Origin: Dialister succinatiphilus YIT 11850
Lineage (GTDB): Bacteria > Bacillota > Negativicutes > Veillonellales > Dialisteraceae
DNA length: 47,862 nt
Direction: 5' to 3'
Assembly: GCF_000242435.1 (NCBI RefSeq)
Contig: NZ_JH591188.1
Location: 64,845-112,706 of the forward strand
Shown here: positions 1 to 47,862 of the stretch, in pieces
Position numbering within the stretch: the stretch's first letter is position 1
How the letters are laid out: each line of letters begins with the position of its first letter
Notes under the pieces: generated by a model
Database searches by the model: none
Told to the model about the DNA's origin: nothing
What the model saw: the letters and a program-made list of their open reading frames with translations, nothing else
Position numbers and translations under genes: made by a program

Positions 1-432
1 CTTACTTCGCCCCACTTGGAGGTCCTATGCAGGACCTCCACAGTGGCACTATAAAGCTCCGTTATGCTGTGAAGCTGCTTATGAAAGGACTGCTTTTCAG
101 AGCTTTATTCTGCCCCCTGTATAGGGGGAAGTCCGGCGAAGCCGGATAGGGGGAGGCGAGCGCAGCGAGCCAATCAGCAGAATGGTTATTTTGCCATATG
201 GCACTGAAAGTAAATCCCGTAACGCTGACTTTATAAGTATTGCCTAGGGCAATCCGCAACCCTCGGGGCCCAAGGCCCCGTCAAACTTAAGAACCCTCCG
301 GCCCATGGGGCCGGTCAATCTTAAGCCCCTTTCACCCTGCCCCCTGAGCGAAGCGAACACAACCTGCCGCCATTAGGCGGCCACAACCCTCGGGGCGCAG
401 CCCCGTCAACCCTCACGCCGCAGGCGTGTCCT
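1..432. repeat. Intergenic palindromic repeat cluster, cut by the window edge
   Basis: There is no credible gene here. The first 60 bases recur almost unchanged at about 2905-2965 and include a perfect 9-bp hairpin (arms 18-26 and 31-39). The segment near 128-180 carries the recurring CCGGCgaaGCCGG hairpin and a GCTCGC/GCGAGC-type palindrome. The conserved core GTAACGCTGACTTTATAAG follows near 217-236. From 237 to 432 there is a run of short hairpins: ATTGCC/GGCAAT, GGGGCC/GGCCCC, CCGGCCC/GGGCCGG, GCCGCC/GGCGGC, GGGGC/GCCCC and ACGCC/GGCGT. Several of these are flanked by CCCTC on the left and GTCAA or GTCC on the right. The array abuts the 3' end of aroD. Confidence 0.85.
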
Positions 433-1191
433 TTATTTATACAGTATTTCCAGCAGGGTCCGTGCTTCTTCTACGGTGAGCTGGCCGGGGGCGCTGGCTT
501 CTTTTCCGGCGGCGAAGGTGAGGGGGGCGCCCAGGCGGTTCCCGGCGACTCTGGTGAGGACGCCTGTGGGGCCCATGCCTATGGTGATGATGGGGGTGTC
601 GGGGAAGCGTTGGCCTACCCGGGCGGCGGCGTTTATGAGGGCGGCGGTGTCCAGGGGCGTCTTTGGCATGACGGCGATTTTCAGGATGTCCGGATGGAAG
701 GAGTGCATATTTTCCAGGGTGTCCACGATTTCCATTTCTGAAAGGGCCCGTTTGAATTTGTGATAGCTCATGAGCGTGGGAATCTTCTGGGCTCTGGCCC
801 GGGCCATGAGGATTTTGGTGTCCAGCATTTCGTGGCCGTATTCAATGTCGATGATATCGGCCCACCGGGAGGCGAGGATGAGGGAGATGAGTCTTATATA
901 GTCGCCGCCGGGGGTTTTATGGACGCCGCCCTGGCTTTTGGTGCGGAGGGTGGTGAGGAGCGGGGTGTCCTGGAAATGGGAGCGGATGATGCGAAAGGCT
1001 TTGTCCAGGTCTGCTGTGGCGTTGAAGTCTTCTTTGTTCAGAAGGTAGTCCACCCGCCATTCCAGCATGTCGGGGCGCTGGCTTTCCAGAGCAGCGCATT
1101 CCCGGTCCAGTTCGTCAAAGGAAGGGGAAACCAGGGGGACGCAGATTTTGGGTCTGCCTTCGCCGAGTACCATATGTCTGATTTGAATCAT
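433..1191 (-). CDS. aroD: Type I 3-dehydroquinate dehydratase
   Basis: This 252-residue protein has the normal length for type I dehydroquinase, the cytosolic shikimate-pathway enzyme that dehydrates 3-dehydroquinate to 3-dehydroshikimate through a Schiff base. Family motifs are visible in order: KICVPLV near residue 15, EWRVDYL at 44-50, TLRTKSQGG at 81-89 and IDIEYGH near 114-120. The catalytic histidine is expected at H144 (SYHKF) and the Schiff-base lysine at K171 (LKIAVM). The start at 1191 follows an AAAGGAG ribosome binding site. The gene lies 12 bp downstream of the M24 peptidase gene on the same strand, so the two are probably cotranscribed, although no pathway link is evident. Its 3' end runs straight into a hairpin array that may act as the terminator. 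Confidence 0.95.
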   Translation of the reverse strand: MIQIRHMVLGEGRPKICVPLVSPSFDELDRECAALESQRPDMLEWRVDYLLNKEDFNATADLDKAFRIIRSHFQDTPLLTTLRTKSQGGVHKTPGGDYIRLISLILASRWADIIDIEYGHEMLDTKILMARARAQKIPTLMSYHKFKRALSEMEIVDTLENMHSFHPDILKIAVMPKTPLDTAALINAAARVGQRFPDTPIITIGMGPTGVLTRVAGNRLGAPLTFAAGKEASAPGQLTVEEARTLLEILYK

Positions 1192-1203
1192 AATTTTCTC
1201 CTT

Positions 1204-2316
1204 TCAGGAAATCTGCCAGCCCCGGGGCGCATGGTTCAGTACTTCGCAGCCTGTGTCGGTGACCAGTACCAGGTCTTCCACGCGGACGCCGAAGCGGCCT
1301 TCCAGATAAATGCCCGGTTCAATGGAAAAGATCATGCCCTTTTGGGCGATAAGGGGGGAGGAGGCGCTGACTTCTCCTTCTTCGTGTTCTTTCAGGCCGA
1401 TGAAATGGCCCAGACGGTGGGTGAAGAAGGGACCATAGCCGTCGTCTTCTATGTGCTTTCTGGCGGCCCGGTCCAGCTCCGCCAGGGGAATGCCGGGGCG
1501 TACCAGGGATTCCGCCAGTTCACCGGCTTCCCGTACCAGACGGTGCACCTTTTCCTCTTCTTCCGTGGGAAGGCCGGTGAAGAAGGTGCGGGTCATGTCG
1601 GAGCAGTAATGGTCCTTCCGGCAGCCTATGTCAAAGAGCACCACTTCGCTTTCGGAGAGTTTCGTGTCATCGGGCATATGGTGGGGATCGGCGCCGTGGG
1701 CACCGAAGGAAACAATGGGTGGGAAGGAAAAGCCTTCGGCCCCTTCTTCTTTATATATGGCAAGGAGCTTGTCGGCACATTCCTTTTCTGTCACGCCCGG
1801 ACGAATCCAGCGGGAAATCCGCTCCATGGCCCGGTCATTGATGGCCGAGGCCACACGCATGGCTTTGATTTCCTCCTGGCCCTTCACTGCCCGCAGGCGG
1901 TCCACCAGAGGTGAGCCGTTTATAAAGGAAAGGTCCCGGCGGAGGGCCATGAGGGAGAGAAGGAAATGGGACGGCCAGGTCTTGTCAATGCCCACCGTGC
2001 CTTTGGGCAGGCGGGAGGAAAGAAGGGCAGGGCCGTCTTCTCCGTCTTCAAAGGAAATATCCGCCGTCTCCAGCGAGGCTTCGGCGTCTTCCATGGAAAG
2101 GCCCATGCCTTCTTTCAGCGGAAACAGGCGATTCCGGATCCAGAAGGAAGGTCCTTCCCGACAAATCACCAGCACTGTGAGCCGTTCGCCGGGGTGGATA
2201 ATTTCCCCGGTGAGATAAAAGAGGGCGGCCGTCTCTGAAATGATAAGGGAGGAAAGGCCCATCTCCGCCAGTCCTTCACGGACAGCGGCGATACGCCTTT
2301 TGTATATCTCTTTCAT
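1204..2316 (-). CDS. M24 family aminopeptidase (Xaa-Pro dipeptidase type)
   Basis: This is a 370-residue metallopeptidase of the creatinase/prolidase fold, expected to act in the cytosol on short peptides, often with Xaa-Pro bonds. Residues 1-140 form the creatinase-like N-terminal domain and 145-360 the pita-bread catalytic domain. The five metal ligands are all in place: D229 and D240 (FDIGCRKDHYCSD), H304 (RLGHFIG), E333 (SIEPG) and E347 (RVEDL). I chose the ATG at 2316 because a clear AAGGAG lies 7-8 bases upstream and the protein then begins as family members do (MKEIYKRRIAAVREGL). A longer reading to 2478 would start inside repeat sequence. A minus-strand -10 box (TATAAT) lies at 2347-2352. 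Substrate preference cannot be told from sequence alone. Confidence 0.92.
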   Translation of the reverse strand: MKEIYKRRIAAVREGLAEMGLSSLIISETAALFYLTGEIIHPGERLTVLVICREGPSFWIRNRLFPLKEGMGLSMEDAEASLETADISFEDGEDGPALLSSRLPKGTVGIDKTWPSHFLLSLMALRRDLSFINGSPLVDRLRAVKGQEEIKAMRVASAINDRAMERISRWIRPGVTEKECADKLLAIYKEEGAEGFSFPPIVSFGAHGADPHHMPDDTKLSESEVVLFDIGCRKDHYCSDMTRTFFTGLPTEEEEKVHRLVREAGELAESLVRPGIPLAELDRAARKHIEDDGYGPFFTHRLGHFIGLKEHEEGEVSASSPLIAQKGMIFSIEPGIYLEGRFGVRVEDLVLVTDTGCEVLNHAPRGWQIS

Positions 2317-2346
2317 AATATCACTCCTTAATGCTTTCTTAACTCT

Positions 2347-2352
2347 ATTATA
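2347..2352 (-). promoter_or_regulatory. -10 box of the M24 peptidase-aroD operon
   Basis: On the minus strand the sequence reads TATAAT in an AT-rich stretch 31 bases before the peptidase start codon. No convincing -35 hexamer lies 16-18 bases further upstream, so only the -10 is called. Confidence 0.55.
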
Positions 2353-2379
2353 TAGGAAATAAAAATTTTTGCTGAGAAA

Positions 2380-3376
2380 GTTTTGGGGGAGACCGTGGGA
2401 ATGCTGTCCGCTATCCTCTGCCCCCTGAGCGAAAGCGATACACAACCCACGGCGGAGCCGCCACCACCCTATGGACACGCCCTTATGGGCGTGAGGGTTC
2501 TAAAGTTTGACGGGGCTATCGCCCCGAGGGTTCTTAAGTTTGACAGCGGCCCTGCCGCTGAGGGTTGTAGTATGGCGCCTTATATTTATTGAAGGCGCCC
2601 TTTTATGATAAAACCTTTACAATCGGGCTTTCACCCGAGGGAAAACTATACAACCACCCTGCGGGCGTTGGAAATACATTCCCCCTTTGGTGGCTGGCGC
2701 CACCACCTTGCCCGATGGGAAGCGTGTCACTTGATTCTCAGTCGCCTACGGCTCCTTGCGAATCAAGTTCCCTTGCCACCCGGTGGGAAGCATGTCACTG
2801 GATTCGCGGGTCGCGGGGCTCCCCTATGAATCCAGTTCCTTTGCCACCCCCGCAGTTCGGTGGGGCGGCAAAAGGAAAGCGCCTTAATGGGCAGGCTAGG
2901 CGCCTTACTTCGCCCCACTTGGAGGTCCTATGCAGGACCTCCACAGTGGCACTATAACCCGTGCTTATGGTAGTGCGACTTATGAAGAGAGTGTTTCGCG
3001 GTGTTTTATTCTGCCCCCGCTTGCGGGGGAAGTCCGGCGCAGCCGGATAGGGGGTGTATCTGCCGAAGGCAGATAATTCAGCAGAATGGTTATTTTGCCA
3101 TATGATGCAGACAGGTTAATCCGTAACGCTGACTTTATACTCATCGCCCGTAAGGGCGATACCACAACCCTCGGCCCTATGGGCCGTCAAACTTACGAAC
3201 CCTCCGGCCGCAGGCCGGTCCATCTTAAGAACCTTTCCCTCTGAACCCTGAGCGAAGCGAACATAACCCGCTGCCGACAGGCGGCCACAACCCTCGGGGC
3301 GAAGCCCCGTCAACCTACCCCTCTGAACCCTTTGAACCTTTTGAACCCTCTGAACCCTCACACCACAGGTGTGTCC
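2380..3376. repeat. Composite palindromic repeat element of about 0.9 kb
   Basis: This stretch holds no gene. It is bounded by inverted terminal hairpins: ACACGCCC/GGGCGTG followed by AGGGTT at 2475-2499, and AACCCTC followed by a CACC/GGTGTG hairpin ending at 3376. Inside are three TTGAC-hairpin-GAGGGTT units (stems of GGGGC and AGCGGC type) and two copies of the covarying palindrome with outer arms ACTTGATTC/GAATCAAGT (2729-2737, 2760-2768) and ACTGGATTC/GAATCCAGT (2797-2805, 2828-2836). It also carries the GGAGGTCCT hairpin (2921-2942), the CCGGCgcaGCCGG hairpin and the GTAACGCTGACTTTATA core. Small open frames in it are translations of repeats. Confidence 0.85.
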
Positions 3377-3381
3377 ATCGT

Positions 3382-3410
3382 TTGAGATGCCATTTGTAAT
3401 CTGCTACAAT
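3382..3410 (+). promoter_or_regulatory. Sigma-70-type promoter of the acyl-CoA synthetase gene
   Basis: TTGAGA (3382-3387) and TACAAT (3405-3410) are separated by exactly 17 bases, and the -10 is extended by TGC just upstream. The site begins right after the repeat cluster ends and lies 21 bases before the start codon. Confidence 0.75.
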
Positions 3411-3431
3411 AGAACCAAAGTGAGGTGCGCT

Positions 3432-4871
3432 ATGTTTATTCATGAAATCATCAACCAGGCGCCTTCAGACCATGTGGCCATTGAGGGCGATGAAAGGGTA
3501 ACCTACGGGGAACTGAGGAATCTGGTTTCCCTGTATCGGAATCAGCTGTATGAGATGGGCATCCGACGGGGCATGAAAGTGGGACTGTACTCTGCCAACC
3601 GGGCGGAGTTTATTTATGTGCATTTGGCGGTGATCAGCCTGGGGGCCGTGATTATCCCCATTAACAACTCCCTGGTGGACCGGGAGGTGGACTACATCCT
3701 GAAGGACGGGGAGGCATCGCTTCTGGTGACGGATACGAAACTTTCCGTTTCCATCCCCTCCGTGGATATCCATGACCTGGATTTCCAGGCCCGGCAGCGG
3801 AAGGCATCGGAGGCGCCGGCGTTTCCTTCAGACCTGACGGAGGATGAGGTGTGCGCCTTTGTGTATACCTCCGGCACCACCGGCAGCCCCAAGGGCGCCA
3901 TGCTGACCCATCGGAATCTGGTGCGCAATGTGGAGCAGTTTACCCAGATGGTGATTTTCAAGCCGGAGGATAAAATCCTCTGTGTGCTGCCTATGTTCCA
4001 CTGCTACGGTCTGACCACAGTCATTCACGCAGGCCTCATGCATGGAAGCACCATCGTTATCCTTCGCTCCAAGAATCCTTCGGAAATCATCAATGCCATT
4101 GTGGAGCACAGTGTCACCATGGCTATCATGGTGCCGCCCATGTACAACCTGCTGGCCCGCCGGGGTGAACCGTCGGTGATGCAGACAGTGCATGATTTCA
4201 TTTCCGGCGGCGCTCCCATTCCCCAGCCTGTGGCCCAGGCCTTTTACGACCGTTTCCACCATCCCGTGCGGGAAGGCTACGGCCTCACAGAGGCGTCGCC
4301 GGTGGTGAGCGTCCTGCCGTCGGATCGGCTGAAATATCTGACTGTAGGGCCCGCCATTCCCGGCGTGGAAGTGAAAATCGTGACAGACCGGGAAGGCCCC
4401 TATCAACCGGGCACCGTAGGCGAGCTTCTGGTGCGGGGTGACAATGTGATGAAGGGCTACTGGCATCGGGAAGAGGAAACGAAGAAGGTGCTGGAGCCGG
4501 ATGGCTGGCTCCATACGGGCGATCTGGCCTACATGGACGAAGACCGGTTCATTTACATTGTGGACCGGCTGAAGGACCTGATTATCGTGAATGGGGAAAA
4601 TATCTATCCCGGTGAAGTGGAAGACTGCATTTATGAAGTGGAAGGGGTTTCCGAATGCGCCGTCATCGGCCATCCTGACCCTCTCCGGGGACAGGTGGTA
4701 TGGGCCTATGTGGTGATGAAGGAAGGATACGATTTTGACGAAAACCGGATCCGGAAATACCTGTCCAGAAACCTGGCCAGCTACAAAATCCCCCGCCGCT
4801 TCATTCCCATGGACGCCCTCCCGAAAAATGCGTCAGGGAAAATCCTGAAACGGGCACTTCGCAACAAATAA
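3432..4871 (+). CDS. AMP-forming acyl-CoA synthetase/ligase
   Basis: This 479-residue adenylate-forming enzyme activates a carboxylic acid with ATP, then passes it to CoA or another thiol. Visible motifs are the P-loop YTSGTTGSPKGA (about 145-156), YGLTEASPV, the hinge aspartate region GWLHTGDLAYMD and the C-terminal catalytic lysine in LPKNASGKILK. The length is short for a long-chain fatty acid ligase (usually 500-560) and closer to compact medium-chain or aryl ligases. The start at 3432 follows GAGGTG and gives a normal N-terminus; an upstream ATG at 3369 lies in repeat and promoter sequence. The gene has its own promoter and a strong terminator. The substrate is not determinable here; a fatty acid or aromatic acid is the likeliest. 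Confidence 0.9.
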   Translation: MFIHEIINQAPSDHVAIEGDERVTYGELRNLVSLYRNQLYEMGIRRGMKVGLYSANRAEFIYVHLAVISLGAVIIPINNSLVDREVDYILKDGEASLLVTDTKLSVSIPSVDIHDLDFQARQRKASEAPAFPSDLTEDEVCAFVYTSGTTGSPKGAMLTHRNLVRNVEQFTQMVIFKPEDKILCVLPMFHCYGLTTVIHAGLMHGSTIVILRSKNPSEIINAIVEHSVTMAIMVPPMYNLLARRGEPSVMQTVHDFISGGAPIPQPVAQAFYDRFHHPVREGYGLTEASPVVSVLPSDRLKYLTVGPAIPGVEVKIVTDREGPYQPGTVGELLVRGDNVMKGYWHREEETKKVLEPDGWLHTGDLAYMDEDRFIYIVDRLKDLIIVNGENIYPGEVEDCIYEVEGVSECAVIGHPDPLRGQVVWAYVVMKEGYDFDENRIRKYLSRNLASYKIPRRFIPMDALPKNASGKILKRALRNK

Positions 4872-4874
4872 AAG

Positions 4875-4900
4875 AAACGGCGCTTCGCTGCGCCGTTTTT
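4875..4900 (+). terminator. Intrinsic terminator after the acyl-CoA synthetase gene
   Basis: A 9-bp stem (AAACGGCGC 4875-4883 with GCGCCGTTT 4890-4898) and a 6-base loop run into a T tract. It starts four bases after the stop codon. Confidence 0.88.
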
Positions 4901-4929
4901 CGTATTTCACAAGAAAGGAAATCCAAATC

Positions 4930-5544
4930 ATGCATATCATACTGGCATCCGCCTCGCCCCGCCGCCGGGAACTGATTCATCAGATCCGCTGGGAAGGGGA
5001 CATAGAACCGGGCCATTTCCCGGAAGTGACCAATGAAAAAGAAGCCCTGGCTTTCATTCGAAAGAGGAGGCTGGAAACGGAATTTGCCCCCTTCTCCCGG
5101 GCCGGTCTGGTGTGCGCCGTCAACGCCTTCGGCAAGGCCGAAGATGCCGCTTCCCGACGGGGCGATATGATCCCCGTGGTAGGCGCCGATACCATTGTAG
5201 TGCTGGAGGATCGGGTGCTGGGGAAGCCCGGAAACCGGGAAGAAGCCTTCTCCATGCTCCGCAGCCTTTCAGGGAAAACCCACGTGGTTAAAACAGGCAT
5301 GGCCATTTTGTACAGAGGGAAAATCAGCCTCTCCGTCACCGCCACCAAAGTCAGATTCCGACACCTTAAAGAAGAGGAAATCAGGAAGTATATAGAAACA
5401 GGAGAACCCATGGACAAAGCCGGCGCCTACGGCATCCAGGGCCTGGGCACCCTTCTGGTGGATTCCATTTCCGGTTCCTACGACAACGTAGTAGGCCTGC
5501 CTCTGACAGTGCTCTATGAGAAAATGGGCGAAATCGTTGGTTAG
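4930..5544 (+). CDS. maf: Maf family nucleoside triphosphate pyrophosphatase
   Basis: This 204-residue house-cleaning pyrophosphatase hydrolyses non-canonical or surplus NTPs (dTTP/UTP-type in this family) to the monophosphate; family members affect septum formation when overproduced. The signature SASPRRREL (residues 7-15) forms the nucleotide-binding loop, D87 in VVGADTIVV is the expected catalytic acid, and LGKP, MDKAGAYGIQG and SYDNVVGLPL follow in the standard order. A stretch near residues 55-80 looks somewhat longer than the usual linker before the GADT motif. The start follows AGAAAGGAA 8 bases upstream. It sits 58 bp behind the terminated synthetase gene, and no own promoter was clear, so readthrough may supply it. 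No terminator was seen before the repeat cluster. Confidence 0.93.
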   Translation: MHIILASASPRRRELIHQIRWEGDIEPGHFPEVTNEKEALAFIRKRRLETEFAPFSRAGLVCAVNAFGKAEDAASRRGDMIPVVGADTIVVLEDRVLGKPGNREEAFSMLRSLSGKTHVVKTGMAILYRGKISLSVTATKVRFRHLKEEEIRKYIETGEPMDKAGAYGIQGLGTLLVDSISGSYDNVVGLPLTVLYEKMGEIVG

Positions 5545-6496
5545 GGAACGGCTGTCTGCCTGCCGCTATCCGCTTACCGCCGGCGGAAAGACATGAGGCG
5601 GTCAGACGGCAGATATCAGATGGGCTGTATTCCCGAACGCAAAGGGGCTTGAGGGTTCAGGCGCCTGTGGCGCGGTCGGGATCGGGACCGGGGCGGTGCT
5701 TTCCAGTATTCCCGAAGGTTGACACGCCCTTACGGGCGTGAGGGTTGAGCCAGCCGCCGGGCCTTTCGGCCCTGGGCTGCCAGGGTTCTGTCCGGGACCG
5801 GCTGACGCCTTACAGGCGGGCTCCGGGCTCTCGCCCTCGGGAGTTATATAGTATCGCTGCGCTGGCGAGGTACGGCGCCTTCGGCGCCATTTTTTATACC
5901 GCCTTTGGCGGCGAAAACCATACAACCGCCCTGACGCCCTATGGGGCTTGAGGGTTGACGGCCCGCTGGGCCGAAGGTTCTTAAGGGGCTTAAGTTTGAC
6001 GCGCCTCTGACGCGAGGGGTGTTGTAGGGCGCCTCTAAATTATAGAAGGCGCCAGTTTGTATAAAACCATACAACCACCCTGCGGGCGTCGGAAAACAGG
6101 CCAGCCTCGCTTTGCTCGTGTAACGGCTTCCCCCCCCCTTGCCCGCTTCGCGGGACTTCCCCCGCAAGCGGTGGCAGAACAACCCGTGCTTATTGTAGTG
6201 CAACTTATGAAGGGATTGCTTTGCGAATCTTTATTGTCCCACCGCTCAGCGGGGGGAAGGTGGTGCCGTAAGGCACCAAAGGGGGGGAAAAGCCACTGTA
6301 GCTGGCTGATCATCGTAATGATTATTTTGCCATATGACACCGAAAGTAAATCCCGTAACGCTGACTTTATAAGCATTGCCCGCAGGGCAATCCACAACCC
6401 TCAGCGCCGCAGGCGCTGTCGCCCCCTGAGCGAAGCGAACACAACCTGCCGCCATTAGGCAGCCATAACCCTCGGGGCGAAGCCCCGTTTACCCTG
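5545..6496. repeat. Intergenic palindromic repeat cluster
   Basis: No gene is credible here. A stretch near 5555-5640 resembles stretches near 31229-31310 and 47640-47710 (CTATCCGCT, CAGACGGCAGA and ATTCCCGAA motifs). From about 5711 a block of about 95 bp (GACACGCCC hairpin, GGCGCC and GGGCC hairpins, ending near GGACCGGCTGA) recurs at 29513-29606 and 47769-47862. Further on come GGCGCCTTCGGCGCC, TTGAC-type hairpins, the GTAACGCTGACTTTATAAG core at about 6354-6373 and an empty ATTGCC-CGCAG-GGCAAT hairpin at about 6376-6392, then CCCTC-hairpin units up to the terminator hairpin at 6497. Confidence 0.82.
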
Positions 6497-6534
6497 CCCT
6501 TTGACACGCCCGGCAGGGCGTGTCAAAGGGTTTT
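6497..6534 (+). terminator. Perfect 15-bp hairpin, likely terminator between convergent sides
   Basis: The arms 6497-6511 and 6516-6530 pair over 15 bp with a 4-base loop and are followed by TTTT on the plus strand. It touches the 3' end of the alcohol dehydrogenase gene, which is on the minus strand; read in that direction no U tract follows the hairpin. The arms contain GACACGCCC/GGGCGTGTC, the same stem used at the ends of the composite repeats, so this may be a repeat module serving as a terminator. Confidence 0.7.
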
Positions 6535-7714
6535 ATAATGCCTTTTTATAAATAGCCACGAAGTCTTCTTCCGTAAGGGGATAGAAGCCATGGAGGATGC
6601 CGTCTGTGCTTTTCCAGGCCATGGCGTGGGCCGCCATATCTTCGAAAAGGGCGTCGTCCAGGCCGATTTCAGAAAGGCGGCCTGGGAGGTAAAGGGATTT
6701 GGTGAAGAATTTCCGAAGTTTCCTGATGCCTTTCCGGGCGGTTTTGATTTCATTCTTTCCCTCTTTTACGCCCATGACGCGGACGGCGAAGCGGGCAAGG
6801 CGCGGCGCCGTTTCTTCGTTCAGCACATACTCCATAAAGGCGGGGGTGAGGATGGCCAAGCCCAGGCCGTGGGGGATGGGGAAGAAGGCAGAGAGCTCGT
6901 GCTCCAGAGCGTGGCAGGTCCAGGACACGGAGTGACCCCGGTCGATGAGGTCGTTGATGGCCCATTCGGAGTCCCAGAGCAGATTGGTCCGGGCTTCTTC
7001 ATGGAAGCCGTCTTCCATGGCCAGCGGCGCCCAGCGGATGACGGAGCGCATCATGCTTTCCATGAATCCGTCCACTGCGTCGAAGCCTTCGGCCCGGTTC
7101 AGGTAGACTTCCAGAATGTGGGAGAGAATGTCTGCGCTGCCGTAGGCCGTCTGGGCGGGGGGAACGGTGAAGGTATTCTTCGGGGAAAGGAAGGAAACCC
7201 GGGGACGGAGGGCTTCCGTGGTCCAGCCCAGTTTTTCATGGGTGTCGGGATTGGTAATGACGGCGCAGCTGTTCATTTCGGAGCCTGTGGCAGCCATGGT
7301 GGGAATGGCCATGATAGGCAGGGCATGGGAAATCTGCGCTCTGGATTTCACTAAATCCCAGGGGTCTCCATCGTAGAGGGCGCTTCCGGCAATGACCTTG
7401 GCAGTGTCAATGACGCTGCCGCCGCCTGCGGCAATCACCAGGTCTATGCCCCTTTCCCGGCAGAACCGGGCGCCCTGCCGGGCCAGCGGCATCTCGGGAT
7501 TCGGCTTTACACCGGAAATTTCATAGGCCGAAATACCGGCTTTCCGGATTTCCTCTACAATAGTATCGTAAATGCCGTTTTCCCGGATGGAACCGCCGCC
7601 GTAGATCAGAAGGGCGTTCTTCCCCCAGCGGGGCAGCTCTTCGTGGAGATGGGAGAGAGCGTCATTCCCAAAGTACACTTTGGTGGGATTGTGATAGATA
7701 AATGGATCAACCAT
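6533..7714 (-). CDS. Iron-containing alcohol dehydrogenase (BDH/YqhD type)
   Basis: This 393-residue group III metal-dependent alcohol dehydrogenase is expected to reduce aldehydes such as butyraldehyde with NAD(P)H in the cytosol. The Rossmann-like half shows LLIYGGGSIRENG and AAGGGSVIDTAKV. The metal-binding half shows GSADILSHILEVYL (Asp and His ligands), then GHSVSWTCHALEHELSAF and FPIPHGLGLAIL with the remaining His ligands. Similarity runs end to end with the YqhD/BdhA branch. The ATG at 7714 is preceded by AAGGAGG, while an in-frame ATG at 7762 has no such site. A minus-strand TATAAT lies at 7751-7756. It is monocistronic, with repeat clusters on both sides. Confidence 0.92.
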   Translation of the reverse strand: MVDPFIYHNPTKVYFGNDALSHLHEELPRWGKNALLIYGGGSIRENGIYDTIVEEIRKAGISAYEISGVKPNPEMPLARQGARFCRERGIDLVIAAGGGSVIDTAKVIAGSALYDGDPWDLVKSRAQISHALPIMAIPTMAATGSEMNSCAVITNPDTHEKLGWTTEALRPRVSFLSPKNTFTVPPAQTAYGSADILSHILEVYLNRAEGFDAVDGFMESMMRSVIRWAPLAMEDGFHEEARTNLLWDSEWAINDLIDRGHSVSWTCHALEHELSAFFPIPHGLGLAILTPAFMEYVLNEETAPRLARFAVRVMGVKEGKNEIKTARKGIRKLRKFFTKSLYLPGRLSEIGLDDALFEDMAAHAMAWKSTDGILHGFYPLTEEDFVAIYKKAL

Positions 7715-7750
7715 GGGAACCTCCTTGTAATGACTGGAATAGATAATTCT

Positions 7751-7756
7751 ATTATA
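7751..7756 (-). promoter_or_regulatory. -10 box of the alcohol dehydrogenase gene
   Basis: TATAAT on the minus strand, 37 bases before the start codon. No good -35 hexamer was seen at 16-18 bases, where repeat sequence begins. Confidence 0.5.
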
Positions 7757-7769
7757 CCCCATGGGAGGG

Positions 7770-8745
7770 ATGGCTGTCCGCTGTCGGCTTCCCTGGCGCC
7801 CTATGGGGTTTGAGGGTTCTAAAGTTTGACGGGGCTATCGCCCCGAGGGTTCTAAAGTTTGACAGCGGCTTTGCCGCTGAGGGTTGTGGTGGGCGCCTAT
7901 GAATTGATAGAAGGCGCCCTCTTATGATAAAACTTAACAACCGGGCTTTCGCCCGTGGGAAAATAGGCCAGCCTCGCTCCGCTCGAGGAAATGCATTCCC
8001 CCTTTGGTGCCTTACGGCACCACCTTGCCGGTGGGAAGCATGTCATATGATATAGAAAACTAATTCCGTAACGCTGACTTTATAAGCATTGCCCGCAGGG
8101 CAATCCGCAACCCTCGGGGCCAAAGGCCCCGTCAAACTTACGAATCCTCCGGCCAAGGGCCGGTCCATCTTAAGAACCCTTTTTCCACAACCCTTCTACA
8201 CAACCCGCCGCCGCAGGCGGCTATAACCTCCAGCCCCGCAGGGGCTGGCCACCTTCCCCTTGAACCCTCACACCGCAGGTGTGTCCAAAGGTAAGAAACA
8301 AAAATGACACAGGCTGCCGATTGGCGGTCAGGATAGCGATGGGGTGTCAAATCGGCGCTCTGCCTTGTACACCCTTTGCCTCTTCGAGGCGTTCCCCTCA
8401 AGGGGAAACGAGAAGTATGGAGAGGAAAAACAGAGAGTCATATATTTCATGTACCATTCCGCAGTTTCCCCCTTTGGTGGTGAACGCAGTGAGCCAATCA
8501 CCAGCATGCGTATCATGCCATATGACCTATAAAGCCAATTCCGTAACGCTGACTTTATAAGCATTGCCCCCTAAAGGGGAAACGACTCACTACATTTTGC
8601 GCGTCGCTAGCGCTCCTTCAAAATGTGTTCGCTGTGCACCGTAGGGCAATCCACAACCCTCGGGCCAACGGCCCGTCAAACTTACGAACCCTGAGAACCC
8701 TCGGGGCACAGCCCCGTCAATCCTCACACCGAAGGTGTGTCCCAT
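7770..8745. repeat. Palindromic repeat cluster with first copy of a 300-bp repeat
   Basis: This holds no gene. TTGAC-hairpin-GAGGGTT units (stems GGGGC and AGCGGC) open the cluster at about 7810-7885. An empty ATTGCC-CGCAG-GGCAAT hairpin is at about 8093-8109. From about 8267 to 8568 lies the first copy of a near-identical 300-bp repeat whose second copy is at about 10023-10320. The 71-bp hairpin module occupies 8569-8639 in this copy only. The cluster closes with CCCTC-hairpin units and an ACACC/GGTGT hairpin ending near 8743. Confidence 0.85.
8569..8639. repeat. 71-bp hairpin module, filled site
   Basis: The module opens with the CCCTAAAGGGG palindrome and ends in GTGCAC. Its main arms are ACATTTTG (8592-8599) and CAAAATGT (8619-8626). 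It sits exactly between ATTGCC and the loop of the ATTGCC/GGCAAT hairpin; the paralogous copy near 10315-10330 lacks it. Other copies of identical length are at 24155-24225, 24346-24416 and 30265-30335, with a 70-bp copy at 17275-17344. Confidence 0.9.
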
Positions 8746-8845
8746 AGCCCCCCTGACCCCTTTTCTTCTTCCTGAAAATGGAGTAAAATACAGGCAATCG
8801 TTGATTCACCGGGGCTGCCCGGCGGTAGGAGAGGAGAATAGAAGA

Positions 8846-9889
8846 ATGAATTTCAAAAAAGTATTTGCCATGATTCTGGCAGGGCTGATGGCTTTGACCG
8901 TTTCCCTGTCTTTTGCAGGCTGCGGAAGCAGCTCTGGCGGGTCATCGTCCGGCGGGGAGAAGAAGCCGGTGAAGGTGTCCCTGGCCATGCTCAGGCTCAC
9001 CAGCAGCGCACCGCTTTTTATTGCCATGGATAAGGGCTATTTCAAGGAAGAGGGCATTGAAATCGATCCCCAGTGGTTCGATGCAGCCCAGCCCATTGCG
9101 GTGGCCACCGCTTCTTCCAAGGTAGATGTAGGCGCCACCGGTATTACGGCAGGCCTGTACAATATGGCCGCTAAGGGACAGAAACTTTACATTGTGGCTG
9201 ATAAAGGCCGGGAAGAAAAGGGATATTCCTCCTCTGCGCTTCTGGCTTCTTCTGCAGAATATGACAATGGCCTTACTTCCATTGAAGCGCTGAAAGGAAA
9301 ACGGGTGGGCATTACCCAGAAAGGCTCCACCTTCCACTACATGCTGGGACGGATGCTGGAATCCAAAGGCCTGACCCTGGACGATGTGACCATTGTGCCC
9401 CTGGGCAAGCTGTCCGCTGTCATGGCGGCACTCCAGAGCGGTCAGATCGATGCCTGCATCCTGAATGAACCGAACATTACCAAGGTCAAGAATGAAGGCT
9501 ACGGAAAGGAAATCACCCAGGTGAGCGCCGTGATGCCTTACCAGACCAGCGGTATTTTCTACTCCCCGGAATTTGCCAAGAATAAGGACGCTGCGGTCCG
9601 TTTCATGAAGGCCTACAACAAAGCCTGCAATGAATACTACAATGCCGTGGTGGATAAGAAGGACCCTGCCAAATTGGACGAAGTGGTGAAAATCATTGCC
9701 AAGTACGTGAAGACGCCGGAAGCGGACATCCGTCTGGGCCTGCCCTATGTGGATAAGAACGGCGTGCTCATGGCTGATGATATCAAGACCCAGATCGACT
9801 GGTATTCCTCCCATGGCATGATCGACGGGAAACTGGATGCCAAAGATGTGGTGAATACATCCTTCCTGGAAGAGGCTATGAAGAAATAA
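8846..9889 (+). CDS. ABC importer substrate-binding lipoprotein (NMT1/SsuA/TauA-like)
   Basis: This 347-residue protein has a lipoprotein signal peptide, with a hydrophobic stretch at residues 8-22 and the lipobox LSFAGC placing the lipid-modified Cys at 26, then a Ser/Gly-rich linker. The mature part reads like the type 2 periplasmic-binding fold of the aliphatic sulfonate, taurine, nitrate and thiamine-precursor group (MDKGYFKEEGIEIDPQWF, KGKRVGITQKGSTFHYML, QSGQIDACILNEP). The start at 8846 follows GGAGAATAGAAG and yields a complete signal peptide. It is the likely partner of the ATPase and permease 560 bp downstream, from which it is separated by a terminator and a repeat cluster. The ligand cannot be assigned; sulfonates are only one option. 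Confidence 0.88.
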   Translation: MNFKKVFAMILAGLMALTVSLSFAGCGSSSGGSSSGGEKKPVKVSLAMLRLTSSAPLFIAMDKGYFKEEGIEIDPQWFDAAQPIAVATASSKVDVGATGITAGLYNMAAKGQKLYIVADKGREEKGYSSSALLASSAEYDNGLTSIEALKGKRVGITQKGSTFHYMLGRMLESKGLTLDDVTIVPLGKLSAVMAALQSGQIDACILNEPNITKVKNEGYGKEITQVSAVMPYQTSGIFYSPEFAKNKDAAVRFMKAYNKACNEYYNAVVDKKDPAKLDEVVKIIAKYVKTPEADIRLGLPYVDKNGVLMADDIKTQIDWYSSHGMIDGKLDAKDVVNTSFLEEAMKK

Positions 9890-9893
9890 GGAA

Positions 9894-9922
9894 AAGCGCC
9901 GCGAAACCAGCGGCGCTTCCTT
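9894..9922 (+). terminator. Intrinsic terminator after the binding-protein gene
   Basis: A 9-bp stem (AAGCGCCGC 9894-9902 with GCGGCGCTT 9910-9918) has a 7-base loop and a short pyrimidine-rich tail CCTT. It separates expression of the binding protein from the ATPase and permease genes. Confidence 0.75.
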
Positions 9923-9959
9923 CGTTATGGGGCGCCCTTCCCACAGGCGAAACCGCGCC

Positions 9960-10435
9960 CTTTTTTAAAATCTGCGGCGTCAGCCGCCACCACCCTTTGA
10001 ACCCTCTGAAACCTTTGAACCCTCACACCGCAGGTGTGTCCAAGGGTAAGAAACAAAAATGACACAGGCTGCCGATTGGCGGTCAGGATAGCGATGGGGT
10101 GTCAAATCGGCGCTCTGCCTTGTACACCCTTTGCCTCTTCGAGGCGTTCCCCTCAAGGGGAAACGAGAAGTATGGAGAGGAAAAACAGGGAGTCATATAT
10201 TTCATGTACCATTCCGCAATTTCCCCTTTGGTGGTGAACGCAGAGAGCCAATCACCAGAATGCCTATCATGCCATATGATACAAAAGTCAGATCCGTAAC
10301 GCTGACTTTATAAGCATTGCCCGTAGGGCAATCCACAACCCTCGGGCCAACGGCCCGTCAAACTTACGAACCCTGAGAACCCTCGGGACGAAGTCCCGTC
10401 AACCCTCACACCCGACAGGGCGTGTTATAAAAATA
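9960..10435. repeat. Repeat cluster with second copy of the 300-bp repeat
   Basis: No gene is present. Bases from about 10023 to 10320 repeat 8267-8568 with only scattered differences. After the conserved GTAACGCTGACTTTATAAG core the ATTGCC-CGTAG-GGCAAT hairpin is empty, whereas the first copy carries the 71-bp module there. The shared sequence then continues through GGGCC/GGCCC and GGGAC/GTCCC hairpins in the CCCTC...GTCAA frame. The cluster sits inside what would otherwise be one transporter operon. Confidence 0.87.
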
Positions 10436-10452
10436 TAAAAACGGAGTCATCT

Positions 10453-11241
10453 ATGGAAGTTATTATCGATCAAGTCAGCAAATCCTTCCGGAACGGCAAA
10501 AAGGTCCTGCCGGTATTGGAGGATATCAATATTACCCTGCACAAGGAAGAATTCGTGGCCCTCGTAGGACCCTCGGGCTGCGGAAAGTCGACCCTCCTTA
10601 ATATCTGCGCCGGCCTTCTGTCGCCGGATGCAGGATCCGTCTATTTCACAGGGGAAGATCTGAAAAGCGAGCCCCGGGTATCCATCGTATTTCAGGAGAC
10701 AGGCCTCATGCCCTGGCGGAACGTGTATGACAACATCGCCTTTGGACTGGACGCCGGCCATGTGCTGCCGAAGAAAGAATGGAAAGAGAGAATCGACCAC
10801 TATATTTCCCTGGTAGGCCTTTCAGGCTTTGAGAAATCCTATCCCCATCAGCTGTCCGGCGGCATGAGACAGCGGGTAGGCATTGCCCGGGCCCTGGCCA
10901 TCAATCCGGACCTGCTCCTCATGGACGAACCTTTCTCCGCTCTGGACGCCCAGACCCGCATCATCATGCAGCAGGAACTGGTGGACCTGTGGGAAAAGAC
11001 GCGGCTCACCACCCTTTACGTGACCCACAATATCCAGGAAGCGGTCATGCTGGCGGACCGGGTGGTGCTTCTTTCACGGCGCCCGGGAAAGGTGCGGAAT
11101 ATCCTTTCCATTACCATCCCCCGGGGCGACCGGGAGAAACCGGAACATGCGGAAGAAATCGACCGCCTCACCCGTACCATCTGGGAACATATCAGCAAAG
11201 ACGCCCTGGAGGCGATGACGGAGGTGAATGGCGATGAATAA
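10453..11241 (+). CDS. ABC importer ATP-binding protein (SsuB/TauB-like)
   Basis: This 262-residue ATPase of the nitrate/sulfonate/taurine importer group powers uptake from the cytosolic face. Walker A is GPSGCGKST (39-47), the Q-loop glutamine is Q81 in FQETGLMPW, the signature is LSGGM (134-138) and Walker B is LLLMDE (154-159), followed by SALD and the switch histidine in YVTHN. The start at 10453 is preceded by ACGGAG. It overlaps the permease gene at its 3' end, which points to translational coupling. Upstream lies the repeat cluster rather than the binding-protein gene, so this pair probably has its own promoter. Confidence 0.93.
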   Translation: MEVIIDQVSKSFRNGKKVLPVLEDINITLHKEEFVALVGPSGCGKSTLLNICAGLLSPDAGSVYFTGEDLKSEPRVSIVFQETGLMPWRNVYDNIAFGLDAGHVLPKKEWKERIDHYISLVGLSGFEKSYPHQLSGGMRQRVGIARALAINPDLLLMDEPFSALDAQTRIIMQQELVDLWEKTRLTTLYVTHNIQEAVMLADRVVLLSRRPGKVRNILSITIPRGDREKPEHAEEIDRLTRTIWEHISKDALEAMTEVNGDE

Positions 11242-12028
11242 GTACATGGTTGAAAATAAAATGAAACGGTGGCAGAAAAGTTACAGCCCCGCCGTTTCCC
11301 TGATTTCCGTGGCGGTGCTGCTTCTCATCTGGGAAGGCATCTGCCGGGCAGGGGTGGTGTCATCCCTCTTCCTGCCGCCGCCTACCCTCATAATTTCCGC
11401 TCTGATCGATATGATTCAGGATGGAGAAATCGGCGTCTCCCTGGCGGCCTCCCTGTATCGCATTCTGCTGGGCTTCTTCCTGGGCAGCGCCTTCGGCCTT
11501 CTGGTGGGCCTGGTCACCGGCACCTCCGCCCTGGCGGATCGCATGGCCAACCCCATCGTCAATGCCCTCTACCCCATTCCAAAAATCGCCCTGCTCCCCC
11601 TTTTCATCCTCTGGCTGGGTATCGGTGAAGTATCCAAAGTCACCATCATCGCCCTGGGCGTCTTCTTCCCCGTGGCCATGAATACCTACTCCGGCGTGAA
11701 AAACGTGGACACCCTGCTCATCAAAGTGGCCGTGAGCTTCCATGCCGGCTGGGGCTACACCATGAGAAACGTAGTGCTGCCCTACGCCCTCCCCATGATC
11801 TTCGCCGGCCTCCGCATAGCTTCCGGCACCGCCCTCCTCCTTCTGGTGGCGGCCGAAATGATTGCCGCTGAACAGGGCATCGGCGCCCTGATCCTCCACT
11901 ACGGCGACCTCATGATCACCGAACGCCTCATGGCGGGAGTCATCGTCCTCTCCGTACTGGGCCTCATCTTCAGCCTGTTCCTCCAGTTTCTGGAAAGGAA
12001 ACTGGTGCCCTGGAACCGTAAGGAATAG
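11234..12028 (+). CDS. ABC importer permease (SsuC/TauC-like)
   Basis: This 264-residue inner-membrane permease has about six hydrophobic segments. The coupling loop with the EAA-type signature lies near AVSFHAGWGYTMRNVVLPYALPMIFAGLR, where it meets the ATPase. I prefer the ATG at 11234: the GGAGGTG at 11220-11226 sits 7 bases upstream of it but only 1 base before the alternative ATG at 11228. The gene overlaps the ATPase gene by 8 bases. With the lipoprotein at 8846-9889 it completes an importer of the sulfonate/nitrate/taurine family. A strong terminator follows. Confidence 0.92.
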   Translation: MNKYMVENKMKRWQKSYSPAVSLISVAVLLLIWEGICRAGVVSSLFLPPPTLIISALIDMIQDGEIGVSLAASLYRILLGFFLGSAFGLLVGLVTGTSALADRMANPIVNALYPIPKIALLPLFILWLGIGEVSKVTIIALGVFFPVAMNTYSGVKNVDTLLIKVAVSFHAGWGYTMRNVVLPYALPMIFAGLRIASGTALLLLVAAEMIAAEQGIGALILHYGDLMITERLMAGVIVLSVLGLIFSLFLQFLERKLVPWNRKE

Positions 12029-12053
12029 GAGAAGGAACTTCTTTTCATCTTTG

Positions 12054-12089
12054 AAACGGCATTTCTCTGATAAGGGAAATGCCGTTTTT
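12054..12089 (+). terminator. Intrinsic terminator after the permease gene
   Basis: A 12-bp stem (12054-12065 with 12076-12087) and a 10-base loop are followed by a run of T. It ends the ATPase-permease transcript. Confidence 0.9.
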
Positions 12090-12159
12090 GCATGGAAAAC
12101 AGGGGAGAATTTTATAAGCTCCATGGAATTTACATAAACATTACAAAAGAGCATATTAT

Positions 12160-12199
12160 TTTACAAAATCTATACAAAATACTTATGATATCTAGATAT
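12160..12199 (+). promoter_or_regulatory. Candidate promoter and palindromic operator of the ferric-type importer
   Basis: In an AT-rich 120-base stretch, TTTACA (12160-12165) and TATGAT (12184-12189) are 18 bases apart. A perfect 12-bp palindrome, ATATCTAGATAT (12188-12199), overlaps the -10 and the expected start of transcription. Other weak -10 options (TATACT, TACAAT) lie just downstream, so the exact promoter is uncertain. The palindrome is not a recognisable Fur box. Confidence 0.5.
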
Positions 12200-12321
12200 T
12201 TGATTATACTATGATACAATAAGATTAAAAGCCGGACATAGGGTGTACTGATTGGGGTGCACTTTTTGACGTGAAAAATGGAGAATCTGGCATGTTTCCG
12301 GGACATAAGGAGGCACATAGA

Positions 12322-13377
12322 ATGAAAGGTTTGAAAAAGATGGCGGCCGTACTGGCATGTGCGGCTATTGCGGCAGGTATTTTTGCAGGCTGCGGCGGGG
12401 ATAACAAGAAGGATGACAAGGCGGCAGCAGGGGATAAGGTGCTCACCGTTTATACGGCCCGCAGCGAAAGCTTGAATAATCTGGTCATTCCTGCTTTTGA
12501 AAAGGAAACGGGCATTAAAGTGAATATGATTGTAGCAGGCACAGGTCCTCTGGTGAAACGGGTGGCTTCGGAAAAGGATAACCCTCAGGGCGATGTGCTT
12601 TGGGCTGCCGATCAGACCATGCTGGAATCGCAAAAGGACCTTTTTGAAAAATATGTATCGCCGGAAGATGCCAATATGCTGGATAATGCAAAGAACAAGA
12701 CCGGCTATTTCACTCCTGCCTTTGCAGATCCTACCGTATTTATCGTAAATACGAACCTGGCAGGGGACATGAAGATTGAAGGATTTGACGATCTTCTGAA
12801 TCCCGCGCTGAAGGGAAAGATTGCCTTTGGGGATCCGGCCAATTCCTCTTCGGCCTTCCAGAGCCTTATGGCCATGCTCTATGCCAAGGGAAAGGACGGG
12901 GATCCGTTGTCCCCGGAGGCCTGGGCCTATGTGGATAATTTCATCAAAAACGTGGATGGCAAGTTCCTGAACAGTTCCGGCGCTGTCCATAAAGGGGCCG
13001 CTGATGGAGAATATACCGTGGGTCTTACCTGGGAGGACCCGGCAGCTACCTATGTGAAGAACGGGGCGCCGGTGAAGGTGGTATTCCCGAAGGAAGGGGC
13101 TATTTTCCCGGGGGAATCAGTGGAAATTATCAAAGGCGCCAAGCATATGGAAAATGCTAAAAAGTTTGTAGATTTCATGCTTTCTCAGAAAATCCAGGAG
13201 GAAGCAGGGAAGACGTTGACAGTCCGCCCACTCAGAAAGGGCGTGAAGCTGGCTGATTATATGACGCCCCAGGATCAGATTCATCTGTTTAAGAATTATG
13301 ATGAAGGATGGGTAGCACAGCACAAGAAGGAAATCGTGGCCCTCTGGAACCAGCACTTGGAAAATTCACGGCAGTAA
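12322..13377 (+). CDS. ABC importer substrate-binding lipoprotein, ferric/phosphonate type
   Basis: This 351-residue lipoprotein has a signal peptide whose lipobox IFAGC puts the modified Cys at 24. The mature protein has the type 2 binding fold of the ferric (FbpA/AfuA) and 2-aminoethylphosphonate binding proteins: LTVYTARSESLNNLVIPAF, KETGIKVNMI, GDVLWAADQ, LNPALKGKIAFGDPANSS and NAKKFVDFML. The start at 12322 follows a strong AAGGAGG (12307-12313). The partner ATPase and fused permease follow directly, with only an attenuating hairpin between, a layout that gives more binding protein than transporter. The paired iron-binding tyrosines of classical FbpA could not be confirmed, so iron is the likely but unproven ligand. 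Confidence 0.87.
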   Translation: MKGLKKMAAVLACAAIAAGIFAGCGGDNKKDDKAAAGDKVLTVYTARSESLNNLVIPAFEKETGIKVNMIVAGTGPLVKRVASEKDNPQGDVLWAADQTMLESQKDLFEKYVSPEDANMLDNAKNKTGYFTPAFADPTVFIVNTNLAGDMKIEGFDDLLNPALKGKIAFGDPANSSSAFQSLMAMLYAKGKDGDPLSPEAWAYVDNFIKNVDGKFLNSSGAVHKGAADGEYTVGLTWEDPAATYVKNGAPVKVVFPKEGAIFPGESVEIIKGAKHMENAKKFVDFMLSQKIQEEAGKTLTVRPLRKGVKLADYMTPQDQIHLFKNYDEGWVAQHKKEIVALWNQHLENSRQ

Positions 13378-13396
13378 TGATAAAGCAGACTGAAAA

Positions 13397-13430
13397 AGGG
13401 ACGCAGAAAAATTCTGCGCCCTGTTTTCTT
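13397..13430 (+). terminator. Internal terminator between binding-protein and ATPase genes
   Basis: Stems AGGG (13397-13400) with CCCT (13419-13422) and CGCAGAA (13402-13408) with TTCTGCG (13412-13418), with one bulged A, are followed by GTTTTCTTTC. Partial readthrough would lower ATPase and permease expression relative to the binding protein. Confidence 0.75.
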
Positions 13431-13447
13431 TCATAAAGGAGTTATCT

Positions 13448-14554
13448 ATGAGCGTATCCATTGATATTGACCATGTGGTCAAGAAATATGGCAGCAATAC
13501 AGTGATTAACGGGCTGTCTTTGTCGGTGAAGCCGGGAGAATTTTTTACTCTTCTGGGACCGTCGGGCTGTGGTAAAACCACCCTGCTCCGCATGATTATC
13601 GGGTTTAATTCCATTGAAGGAGGAACCATCTCTGTGGGAGGACGGGTGATGAATGACGTGTCTCCGGATAAGAGAAATATGGGCATGGTTTTCCAGAACT
13701 ATGCCATATTTCCCCATATGTCTGTCAGAGACAATGTGGCCTTTGGCCTTCGTATGCGGAATATCCTGGAAAAGGACATCGAAGAACGAGTGGATCATAT
13801 GCTGAAGGTGGTGAAGATTGACCATTTGAAGGACCGCATGCCGGTGGCCCTTTCCGGCGGACAGCAGCAGCGGGTGGCACTGGCCCGCGCTATTGTCATC
13901 AGGCCGGAGGTGCTGCTCATGGACGAGCCTCTGTCCAATCTGGATGCAAAGCTCCGTATCGAAATGAGAAGCGCCATTAAGCAGATACAGAAGAAGGTGG
14001 ATATTACCACAGTGTATGTAACTCATGACCAGGAAGAGGCACTGGCAGTGTCAGACCGCATTGCGGTCATGAACGGCGGCATTATCCAGCAGATTGGAAA
14101 ACCTGCCGATATTTACAAGCGGCCGGCCAATGTGTTCGTGTCCACATTTATCGGTCTTTCCAATCTTCTTGATGGCAGGGTTCATGGCAGCGGCAGCTCT
14201 CGAAGAGTGTCTTTTGATGGAACATCCTATGAAACGGTGATGGACAATCTGTCGGCAGAAGCGAAGGATAAGGAGCCGGTGATTCTGTCTGTGCGCCCGG
14301 AGGAATTTGATATCCATACAGATGGTGGTACAGCAGGTATTCGCGGGGAAATCGTTTCTTCCATTTTCCTGGGACTCACCACCCACTATTTCATCCATCT
14401 GGAAAACGGAAAGGATATTGAGGTGCTGGAAACCAGGGAGGACCATGATATCATTCCGGACGGTAGTGTCGTGACACTGACAGTAAAACCCCGGTTCATC
14501 AACGTTTTTCATAAGGCATCCGGCACATCCTTGATTGAAGGTGAACCATCATGA
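13448..14554 (+). CDS. ABC importer ATP-binding protein with TOBE domain (FbpC/PotA-like)
   Basis: This 368-residue ATPase carries Walker A GPSGCGKTT (37-45), Q83 in VFQNYAIFPH, the signature LSGGQ (135-139), Walker B VLLMDE (155-160), SNLDAKLR and the switch His in YVTHDQEEAL. Residues from about 285 form a TOBE-like regulatory domain, as in ferric, spermidine and molybdate importers. The start follows AAAGGAG. Its stop overlaps the permease start in an ATGA arrangement, so the two are translationally coupled. The context of binding protein, TOBE ATPase and double permease matches Fbp/Sfu-type ferric uptake best. Confidence 0.93.
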   Translation: MSVSIDIDHVVKKYGSNTVINGLSLSVKPGEFFTLLGPSGCGKTTLLRMIIGFNSIEGGTISVGGRVMNDVSPDKRNMGMVFQNYAIFPHMSVRDNVAFGLRMRNILEKDIEERVDHMLKVVKIDHLKDRMPVALSGGQQQRVALARAIVIRPEVLLMDEPLSNLDAKLRIEMRSAIKQIQKKVDITTVYVTHDQEEALAVSDRIAVMNGGIIQQIGKPADIYKRPANVFVSTFIGLSNLLDGRVHGSGSSRRVSFDGTSYETVMDNLSAEAKDKEPVILSVRPEEFDIHTDGGTAGIRGEIVSSIFLGLTTHYFIHLENGKDIEVLETREDHDIIPDGSVVTLTVKPRFINVFHKASGTSLIEGEPS

Positions 14555-16203
14555 AGAAAAAACTGACCCTGTGGGACCTGTTCAGTGTCATGATTTTTGC
14601 ATTCTTTGCTCTCTTCATCCTCTATCCGCTCTTCCTCATCCTGTACAAGAGCGTCATTTCCGGGGATACCGGTGCCTTTTCGCTGCAGTACTTTGCCCAT
14701 TTCTTTGCAAAGAAATTTTACTGGGGCACCATGATTAATTCCCTGAAGGTAACGGTGGTTTCTACGGCTCTGGCGGCAGCGCTGGGACTTCCGCTGGCAT
14801 ACCTCATGGGTCGGCTGAAAATCAGGGGAAGCAGTTTCCTTAACATACTGATTGTCATCGCCTACTTGTCGCCGCCATTTATCGGAGCCTATGCCTGGAT
14901 ACAGCTTCTGGGAAGAAATGGCGTCATTACCCAGTTTCTGAACCATATGCTGGGTACCCATTTCGGCGGGGTGTATGGCTTCGCCGGCATTGTCCTTGTT
15001 TTCACGCTCCAGTCTTTCCCTCTTGTTTACATTTATGTATCGGGAGCATTGAAAAGTCTGGATAATTCACTGAATGAAGCGGCGGAAAGTCTTGGCTGTG
15101 GAAAGGCTGGCCGGATTCGCCGGATTATCATTCCCCTGGTTATGCCTACCCTCCTTGCCAGCTCCATGCTGGTCTTTATGCGGGTATTTGCTGACTTCGG
15201 TACACCCATGCTTATCGGTGAAGGCTATAAAACACTACCTGTGCTCATTTACAACCAGTTCATGGGAGAAGTCGGAGGGGATGACGGCTTTGCGGCAGCT
15301 GTCTGCTGCATCGTTATCGGACTGACCATCGTTATGTTCTTTGTACAGCGTTTCCTGGCCAACCGGAATACCTATGCTATGAATGCGCTGAAGCCCATGG
15401 TGGCAGAAAAGGCGAGGGGAGTAAAGAATCTGCTGGCTCATGCAGTGATTTACCTTGTGGTGGGGCTGGCAGTACTTCCTCAGGCAGTGGTTATCTATAC
15501 CTCCTTCCTGGCATCCAACGGCGGACAGGTATTTACCGGCGGCTTTGCCCTTCAAAGCTATGAAGCCACTCTCTTTGCCAAAGACAATGATGTGATCTGG
15601 CACACTTATTTCCTAGGTCTCTGTGCCATCTGCATCGTTCTTGTGCTGGGCGTTCTCATCGCCTATCTGTCGGTACGGAAGAAGAATCCGCTGAACAGCG
15701 CCTTGGACGTGATTACCATGTTCCCTTTTATCATCCCCGGTTCTGTACTTGGCATTTCCTTCGTATTCGCTTTTAACAAATCGCCGCTGATTCTTACCGG
15801 TACGGCCATCATCATGATTATTTCCTTTGCTATCCGGCGTATGCCCTATACGGTACGCTCCTCCACGGCGGCACTGGGTAATATCAGCCCCTCCATTGAA
15901 GAGGCGGCTGTGTCTCTGGGAGCTTCGGAAATGACCACATTTCGGAAAATCACTATCCCCATGATGGCTCCCGGCGTCCTGTCCGGCGCCATTATGAGCT
16001 GGGTCACCATTATCAGTGAATTGTCATCGTCCATTATCCTTTATACGAATTCCACACAAACACTGACCGTATCTATTTATACGGAAGTCATCCGGGGCAA
16101 TTACGGCAATGCTTCTGCTTATGCCACCATACTTACGGTGACCTCCATCATTTCCCTGCTTCTTTTCTATAAGCTCACAGGGAAGCGGGACGTGTCTCTT
16201 TGA
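14551..16203 (+). CDS. Fused two-domain ABC permease (FbpB/SfuB-like)
   Basis: This 550-residue inner-membrane protein contains two BPD-type permease halves in one chain, with about 12 hydrophobic segments. Each half carries an EAA coupling loop: NEAAESLGCGKAGRIRRIIIP (about 175-195) and EEAAVSLGASEMTTFRKITIP (about 450-470). This two-in-one layout is typical of ferric importers, so one polypeptide supplies the whole channel. The start overlaps the end of the ATPase gene by 4 bases and is preceded by GAAGGTGA. A strong terminator follows within 10 bases. Confidence 0.93.
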   Translation: MKKKLTLWDLFSVMIFAFFALFILYPLFLILYKSVISGDTGAFSLQYFAHFFAKKFYWGTMINSLKVTVVSTALAAALGLPLAYLMGRLKIRGSSFLNILIVIAYLSPPFIGAYAWIQLLGRNGVITQFLNHMLGTHFGGVYGFAGIVLVFTLQSFPLVYIYVSGALKSLDNSLNEAAESLGCGKAGRIRRIIIPLVMPTLLASSMLVFMRVFADFGTPMLIGEGYKTLPVLIYNQFMGEVGGDDGFAAAVCCIVIGLTIVMFFVQRFLANRNTYAMNALKPMVAEKARGVKNLLAHAVIYLVVGLAVLPQAVVIYTSFLASNGGQVFTGGFALQSYEATLFAKDNDVIWHTYFLGLCAICIVLVLGVLIAYLSVRKKNPLNSALDVITMFPFIIPGSVLGISFVFAFNKSPLILTGTAIIMIISFAIRRMPYTVRSSTAALGNISPSIEEAAVSLGASEMTTFRKITIPMMAPGVLSGAIMSWVTIISELSSSIILYTNSTQTLTVSIYTEVIRGNYGNASAYATILTVTSIISLLLFYKLTGKRDVSL

Positions 16204-16209
16204 AAGCGG

Positions 16210-16234
16210 AAAGGCAGGAAGCCCCTGCCTTTTT
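16210..16234 (+). terminator. Intrinsic terminator after the fused permease gene
   Basis: A 9-bp stem (AAAGGCAGG 16210-16218 with CCTGCCTTT 16224-16232), a 5-base loop and a T run, starting six bases after the stop codon. Confidence 0.9.
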
Positions 16235-16235
16235 C

Positions 16236-16244
16236 TGCTATAAT
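16236..16244 (+). promoter_or_regulatory. Extended -10 promoter of deoC
   Basis: TGCTATAAT is a perfect extended -10 element, directly behind the previous terminator and 37 bases before the deoC start. The -35 region would fall in the terminator stem and shows no consensus, which extended -10 promoters tolerate. Confidence 0.65.
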
Positions 16245-16281
16245 GCAGGAAGAAACAGATCACGCAGAAAGGAGCATTTCC

Positions 16282-16932
16282 ATGACTAACGACTTCATCT
16301 TTTCCCATGTGGACCATACCCTTTTGAAAGCCACCGCTGCCTGGCAGGACATTTGCGCTTTATGCGAAGAGGCGGAAAGGTATCACATGGCTTCGGTGTG
16401 CGTCCCCTCCTCTTTTGTGAAGAAAATCCGTGAGCACTTCCCGTCCCTCACTATCTGCACAGTGGTGGGGTTTCCGCTGGGGAACTGCAGCACGGCGGCC
16501 AAAACGGTGGAGGCGGCAGAGGCCATCAGGGATGGTGCCGATGAAATCGACATGGTCATCCACATCGGTGCCCTGAAGGAGGGGAATCTTTCCTACGTGA
16601 CCGGTGAAATCAAAGCTGTGAAGGAGACCATAGGGGACCATATCCTGAAGGTCATCGTGGAGACCTGCTATCTTACGGAAGAAGAAAAAATCGCTGCCTG
16701 CCGCTGTGTCACTGAAGGGGGAGCAGACTATATCAAAACATCCACCGGCTTTGGCAGCGCCGGCGCTGTGTTGTCCGATGTGAAACTCTTCAGGAAAAAC
16801 GTGGGAGAAAAGGTGAAAATCAAAGCCGCCGGCGGCATCCACAGCAAACAGGAAATGGAAGATTTCCTTAACGCCGGTGCCTCCCGCATCGGCGCCAGCG
16901 GAGCCATTCCGGCACTTCTGGGGAAGGGCTGA
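16282..16932 (+). CDS. deoC: Deoxyribose-phosphate aldolase
   Basis: This 216-residue class I aldolase cleaves 2-deoxyribose 5-phosphate to glyceraldehyde 3-phosphate and acetaldehyde in deoxynucleoside salvage. The Schiff-base lysine is expected at K152 (DYIKTSTGF), the proton-relay acid at D90 (EIDMVI) and the second lysine at K181 (KIKAAGGI). VDHTLLKA and VVGFPLG are also typical. The start at 16282 follows AAAGGAG; an in-frame ATG at 16243 overlaps the promoter. It has its own promoter and terminator, and no other deo gene (deoA, deoB, deoD) is adjacent. Confidence 0.95.
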   Translation: MTNDFIFSHVDHTLLKATAAWQDICALCEEAERYHMASVCVPSSFVKKIREHFPSLTICTVVGFPLGNCSTAAKTVEAAEAIRDGADEIDMVIHIGALKEGNLSYVTGEIKAVKETIGDHILKVIVETCYLTEEEKIAACRCVTEGGADYIKTSTGFGSAGAVLSDVKLFRKNVGEKVKIKAAGGIHSKQEMEDFLNAGASRIGASGAIPALLGKG

Positions 16933-16963
16933 TTCCATGGGGATATAAATGAGGAGATTATAT

Positions 16964-16999
16964 TCCGGCAGACTGCCTTGCGGCAGCTGCCGGATTTTT
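16964..16999 (+). terminator. Intrinsic terminator after deoC
   Basis: TCCGGCAG...CTGCC (from 16964) pairs with GGCAG...CTGCCGGA (to 16994) with one extra A in the left arm, a TTGC loop and a TTTTT tail. Confidence 0.8.
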
Positions 17000-17029
17000 G
17001 CGGCCCGGTCCCCAAAGGCCGATAAGGGA

Positions 17030-17440
17030 CTATAAATTGCGGCGAAGCCGCCACCACCACCCTCGGCCCAAAGGGCCGTCAAACCTAAGAACCTTTTCCC
17101 GAATCTTCCCGCCGACTGGTATTTACTACCGTTTGTCTCATGCCTGTCATGCACCGAGATTCTTCGCTGGCGCTTAGAATGACTGTGAGGGCGGGAAGAC
17201 AATTCCGTAGCGCTGCTGCCGAGAGGCGGCTATATACTCATCGACGCCAAAGGCGTCGATACCACAATCCTCGCCCCTAAAGGGGAAACGACTCACTATG
17301 ATTTGTGCGTCGCTTTGCTCCTTCAAATCATGTTCGCTGTGCACGCCAACGGCGCTGTCAAACTTAAGAACCCTCCGGCCGCAGGCCGGTCAATCCTAAG
17401 AACCTTTTTACACAACCTTTTTACACAACCTGCGGCGAAG
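17030..17440. repeat. Palindromic repeat cluster with 70-bp module
   Basis: No gene is credible. The stretch has GGCCC/GGGCC units, a fragment near 17140-17190 (CACCGAGATTCTTCGCTGG and GAATGAC) reminiscent of the module at 41.3 kb, and a GACGCC/GGCGTC hairpin near 17240. A copy of the hairpin module lies at 17275-17344 with arms ATGATTTG (17298-17305) and CAAATCAT (17324-17331). Here the module sits in a CCTCG...CGCTGTC hairpin rather than in ATTGCC/GGCAAT. A CCGGCC/GGCCGG unit follows. Confidence 0.82.
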
Positions 17441-17463
17441 CCGCGCCCCCTCATAATTCCCCT

Positions 17464-17492
17464 TTTCAAAAGAGCGGTATCTGGATTATAAT
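17464..17492 (+). promoter_or_regulatory. Promoter of the SAP-domain gene
   Basis: TTTCAA (17464-17469) and TATAAT (17487-17492) are 17 bases apart, placing the transcript start about 60 bases before the start codon. Confidence 0.65.
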
Positions 17493-17561
17493 TAAGAATG
17501 GAAAATTAGGGTACGCAGGGAATGACCATTCTCCCGCGCCGGTCCGGAAAGGAGGGACATC

Positions 17562-18722
17562 ATGGGTTTATCCATCAGGGATATACTGATACTGGATTAT
17601 TTTGACGGAAAGCCGCTGCATCATCGGATACCGCCTTATAAACTGCATATCTACGGCCCCGATGCCAATACCCGGATTGATGCCCTCATGGAAGATGGAT
17701 GGATACGGTCCAGCCGGCCTCAGGAGACGGTGAACATGCTTCCGGACAAGGTGCTTTCTGATTTCCTGAAGCGCTATGACCTGTCCGGCGAAGGAACCCA
17801 TGCGGAGCTGACGGGTCGGGTGATTTCCAAAATCCCGGAGAAGGACTATGCCCATGGAGTGCCCCGGATTTACGTACTCACCAGAGAAGGAAAGGCGGAA
17901 ATTGGCCATCACATGGCCTATGTGCTGAATGTGCGGGAAAATTACGGATTAACGGAAGGGGAAATCGGGGAGTCCCAGAATGCCCTGACCCAGCGGGGGG
18001 AACCTTTTACGGCCCGGGATATTCTGTACCGCGCTTTCCAGCAGAAAATCGCTCTGTATACCATGGCGGGGGAATGGTCCAAGCTTCGGAATATGTACTA
18101 CACGGTGGCCAATTTCTACCTGCGCATCAAGGACAAGGCCCATGCCCTGCCATACCTGTACCTTGTCTTTTTCATGGATATGTCGGGCATGGGAAATAAG
18201 AATAACCTGGTGCCCTATGAGAACCTGTTCCCCACCCAGAAGGGCATGATCCTTCTCATGGATGAAATACGGAAAGAACTACATCTGACGCTGGAAGATG
18301 TGAAGACATCCTTCCTGTCCTCCATTGCCCGCATGGCGCCAAGGCTGCCTTTTTCCTATTTTTCGCCCCAGATGATGGCATCCATGCTGCTGGAACGGCT
18401 CCGGGGGCGGGATTTTAACGGCACCCGCTACATTGCGGACCGCAACGTGCCGGACCCGTCTTCCAAATCCTATCACTACGTGCCCTACGGCAGGAGCGAG
18501 GCCAGGACGCCTTTGCGGCGGACGCCGGCAGTGAAGCCGAAAATCATGGCGCCACCGGTGCTCCGTATGCCCACCTTCACGGCGCCGCCGCCTTTCCGCC
18601 CCAGCGAAAACACGCCTCCTCTGCCCAAGGTGCCCCGGCCGGGACCGGAAAAGCCGGTGATGCCCAAGCCTTCGAGAAAAGAGAAGAAGGGACTGCTGGA
18701 CAGGATTAAGGACCTGTTTTGA
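17562..18722 (+). CDS. Hypothetical protein with a SAP-like domain
   Basis: I do not recognise this 386-residue protein. Residues about 60-92 (LPDKVLSDFLKRYDL, then GTHAELTGRVISKIP) fit the SAP helix-turn-helix consensus, in which a Leu-rich helix is followed by Gly-Thr-xx-Glu-Leu and a second helix; SAP domains often bind nucleic acid. RIYVLTREGKAEIGHH follows near 102-117, resembling the wing of a winged helix. Residues 150-290 are helical and Tyr-rich without a recognised fold. From about 320 the chain turns Pro-rich and ends in a basic amphipathic tail (SRKEKKGLLDRIKDLF). There is no signal peptide, so it should be cytosolic. The start follows AAAGGAGGG. It is monocistronic just upstream of tRNA-Arg. 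A nucleic-acid-linked role is inference. Confidence 0.75.
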   Translation: MGLSIRDILILDYFDGKPLHHRIPPYKLHIYGPDANTRIDALMEDGWIRSSRPQETVNMLPDKVLSDFLKRYDLSGEGTHAELTGRVISKIPEKDYAHGVPRIYVLTREGKAEIGHHMAYVLNVRENYGLTEGEIGESQNALTQRGEPFTARDILYRAFQQKIALYTMAGEWSKLRNMYYTVANFYLRIKDKAHALPYLYLVFFMDMSGMGNKNNLVPYENLFPTQKGMILLMDEIRKELHLTLEDVKTSFLSSIARMAPRLPFSYFSPQMMASMLLERLRGRDFNGTRYIADRNVPDPSSKSYHYVPYGRSEARTPLRRTPAVKPKIMAPPVLRMPTFTAPPPFRPSENTPPLPKVPRPGPEKPVMPKPSRKEKKGLLDRIKDLF

Positions 18723-18819
18723 CTGTTATGGGCTTCTCGCTCTTCTTCCGAGGCGTCCCTGCTTTCAGGAATGGGGCGCACCATCCGGCGGTAAGCGGAC
18801 AGCAGGCCATATGTCACCC

Positions 18820-18848
18820 TTTACAAAATCCCATTCTTTTTGTAAAAT
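18820..18848 (+). promoter_or_regulatory. Promoter of the tRNA-Arg gene
   Basis: TTTACA (18820-18825) and TAAAAT (18843-18848) are 17 bases apart, and the tRNA begins 10 bases later. The two hexamers are part of a 9-bp inverted repeat, TTTACAAAA (18820-18828) and TTTTGTAAA (18838-18846). Confidence 0.75.
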
Positions 18849-18857
18849 AAAACTAAT

Positions 18858-18934
18858 GCGTTTGTAGCTCAGCTGGATAGAGCAGCGGTTTCCTAAACCG
18901 TGTGTCGGGAGTTCGAATCTCCCCAAGCGCACCA
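18858..18934 (+). tRNA. tRNA-Arg, anticodon CCU (reads AGG)
   Basis: The 77-base sequence folds as a cloverleaf. The acceptor stem pairs GCGTTTG (18858-18864) with CAAGCGC (18924-18930), one pair being G-U. The D arm contains AGCTCAGCTGGATAGAGC. The anticodon arm GCGGT/ACCGT has loop TTCCTAA with anticodon CCT at 18892-18894, and the T arm is GGGAG/CTCCC with loop TTCGAAT. The discriminator A and CCA end are encoded (18931-18934). It has its own promoter and a strong terminator, so it is a single-gene unit. Confidence 0.97.
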
Positions 18935-18944
18935 TGATAAAATC

Positions 18945-18977
18945 AGCACCTTTGAGATTTCTCAAAGGTGCTTTTTT
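18945..18977 (+). terminator. Intrinsic terminator after tRNA-Arg
   Basis: A perfect 12-bp stem (18945-18956 with 18961-18972), a 4-base loop and a TTTTTT tail. Confidence 0.93.
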
Positions 18978-19179
18978 GCTGCAGCGGTCACTATGAAATT
19001 CATTTTATTGTCTTTGTCAGCTGTTTCCTATACTTATTACAAGAAACGAATTGACGCAGGTATTCTTTCCGTTTCCCTGTCATATAGACGAAAGTGCTGG
19101 GGTGCGGAGAAATCTCACTTCAAAGGGAGGAGGCCCCTTGCGGCAGGCGTTGTGGGTGCAGAGGAAGGCTATCACCGGT

Positions 19180-20235
19180 TTATGATTCATGGGAAAACCA
19201 TCCTTTCGTATGGTTGGCGATTCTGACCAGGGTGAGCATGACCGGGACTTCCGTGAGGACGCCTACGGTGGTGGCCAGGGCGGCGGGGCTGGAGGCACCG
19301 AAGAGGGCTACAGCCACCGCTACGGAAAGTTCAAAGAAATTGGAAGCGCCGATCATGCCGGCAGGGGCGGCGATGGAGAAGGGAAGCTTCAGCATATGGG
19401 CAGCTCCATAGGCCAGGAAGAAGATAAAGAAGGTCTGAATGGTTAAGGGCACTGCGATGAGAAGGATGTGCAGGGGATTGGAAAGGATCATGTCCGCCTG
19501 GGAGCTGAAGATGATGACCAGGGTGAGAAGAAGGCCTGCCGTGGTTACATGGTCGAATTTGTGGACGAAAACCTTATCCAGATAGGCTTCGCCGCGGTTC
19601 TTCACCACCAGGCGGCGGGTCAGTACGCCGCCGGATAAAGGAATGACTACGAAAAGAAAGACACTGACAAAGAGAATGTCGTAGGGAACGGATACCTGGG
19701 AAACACCCAGAAGGAATTTCACAATAGGCACGAAGGCCACCAGGATGATCAGGTCGTTGGTGGCTACCTGGACCACTGTGTACGCCGGATTTCCATGGGT
19801 GAGAGTGCTCCACACAAAGACCATGGCCGTGCAGGGGGCGGCGCCCAGAAGGACAGCGCCGGCCAGGTACTGTCTGGCCAGCTCCGGATCCATGAAGGCG
19901 CCAAACAGGTGGAAGAAGAAAAAGGCGGCAATGCCGTACATGGTGAAGGGCTTAATGAGCCAGTTCGTCACCCAGGTCACCAGAAGGCCTTTTCCATTTC
20001 TTCCGGCCTGTTTGATACTCTGGAAATCGACTTTAATCATCATGGGGTAAATCATAACCCAGATGAGCACTGCCATGGGAAGAGAAATGCCGTCTATCTG
20101 CAGGCGCCCCAGAAAGCGGGGCAGGGCGGGAAGGAAATGGCCCAGGGCCACGCCCAGTGCCATGCACATCAGCACCCACAGGGTGAGATAGCGCTGGAAA
20201 AAGCTCATATTTTTTTCTGTATCAGCAGCATGCAT
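19180..20235 (-). CDS. acr3: Arsenite efflux transporter, ACR3 family
   Basis: This integral membrane arsenite exporter of the bile-acid/arsenite transporter superfamily has 351 residues and about ten membrane segments. The conserved TM4 cysteine is C135 in LGAAPCTAMVF, followed by the typical WSTLTHGNPAYTVVQVATNDL. The start at 20235 lies 9 bases after AGGAG; an ATG at 20244 touches the ribosome binding site directly and is less likely, and a later Met starts at MSFFQRYL. It overlaps the 3' end of arsR by 14 bases, so the two form one arsenic-controlled operon. No arsenate reductase (arsC) gene is in the window. Confidence 0.94.
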   Translation of the reverse strand: MHAADTEKNMSFFQRYLTLWVLMCMALGVALGHFLPALPRFLGRLQIDGISLPMAVLIWVMIYPMMIKVDFQSIKQAGRNGKGLLVTWVTNWLIKPFTMYGIAAFFFFHLFGAFMDPELARQYLAGAVLLGAAPCTAMVFVWSTLTHGNPAYTVVQVATNDLIILVAFVPIVKFLLGVSQVSVPYDILFVSVFLFVVIPLSGGVLTRRLVVKNRGEAYLDKVFVHKFDHVTTAGLLLTLVIIFSSQADMILSNPLHILLIAVPLTIQTFFIFFLAYGAAHMLKLPFSIAAPAGMIGASNFFELSVAVAVALFGASSPAALATTVGVLTEVPVMLTLVRIANHTKGWFSHES

Positions 20236-20524
20236 GATGGTCATCTCCTGTGTCTGTCACTTGAAACAGCTCCTCGATGAACCGGGCGAGCTCCCGGCCT
20301 TTGGTCTGGTTCAGGGAGTAGTACACCCATCTGCCTTCTTTTCGGCTGTTAACCAGACCGGCCTCACAGAGTACTTTCATGTGGTGGGACAGAGTGGGCT
20401 GGGAAAAATGGAGATTTTCCAGAAGCACGCAGGCGCATTGTTCGCCCTGCTCAAGCAGTTTGATAATGCGAAGGCGGCTTTCATCGGTGATGGCCTTCAG
20501 CATGATGATTTGTTCTTTTGGCAT
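20222..20524 (-). CDS. arsR: ArsR-family arsenite-responsive repressor
   Basis: This 100-residue winged-helix repressor should release the ars promoter when it binds As(III). The likely metalloid site is the C30-x-C32 pair (EQCACVLLE) at the start of the DNA-binding region, as in ELCVCDL-type ArsR proteins. The recognition helix lies around SQPTLSHHMKVLCEAGLV (41-58) and the wing around EGRWVYYSL (63-71). The C-terminus ends in HHACC, which may offer extra thiol ligands. The start at 20524 follows GAGGAGG about 11 bases upstream; a reading from 20581 would begin in the operator. The upstream region holds a near-consensus promoter with two palindromes. Confidence 0.93.
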   Translation of the reverse strand: MPKEQIIMLKAITDESRLRIIKLLEQGEQCACVLLENLHFSQPTLSHHMKVLCEAGLVNSRKEGRWVYYSLNQTKGRELARFIEELFQVTDTGDDHHACC

Positions 20525-20555
20525 AGGTTTAGGGACCTCCTCGTATTTACCGACA

Positions 20556-20599
20556 TCAATATATTGAAGAGCATAGCACATAGATTGACCTGCGTCAAT
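20556..20599 (-). promoter_or_regulatory. arsR-acr3 promoter with two palindromic operators
   Basis: On the minus strand TTGACG (20593-20598) and TATGCT (20570-20575) are 17 bases apart, with TGC extending the -10. The inverted repeat ATTGAC-N4-GTCAAT (20584-20599) covers the -35, and the perfect palindrome TCAATATATTGA (20556-20567) lies at the expected transcription start. Both match the TTGA/TCAA style of ArsR/SmtB operators, so repression by the downstream ArsR is likely. Confidence 0.8.
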
Positions 20600-20664
20600 A
20601 TGTAGGACAGGGGACAGGGAGGGCTGATGCTGCGGAGCCGCTGGCTCGGGAGAGGGTCAAAGGG

Positions 20665-20695
20665 TTTAAAAAAGCGCGCCCAAAGGGCACGCTTT
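20665..20695 (-). terminator. Intrinsic terminator of the EamA transporter gene
   Basis: Read on the minus strand, AAAGCGTGCCC pairs with GGGCGCGCTTT (11 bp including one G-U) around a TTT loop and is followed by further T residues. It lies about 130 bases past the stop codon. The rest of the 20525-20826 gap shows no gene. Confidence 0.75.
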
Positions 20696-20826
20696 CGGTG
20701 TGAGGGGGCGGCTTACTTCTGGGCGCCAAAGGCGTCTGAGCCTTACTGCCTGTGGAAATACGGTTTCCCCGCAAATCTGCAAAGCGCATGGATGACGGCG
20801 GGCAGAGTCTTTTGGCGGATGGGCCC

Positions 20827-21708
20827 TTATTTCCTTGCCACTGCCGCCACGGCCAGGATGATGAGGGCCATGCCGAGGAGCTCCCAGAAGCCGAAGGTGA
20901 GGCGGAAGATGAGAAAGGAAAAAAGAATGGAGGACAGCGGCTCGATGGCAGAAATAATGCTGGCTTCCGTGGGGAGGATATAGGCCACGCTGCTGAGGTA
21001 GAGAACAAAGGAGCAGACCGTGCCGAAAATGACCACATAAGCGAAGGCAAGGAGCACGGACGTATCCACGGTGCCGGTGAAAGGCGTGAGGGCTGTCACC
21101 GGCAGGAGAAAGAAGGAGGCCGTGAACATGCCCCAGCCTACCACTAGGGGCGCTCCGTATTTCTTAATGATGCGCACCGGTTCCACCGTATAGAGGGCAC
21201 AGGCCAGAGCCGACAGAAGGCCCCAGAAAAGGGCTTTTTCAGAAATGGCGAGACTTTTGAAGTCACCGCCCGTGGCAATGAGGGCCGTGCCGGCTATAGC
21301 GAAGAAGGCGCAGAAAATCTCCATCATCCGGGGCTGCCTCTTTTCTGACAGGCAGTACCAGAAAATGATGAGGATAGGCATGAGGTATTCCAGAATGGTG
21401 GCAGTAGGCGCATTGCTGTATTGGATGGAGGCAAAGTAGCCGTACTGGGTGCCCAGCATGCCGAAGGCACTGAAAATGAGGAGGTCCCGGCGATCCTTCC
21501 GGTCCTTCCATAGGGCGAATAGATTTCCTTTGAAGAAATGGGTCAGAAGAAGTAAAAGAAATCCGGCGGTCAGGAGCCGGAAAAAGGTAAGCCATGCAGG
21601 GGCTATATGTTCATTAATTAGAAGGAACTGGCCTGCAATGCCGCTGCTGCCCCAGAAGACGGAGCCGGCAGAGGCAGAGAGGAGCCCTTTTTTCCTATCA
21701 GCAGTCAT
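20827..21708 (-). CDS. EamA/DMT-family transporter
   Basis: This 293-residue inner-membrane protein has about ten hydrophobic helices in two EamA halves, the usual drug/metabolite transporter layout. The N-terminus reads GSVFWGSSGIAGQFLL and the second half ALACALYTVEPVRIIKKYG and PTEASIISAIEPLSSILFSFLIF, the latter being the conserved ending of EamA repeats. Such carriers often export amino acids or metabolites, but the substrate cannot be assigned. The start at 21708 follows AAAGGATGA. It is monocistronic with its own terminator on the minus strand. Confidence 0.9.
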   Translation of the reverse strand: MTADRKKGLLSASAGSVFWGSSGIAGQFLLINEHIAPAWLTFFRLLTAGFLLLLLTHFFKGNLFALWKDRKDRRDLLIFSAFGMLGTQYGYFASIQYSNAPTATILEYLMPILIIFWYCLSEKRQPRMMEIFCAFFAIAGTALIATGGDFKSLAISEKALFWGLLSALACALYTVEPVRIIKKYGAPLVVGWGMFTASFFLLPVTALTPFTGTVDTSVLLAFAYVVIFGTVCSFVLYLSSVAYILPTEASIISAIEPLSSILFSFLIFRLTFGFWELLGMALIILAVAAVARK

Positions 21709-22048
21709 CGAATCATCCTTTCAGTCTGTTTTACGAGCATATCATAACAAATGGAAATAAGGGCCGCAAGGAAGGGCGCTCTTTCCTGAAAGGTCCGGCA
21801 GGAGGGGCGGAGGGAATGACAGATGTTTCCTGGCGGCGCAGGGGAAAGTGCTTCGGCAGTGAATTTTGAAAAGAACCGGCACAGGGGAAATGGAAAAGCA
21901 GGGGAGAGTTTTTTTATTTCCTTTTTTTTGAGACTGGCCATTCCATCACCGGACTATGTACACAGAGAAACGGAGAGAGCGGAGCCGGCCCGGGCGGTAG
22001 GCTTTCTGCGGTTCTCCTGGAGATTTCATTTAGAAAGGAAGGATACCC
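21709..22048. other. 340-bp intergenic region between divergent genes
   Basis: This gap separates the EamA gene (minus) from the DUF2922 gene (plus). It contains none of the palindromic repeat modules that fill most other gaps. A T-rich stretch (about 21909-21930) may be promoter-related, but I could not place a convincing -35/-10 pair. No gene is supported. Confidence 0.5.
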
Positions 22049-22255
22049 ATGAAAAATCTGGCACTCGTATTCAAAACCAACAGTAAATCCACCATGACCA
22101 TTACCCTGGCCAATCCCAGGGATAATGTGACTCTGGACGAAGTCAAAGCGGCAGCAGCGAAAATGATTCCAGTCCTCGTCACCAGCGCAGGAGCAGATGT
22201 GACGGGCCTGGAAAAAGCCACTGTGATTACCACCTCCGAAGAAGAGCTGGCGTAA
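22049..22255 (+). CDS. DUF2922 family small protein
   Basis: This 68-residue protein matches the DUF2922 pattern: LALVFKTNSKSTMTITLANPR at the N-terminus, then DEVKAAAAKMI and a short beta-rich end (EKATVITTSEEEL). The family is small, widespread in Firmicutes and of unknown function. The start follows AAAGGAAGG. A DUF1659 gene follows 31 bases downstream, the usual partner of this family, so the two are almost certainly cotranscribed. No signal peptide or membrane segment is visible. Confidence 0.85.
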   Translation: MKNLALVFKTNSKSTMTITLANPRDNVTLDEVKAAAAKMIPVLVTSAGADVTGLEKATVITTSEEELA

Positions 22256-22286
22256 GTTTTTGTGAAGGTAGAAAGGAAGTCATACT

Positions 22287-22511
22287 ATGGCAGTGAAAAA
22301 GGAAGCATACGACGTAAAGGTTCAGATTCGTTTCGAAAACGGGACTAACAGCTACGGCAAAACCGCCGTGAAGACCATGTCTCTGGGACAGATCAAACTG
22401 GGCGCCACCGACCAGGAGCTCCTGGATGCAGGGACCGCCCTGGCAGGTCTCTCCTCCATGCCTCTGGCAGGGATTCGGAGAATCGATACCGGTGACCTCG
22501 TAGAAGGCTGA
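22287..22511 (+). CDS. DUF1659 family small protein
   Basis: This 74-residue protein resembles DUF1659: a lysine-rich start, a central beta-hairpin-like part (VQIRFENGTNSYGKTAVKTM), then LGATDQELLDAGTALAGL and a short C-terminal strand ending RIDTGDLVEG. The function is unknown. It is preceded by AGAAAGGAAG, follows the DUF2922 gene by 31 bases and ends at a terminator, making a two-gene operon of small cytosolic proteins. Confidence 0.82.
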   Translation: MAVKKEAYDVKVQIRFENGTNSYGKTAVKTMSLGQIKLGATDQELLDAGTALAGLSSMPLAGIRRIDTGDLVEG

Positions 22512-22522
22512 GGCATAAAGGC

Positions 22523-22551
22523 AAAGGCCGCGGAGAAATCCGCGGCTTTTT
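22523..22551 (+). terminator. Intrinsic terminator after the DUF2922/DUF1659 pair
   Basis: GCCGCGGA (22527-22534) pairs with TCCGCGGC (22539-22546) around a GAAA loop, extended by A-T pairs and followed by a TTTTT tail. Confidence 0.88.
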
Positions 22552-22692
22552 GCGTGAAAGAATTTGAAATGTGAAAAAGAAGCCATGGGAGGTTTTGCGT
22601 CCTCTTGCCGGTGATTCCAAAGGCAGCGAAGGCCTTCCGATTTTCACTTACTGCGGGCAACATTCCTGCTTCGCCCGGTGGCAGGAATGGGT

Positions 22693-23559
22693 TCAGCCTT
22701 TTTCGGGCAGGGCGGGGCCCGTAGTTTCTGCTTCTTCTACAAACCAGAGGGGATGGGCCTTTTGGAGCTCCCGGCGGAGGGATGCTCCTTCACCTTCATT
22801 TTCCAATATCATGAAAAAGGCGGAGCCGGAGCCGGTCATCAGGACGGGGCGGGAAAGGGCGTGAAGGGCGCAGGCAGTTTCCCGGAGGATGGGGTCCAGC
22901 GGGAAAAGGGCCGGTTCAAAGTCATTGGCCAGGGAGGAAAGAAGAAGGGGAAGGTTTCTTGTTTCCAGGGCCCTGATGCAGCTGCCGGTATTGTCTTTCA
23001 GGCGCTTTGGAAGGGCGTCGATGGCGGCGTAGGCTCTGGCGGTGGATTCAGAGGTCTGGGGGCGGATGATGAGAAGAGGAAGCCCTTCCCAGGGGGGAAG
23101 GGCGGTGAGCTTATCGCCGATGCCTTCGCAGCGGGCGGCGCCGCCGGCCACGCAGAAGGGAATGTCAGCGCCCAGGGAAGCACCCATGGCGGCCAGGTCG
23201 GAAGGGGAGTCGCCGGTTTCATACAGGGCAGCGAGGCCGCGGAGCACAGCGGCCGCATCAGAGGATCCGCCACCCATACCCGCCTGGGAGGGGATTTCCT
23301 TGGCAAGGGTCATGGAAACGCCGGGCAGCTGCTTTTTCCGGAGAAAAAGCTCCGCTGCCTTCACCATGAGATTGTCCCTGCCCTCCGGGGCGCTGCCTTT
23401 GACGACGGTCAAGGTGGTGGTGTCTGCCTTTTCCAGGGTAATGGTGTCGGAGAGGGAGATAGAGTGCATGACGGAATCAATGTCATGGTATCCGTCCGTC
23501 CTTTTTTGACCTACAGACAGGGTGAGGTTGATTTTGGCATAGGCTGTTTCCTGTATCAT
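22693..23559 (-). CDS. ispE: 4-diphosphocytidyl-2-C-methyl-D-erythritol kinase
   Basis: This 288-residue GHMP kinase phosphorylates CDP-methylerythritol in the MEP route to isoprenoid precursors. The substrate lysine lies in AKINLTL (K9), the glycine-rich ATP loop is PSQAGMGGGSSD (90-101) and the catalytic Asp is D132 in GADIPF. The C-terminal VLMTGSGSAFF motif is also typical. The start at 23559 follows AAGGAG. A minus-strand TATAAT lies at 23590-23595. The gene stands alone between the DUF pair (convergent) and a repeat cluster. Confidence 0.95.
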   Translation of the reverse strand: MIQETAYAKINLTLSVGQKRTDGYHDIDSVMHSISLSDTITLEKADTTTLTVVKGSAPEGRDNLMVKAAELFLRKKQLPGVSMTLAKEIPSQAGMGGGSSDAAAVLRGLAALYETGDSPSDLAAMGASLGADIPFCVAGGAARCEGIGDKLTALPPWEGLPLLIIRPQTSESTARAYAAIDALPKRLKDNTGSCIRALETRNLPLLLSSLANDFEPALFPLDPILRETACALHALSRPVLMTGSGSAFFMILENEGEGASLRRELQKAHPLWFVEEAETTGPALPEKG

Positions 23560-23589
23560 TTCGTGCTCCTTAGGGAATAGATTTCCTTT

Positions 23590-23595
23590 ATTATA
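23590..23595 (-). promoter_or_regulatory. -10 box of ispE
   Basis: TATAAT on the minus strand, about 30 bases before the ispE start codon. A -35 hexamer is not obvious in the GC-rich sequence upstream. Confidence 0.5.
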
Positions 23596-24154
23596 TCCTA
23601 TGGATGGGAATAGGGGGAGTGGAAGATAGGGATGGGGACACGCCCTTTGGGGCGTGAGGGTTCTAAAGTTTGACGGGGCTATCGCCCCGAGGGTTCTTAA
23701 GTTTGACAGCGGCTATGCCGCTGAGGGTTGTGGAGGGCGCCTTTTAATTGATAGAAGGCGCCCTTTTATAAAAAACCTTCACAACCGGGCTTTCGCCCGT
23801 GGGAAAACAGGCCAGCCTCGCTTCGCTCGAGGAAATGCATTCCCCCTTTGGTGGCTGGCGCCACCACCTTGCCCGGTGGGAAGCATGTCACTGGATTCGC
23901 GGGTCGCCTACAGCTCCCCTATGAATCCAGTTCCTTTGCCACCCCCTCTGCGAGGTGGCACAATAACCCGTGCTTATTGTAGAGCCGCTTATGAAGAAAG
24001 TGTTTCGCGGAGCTTTATTCTGCCCCCTGAACAGGGGGAAGTCCGGCGAGGCCGGATAGGGGGAGGCGAGCGCAGCGAGCCAATCAGCAGAATGCTTACT
24101 ATGCCATATGACACAGAAAGCCAATCCCGTAACGCTGACTTTATAAGTATTGCC

Positions 24155-24225
24155 CCCTAAAGGGGAAACGACTCACTATATTTTGCGCGTCGCTAGCGCT
24201 CCTTCAAAATGTGTTCGCTGTGCAC
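24155..24225. repeat. 71-bp hairpin module, copy in ATTGCC/GGCAAT loop
   Basis: Same length, ends (CCCTAAAGGGG to GTGCAC) and insertion point as the copy at 8569-8639. The left arm here reads TATTTTG against CAAAATG, so one outer pair is lost. Confidence 0.88.
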
Positions 24226-24345
24226 CGAAGGGCAATCCACAACCCTCGGGGCCGAAGGCCCCGTCAAACTTACGAACCCTCCGGCCCATAGGGCCGGTCC
24301 ATCTTAAGAACCCTCCCTCATAACGCTGACTTTATAAGTATTGCC

Positions 24346-24416
24346 CCCTAAAGGGGAAACGACTCACTACATTTTGCGCGTCGCTAGCGCTCCTTCAAAA
24401 TGTGTTCGCTGCGCAC
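24346..24416. repeat. 71-bp hairpin module, second nearby copy
   Basis: Same ends and insertion point as the copy 120 bp upstream, with intact arms ACATTTTG/CAAAATGT. The end reads GCGCAC rather than GTGCAC. Confidence 0.88.
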
Positions 24417-24787
24417 CGAAGGGCAATCCGCAACCCTCGGGGCCAAAGGCCCCGTCAAACTTACGAACCCTCCGGCCAAGGGCCGGTCAATCCTAAGAAC
24501 CTTTCCCCTCTGAACCCCATGAACCCTCACACCGGAGGTGTGTCCAAGGGCGAAGCCGGATAGGGGGAGGCGAGCGAGCCAATCCGCAGAATGCCTATCA
24601 TGTCATATGACACTGAAAGTAAATCCCGTAACGCTGACTTTATAAGTATCGCCCAAAGGGCGATACCACAACCCTCGGCCTGAAAGGCCGTCAAACTTAA
24701 GAACCCTTGGGCCGAAGGCCCATCCATCTTAAGAACCTTTCCCTCTGAACCCTATGAACCCTCGTGCCGCAGGCTGCGATTTCCCTA

Positions 24788-24816
24788 TTTACCTCACTTT
24801 ATCATAGTGCTATAAT
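24788..24816 (+). promoter_or_regulatory. Promoter of the glutamate synthase gene
   Basis: TTTACC (24788-24793) and TATAAT (24811-24816) are 17 bases apart with a TGC extension of the -10. The predicted transcript start near 24823 gives a leader of about 80 bases. Confidence 0.8.
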
Positions 24817-24843
24817 ACAAAATACAACTTAAGTTTTCCGATG

Positions 24844-24882
24844 CCGGACGAAGCAGCTTTTCAGCTGCCTGTCCGGTTTTTT
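24844..24882 (+). terminator. Promoter-proximal terminator in the gltB leader
   Basis: CCGGAC (24844-24849) pairs with GTCCGG (24871-24876), and inside it GCAGCT (24853-24858) pairs with AGCTGC (24863-24868), followed by TTTTTT. It ends 8 bases before the gltB ribosome binding site and only about 20 bases after the predicted transcript start, so full-length transcription needs readthrough or antitermination. Confidence 0.8.
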
Positions 24883-24904
24883 GTTTCTACGGGAGGCGCG
24901 GAGT

Positions 24905-27900
24905 ATGGGAGATGTATGGAGAGATTTACCAAAGCCCCAGGGGCTGTATGATCCGAGGAATGAGCATGATGCCTGCGGTATCGGTTTTGTGGCAAATATC
25001 AAGGGAAAGCGTTCCTATGGCATTGTGGATGATGCCTTGAAGATTCTGGAAAACCTGAAGCACCGGGGCGGCGAGGGAGCGGACCAGAAGAGCGGCGACG
25101 GCGCCGGGATACTGACCCAGATTCCCCATGAGTTTTTCCATCGGGAGTGCGAGGTGCTGGGATTCCGCCTGCCTCCGGAGGGGCAGTACGGGGTGGGCAT
25201 GATTTTTGCTCACCGCTATCATGATTTCCGGGAGGAGCAGAAGCAGATTTTTGAGGATATCGTGAAGGACGAGGGACAGACGGTGCTGGGCTGGCGGGAG
25301 GTGCCCATCGATGAAAGTCTCATCGGCGAGGAGGCCAAGCGCATACGGCCCCATTTCCTGCAGGTGTTTATCGGAAGAAATCCGGACTTGGCAGAGTCCA
25401 TGGATTTCGAGCGGAAGCTGTACATTATCCGGCGGCGGGCGGAGAAGAAAATCATTCCTCTCTCCGAGGGCATGGGTACGGATTTCTATATTGCCAGCCT
25501 GTCTTCCAAAACCATTGTGTATAAAGGCATGCTTACCAGCGACCAGATGCGCCATTTCTATCTGGACCTGTCGGATCTGGATTTCAAGACCGCCATGGCC
25601 ATGGTTCATTCCCGCTTCAGCACCAATACTTTCCCCAGCTGGGCCAGGGCCCATCCGAACCGCTACATTGTGCATAACGGGGAAATCAATACCATCCGCG
25701 GCAATATCAACTGGCTCAATGCCCGGGAGAGCAAGTCCCGGCCCTCGGATTATCCGGAACTCACCCGGGCTTTCCCAGTGGTAGACGATACAGGCAGTGA
25801 TTCTGCCATGTTTGATAACTGCCTGGAGTATCTCCATATGGCAGGCCATTCCCTAGCCCATGCCATGATGGTTATGATTCCGGAGCCCTGGGAGAAGGAT
25901 TCCTCCATGAGCCGGGAGAAGAAGGATTTTTACCGGTACCACAATTTCATGATGGAACCCTGGGACGGACCGGCGGCCATCTGCTTCTGTGACGGCGTGT
26001 CCATCGGCGGCATGCTGGACCGGAACGGCCTTCGTCCGGCCCGGTACTATGTGATGAAAGATGACCGGGTCATTCTGTCCTCCGAGGTAGGCGCCGTACC
26101 GGTGGACCAGAAAGAGGTGCTCTACAAGGGCCGTCTGGAGCCGGGAAAGATTTTCCTCATCGACACCTCTCAGCAGCGCATTGTAAGTGATGAGGAAATC
26201 AAGCATACCATGGCCAGGGCCCATCCTTACGGCACCTGGTGCAGGGAGCATATTCTGGACCTGAAAGACCTGCCGAAGAAAGAAAGAAAGGCACCGGCGC
26301 ATCTGGAGGAAGAGCAGCGGGCCTTCGGCTATACCCAGGAAGATATGCGGGATATGATTATCCCCATGGCCCAGACCGGCAAGGACCCGGTGGGAGCCAT
26401 GGGCATGGATTCGCCGCTGGCGGTGCTGTCGGAAAAGCCCCGGCTTCTCTACGATTATTTCCAGCAGAATTTCGCCCAGGTCACCAATCCGCCTATCGAC
26501 GCCATCCGGGAGTCCATCGTCACCTCTTCCACCGTCTATGTGGGCAATATGGCCAACATTATGGACCCCGACGAAAAGGGTACCGCCGCCCTGGCCATGG
26601 ACCGGCCCCTTCTGACCAATGAGGAAATGGAAGCGGTGAAAGAGCTGCAGGACGACCGTCTTCGTCCGGTGGTGCTGTCCCTTCTCTACACCGACGGGAA
26701 AGGGGAAATGGAGAAAGCCCTGAATGCTCTCTTTGATAAAGCCCTGGAAGCGGTGAAGTCGGGCCACAATATCCTCATCCTGTCGGACCGGGGCGTGGAC
26801 AAAGACCATCTGGCCCTCCCTGCCCTTCTGGCATCGGCAGGACTCCACAATTTCCTGATCCGTGAAAAAGTGCGGCCCGATGTGGGCATTATCCTGGAGT
26901 CCGGAGAACCCAGGGAAGTACACCATTTCTGCACCCTCATCGGCTATGGCGCCACCGCCATCAATCCCTACCTGGCCCTGGACACGGCAGCGGACCTGGC
27001 GGAAAAAGGAAAACTGGGACCGGTGACGGTGGAGGAAGCCCTCAGGAACTACATGGACGCTTCGGTGAAAGGCATCCTGGCAGTGATGTCGAAAATGGGG
27101 ATTTCCACAGTCAAAAGCTACCACGGCGCCCAGATTTTTGAAGCCCTGGGCATTGGGAAGGAAGTGGCAGACACCTGCTTTGGAGAAACCACCTCTCCCG
27201 TAGGCGGCCTGGGCTTTATGGACATAGAAGAAGAAAACAGGAAACGCCATGAAGAGGCCTATGAAAGGAAGAGAGGCCTTCCGCCCGGCGATGTGTTCAA
27301 ATACCGCAGAAACGGCGACGAACCTCATATCCTCTCGGCCGAAACCATCCGCCTTCTGCAGCAGGCCTGCCGCACCGGAAGCTATGAAATCTACAAACTC
27401 TATGCCAAAAAGGTGAACGGGCCCCTGATCCGGCTCAGAGATCTCCTGGATTTCACCTATCCTGCCGGCTGCAGCATTCCCATCGAAGAAGTAGAAAGCG
27501 CGGACTCCCTGATTTCCCACTTCCGCACCGGTGCCATGAGCTACGGTGCTCTCAGTAAGGAAGCCCATGAATGCATTGCCAAAGCCATGAACCATCTTCA
27601 CAGCCGCAGCAACACCGGCGAAGGCGGCGAGGACCCCGAACGCTTTGCGCCCCTGCCCGACGGCAGCAGCCTGAACGATGAAATCAAGCAGGTCTCCACT
27701 GCCCGCTTCGGCGTCACCGGTAATTACCTGGTGCATGGCTCGGAAATCCAGATCAAGTGCGCCCAGGGGGCCAAGCCCGGCGAAGGGGGCCACCTTCCCG
27801 GCAGCAAAGTGGACCCTGCCATTGCCCGCACTCGCCGCTCCACCCCCGGCGTATCCCTGATTTCCCCGCCGCCCCATCATGATGTGTACTCTATCGAAGA

Positions 27901-29446
27901 TCTGGCCGAACTCATCTTCGATTTGAAAAATGCCAATCCGAAGGCGGAAATCAATGTGAAACTCACTGCCGGTAGCGGTGTAGGCACCATTGCTGCCGGC
28001 GTGGTGAAGGCCAAGGCCGACGGCATCACCATCAGCGGCTATGATGGCGGCACCGGCGCCTCCCCCAGAACCAGCATGCGCCATGCCGGTCTTCCCTGGG
28101 AAATCGGACTGGCCGAAGTGCAGCAGGTGCTCCTGCTGAACCAGCTCCGGGACCGGGTAAAGCTGGAAACGGACGGAAAACTTCTCACCGGCCGGGACGT
28201 GGCCATGGCGGCCCTTCTGGGCGCAGAGCGCTTCAGCTTCTGCACCGGCCCCCTCATCGCCCTGGGCTGCCAGATGTACCGGGTCTGCAACAGGAATACC
28301 TGCCCCGTAGGCATCTGCACCCAGAATGAAAAACTGAGGAAACGGTTTGCCGGAAAACCGGAATATGTGGAAAACTTCATGCGCTTTGTGGCCGAAGACC
28401 TTCGGGAAATCATGGCCCGCCTGGGCTTCCATACCCTGGAAGACATGGTAGGAAGAAACGACCGGCTGAAGCAGAAAGGCCTCACCGGCAACGCCAAGGC
28501 TGACACCCTCCACCTGGACGCCCTCCTCTTCAGGCCCTATACCGATATTTCCGTGGGCCACCATTTCACAACCCCCCAGGACCACCAGATGGAAAAGACC
28601 CTGGACATGGCCAAACTGGTACGCATGTGCCGGCCGGCCCTGGAAGAAGGCAAGCCGGTACGGGCCAAGCTATTCATCAAAAATACCAACCGCGTCACCG
28701 GCACCCTGGTGGGCAGTGAAATTTCAAGACGGTACGGCGAAGAAGGACTGCCGGAAGACACCATCCATCTCTCCTTCGTCGGCTCTGCCGGACAGAGCTT
28801 CGGCGCCTTCATTCCCCGGGGCCTCACCCTCACCCTGGAAGGGGATGCCAACGACTACGCAGGGAAAGGCCTTTCCGGCGGCAAAATCATCATCTATCCG
28901 CCTCGGGAAGCCGCCTTCAAAGCAGAAGACAATGTAATCATCGGAAACGTAGCCTTCTTCGGCGCCACCGGCGGCAAAGCCTTCGTCTCCGGCCGGGCCG
29001 GCGAACGGTTCTGTGTGAGAAACAGCGGCGCCACGGTGGTGGTGGAAGGCGTGGGCAACCACGGCCTGGAATACATGACCGGCGGCCGGGTGGTCATTCT
29101 GGGAAGCACAGGCCTCAACCTGGCAGCCGGCATGTCCGGCGGTGTGGCCTACGTAGTGGACCTGGACGAAAGGAAACTGAACCACGAAATGGTGCACACC
29201 GGCCCCCTGGATCATGAAGAAGAAGCGGAAGAAGTGAGGAAACTCATCGAAGAGCACTACATTTCCACCAGAAGCGAAAGTGCAGAAGAAATCCTGGCCC
29301 AGTGGAACCGCTTCCTCCCCAGAATCAGCCGCATCATCCCCAGAGACTATGAAGCCATGGAAAAAGAAATCCGCCGCTTCATGAAAGAGGGAAAAACAAG
29401 AGAAGAAGCGGAAAAAGAAGCCTTCGAAGAGAAATTCGGGAAGTGA
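24905..29446 (+). CDS. gltB: Glutamate synthase, large subunit
   Basis: This 1513-residue enzyme forms glutamate from glutamine and 2-oxoglutarate. The N-terminal class II glutamine amidotransferase domain has its nucleophile at C24 (HDACGIGF), implying removal of a 23-residue propeptide. A central domain, the FMN synthase domain (GAMSYGALSKEAHE, AKPGEGGHLPGSKV) and a C-terminal GXGXG beta-helix (GNVAFFGATGGKAF) follow. The 3Fe-4S ligands are C1122, C1128 and C1133 in the C-x5-C-x4-C pattern. The start at 24905 follows GGGAGG; an earlier in-frame ATG at 24881 overlaps the terminator tail. No small subunit (gltD) is adjacent, so the electron donor must be encoded elsewhere. No clear terminator follows before the repeats. 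Confidence 0.96.
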   Translation: MGDVWRDLPKPQGLYDPRNEHDACGIGFVANIKGKRSYGIVDDALKILENLKHRGGEGADQKSGDGAGILTQIPHEFFHRECEVLGFRLPPEGQYGVGMIFAHRYHDFREEQKQIFEDIVKDEGQTVLGWREVPIDESLIGEEAKRIRPHFLQVFIGRNPDLAESMDFERKLYIIRRRAEKKIIPLSEGMGTDFYIASLSSKTIVYKGMLTSDQMRHFYLDLSDLDFKTAMAMVHSRFSTNTFPSWARAHPNRYIVHNGEINTIRGNINWLNARESKSRPSDYPELTRAFPVVDDTGSDSAMFDNCLEYLHMAGHSLAHAMMVMIPEPWEKDSSMSREKKDFYRYHNFMMEPWDGPAAICFCDGVSIGGMLDRNGLRPARYYVMKDDRVILSSEVGAVPVDQKEVLYKGRLEPGKIFLIDTSQQRIVSDEEIKHTMARAHPYGTWCREHILDLKDLPKKERKAPAHLEEEQRAFGYTQEDMRDMIIPMAQTGKDPVGAMGMDSPLAVLSEKPRLLYDYFQQNFAQVTNPPIDAIRESIVTSSTVYVGNMANIMDPDEKGTAALAMDRPLLTNEEMEAVKELQDDRLRPVVLSLLYTDGKGEMEKALNALFDKALEAVKSGHNILILSDRGVDKDHLALPALLASAGLHNFLIREKVRPDVGIILESGEPREVHHFCTLIGYGATAINPYLALDTAADLAEKGKLGPVTVEEALRNYMDASVKGILAVMSKMGISTVKSYHGAQIFEALGIGKEVADTCFGETTSPVGGLGFMDIEEENRKRHEEAYERKRGLPPGDVFKYRRNGDEPHILSAETIRLLQQACRTGSYEIYKLYAKKVNGPLIRLRDLLDFTYPAGCSIPIEEVESADSLISHFRTGAMSYGALSKEAHECIAKAMNHLHSRSNTGEGGEDPERFAPLPDGSSLNDEIKQVSTARFGVTGNYLVHGSEIQIKCAQGAKPGEGGHLPGSKVDPAIARTRRSTPGVSLISPPPHHDVYSIEDLAELIFDLKNANPKAEINVKLTAGSGVGTIAAGVVKAKADGITISGYDGGTGASPRTSMRHAGLPWEIGLAEVQQVLLLNQLRDRVKLETDGKLLTGRDVAMAALLGAERFSFCTGPLIALGCQMYRVCNRNTCPVGICTQNEKLRKRFAGKPEYVENFMRFVAEDLREIMARLGFHTLEDMVGRNDRLKQKGLTGNAKADTLHLDALLFRPYTDISVGHHFTTPQDHQMEKTLDMAKLVRMCRPALEEGKPVRAKLFIKNTNRVTGTLVGSEISRRYGEEGLPEDTIHLSFVGSAGQSFGAFIPRGLTLTLEGDANDYAGKGLSGGKIIIYPPREAAFKAEDNVIIGNVAFFGATGGKAFVSGRAGERFCVRNSGATVVVEGVGNHGLEYMTGGRVVILGSTGLNLAAGMSGGVAYVVDLDERKLNHEMVHTGPLDHEEEAEEVRKLIEEHYISTRSESAEEILAQWNRFLPRISRIIPRDYEAMEKEIRRFMKEGKTREEAEKEAFEEKFGK

Positions 29447-30443
29447 TACAAAGGCGCTGACGAGGCAGCGAAAACTATGGGTTTTGTGAAGAATCGGCGG
29501 GAAGCTGTAATCCCGAAGGTTGACACGCCCTTACGGGCGTGAGGGTTGATGGCGCCGCCGGGCCTTTGGCCCTGGGCGCCAAGGGTTCTGTCCGGGACCG
29601 GCTGACGCCTCCCGGACGGGCTCCGGGCTCTCGCCCTCGGGAGGTATGAAGTACTGTGGAGGTCCTGCATAGGACCTCCAAGTCGGCCAAAGTAGGCCCT
29701 TAGCCTGCCCATTAAAGGGCTTACCTATTGGTTGGCTGACCGTGCCCGCTGGGGAGGTACGGCGCCTTCGGCGCCATCATATATATGCCTATACCGCCTG
29801 CGGCAGGGGGACAATAAAGCTTCGTGACGCTATCTTTTGATAAGTGACTCTACTTTAAGCACAGGTTGTTCTGCCCCTTGAATAGGGGTGGCAAGGGAAC
29901 ACGATTCGTAAGGAAGCGAAGCGACCTGAGAATCGTGTGACACGCTTTCCCGTGGATGCACAGCGAACATGATTTGAAGGAGCGCCAGCGACGCACAAAT
30001 CATAGTGAGTCGTTTCACCTTTAGGTGGAAAGTCCGGCGAAGCCGGATAGGGGGAGGCGAGCGCAGCGAGCCAATTACCAGAATGCTTATCATACCATAT
30101 GATACAAAAAGCCAATCCCGTAACGCTGACTTCATACTCATCGCCCAAAGGGCGATACCACAACCCTCGGCCCGAAGGGCCGTCAAACTTACGAACCCTC
30201 CGGCCCATAGGGCCGGTCCATCTTAAGAACCCTCCCTCATAACGCTGACTTTATACTCATCGCCCCCTAAAGGGGAAACGACTCACTACTTTTTGCGCGT
30301 CGCTAGCGCTCCTTCAAAATGTGTTCGCTGTGCACCGAAGGGCGATACCACAACCCTCGGCCTGAAAGGCCGTCAAACTTACGAACCTTAAGAACCTTCG
30401 GGGCGAAGCCCCGTCAACCCTCACGCCCGAAAGGGCGTGTCCC
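29447..30443. repeat. Composite palindromic repeat cluster, about 1 kb
   Basis: No gene is supported. The left part (29513-29606) repeats the block at 5711-5810 and 47769-47862. Terminal inverted hairpins GACACGCCC/GGGCGTGAGGGTT (29521 on) and AACCCTCACGCCC/GGGCGTGTC (to about 30441) bound a unit of about 0.92 kb. Inside are the GGAGGTCCT hairpin in inverted orientation (29658-29679), the covarying palindrome with arms ACACGATTC (29899-29907) and GAATCGTGT (29930-29938), and an inverted copy of the 71-bp module with arms ATGATTTG/CAAATCAT (29969-29976, 29996-30003). A forward 71-bp copy lies at 30265-30335. Confidence 0.85.
30265..30335. repeat. 71-bp hairpin module in a CATCGCC/GGCGAT hairpin
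   Basis: Same ends and length as the other 71-bp copies. The host hairpin here is ATCGCC/GGCGAT instead of ATTGCC/GGCAAT; empty versions of this host are at about 3141-3157 and 30139-30155. The left arm reads CTTTTTG against CAAAATG, a degraded pairing. Confidence 0.87.
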
Positions 30444-30479
30444 CCAAAAATCAGTTTCCTCTTTTTACCCAAGAGCTTG

Positions 30480-30515
30480 AAGGCCCCTGCCATGAAACGC
30501 AGGGGCCTTTCTTTT
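30480..30515 (+). terminator. Intrinsic terminator with no upstream gene seen
   Basis: An 11-bp stem (AAGGCCCCTGC 30480-30490 with GCAGGGGCCTT 30499-30509), an 8-base loop and a TTCTTTT tail. No gene lies just upstream on the plus strand. It would shield the sigma-like gene from readthrough out of the repeat cluster. Confidence 0.8.
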
Positions 30516-30561
30516 CCTTATAGAAGATGGAACAGGGGAATGCCCCTTTCCATGATGCTTT

Positions 30562-30597
30562 ATAGAACTTGCGTTCTATGCTGTTTCCGAATATGCT
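30562..30597 (+). promoter_or_regulatory. Promoter with LexA-type box upstream of the sigma-like gene
   Basis: TTGCGT (30569-30574) and TATGCT (30592-30597) are 17 bases apart. The inverted repeat ATAGAAC-TTGC-GTTCTAT (30562-30579) overlaps the -35 and contains GAAC-N4-GTTC, the core of the Gram-positive SOS (LexA) box. Repression by LexA, relieved by DNA damage, is therefore a reasonable inference; autoregulation by another factor is the alternative. Confidence 0.65.
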
Positions 30598-30644
30598 GAG
30601 TACAACCGCGGAATACAAAAAGGCATGCCGGAAACGGACAGCAT

Positions 30645-31208
30645 ATGACAAAGGAAAAGTTCTATGAAGAAGAAAGAAAACTGATTGAGAAAGCCAAAGG
30701 CGGAGACCGGAAGGCCATGGAGGATCTCATGGACCGCTACGAGCCTCTTTTTAGAAAATTGTGCGCCGGAGAGACCCGGATGGACTGGGAGGATATCCGG
30801 CAGGATCTGGCGGTGTCTTTTCTGGAAGGCGTCAGGGCCTTTACGCCGGAAAGGGGTACCTATTTTCCCTACTACATCCGGCAGCGGCTCTATTGGGAAA
30901 AAGTGCATCTGGTGGAAAGAATGATGCGCCGGCGGTCGGTGGAGCTCCAGTCTCTGGCGGGCATAGAGAACATAGCCGACGAATCTGAAGGCGGCAGGGA
31001 TCACCTGGAAGTGCTGAAAGAAATCGCAGCAGACCTTCCTCTTTCAAAGAAGGAAAGGGATCTTCTTTCGGCCCTTCTTCGGGGAGAGAAGGCGGCAGAT
31101 GTGAGAAAGGCAATGAACATGAGCCGCGCTTCCTACTATCGCCTCCGGGCCCGTCTCTTCGCCGCTCTCCGGAAAGAAAAGGATCGGTTCTGGGACATGG
31201 TGAAATAG
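30645..31208 (+). CDS. Sigma-70-like regulator (regions 2 and 4)
   Basis: This 187-residue protein reads like a small alternative sigma factor or sigma-like HTH protein. Residues about 12-90 match region 2 (KAKGGDRKAMEDLMDRYEPLFRKL, MDWEDIRQDLAVSFLEGVRAF, GTYFPYYIRQRLYW). Residues about 130-180 match region 4 (LSKKERDLLSALLRGEKAADVRKAMNMSRASYYRLRARLFAAL) with a clear helix-turn-helix. No partner anti-sigma gene is present. The ribosome binding site is weak (ACGGAC), and a 7-codon frame starting at 30625 ends by overlapping this start codon (ATGA), so coupling is possible. Its target promoters are unknown. Confidence 0.78.
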   Translation: MTKEKFYEEERKLIEKAKGGDRKAMEDLMDRYEPLFRKLCAGETRMDWEDIRQDLAVSFLEGVRAFTPERGTYFPYYIRQRLYWEKVHLVERMMRRRSVELQSLAGIENIADESEGGRDHLEVLKEIAADLPLSKKERDLLSALLRGEKAADVRKAMNMSRASYYRLRARLFAALRKEKDRFWDMVK

Positions 31209-31228
31209 CGGGCCGGTGGAGGTGGCTT

Positions 31229-31530
31229 CCGTTGTCAGCTATCCGCTGACCGCCGGAAAATATCAGATAGTCAGACGGCAGACATGAGACAGGTAGCATT
31301 CCCGAAAGGGAAGGGGCCGCCGCGGGCGCGGGTATAAAGGCTTTCCACTATTCCGCGAAGCGGAATGATAAGACTCATCGCTCCCTAAAGGGGAAACGAC
31401 TCACTACATTCTGCGCGTCGCTGGCGCTCCTTCATCCTCTGCTGTCACTGACTCACTGGATTCGCGGGTCGCTTCTCTCCCCTATGAATCCAGTTCCCTT
31501 GCCACCTCAAGGGGAAACGAGAAAATTAGA
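31229..31530. repeat. Mosaic of truncated palindromic modules
   Basis: No gene is present. The first part (CTATCCGCTGACCGCCGG, GTCAGACGGCAGAC, ATTCCCGAA) resembles 5555-5640 and 47640-47710. At about 31384 a 71-bp-type module begins (CCCTAAAGGGG, then ACATTCTG) but its right arm is missing. Instead the sequence switches to the other palindrome with arms ACTGGATTC (31455-31463) and GAATCCAGT (31486-31494), and then to a second AAGGGGAAACGA. Confidence 0.75.
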
Positions 31531-31579
31531 GGTGCCTTCCTTCTGCCGGCTCACCGTCTGAAAGGATGCGCAAGTACCC

Positions 31580-31608
31580 TTTCAAATCCCCTTTCCCTGT
31601 GGTACAAT
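31580..31608 (+). promoter_or_regulatory. Promoter of the fluoride riboswitch-crcB unit
   Basis: TTTCAA (31580-31585) and TACAAT (31603-31608) are 17 bases apart, and the riboswitch begins 12 bases after the -10. Confidence 0.6.
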
Positions 31609-31620
31609 AAAACCCGCAAA

Positions 31621-31676
31621 CGGCGATGGAGTTCGCCGGGCGTAGGCCGAATGCTCTTTGAGCTGATGACTCCTGT
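31621..31676 (+). ncRNA. Fluoride riboswitch (crcB motif)
   Basis: The sequence GGCGATGGAGTTCGCC near 31622-31637, an internal GCTC/GAGC hairpin and the 3' segment GCTGATGACTCCT (31662-31674) match the conserved crcB RNA. This aptamer binds fluoride ion with Mg2+ and turns on fluoride export. The 3' end of the aptamer (CTCCTG) is also the 5' arm of the terminator that follows, so ligand binding would prevent termination. The crcB gene immediately downstream supports the call strongly. Confidence 0.95.
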
Positions 31677-31735
31677 CCCCCTGGAATCGGGTTCTTCTGC
31701 GAATCCATTTCCTTCAGGGGGCAGGAGATTTTTTT
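31670..31735 (+). terminator. Riboswitch expression platform (terminator)
   Basis: CTCCTG-CCCCCTGGAA (from 31670) pairs with TTC-AGGGGGCAGGAG (ending about 31728), followed by ATTTTTTT. The 5' arm overlaps the aptamer's last strand, giving a mutually exclusive switch. Confidence 0.85.
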
Positions 31736-31749
31736 ATGGAGGCATGATG

Positions 31750-32133
31750 ATGAACTATGTATATCCTTTGCTGGTGGCTGCCGGCGGGGCTCTGGGCGCC
31801 CTGTGCCGGTATATGACTACCCTTGTTATGGCAGGCTGGATGGGGACGTCTTTCCCTTACGGCACCCTGGCAGTGAACGGTGCCGGGTCCTTCCTGATAG
31901 GCATACTGGGGGTCCTTTTTTCCCGGGTGTATCCTCTGCCGGGGGCGGCGGCTTTTCTTATCACCGGATTTCTGGGAGGCCTCACCACTTTTTCCTCCTT
32001 TATGAATGAAACTCTGCAGCTTTGGGCTTCCGGGCGATGGCTGGAGGGGCTGGGGTACCTGTTCGCCCAGCTGGCCTGCGGCCTGCTGCTGGTGGCCCTG
32101 GGGGCCTTTCTGGCGGAAAAGATATTTCTGTAA
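31750..32133 (+). CDS. crcB: Fluoride exporter CrcB/Fluc
   Basis: This 127-residue four-helix membrane protein forms dual-topology dimers that export fluoride. Family motifs are GGALGALCRY (N-terminus), GTLAVNGAGSFLIG and FLITGFLGGLTTFSSF, the latter carrying the polar track for F-. Three consecutive ATG codons lie at 31744, 31747 and 31750; with GGAGG at 31738-31742 the third has the best spacing (7 bases), although the second is possible. Transcription is controlled by the fluoride riboswitch directly upstream. The next gene starts 64 bases later with its own -10-like sequence. Confidence 0.95.
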   Translation: MNYVYPLLVAAGGALGALCRYMTTLVMAGWMGTSFPYGTLAVNGAGSFLIGILGVLFSRVYPLPGAAAFLITGFLGGLTTFSSFMNETLQLWASGRWLEGLGYLFAQLACGLLLVALGAFLAEKIFL

Positions 32134-32152
32134 AAGGTCCTTATATGAATGA

Positions 32153-32158
32153 TATAAT
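32153..32158 (+). promoter_or_regulatory. -10 box before the enoyl-CoA hydratase-like gene
   Basis: TATAAT lies 39 bases before the start codon, just after crcB. No consensus -35 is visible, so the gene may also be read from the crcB transcript. Confidence 0.45.
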
Positions 32159-32197
32159 ATATAAAGATGTTCCCGTTGTTTCCCGAAGGAGGCAGTC

Positions 32198-32995
32198 ATG
32201 GCTTACGAAAGAATTCATACATCCCTTTCAAAAGGCATCGAAACTATTACATTGGATTACGGGCCTACTCTGAATGCGCTGGACATGGTGATGGCAGGAG
32301 AGCTGGCAGAGGCTCTGGAGGAAGCGGAAGGAAATCCGGAGGTGAAGGTACTGGTGCTTGCCGGTGCCGGCCGGGCCTTTTCCGCCGGCGGCGATATCCG
32401 GTATATGAAGGCCCACTGCGATGAACCGGATTTTTCGAAGAAGTCCATGGCGCCTCTGGCAGGGAAGCTGTCGGAAATCGTGCTGTACATGAAGAAAATG
32501 AGGAAAATCATTATCTGCGCTGTGGCAGGTGCCGCAGCCGGCGGGGCTGCCAACCTGGCCTTTGCCTGTGATTTCATTTTCGCTGCCGACGATGCGAAAT
32601 TTCTGCAGGCCTTCGTAGGCATCGGCCTCTGTCCCGATACCGGCGGCGTCTATTTCCTGCCCCGCATGGTGGGAAGCCACCGGGCCTTCGACATGTTCGT
32701 CACCGGCCGCCCGGTCTCCGCCAAGGAAGCCCTCGAAATCGGCCTGGTGAAAGAAGTGACCACGAAGGAAGACCTCATGCCCACTGTCATGGCCTTTGCG
32801 GAAAAACTGACGGAAGGGCCTCTCCTGGCCTATGGAAATATGAAAAAGCTCATGTTCGCCAGCCTGTACAAGGGATTTGAGGACTATATGAAGGACGAAG
32901 CAGTGTACCTCGCCCAGTGCTCCGGCAGCGAAGACTTCAAAGAAGGCATCACGGCATTCCTGGAAAAGAGGAAGGCTGAGTTTAAGGGAAAGTAA
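32198..32995 (+). CDS. Enoyl-CoA hydratase/isomerase family protein
   Basis: This 265-residue crotonase-fold protein acts on CoA thioesters. The oxyanion-hole segments are GAGRAFSAGGDIRYM (about 56-70) and AGAAAGGAANLAFACDFIFA (about 110-129). Where true hydratases have Glu in the GGGCELA motif this protein has Asn (AANLA), and the second Glu of the hydratases is replaced by Ala (FLQAFVGIGL). An aspartate appears in CPDTGGVYFLP, as in PaaG-type isomerases. An isomerase or another crotonase activity is therefore more likely than hydration. The start follows AAGGAGG. No other beta-oxidation gene is adjacent. Confidence 0.9.
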   Translation: MAYERIHTSLSKGIETITLDYGPTLNALDMVMAGELAEALEEAEGNPEVKVLVLAGAGRAFSAGGDIRYMKAHCDEPDFSKKSMAPLAGKLSEIVLYMKKMRKIIICAVAGAAAGGAANLAFACDFIFAADDAKFLQAFVGIGLCPDTGGVYFLPRMVGSHRAFDMFVTGRPVSAKEALEIGLVKEVTTKEDLMPTVMAFAEKLTEGPLLAYGNMKKLMFASLYKGFEDYMKDEAVYLAQCSGSEDFKEGITAFLEKRKAEFKGK

Positions 32996-33033
32996 TGGGG
33001 AGCATGCTGATGGGCAGAGTCATCAGCACGGGG

Positions 33034-33170
33034 CAGCTAGCTGCTAGCTTCTAGCTGTTAGGAAAAACTGGACAGCCTATGGCATGAGAAGCCATCGAAC
33101 CAGCAGGCCTGGCGCCATAGGCGAATCAGCTTTCCTAGCTGCTAGACGCTAGAAGCTAGAAGCCCCCGCA
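33034..33170. repeat. GCTAG-rich inverted-repeat element
   Basis: The two ends carry clustered GCTAG/CTAGC words in inverted orientation (about 33038-33060 and 33136-33163). Between them CCTATGG and CCATAGG form another inverted pair. A related half copy lies at about 37119-37142. The gap 32996-33247 holds no gene. Confidence 0.7.
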
Positions 33171-33247
33171 CAATTGACTCTGTCCATCTGCATGACAAAC
33201 CGCGGCGAAGCCGCTGGACCTCAAATCTCAATTTTCAGGAGCCCACC

Positions 33248-33943
33248 ATGAACCATCTCACATCCTTTACCGCCGGTCCCCTTTCCATCAGGGTGTACGG
33301 AAAAGCGGAGGCAGAATCCATTATTTATATTCCCCAGCCGGAACCGGTGACGGAGGAGGTATACTTCCTCACCGATGAATTCCCGGTGCTCCTTGCCTCT
33401 ATCGATGGCATGGACTGGAACGGGGACCTTTCTCCCTGGCCGGCGCCGAAGGTATTCAGGGGGGAAGAAGACTTCTCCGGCGGCGCAGACCGGTTTGCCG
33501 ATTTCCTGGAGCAGGAAGTATTTCTGAAGGAGAGCACCTTTTCCGGCAGGCCCCTCCATCGCATGATGGCAGGCATTTCCATGTCCGGCCTCTTTGCCCT
33601 CTACATGGGTACGAAAAAGGACAGCCTTGAGGCCATCGCCTCCATTTCCGGCTCCCTCTGGTTCGATGGGTTTGTGGATTACCTGAAAGCCCATCCCCTT
33701 TCTTCCGGCATAAAGAAAATCTACCTGTCCTTGGGGGATAAAGAAAAAAGAGTCCGCAACCCCCGAATGGCGAAGGTAGAAGAAGATACCCTGGCGGTGC
33801 GGGATATCATCGCAAAAGAAGGTAAGGAAGTCCTCTACCAGGCCAACCGGGGCAACCACTTCGTCCACGGCGCCGAACGGCTGGAAGAAGCGGTACGGTA
33901 TCTCATGACCGGGAAAGTATGGAAGGGTCCGCATAGTGTATAG
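33248..33943 (+). CDS. Alpha/beta-hydrolase, putative esterase
   Basis: This 231-residue cytosolic hydrolase resembles the IroE/BesA and esterase D side of the alpha/beta fold. The nucleophile elbow is GISMSG with S111, the likely acid is the Asp in YLSLGDKE (about 166) and the likely histidine is in NRGNHFVHGAE (about 203). The N-terminal half is mostly beta, with no signal peptide, so it is probably not secreted. Substrate unknown. The start follows CAGGAG. A terminator with a T run follows 43 bases after the stop. Confidence 0.8.
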   Translation: MNHLTSFTAGPLSIRVYGKAEAESIIYIPQPEPVTEEVYFLTDEFPVLLASIDGMDWNGDLSPWPAPKVFRGEEDFSGGADRFADFLEQEVFLKESTFSGRPLHRMMAGISMSGLFALYMGTKKDSLEAIASISGSLWFDGFVDYLKAHPLSSGIKKIYLSLGDKEKRVRNPRMAKVEEDTLAVRDIIAKEGKEVLYQANRGNHFVHGAERLEEAVRYLMTGKVWKGPHSV

Positions 33944-33985
33944 GGTCTAGGTCTAGGTCTAGATCTACAGCGGCTTCGCCGCGTA

Positions 33986-34024
33986 TAAGAGTGCTGCATC
34001 CAATGGGTGGCACTCTTATTTTTT
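33986..34024 (+). terminator. Intrinsic terminator after the esterase gene
   Basis: TAAGAGTGC (33986-33994) pairs with GCACTCTTA (34010-34018), followed by TTTTTT. Just before it, GTCTAG is repeated three times in tandem (about 33947-33962). Confidence 0.85.
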
Positions 34025-34069
34025 ATGCATATGACGAAACCGACGGCTCCATAGGACGTAGAAGAGTAA

Positions 34070-34380
34070 CATTGAGATTTGAGAGTTGAGGCCCCGCAGC
34101 TTCGCCGCAAAAATTAACCCTCCCTTGCTTGCAAGGGAGGGGGGACCGCGTCAGCGGTGCGCAGCGAACTGCGCAGCGGCTAAAGTTTGACTCTATTCTT
34201 TTAAGTCAAACGGCGGCGGCCAAAGGCCGGGGGATGGATCCGCCTCGCAGAGGTGGGACCTGCGAAGCAGGGGATTCGTACAAATCCCATCAATCCATCC
34301 TGCACCTTTGGTGCGCCCCTTCTCTAAGGGGCTGCATGATTGGGAAAGAATTGAGAATTGAGTGAAACATTGAGACCCGG
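34070..34380. repeat. Second-type repeat cluster
   Basis: The gap 33944-34560 holds no gene. It carries a TTGAGAT/TTGAGAG heptamer stretch (34072-34090), GGCTTCGCCGC, a CCTCCCTTGC/GCAAGGGAGG hairpin near 34120-34140 and GCGGTGCGCAGCGAACTGCGC. These are followed by an element bounded by GGATGGATCC (about 34231) and ATCCATCC (about 34293) with CCTGCgaaGCAGG inside. The tail GCACCTTTGGTGCGC and CCTTCTCTAAGG recurs several times up to 47.4 kb. The last 120 bases before the Dcu gene are AT-rich and probably hold its promoter. Confidence 0.8.
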
Positions 34381-34560
34381 CGTCCCTGCCAGACCATTCT
34401 CTTCCCTCTTGCTCCTCTGTTCTTCTTTTTCCATGCATGATTATATAGCATACGATAATAGGTTTGCTATGCGTAATAGATATTAGATAAAATTCCATAA
34501 TATAGTATACTTAATCTCATCTGATGGGGATAAAAGTATATTATTTATGGAGGGATTCGA

Positions 34561-35901
34561 ATGGAATTGATTCTGGGGTTTATTGTGCTGCTTGCCTGCC
34601 TGTTTATGGGCATCAAGCACGGAGGCATCGGGCTGGCTGTGATTTCCGGCATCGGCCTCATGGTGTACACTTTTATTTTTCACTTCAAGCCCGGTTCTCC
34701 GCCTATCGGTGTCATGCTGACCATTCTCGCCGTGGTGACCTGTGCCGGCTTCCTGCAGACCTCCGGTGGTCTCACGGTGATGCTGAAGGCGGCGGAACGG
34801 TTCCTGCGGAACAATCCGAAGCATATTACCATACTGGCACCGGTGACTACCTGGTTCCTGACGGTGCTCTGCGGTACGGGTCACGTGGTATACACCATGT
34901 TCCCCATTATTTATGATATTTCCATCAAAGAAAATATTCGTCCCGAACGGCCCATGGCGGTTTCTTCCATCGCTTCCCAGATGGGCATTTCCGCTTCTCC
35001 CGTATCGGTGGCTGTAGTGTCCATCGTAGGCTTCATGGCGGCAGCGGGATACCAGTATTCCCTGCTCCAGATCCTGGCGGTTTCCGTGCCGGCTACCCTC
35101 ATCGGCGTCCTCTGCGCGGCCCTCATCAGCTACCACCGGGGCAAGGACCTGGCGGATGATGAAAATTTCCAGAAAATGATCCAGGACCCGGAACAGCGGG
35201 ACTACGTATACGGGGAACAGGAATCCCTGCAGGGGAAAAAGCTGCCCGCCTCCTATTACCGGGCCACCATCATTTTCCTCCTGGGTATCGTATGCATTGC
35301 CATCCTCGGCAACTTCCCGGATCTCCTGCCTCACTTTGCCGACGCCAAGGGTAAGATGAAGGCCATTTCCATGACCACCGTCATCCAGATGGTGATGCTC
35401 TTCGTTTCTTCCATCATCCTCTTCGCCTGCCACACGAAGGCGAAGGAAGTGGGAAACAGCCAGGTCTTCCGTGCCGGCATCGTGGCTCTGGTCTCCGTAT
35501 ACGGCGTAGCCTGGATGGCGGATACCTACTTCGCCAGCCAGATGGGGGTGCTGAAGGGCTTCCTGGGCACCGTGGTGACCAACTACCCCTGGGCCTACGC
35601 ACTGGTCCTCTTCTTTACGTCGAAACTGGTCAATTCCCAGGGTGCCGCCGTGGCTATCGTCATGCCGATGGCGCTGAAACTGGGCATGGACCCGGTGATG
35701 GTCCTGTCCTTCATTCCCGCCTGCTACGGCTACTTCTTCCTGCCCACCTATCCGTCGGACCTGGCGTGCATCGGATTTGACCGGAGCGGTACCACGAGAA
35801 TCGGGAAATTCGTACTGAACCACTCCTTCATGCTCCCCGGTCTTACCGGCGTCTTCACCGCCTGCGTGGCAGGATTCGTCATCGCCCATATCCTGTACTG
35901 A
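34561..35901 (+). CDS. Anaerobic C4-dicarboxylate transporter (DcuA/DcuB family)
   Basis: This 446-residue inner-membrane carrier exchanges fumarate, malate, aspartate and succinate under anaerobic conditions. It follows the Dcu pattern from end to end: GGIGLAVISGIGLMVYTFIFHFKPGSPP, LQTSGGLTVMLKAAERFLR, LCGTGHVVYT, ISIKENIRPERPMAVSSIASQMG, SPVSVAVVS and PACYGYFFLPTYPSDLA near the C-terminus. DcuB-like sequence is somewhat closer in my reading, but A and B cannot be separated safely. The start follows GGAGGG. It is monocistronic with a strong terminator. It fits an anaerobe that moves succinate or fumarate, though no fumarate reductase gene is nearby. Confidence 0.94.
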   Translation: MELILGFIVLLACLFMGIKHGGIGLAVISGIGLMVYTFIFHFKPGSPPIGVMLTILAVVTCAGFLQTSGGLTVMLKAAERFLRNNPKHITILAPVTTWFLTVLCGTGHVVYTMFPIIYDISIKENIRPERPMAVSSIASQMGISASPVSVAVVSIVGFMAAAGYQYSLLQILAVSVPATLIGVLCAALISYHRGKDLADDENFQKMIQDPEQRDYVYGEQESLQGKKLPASYYRATIIFLLGIVCIAILGNFPDLLPHFADAKGKMKAISMTTVIQMVMLFVSSIILFACHTKAKEVGNSQVFRAGIVALVSVYGVAWMADTYFASQMGVLKGFLGTVVTNYPWAYALVLFFTSKLVNSQGAAVAIVMPMALKLGMDPVMVLSFIPACYGYFFLPTYPSDLACIGFDRSGTTRIGKFVLNHSFMLPGLTGVFTACVAGFVIAHILY

Positions 35902-35910
35902 GCATATAGG

Positions 35911-35952
35911 AAAAGCCGTGAAAAAGTAAGAAAACTTTTTCACGGCTTTTTT
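35911..35952 (+). terminator. Intrinsic terminator after the Dcu gene
   Basis: A 16-bp perfect stem (35911-35926 with 35935-35950), an 8-base loop and a T run. Confidence 0.95.
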
Positions 35953-35956
35953 GAAT

Positions 35957-36370
35957 TGAAAAAGAAAGAGTTGAGAGTTGAGAGTTGAGGTCCGGCGGCT
36001 TCGCCGCAGAAGTTAACCCTCCCTTGCTCGCAAGGGAGGGGGGACCGCGTCAGCGGTGCGCAGCGAACTGCATTCGTAAGGAGCCGCAGGCGACTGAGAA
36101 TGCAGTGAGTCGCTTTCCCTTCGGGTGGGTGGGTTGCCGCGCAGAGGCAGGATCTGCGAAGCAGGGGATTCGTACAAATCCCATCAATCCATCCTGCGGC
36201 TTTGCCGCGGCCCCTCTCCAAGGGCCTGCATGGGTACGGATTGTCTCACATGGAACGTTAGCCCTTCTATCGAGGCAACCGTTAAAAGCGCGCCCCCTTA
36301 GAGAAGGGGGCAGCCCAAAGGGCGGGGGATGGATCCGCCTCGAAGAGGCGGTACCTGCGAAGCAGGGGAA
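35957..36370. repeat. Second-type repeat cluster with covarying palindrome
   Basis: No gene. TTGAGAG heptamers (35970-35990) and the CCTCCCTTGC hairpin open the cluster. The covarying palindrome follows with arms ACTGCATTC (36067-36075) and GAATGCAGT (36098-36106). Then come ATCCATCC near 36189, GGCCCCTCTCCAAGGGCCT, and an element beginning CCCCCTTAGAGAAGGGGG (about 36291) with GGATGGATCC and CCTCgaaGAGG hairpins up to the DUF559 gene. Confidence 0.8.
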
Positions 36371-36378
36371 TTTCTTGA

Positions 36379-36762
36379 TTATTCATCCGATTCATCATCC
36401 AGACGCTCCATGCGTTCCCGAATGATATTATCGATATACTGCCCCACATTCTTCAGGTTATGGTCGATATCCAGGTTTGAAAAACGAAGGACAAGGATGC
36501 CATATTTCTCTATCCGGCTGCTGCGACGTTCATCATACTTCATGCCTTCCATAGAGTAGTGCTGCAGTCCGTCGACTTCGATGACGAGTTTCGCCTTTCG
36601 GCAGAAGAAATCGACGATGTAGTTCTCTATGATGTATTGTCTGTAAATCTGTACGGGAAGCCGTTTGAGGCAGGCATTCCACAGGAGCGTTTCCTGGGGC
36701 GTCATATGGTTACGCAATTCCCTGGCCCGCTTTTTTAAATCGGTGTTCTTACAGATACGCAT
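36379..36762 (-). CDS. DUF559 (Vsr-like) endonuclease-domain protein
   Basis: This 127-residue protein matches DUF559, a PD-(D/E)XK/Vsr-like nuclease fold. It contains NTDLKKRARELRNHMTPQETLLWNACL at the N-terminus, the core QIYRQYIIENYIVDFFCRKAKLVIEVDGLQHY (about 53-84) carrying the Asp and Glu expected in the active site, and RIEKYGILVLRFSN. DUF559 proteins are small, common and functionally uncharacterised. The start at 36762 follows GAGGGAGGG. Both flanks are palindromic repeats, so it is the only nuclease-like gene embedded in the repeats; a role in repeat movement is speculation. Confidence 0.85.
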   Translation of the reverse strand: MRICKNTDLKKRARELRNHMTPQETLLWNACLKRLPVQIYRQYIIENYIVDFFCRKAKLVIEVDGLQHYSMEGMKYDERRSSRIEKYGILVLRFSNLDIDHNLKNVGQYIDNIIRERMERLDDESDE

Positions 36763-36819
36763 GATTTACCCTCCCTCTATAGTTGTAATAAAAGCTATTG
36801 GGAAAATTGAGAGTCAAGA

Positions 36820-37145
36820 TTCCGCGGCTGCGCCGCATCCATCCTGCGCCTTTGGCGCGCCCCTTCTCTAAGGGGCTGCATGCTGGGGACTGTCTAACAT
36901 GGAGACTCTTACTTTTGTGAAAGAAACCGTCTACCCGTGCCCCCTTAGAGATGGAGGTCCTGCATAGGACCTCCAAGTTTGGCCTGAAATACAAAAGGCG
37001 CTTAGCCTGCCCATCAAAGCGCCTTCCTTTTAGGCCAAACGGCGGCAGCCCGAAGGGCAGGGGATGGATCCGCCTCGAAGAGGCGGGATCTGCGCCGCAG
37101 GCGGACCATCTTTCCTGAAAGCTAGTTGCTAGCAGCTAGGAGCCC
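36820..37145. repeat. Second-type repeat cluster
   Basis: No gene is credible between the DUF559 and MFS genes. The order is ATCCATCC with GCGCCTTTGGCGCGC (about 36835-36862), CCTTCTCTAAGG, the GGAGGTCCT/AGGACCTCC hairpin (36953-36974), AAGGCGCTT...AAGCGCCTT, GGATGGATCC and CCTCgaaGAGG (about 37064-37085), and a GCTAG-rich end (37119-37142) related to the element at 33.0-33.2 kb. Confidence 0.78.
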
Positions 37146-37182
37146 TCGCCTGTTTACACGCTGCCTGGCCACAGGGCCTCGA

Positions 37183-38367
37183 TCATTCCTTCCTGAAATT
37201 CCACAGAATCACGAAGGCGGCGAGCCAGAAGGCTATGGCCGTGGACCAGAAAACCGAGGGGTAGCCCAGCCACCGGGCCAGGGCACCGGAGCACACCGGA
37301 CCCGCCACGTTGCCCATGAGGAATATGCTGGACACCACGCCGAAGACGATGGACCTTGTTTCCGGCGGTACGGACTTGGCGATGATGGTATTCGTGCAGG
37401 GGGCAATGAGTCCCATGCCCATGCCGGTAATGGCCCGCCAGAAGCCGAGGCTTTCTACGGTATGCATATGGTACTGCATGAAGAAAGTAAATCCCACAAA
37501 AATCGTGGCGCCGATGAGGAGGCGGTGGGGACGGATCCGTTCTGTGAGGCGGCCCACGTTCAGGGACATGAAGGCGCTGCAGCCTCCGGAAATAAAGATG
37601 ATGAATCCCACGATAGTGGCTACTAGGTCCGAGCTGGTGCCGATCATCTGCTTCAGGTACAGGGGAAGGATAGGTCCGATGCCGGTGATGCCGAAGTTAC
37701 AGAGGAACTGCATGAATGTCATGATCCGGACCCGGGGGATCTTCATGAAGTACAGGATCTGGCTGAAGGTGGAAGACCGGTCTTTACTGGCCCCTTTCCG
37801 ATGGATGGGAGGCAGGAAGAACTGCACCGAAAGGAGACAGAGGAAAGCGAGAAAGGCAAAGAAGAAGAAAGGCGTCCGATAGTCGAAGGTATCGGCAATG
37901 GACCCACCCAGGAGAGGGCCAAACATGATGCCCATCACCATGGCGGCCTGGAAATAGCCCATGGCCCAGGAGGTTTTATGCTCCGGTGTCACCGTGGCTA
38001 CGATAGAAAGGCCGATGGGGACAAAGCCTCCCACCAGGCCCTGGAGGGTGCGGAAAATGAGAATCTGCCAGGGGGCGGTGGAAAAGCCGGAGGCCAGGGA
38101 GGACAGCGTCACCGCAGAGAGGACGATAGTCATCACCACTTTTGGCCCCCGCCGGTCCGCCTGGATGGACCAGAAAGGAGCGGACAGGGCAATCATGAAG
38201 GGAGTCACCCCGGTAATGAGGCCCGCCCAGAATGCCGCTTCCCCGGGGTCCGTCAGTCCCAGCTCCGACAGGAAAAGGGGGAGGAATGACATGACTCCCA
38301 CCATGGATATGCCGGCGCCCACCTGGATGGCGCAGACCAGGTACACGATGGACTTCCAATTTTTCAT
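37183..38367 (-). CDS. MFS efflux transporter (MdtG/drug resistance type)
   Basis: This 394-residue inner-membrane protein has about 12 hydrophobic segments and no signal peptide. The loop between helices 2 and 3 reads WSIQADRRGPKVVMTIVLSA, a good match to the MFS motif GxLaDrxGrkxxl. LIFRTLQGLVGGFVPIGLSIVATVTPEHKTSWAMG is the conserved helix 4-5 part of drug/H+ antiporters. The closest named type is MdtG-like, and the substrate is unknown. The start follows AGGAGGGG. A minus-strand TATAAT (38401-38406) with an adjoining palindrome suggests repressor control. Confidence 0.9.
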   Translation of the reverse strand: MKNWKSIVYLVCAIQVGAGISMVGVMSFLPLFLSELGLTDPGEAAFWAGLITGVTPFMIALSAPFWSIQADRRGPKVVMTIVLSAVTLSSLASGFSTAPWQILIFRTLQGLVGGFVPIGLSIVATVTPEHKTSWAMGYFQAAMVMGIMFGPLLGGSIADTFDYRTPFFFFAFLAFLCLLSVQFFLPPIHRKGASKDRSSTFSQILYFMKIPRVRIMTFMQFLCNFGITGIGPILPLYLKQMIGTSSDLVATIVGFIIFISGGCSAFMSLNVGRLTERIRPHRLLIGATIFVGFTFFMQYHMHTVESLGFWRAITGMGMGLIAPCTNTIIAKSVPPETRSIVFGVVSSIFLMGNVAGPVCSGALARWLGYPSVFWSTAIAFWLAAFVILWNFRKE

Positions 38368-38388
38368 AGTCTCCCCTCCTTTTTGATG

Positions 38389-38406
38389 TAAGGTAACCTT
38401 ATTATA
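38389..38406 (-). promoter_or_regulatory. Promoter -10 and candidate operator of the MFS gene
   Basis: Minus-strand TATAAT occupies 38401-38406. The inverted repeat TAAGGT-A-ACCTTA (38389-38401) directly follows it, at the expected transcription start, where a repressor would block initiation. Confidence 0.55.
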
Positions 38407-38429
38407 CTGCTTTTGGGAAAAAATAGAGT

Positions 38430-38855
38430 TGAGATTTGAGAGTTGGGGAAATAGAGTTGAGAGTTGAGGAAAGAGAGTTGAGGTCCAGTGACTTCGTCAC
38501 CTTCCCTGATAACACCGACCAGTCCCCGTCATCTCGAGCGGTGGCAAGGGAACTGGATTCATAAGGAGCCGTCAGGCGACTGAGAATCCAGTGACACGCT
38601 TCCCCTCGGGTGGCTGCAGGCTGAATGATTGCAAAATTAAAAATCGCTACAGCTTCGATGAGTCGAGGGATCTTTCTGGTAGATGACTATGACATTTTCT
38701 CCGAAAGAGTTGAAATCCAGCCACTCCACGGCTGGGACGTCAGACGGCTCCGACAGTCAGATATCAGACAGGAAGCAGCTTTACCGCCAATGCACCCCGA
38801 AAGATAAGACGTCAGCCTGCGGCGCAGCCGCGGGACCTCAATTCTCTTCACTCAA
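38430..38855. repeat. Second-type repeat cluster
   Basis: No gene. TTGAGAT/TTGAGAG words open it (38430-38483). The covarying palindrome follows with arms ACTGGATTC (38552-38560) and GAATCCAGT (38584-38592). Then come a fragment with GATGAGTCGAGGGATCTTTCT (about 38657) resembling the 41.3-kb module in reverse, and GACGGCTCCGACAGTCAGA. The complementary CTCAACTCTCAATTC words run into the end of the MATE gene. Confidence 0.75.
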
Positions 38856-38858
38856 CTC

Positions 38859-40196
38859 TCAATTCTTTCTTTTCTCCTTCACGTAAAGAAAAGCGATCAC
38901 ACAGAGCAGGATCTGTACCGCCGAAGATGCCGGCGTGGCGAGGCCGATGTGGAAGAGCCGGGGCGGTACTTCCAGGCTCATGAGGTAGGACACCGGTACC
39001 CGAACGCCGAAGGCTCCCACGATGCCCTGGACCATGACGAACCTCGTCATGCCGAGGCCATTGAAGAAACCGATGGACGAGAAGAGCACGGAAGTGAGGA
39101 GGCAGTCGATGGCGTAGGCCTTCAGATAATCCGCTGCGCCCAGCACCACCGCCTCGTCGGAGGTGAAGAGGGCGGTGAGGTGGGTGCCGTAGAAGAAGGA
39201 AAGGGTGAACATGCATACCCCCGCGGCCAGGCCCATGGCGATGCCGGAGAACAGGGCTTTCTCCGCCCGGTCGAACCTCTGGGCCCCCACGTTCTGGGCC
39301 ACGAAGGCGCTCATGGACTGCATGAAGGATCCGGGAATGAGCATGATGAAGCCGCAGATTTTCTCCGACACCCCGATGGAGGCAGACGCCGTGAGGCCGA
39401 TGCGGTTCACGATGGACATGATGAGAAGGAACGACAGCCCCACCAGCAGGTCCTGCAGGGCGATGGGGAGACCCAGTTTCACGATTCGGAGGGCCGTGGC
39501 CCCATGGAGGCGGACCATGGACAGGGAGAAGGGGAAAGGAAGTCCCCTCTTTTTTATGATGACATAGGAAATCACCACCGACAGGGTTTGGGCAGCCACG
39601 GTGGCGAGGGCTGCTCCGGCGGCGCCCTGGTGGAAGAAAGCCACCAGCAGGAGATCGCCGAAGGTATTGAAAACCGAAGCGATGGCCACGGTCATGAGAG
39701 GGGTCTTCGAGTCCCCAATGCCCCGGAACAGACTGCCGATGAGGTTGTAGCAGATGATGACCACCATGCCGCCGCCGCAGATGCGGATATAGGACACCGT
39801 CTTTTCAAAAGCCTCGGCAGGCGCATTCATCCATCCCGCAAAGGTGGGGGCGAAGACGGTGAGGCAGAATGTGAAGAACAGGCCCAGCAGCAGGCAGAGG
39901 CAGATGCCGCTTCCCGCAATGGTGCCTCCCTCCTTTCCCCGGCCCGCCCCTATGTACTGGCCCAGGAGGATGGTGATGCCCATGGAGAAGCTGGCGGTGA
40001 GCATGGTAAAGGTCTGGAGAATCTGGGACCCCGTGGACACGGCGGACACATCGGCGGAACTGGCAAAATGGCCCACGATGAAAAGATCCACCGCCCCGTA
40101 GAGGGACTGCAGCAGCAGGGCCCCCATGACGGGCAGGGCAAAGAGGAAAAGGGGCCCCGCAATGGGACCGGACGTAAAGTTATGGGACAGGGCCAT
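38859..40196 (-). CDS. MATE family efflux transporter
   Basis: This 445-residue inner-membrane antiporter (Na+ or H+ driven) has about 12 hydrophobic segments in two pseudo-symmetric halves. Typical text includes LPVMGALLLQSLYGAVDLFIVGHFASSADVSAVSTGSQ at the N-terminus, NLIGSLFRGIGDSKTPL, and AFVAQNVGAQRFDRAEKAL in the second half, as in NorM/DinF-type multidrug exporters. The start at 40196 follows AAAGGAA, with an extended -10 at 40229-40234. The 3' end runs into repeat words. It follows the MFS pump with about 490 bp of repeats between, so they are separate units. Confidence 0.92.
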   Translation of the reverse strand: MALSHNFTSGPIAGPLFLFALPVMGALLLQSLYGAVDLFIVGHFASSADVSAVSTGSQILQTFTMLTASFSMGITILLGQYIGAGRGKEGGTIAGSGICLCLLLGLFFTFCLTVFAPTFAGWMNAPAEAFEKTVSYIRICGGGMVVIICYNLIGSLFRGIGDSKTPLMTVAIASVFNTFGDLLLVAFFHQGAAGAALATVAAQTLSVVISYVIIKKRGLPFPFSLSMVRLHGATALRIVKLGLPIALQDLLVGLSFLLIMSIVNRIGLTASASIGVSEKICGFIMLIPGSFMQSMSAFVAQNVGAQRFDRAEKALFSGIAMGLAAGVCMFTLSFFYGTHLTALFTSDEAVVLGAADYLKAYAIDCLLTSVLFSSIGFFNGLGMTRFVMVQGIVGAFGVRVPVSYLMSLEVPPRLFHIGLATPASSAVQILLCVIAFLYVKEKRKN

Positions 40197-40228
40197 GGAA
40201 GTTCCTTTCTTTCAGTCAATATATTGTC

Positions 40229-40234
40229 ATTATA
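40229..40234 (-). promoter_or_regulatory. Extended -10 of the MATE gene
   Basis: On the minus strand the sequence reads TGCTATAAT 32 bases before the start codon. The -35 region lies in TTGAGAT repeat sequence and shows no consensus. Confidence 0.6.
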
Positions 40235-40342
40235 GCAGAAAGGGATAGAGTTGAGATTTGAGATTTGAGATTTGAGAGTTGAGGTCCAGCGGCTTCGCCG
40301 CAGAAGTTGACCCTCCCTTGCTTGCAAGGGAAAAGTAAGCGA

Positions 40343-40452
40343 ACTGGAGTTACAGCAGCGAACACAATTTGAAGGAGCGCCAGCGACGCACAAATTGTCG
40401 TGAGTCGCTGATAGCCGTGCTGTAGGGAGCCGAAGGCGAGCGAAAATCCAGT
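40343..40452. repeat. Nested palindrome, copy 1
   Basis: The outer arms are ACTGGAGT (40343-40350) and AATCCAGT (40445-40452), pairing at all but one position. The middle arms are TACAGCA (40351-40357) and TGCTGTA (40418-40424). The inner module, from AGCGAACAC to GTGAGTCGCT, has arms ACAATTTG (40364-40371) and CAAATTGT (40391-40398). The same inner module exists alone at 29.96 and 45.68 kb with other stems. Confidence 0.88.
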
Positions 40453-40506
40453 GAGACACTTTCATCGCGCAGGCGATTGGGGGAACGCGTTAGCGGTGCG
40501 CAGCGA

Positions 40507-40615
40507 ACTGCAGTCACAGCAGCGAACACAATTTGGAGGAGCGAAGCAACGCTCAAATTGTTGTGAGTCGCTGATAGCCGTGCTGTAAGGAGCCGCAGGC
40601 GACTGAGAATGCAGT
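40507..40615. repeat. Nested palindrome, copy 2
   Basis: The design matches copy 1, with outer arms ACTGCAGT (40507-40514) and AATGCAGT (40608-40615) and inner arms ACAATTTG (40528-40535) and CAAATTGT (40554-40561). Compared with copy 1 the outer stem has changed GG to GC on the left and CC to GC on the right, keeping the pairing. Confidence 0.88.
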
Positions 40616-41800
40616 GATCCCTTTCCCTTCGGGTGGGTGGGTTGCCGCACAGCAGAGGATTCTGGTGTTATCCCGTCAATCCATCCTGCGCCTTTGGCGC
40701 GGCCCTTCTCCAAGGGCCTGCATTCTGGTGGATTACCCCAACTATTGAGGATACCGGTAAGCAAGTTCCCCCTTAGAGATGGACATCCTGCATAGGATGT
40801 CCAAGTTTGGCCTGAATACAAAAGGCGCTTAGCCTGCCCATCAAAGCGCCTTCCTTTTAGGCCAAACGGCGGACGGCCAAAGGCCGGGGGATGGATCCGC
40901 CTCGAAGAGGCGGGAGCTGCGAAGCAGCTGAGGAGGGGAAAAACCTGTATTCCCGACCACGAGAAAGATTTCTCGGCTCCTCGGAGCTGTAGCGATTCTT
41001 GTAGGTAGAGTCATCAAGCATGCTGCCACCGCTCGAAATGACGGGGCGGGATAGTCTCATACATCAGGTATACCGTCTTCACCGATGTGGCTCTTTCGGT
41101 CTGTCATCATCTCAAGACTCATCAATCCATCCTGCGCCTTTGGCGCGGCCCTTCTCCAAAGGCCTGCATTCCGGTGGATAACCCCAACTATTGAGAATAT
41201 CGGTAGCAAGTGCCCCCTTAGAGAAGGGGGCAGCCCGAAGGGCAGGGGATGGATCCGCCTCGAAGAGGCGGGAGCTGCAAAGCAGCTGAAGGCGTTGAAA
41301 AGCCCTGTATTCCCGCGCCCGAGAAAGATTTCTCGACTCATCGAAGCTGTAGCGGCTTTGGCAGTATCCTCAAGCAGCATGCTGCCACCGCTCGAAATGA
41401 CGGGGAGCGGGATGGTCTCATACATCAGGTATACCGCTTTCACCGATGTGTCTCTTTCCGCCTATCGTCATCTCGAGACCTAACCATCCATCCTGCGCCT
41501 TTGGTGCGGCCCTTCTCTAGGGGCTGCATGATAGGGAAAGAGTTGAGGGTAACATTGAGAGTTGAGGTCCAGCGGCTTCGCCGCAGAAGGCACCACAACC
41601 TCCCCTCTTTAGAGGGGAGGGGGACCGCTTGCGGTGGAGGGGTGCCGATAGAAGCGCCGCAGGCGACTGAGGGGGCGTTTCCAAATGTATGCATTTGTAT
41701 AGTTATACGACAGAAATGGTATTTGTCAGCAGCCCCCCATGGATGGGGGAGGTTAAGAAATGGCCGCGAAGCCGCGGGGCCTCAACTCTCTCTATACTCT

Positions 41801-42021
41801 ATTATATTTATTTACCAAAGGGAACTATATGTGGAATCACAGGTACGGCGCTATAGAAATAGTATATCCTGTCGTGGCGGTCACTCTTTCCTGCTTTCTA
41901 CAGGAGTGCGAAGGCCGTCTTATGAAGTGGCGGCGAGGTTCCTGTTACTGCCAAAAGACTGTAACAATCACATGCTATGACATTTTCTTATACAGATACC
42001 TTTAACGTTTACATCAAGGTA
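41801..42021. other. Non-repeat stretch upstream of the adhesin promoter
   Basis: This 220-base stretch is free of the repeat modules and holds no convincing gene. It is AT-rich toward its end, where the adhesin promoter begins. Confidence 0.4.
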
Positions 42022-42051
42022 TTGGCACTATTTTAGAACGAGGGGTATAAT
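42022..42051 (+). promoter_or_regulatory. Promoter of the adhesin gene
   Basis: TTGGCA (42022-42027) and TATAAT (42046-42051) are 18 bases apart, giving a leader of about 145 bases before the adhesin start. Confidence 0.75.
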
Positions 42052-42096
42052 AAAAATACCTTAGTAATTCAATTATTGATTTAATTTTACATATAG

Positions 42097-42136
42097 GTAT
42101 GCCATCTCTTTATCCGGCGGCAATGGCATACTTTTT
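42097..42136 (+). terminator. Promoter-proximal terminator in the adhesin leader
   Basis: GTATGCCAT (42097-42105) pairs with ATGGCATAC (42123-42131) around a 17-base loop, followed by TTTTT. It lies between the promoter and the adhesin, so expression requires readthrough. A Shine-Dalgarno AAGGAGG follows at 42142-42148, one base from an ATG that opens a 23-codon frame overlapping the adhesin start. Confidence 0.75.
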
Positions 42137-42204
42137 CTGGTAAGGAGGTATGAAGGGGCCGCATTCCTGTTTCATATGTTCGTTCATAGTAAAGGGGAAT
42201 TGCA

Positions 42205-45200
42205 ATGAATCATATTTATAAGGTGGTATGGAGCAGAGTCAGAAACTGCTACGTGGCGGTTTCTGAAATCGCAAAGGGACACGGTAAGAAGTCCCCGTCC
42301 GAAAAATGGGGAGGTAAGAAAGCAGCCCTGCTGGCAGCTGTAATCTTTACACTGGGAATTGGTGGAACCGTTGGTGCTGCAGGTCCGGCAGCCACTGAAC
42401 ATGGTCCAGCCAGTAAGGCGGATGGGATTGCCAGCATTGCCGTTGGTGTTGGTGATCATGTCGTTTCTTCCAATACCGATGCGAACCGTTTTCAGGGAGC
42501 AACGTCTCTGGCTGTAGGGACGCTGAATATCGTCGACGCGGATGCCAATGCACCGTTTGATGGAGCAGCCAGCAGTGTAATCGGTCAGGTAAACTATACG
42601 AAGAATGCCAACGCCGCTATCATCATGGGCGCCGGCAACAAGGTCACCAATTCCTATCGGGATGTATCTGGGTTGGACGAGGCTACCATCAATAAAATAA
42701 TGGGCTATTATCAGAAAGGACAGATGGATAAAGTAACGGAAATCCTGCAGAAAGCTGTTCCCAATAGTGGTGGTCAGGTCATGGTTATGGGTGGTGGCAA
42801 CACCGTAGATTATGCCCAGGCTTCCCAGGTGATGGGTGTCAGCAATATCCTGAAGGGGACAAAGGATGCCGCCAGCAAGTACAACCTGGTGGATGGGTTC
42901 CAAAATAATGTAGATAAAGTACAGAATACTTATGTGGTCGGAGCTAATAACAAAATCGATAATACCCAAAATACCATCGTGATTGGCGATAATCACAGCG
43001 GTCCAAGCTATATCCATGGAACTACGAATTCTGTCATCATTGGAAATGGTAGAACTATCAAAGATGGATACGGATATTTATATGATCAGGACAAAGTCGT
43101 CAGTATTGGCGACAGCAATTTGGTCCATCGTTCAAATGAAAGTGTTGCTATCGGTAATAATGTTATCATTAAGCGCGATGGATCCGGGAATTATGGATTT
43201 GGTACAGGCAATGTGGCCATAGGCAGCCAGGCATATATCAATAGTTATGTTAATCAGAGCGACAGTATAGCTATTGGCAAGAAGGCTACAGTTGCTAATA
43301 TGGCTGGTACTTTAGAAAATAATTTTGCTTTTGGTACAGCGGAAGGCAAGGATTATTATGGCAGTATTGCTATTGGTGAAAATTCCTATGCCCGCTCTGG
43401 TAGTACTATGATTGGTGTCCATGATTATCATGGACAATTAGGTGATATAGATATCGATTTTACGAAAGGCAAGAGTGAAGGCCCTTCTGGTATTGGTAAT
43501 TATCAGGCAAGTATTAATGCTACTACGATTGGCAATAACAGCTATAACAACGGTACCTTTTCTACTGTTCTGGGCAGTTATACGGCTGTATCCGGTATAT
43601 ATAAAAATGCCAAATGGGGCGAAAATCCACATGGAATTCAGAACCTAGGGGCTGCTGTCGTGGGTTCTTTGAATAGTGTGCAAGGTCTGTCAAGTAAAGA
43701 GTATAAATCTTCTGGTATGGCTGATAGTATTTTGGGCTCTGCTAACCAGACGAAAAATGCTAATGGTACGGTTATGGTCGGTGCTGGTAACGTGGTGACC
43801 AACTCCATTAAGGATTTTGATGCAACAGACTTTCAGAAAACGACGGGATTTGATAATCCTAATTCTTTGTCAGATGCTATGCGTACGGCCATCAAGGCAC
43901 AAAACGGCGGCGGTGCGGCGGCTGTTGTAGGTAACGGCAACATCGTCGATAACGCTACTAATGTCTCCATCCTGGGTTCCAAAAACAGCTTGAAAAATAC
44001 GGCCAAAGCCCAGCTGTTGGGCGATAACCGGGATGTTGATGGCGCGGATAACTCTGTCATCGTGGGTTCTGCCAAGGAAACAATGGCCACGACGAATAAG
44101 AATGTCACCGTTCTCGGCTATAACGCTAATGCCAGTGTAGATGGCGGCGTAGCTTTGGGCAGTGACTCCGCAGTTGGGGACAGCGATAAATCAGGGAAAG
44201 ATCTAAATAAATATGGATTTGGCTATGTTAAACGTAATGCGTCTGATGCGGATTATGTTTGGCAGTCGAATCTGGCCTCTGTCTCCGTGGGCAGTGCTGG
44301 ATATACGCGTCGCATGACAAACGTTGCTGCTGGTATCGATTCGACTGATGCAGTCAACGTAGCACAGTTGAAGGCAGCCATGAGCAATGCTGGCTCGAAC
44401 ATCAATCTCGTCGCTGGAGACGGTATCAAGATTGATACGAATAACGGTACCTATACGATTAGTGCCAATATTACGGGCGGTACAACGGCTACGGATACGA
44501 CTACCGTAACGCCTAAAGATTCGAATTCCGGTACTTCCGGCGATTCTGCCAGCACAGACAAAGGAAATACAGATACTTCCGGTAACGGCAAGGGACTGGT
44601 CGTAACGACAGAAACGAATCCGACGAAGTTTGCTGCTGACGAAGGTACGGCTGCTGCAGTGAAACCGTCTGAAACGCTCACTATCAATGGCGATAAGACA
44701 AATATTGCTACGAAGGTCGACGGCAACGCCATTTCTGTGAAACTCAACGATGATATCAGCGTCAAGACAGTCAATGCAACAGATTCCATCGGCATCAAGG
44801 ATGGCCCGTCCATGACGAAGGACGGCATCAATGCAAGGGACAAGAAGATCACCCATGTGGCGGCTGGCACAGAAACCACGGACGCCGTGAACTATGGCCA
44901 GTTGAAGGATGTGGAGTCCAAGGTAGACAGCAACAGCCAGGCCATCACGAACATCAACAGCCACGTGAACCGCCTGGACAACCGGATCAACAAGGTCGGT
45001 GCCGGTGCAGCCGCACTGGCCGGTCTCCATCCGCTGGACTTTGACCCCTCCGACAAATGGAACTTCGCCGTAGGCTACGGCAACTACCGCAATGCCAACA
45101 GCGTGGCCGTAGGCGCTTTCTATCGGCCCAATGAGGATACCATGGTCAGCGTAGGCACCAACTTCGGCAACGGAGAAAACATGGTGAACGCAGGCGTAAG

Positions 45201-45375
45201 CTTCAAGCTGGGCCAGGGCAGCTCCTATGCCGGCGTGAGCAAGGCAGAACTGGCAGAAGAAAACCAGAAACTGAAAGCAAACGACGCAGCCCAGGACCAG
45301 AAGATCCAGAACCAGGAAAAGGAAATCCAGGAACTGAAGAAAGCACTGGAAGAACTGAAAAGCCATATCAAATAA
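42205..45375 (+). CDS. YadA-like trimeric autotransporter adhesin
   Basis: This 1056-residue surface adhesin should trimerise in the outer membrane. Residues 1-57 form an extended signal region: the ESPR motif MNHIYKVVWSRVRNCYVAVSE, then a charged linker and the hydrophobic core AALLAAVIFTLGIGGTVGAAG. Residues about 60-720 are YadA-head-type repeats with many NVAIG/SIAIG/VIGN words. A duplicated module appears near 127-260 and 512-650. A Thr/Ser-rich linker covers about 755-815, with coiled-coil stalk and neck motifs (AAGTETTDAVNYGQL) near 890. The barrel anchor GLHPLDFDPSDKWNFAVGYG...VNAGVSFKLG spans about 940-1005. Unusually, residues 1014-1056 form an extra coiled coil after the anchor. 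The start follows AAGGGG. Confidence 0.93.
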   Translation: MNHIYKVVWSRVRNCYVAVSEIAKGHGKKSPSEKWGGKKAALLAAVIFTLGIGGTVGAAGPAATEHGPASKADGIASIAVGVGDHVVSSNTDANRFQGATSLAVGTLNIVDADANAPFDGAASSVIGQVNYTKNANAAIIMGAGNKVTNSYRDVSGLDEATINKIMGYYQKGQMDKVTEILQKAVPNSGGQVMVMGGGNTVDYAQASQVMGVSNILKGTKDAASKYNLVDGFQNNVDKVQNTYVVGANNKIDNTQNTIVIGDNHSGPSYIHGTTNSVIIGNGRTIKDGYGYLYDQDKVVSIGDSNLVHRSNESVAIGNNVIIKRDGSGNYGFGTGNVAIGSQAYINSYVNQSDSIAIGKKATVANMAGTLENNFAFGTAEGKDYYGSIAIGENSYARSGSTMIGVHDYHGQLGDIDIDFTKGKSEGPSGIGNYQASINATTIGNNSYNNGTFSTVLGSYTAVSGIYKNAKWGENPHGIQNLGAAVVGSLNSVQGLSSKEYKSSGMADSILGSANQTKNANGTVMVGAGNVVTNSIKDFDATDFQKTTGFDNPNSLSDAMRTAIKAQNGGGAAAVVGNGNIVDNATNVSILGSKNSLKNTAKAQLLGDNRDVDGADNSVIVGSAKETMATTNKNVTVLGYNANASVDGGVALGSDSAVGDSDKSGKDLNKYGFGYVKRNASDADYVWQSNLASVSVGSAGYTRRMTNVAAGIDSTDAVNVAQLKAAMSNAGSNINLVAGDGIKIDTNNGTYTISANITGGTTATDTTTVTPKDSNSGTSGDSASTDKGNTDTSGNGKGLVVTTETNPTKFAADEGTAAAVKPSETLTINGDKTNIATKVDGNAISVKLNDDISVKTVNATDSIGIKDGPSMTKDGINARDKKITHVAAGTETTDAVNYGQLKDVESKVDSNSQAITNINSHVNRLDNRINKVGAGAAALAGLHPLDFDPSDKWNFAVGYGNYRNANSVAVGAFYRPNEDTMVSVGTNFGNGENMVNAGVSFKLGQGSSYAGVSKAELAEENQKLKANDAAQDQKIQNQEKEIQELKKALEELKSHIK

Positions 45376-45388
45376 GGTTTGAAACTAC

Positions 45389-45421
45389 AAAAAGAGCTCC
45401 CCTTGATGGGGAGCTCTTTTT
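45389..45421 (+). terminator. Intrinsic terminator after the adhesin gene
   Basis: A perfect 14-bp stem (45389-45402 with 45408-45421), a 5-base loop and a run of five T. Confidence 0.95.
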
Positions 45422-45464
45422 GTCCTGGTGGCTGAGTGAGCATACAAACCTATGGGAGCATTGA

Positions 45465-45819
45465 AAAGAAAGAGTTGAGATTTGAGAGTTGAGATTTGAG
45501 AGTTGAGAGTTGAGTTCCCGCGGCTTCGCCGCAGAAGGCACCCAACCTCCCCTCTTTAGAGGGGAGGGGGACCGCTTGCGGTGGAGGGGTGCCGGTGTAA
45601 AAAGAAAGAATTGAGATTTGAGTGAAGAAAATTAAGGTCCAGACTACGCCGTTAAAACTTGGCTCCCCCATCGGGGTGGCAGCGAACACGATTTGAAGGA
45701 GCGAAGCAACGCACAAATCGTAGTGAGTCGCTTTCCCGTAGGGTGAGCTGCCGAAGGCTGAGGGGGTGCATTTGCCGCGAAGCGGCTGAGATGGAAGGCG
45801 TTGAAAAGCCCTGTGTTCC
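45465..45819. repeat. Second-type repeat cluster left of the IS element
   Basis: No gene. TTGAGAT/TTGAGAG words in tandem (45474-45514), CCTCCCCTCTTTAGAGGGGAGG (about 45546-45567) and the hairpin module with arms ACGATTTG (45688-45695) and CAAATCGT (45714-45721) precede the left half of the module that elsewhere runs uninterrupted (41287 on). The IS element breaks it after TGTGTTCC (45812-45819). Confidence 0.82.
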
Positions 45820-47201
45820 GGGGATGTCAAGAATTTTGTGTTTTTAGATTAACCAATCGTATTTAGCGATTAGTTTGCTCATACGTTCGTCAATCAATAA
45901 TTGGTTCATAACAGCCGGCCAGTTAAAGACCTTTCCTTTGCCCTTCCATTTGGTGTTCTTGAGCTCAAGGACACGGAGGTAGAGAAGCTTCAGGATGGCC
46001 TCGTCATTGGCAAAAGAGCCCTTACGGGTTACCTTTCTGAAACTGGAATTGATGCTTTCTATGGCATTGGTAGTGTACATGACTCTCCGTACATTAGAGC
46101 CGTAGTTAAACAGCTGTTCCACGTGCTGGAAGTTGTTTTCCCAGACCGCTATAGCCCCAGGATAGGCTGCCCATTTTCCCTTGAACTTTTCAAACAATCT
46201 GCGAGCTTCTGCTACATTGGTAGCCTTGTAGATTTCTTTCAGTTCTTTCAAGAACTCTCTGGATTTGTTCCAGGGAATATACCGCATGGAATTACGGATC
46301 AGATGGACAATGCAGCGTTGCACCACTGTGCCAGGGAAGATGGCAGCAGCGCCTTCTTCAAGGCCGCTGACACCATCCATGGAGATGAAACCAATGTCCT
46401 GTACTCCCCGGTTCTTGATTTCATCGAAAATCTGCATCCAGGTATGCTTACCTTCCGTTTCGTTGATCCAGATACCAAGGATATCCTTCTCACCATTGAT
46501 GTCATACCCAAGGATGACGTAGACAGCCTTTTGTTTCAGGGCTCTGTCAGTCTTCATGGGAACATACAGACAGTCGATGAAGAGAAAGGTATAAAAAGGA
46601 AACAGTAGACGATTCTGCCACGCATATACTTCGTCCAGGATCCGGTCCGTAATATGGGCAATCTGTTCATGGGAGATGGAGAAACCGTAGATTTCTTCAA
46701 TGGTCGAAGAGATGTCTCTCTGGCTCATTCCACGGCCATACATCGCAAGGACTTTCCCTTCGATAGAGGAAACATCACGCTGGTATTTTTGGATTAACTG
46801 GGGTTCAAAAGTACCTTCCCGATCACGAGGGACTTGGATGGGTACCGTTCCCATGGAGGTCTTCAGGTTCTTCCTGGAATACCCATTTCTCGTATTCTTG
46901 GAATCCTCAGGGGTGCTGCCGTTCTTGGGATAGCCTAAATGGTTATCCAATTCACCCTTAAGAGCTGCTTCAAACAATGGTCCAAAGACACTCTTTAAGG
47001 CGGACTGCATCTCTTCGACAGTGGTCGGTTTGTAGGTTTCGTAGATTTCCTGCGCAATTTTTTCGCCAGGGGTAGGGGTACGCTTTGCCATGGTAGTAAC
47101 TCCTTTTCCTCTTTCTCCCCTTAAGTATGAGGCTCCCCTTAAGTATGAGGTATGAAAATATTTTGAGCAAGATTCATTTACACAAAATATTTTACACTAC
47201 C
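45820..47201 (-). mobile_element. IS256-family insertion sequence, apparently intact
   Basis: The element is 1382 bp. Its ends form an imperfect inverted repeat of about 22 bp, matching at 16 positions, with the shared inner part ATTTTGTGT (left end 45820-45841; right end 47180-47201, read in complement). It is flanked by an 8-bp direct repeat, TGTGTTCC, at 45812-45819 and 47202-47209, the usual target duplication size for this family. The single transposase gene is full length with all catalytic residues. The right end also holds an 18-bp sequence, CTCCCCTTAAGTATGAGG, in tandem (47115-47132, 47133-47150). Sequence left and right of the element joins into the repeat module seen at 41.3 kb. 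Confidence 0.92.
45844..47091 (-). CDS. IS256-family transposase
   Basis: This 415-residue mutator-type DDE transposase probably carries out copy-out-paste-in transposition. The catalytic residues are D173 (LFIDCLYV), D239 (FISMDGVSG) and E345 (TNAIESINSSFRK). The C-x2-H of the family is visible in VVQRCIVHLIRNS (260-263), and an N-terminal HTH-like segment covers about 105-150 (MYGRGMSQRDISSTIEEIYG). The start at 47091 follows AAGGAG. No frameshift or stop is seen, so the element may be active. Confidence 0.96.
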   Translation of the reverse strand: MAKRTPTPGEKIAQEIYETYKPTTVEEMQSALKSVFGPLFEAALKGELDNHLGYPKNGSTPEDSKNTRNGYSRKNLKTSMGTVPIQVPRDREGTFEPQLIQKYQRDVSSIEGKVLAMYGRGMSQRDISSTIEEIYGFSISHEQIAHITDRILDEVYAWQNRLLFPFYTFLFIDCLYVPMKTDRALKQKAVYVILGYDINGEKDILGIWINETEGKHTWMQIFDEIKNRGVQDIGFISMDGVSGLEEGAAAIFPGTVVQRCIVHLIRNSMRYIPWNKSREFLKELKEIYKATNVAEARRLFEKFKGKWAAYPGAIAVWENNFQHVEQLFNYGSNVRRVMYTTNAIESINSSFRKVTRKGSFANDEAILKLLYLRVLELKNTKWKGKGKVFNWPAVMNQLLIDERMSKLIAKYDWLI

Positions 47202-47862
47202 TGTGTTCCCGACCACAAGAAAGATTTCTCGACTCCTCGTAGCTGTAGCGGCTTTGGCAGTATCCTCAAGCGGCATGATACCACCGCTCGAAATGACGGG
47301 GAGCGGGATGGTCTCGTACATCAGGTATACTGTCTTCACCGATGTGGCTCTTTCGGTCTGTCATCATCTCAAGACCCATCAATCCATCCTGCGCCTTTGG
47401 CGCGACCCTTCTCTAAGGGCCTGCATGATAAGGAAAGAAGCTTGAAACATAAGCTCCCGACAACAAGCCTGCTTTAAGGGTAACTTTATAAAGCCCCTGG
47501 AAAATCTAATTTTTTCGGGGTTATTCCCTCCTAAAGCTGTTGTATAATAACTTTAGGTTCTTTATGAACCGGACGTGGTTAATTATGGAATTGGGGTGAT
47601 GGGCGAGATCGTGAGATCCTGTGCTGGGGGAGTCTGCGGCTGCTGTCCGGCGTCAGCTATCCGCTGTCCGCCGACTGATGACTCCGGACCGTATTCCCGA
47701 GAGCAGAGAGACATCAGACGGTCAGACCTCAGAGGATGCTGAGGGTCATAGCGGTGCTTTCCAGTATTCCCGAAGGTTGACACGCCCTTACGGGCGTGAG
47801 GGTTGATGGCGCCGCCGGGCCTTTGGCCCTGGGCGCCAAGGGTTCTGTCCGGGACCGGCTGA
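47202..47862. repeat. Right half of the interrupted module and further repeats to window end
   Basis: From 47202 the module interrupted by the IS continues (GAAAGATTTCTCGACTCCTCG, CCACCGCTCGAAATGACGGGG), as at 41.0 and 41.35 kb, ending in ATCCATCC and GCGCCTTTGGCGCGA near 47380-47404. A non-repeat part (47440-47640) has TATAAT at 47543-47548 and a GGTTC/GAACC hairpin but no gene. From about 47640 the CTATCCGCT/CAGACGGTCAGA sequence recurs, and 47769-47862 repeats 5711-5810 and 29513-29606. The window stops inside this repeat. Confidence 0.82.

Follow-up and report, generated by a model that had tools for sequence, protein, structure and literature searches.

ERIC, RUP, Correia/NEMIS and the Rickettsia palindromic elements are interspersed palindromic repeats of ~100 bp with no gene of their own, and NEMIS exists in 107 and 155 bp forms that differ by an internal segment (PMC2229807). 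Several of these repeats are described as having terminal inverted repeats, or TA as their target signal (PMC2229807). REP/BIME sequences and REPINs are high-copy intergenic palindromes, and palindromic repeats serve as insertion targets (PMC3116915, PMC1525189). BOX of Streptococcus pneumoniae is an A-B-C composite, with the inner boxB in variable tandem number (PMC3049150). Fungal mitochondria contain double-hairpin elements and GC clusters, and sponge mitochondria contain repetitive hairpin-forming elements; all are intergenic, and consist of two adjacent hairpins or one palindrome of tens of bases (PMC4478555, PMC2800124). Copies of the Allomyces double hairpin lack flanking duplications, and GC clusters merge together and differ between strains (PMC4478555, PMC2800124).

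Here, we describe a 71 bp module found in a 47,862 nucleotide stretch of Dialister succinatiphilus DNA (the window). Unlike in several of the ~100 bp repeats, neither a TA target signal nor terminal inverted repeats are seen in it. Compared with RAYT-linked REPs it is longer and has two hairpins, and no Y1 transposase was found in the genome. Like BOX, the module has a variable interior, with 0 to about 5 inner units of 73 bp. However, whereas the BOX inner unit folds separately from A and C, that of the module interrupts the outer hairpin. This unit is itself related to the outer element, and a third hairpin encloses the whole. The mitochondrial elements are organellar, and yeast GC clusters have AG or ACT duplications where the module has none. 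The stems of the module covary and its loops are conserved, which is the reverse of the sponge elements. Two adjacent hairpins with compensatory changes occur in both the module and the fungal double-hairpin elements; this is a likeness of form, and no ground for claiming homology. In the literature that we searched, no known system combines recursive insertion of hairpins into hairpins with a relative in stable RNA spacers. A search for Dialister repeats or Negativicutes spacer hairpins returned nothing relevant. We favour the view that the module is probably a non-autonomous, structure-conserved mobile repeat of the double-hairpin type, belonging to a spacer family and inserted on the 5' side of palindromes.

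Copies and structure of the module

All five module copies of the original prediction were recovered, four of 71 bp and one of 70 bp. The last does lie in a different hairpin, within the 5' arm of GCGCC-AAC-GGCGC. The core motif matched the window 8 times, and did not match any of 100 shuffled versions, which excludes chance. The copies and family members are listed below, together with the two hairpins of the first copy. Class a is the commonest class of host hairpin.

8569 to 8639, + strand: 71 bp module (double hairpin), inside a class a host hairpin
8568 to 8579, + strand: first (mini) hairpin, CCCC-TAAA-GGGG; arms covary in relatives (CACC..GGTG)
8592 to 8626, + strand: second hairpin, ACATTTTG / CAAAATGT, with conserved loop GCGTCGCT..GCTCC; arms covary
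17275 to 17344, + strand: 70 bp module with alternative stem TATGATTTG/CAAATCATG, in the 5' arm of the unlike hairpin GCGCC-AAC-GGCGC
24155 to 24225, + strand: 71 bp module, class a host
24346 to 24416, + strand: 71 bp module, class a host
29954 to 30032, − strand: module of the CACCTAAAGGTG subfamily, class e host
30265 to 30335, + strand: 71 bp module, class a host (ATCGCC/GGGCGAT)
31377 to 31448, + strand: module, hairpin interrupted by a relative of the 73 bp type
36054 to 36132, − strand: diverged family member, weak (37 bits)
40349 to 40427, − strand: diverged family member
40513 to 40590, − strand: diverged family member
45673 to 45749, − strand: diverged family member

The window also contains a fluoride riboswitch (Rfam RF01734) at positions 31613-31682.

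The module starts with the mini-hairpin CCCC-TAAA-GGGG. This is followed by AAACGACTCACT, the stem ACATTTTG/CAAAATGT around GCGTCGCT..GCTCCTT, and the end GTTCGCTGTGCA. The original description of a small palindromic element was right in that the module is small and structured, but it has two hairpins and is not one simple palindrome. No inverted repeat is formed by its two ends, CCCCTAAAGGGG and GTGCA. Other copies carry alternative stems with the loops unchanged: TATGATTTG/CAAATCATG, CTGGATTC/GAATCCAG, CACGATTC/GAATCGTG, CTTGGTTC/GAACCAAG, CGAAATTT/AAATTTCG and others. We aligned units chosen without requiring pairing. In the first alignment (A2) 94.6% of cells were paired, 6 of 13 pairs had two-sided changes, and covariation was 0.315 compared to 0.141 after shuffling. 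The equivalent values for the second (A3) were 98.6%, 5 of 8 pairs, and 0.379 compared to 0.119. Hence, the structure is conserved. Single-strand DNA folding of the filled host gave a z of only −1.7, so folding energy alone is not evidence.

Genome-wide, there are about 75 module copies and 79 cores in D. succinatiphilus; 73 module 5' ends were found, against 0 for a reversed control. We counted 34 cores in the sister species, Dialister sp. UBA1703, and 1 or 0 in each of ten other genomes of the family that were searched. Matches in a public scan with the core motif were mostly to UBA1703. The host repeat behaved similarly, with 118 in UBA1703 (G006), 1 in another relative (G003) and 0 in three further members of the genus. 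A 119 bp piece of Dialister-like DNA, 92% identical, is present in the betaproteobacterium Mesosutterella porci (L117, about 3791-3909). It comprises a host and half a module beside the start of an ArsR-like gene, and was probably acquired by horizontal transfer.

Filled and empty host hairpins

The first copy in the window interrupts a hairpin that occurs elsewhere without it. The arms of this host, and the empty class a hosts, are as follows.

8563 to 8568, + strand: 5' arm of the host hairpin, ATTGCC, with one C in common with the module
8644 to 8650, + strand: 3' arm of the host hairpin, GGGCAAT
3121 to 3160, + strand: empty class a host
6353 to 6391, + strand: empty class a host
8066 to 8104, + strand: empty class a host
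10294 to 10332, + strand: empty class a host, within the near-identical repeat 10023-10420
30118 to 30156, + strand: empty class a host

The repeats at 8267-8740 and 10023-10420 had been described as differing by one clean event. The 71 bp difference is indeed single and clean, but small indels and substitutions are also present: 375 of 398 ungapped columns are identical, and the gap runs in 10023-10420 are 71, 2, 1, 1 and 1. As proposed, the four 71 bp copies share one insertion point. The empty hosts predicted near 3141, 6376, 8093 and 30139 proved to be the class a hosts that start at ~3121, 6353, 8066 and 30118. C runs leave up to two bases of ambiguity in the junction, which slides so that the true point is ATYGC^CCG, ATYGCC^CG or ATYGCCC^G.

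Flanks of every filled site were then queried with the insert removed. Empty counterparts were found for class a (ATYGCC^CGNAGGGCRAT), class a' (ATTG^CCGCAGAGCGGCAAT), class b (CG^CGCCAAAGGCGCG), class c, class d (GTTGTGT^TCGCTTCGCTC) and class e (CTTTC^TCCACGGGAAAG). Single hosts likewise have empty counterparts. The module occupies several unrelated host contexts, and the sequence after the insert starts CCG, CG, TCG or TCC. Comparison of filled and empty sites for several host classes revealed no target duplication, in agreement with the original prediction.

The module is itself interrupted. Tandem units of a 73 bp relative (TCCACTGCTGTCACTGACTCACTGGATTTTCAGG..GTGCA) lie within the module's hairpin, on its loop side, creating nested filled and empty alleles. 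Modules are 70/71, 143/144, 216/217, 288, 335 or 436 bp long, and have 0, 1, 2, 3 or about 5 units of 73 bp. Because the relatives are in tandem within the hairpin, the lengths fit 71 + n × 73. At one locus (L025, about 1501) the module start is fused to the 73 bp relative at their common GACTCACT; this chimera is likely a recombination product.

The original prediction had suggested that related strains be examined for filled and empty orthologous sites. Between the two Dialister species such sites are polymorphic. One D. succinatiphilus site (L040) is filled with the module and several 73 bp units, in an array partly masked as N. The UBA1703 site (L189) is empty and reads ATCATCGCC^CGCAGGGCGAT, with unique flanks conserved on both sides. 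At a second site the module is present in both species (L009 and L159), and two 73 bp units (146 bp) are found only in D. succinatiphilus (L009). These two presence/absence events are the clean ones from a comparison of two species, and the direction of each, gain or loss, is inferred. Orthologous intergenic sites also differ between the two species by whole repeat blocks of several hundred bases, present in one and missing in the other (L017 compared to L197; L075 compared to L188).

We next consider whether hairpin loops are the target, as first proposed. Global RNA folding of the flanks was discarded as a test, since 85% of random intergenic positions were also 'enclosed', and a strict local hairpin test was substituted. 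By this test, 29 of 49 distinct filled sites (59%) were inside a hairpin of at least 5 bp, most of the 49 being repeated host classes and so not independent. The corresponding values were 27% for random intergenic positions and 43% for motif-matched positions. Hence, the preference for hairpins over motif-matched intergenic sites (59% compared to 43%) is only moderate. Targeting of loops as such was not supported: none of the 49 junctions was clearly in a loop. Among the 29 in-hairpin junctions, 27 were in the 5' arm and 2 at the boundary between 5' arm and loop, with none in the loop or 3' arm; controls occupied all parts. For class a, the C run permits a junction exactly at the arm/loop boundary. 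The other 20 sites were not within such a hairpin, and several adjoin the 5' base of one. The preference of the module is for the 5' side of palindromic repeats. This is partly because the intergenic DNA of the Dialister genome is full of palindromic repeats.

Of 43 class a hosts scored in the initial 400 kb of contig C2, 32 were empty, 10 filled and 1 other. The corresponding counts for the parts of UBA1703 that were covered were 55, 4 and 3. A tree built from host flanks, weak because the flanks are short, required 17 changes for 18 filled hosts, compared to 16.3 ± 1.2 with shuffled labels. Filled hosts thus appear scattered over this weak tree as if at random. Filled hosts are therefore unlikely to have been duplicated as units; the pattern fits either insertion in place or conversion.

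Gene conversion alone is a rival explanation. A few insertions, one per host class, would have been followed by short-homology recombination among paralogous repeats, which spread the module to empty hosts of that class; continuing transposition would be unnecessary. The identical point and orientation of the copies, and the lack of target duplication, are as expected. Module subfamilies also track host class, with CACCTAAAGGTG only in class e and TCCCCA(C/G)AGGGG in class d. The L025 chimera shows that recombination occurs, and the tandem 73 bp arrays fit slippage or unequal exchange. However, roughly eight insertions into unrelated flanks would still be required. The filled state is also unlinked to host-flank similarity, although complete conversion would scatter filled hosts too. 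We consider conversion on its own possible, but tentatively disfavour it. Our preferred reading is that the module probably spread by insertion and gene conversion together, conversion aiding spread among copies within one host class.

A wider family in stable RNA spacers and the polarity of host repeats

A covariance model (R1) built from the module core found 1 to 13 copies in many other Veillonellales, between 23S and 5S rRNA and after 5S. In a survey of Negativicutes, 26 of 120 genomes and 14 of 65 genera had matches. Sampled copies from across the class were just after 16S, between 23S and 5S, or between tRNA genes in arrays, and in either orientation relative to rRNA. For 5 of 20 sampled loci no stable RNA gene was seen nearby. 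In four Negativicutes tRNA arrays (L268, L277, L272 and L280) the hairpin is between tRNA genes, in some cases exactly at a tRNA end. Copies from other genera share TAAGCGAYTCAC..GCGTCGCT..GCTCC..TTCNCTGCTTA and have two-sided changes in 11 of 13 stem pairs, in alignments that were fitted to the model and so are biased towards its stem. The module matches R1 in both the covarying stem and the GTCGCT..GCTCC loop. In D. succinatiphilus, where 5S and 23S ends were examined, the module was not near the three 5S genes found. The module thus forms a branch within a family of covarying double hairpins that is spread across Negativicutes. Outside Dialister, the spacers of rRNA and tRNA operons are the main location of this family; within Dialister, its copies are dispersed. 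The family is apparently undescribed. Neither the module nor an rRNA spacer copy matched any of 4227 Rfam covariance models, even at E = 1. The module is thus absent from the libraries searched, in line with the initial failure to recognise a described class.

The host repeats are strongly polarised. The host motif has a strand ratio of 44:1 over 400 kb of C2. Long intergenic repeats of the window and of C2, for example the motif CCGTAACGCTGACTT, are almost perfectly co-oriented with replication and independent of gene strand; besides the hosts, other repeats in the same 400 kb gave ratios of 25:0, 0:23 and 0:13. Conversely, short connector hairpins are not co-oriented with replication. The connector motif AACTTAAGAACCCT is 66:38, matching the gene strand ratio of 191:119 (C2, 400 kb). 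On C1, the host strand switches together with the direction of the rRNA operons, which is + at 166 kb and − at 1102 kb (and + at 330 kb on C2). The host strand is therefore interpreted as the leading one. This is in agreement with GC skew on C2, and only in rough agreement with it on C1. Hosts are independent of flanking gene orientation: the counts for each context (++ 18, −+ 11, −− 8, +− 7) are near those of intergenic bases. Since orientation is not gene-linked, the copies were rejected as transcription signals.

A broader role as a selected RNA or DNA signal (terminator, mRNA stabiliser or processing site), with presence/absence reflecting loss, would explain the strong covariation and the conserved loop motifs. 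It also suits the position of copies in relatives, which directly adjoin 16S, 23S and tRNA genes at the 3' end. It fits poorly with hosts that are indifferent to gene orientation yet follow replication 44:1, and with relatives' copies in both orientations relative to rRNA. Exact loss without flanking direct repeats is also hard to account for. Hence, we regard selection for such a signal as unlikely.

Candidate enzymes and mode of spread

We searched for proteins that could mobilise the module. The REP-associated Y1 transposase (PF01797) gave no match in D. succinatiphilus or UBA1703. PF01797 was found in another genome (G007), in which the pattern search gave no match to the module core. Among insertion sequences, the search of the D. 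succinatiphilus genome covered the IS110 and Y1 families. Reverse transcriptase and IS110 are present in D. succinatiphilus but were not found in UBA1703, a MAG that is 94% complete. Thus Y1/RAYT, RVT and IS110 were each rejected, none being common to both module-rich genomes.

REP palindromes are known targets of IS110, IS3 and other families (PMC1525189), and the IS110 elements of D. succinatiphilus could be taken to make the module an ordinary MITE of a resident, palindrome-targeting insertion sequence. Neither terminal inverted repeats nor a target duplication are seen for the module. Moreover, no IS110 was found in UBA1703, and G003, a relative nearly free of modules, has abundant IS110. 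This origin is most improbable.

D. succinatiphilus also has three near-identical group II introns (Rfam group-II-D1D4-3; L209, L210 and L211, about 751-2650 in L210). All three are directly 3' of hairpins in the same intergenic repeats; from the insertion site, we read them as group IIC. Group IIC introns resemble the module in hairpin-adjacent insertion, and no match was found between the module and intron domains. Could the intron reverse transcriptase copy a spacer-hairpin RNA into hairpin targets, in the manner of a SINE? Family members in rRNA and tRNA spacers across the class, and full-length copies with no target duplication, would suit such a route. Yet UBA1703, in which no reverse transcriptase was found, has 34 copies. 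The 5S-proximal spacers of D. succinatiphilus have no copy, and module junctions are 5' of hairpins while those of the introns are 3'. Very little probability attaches to this route.

Returning to our preferred reading, of a mobile double-hairpin repeat, the following course may be envisaged. The family, which in other Negativicutes occurs mainly in rRNA and tRNA operon spacers, would have been dispersed through the intergenic DNA of two Dialister species. The module would enter the 5' side of pre-existing palindromic repeats, usually within the 5' arm or at the arm/loop boundary. The module's hairpin would then have received a 73 bp relative, which multiplied in tandem. The polarity of the hosts and the position of junctions in hairpins suggest that, at the replication fork, folding of a single strand may have guided the first insertions. 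These may have been catalysed in trans by an enzyme. A bolder version makes the module a bacterial counterpart of SINEs. From a class-wide family of spacer hairpins, native to rRNA and tRNA operons, a mobile element would have arisen in Dialister that recognises single strands folded at the fork, with structure-guided, recursive insertion into the arms of other hairpins, its own kind included; this we hold to be doubtful.

For this very small bacterial element, filled and empty alleles are available at both orthologous and paralogous sites. The spread of palindromic repeats that lack an enzyme, long an open question, thus becomes directly testable. In addition, dispersed repeats are tied to a conserved and apparently undescribed family of stable RNA spacer hairpins, and the polarity of the intergenic DNA is seen to follow replication, not transcription.
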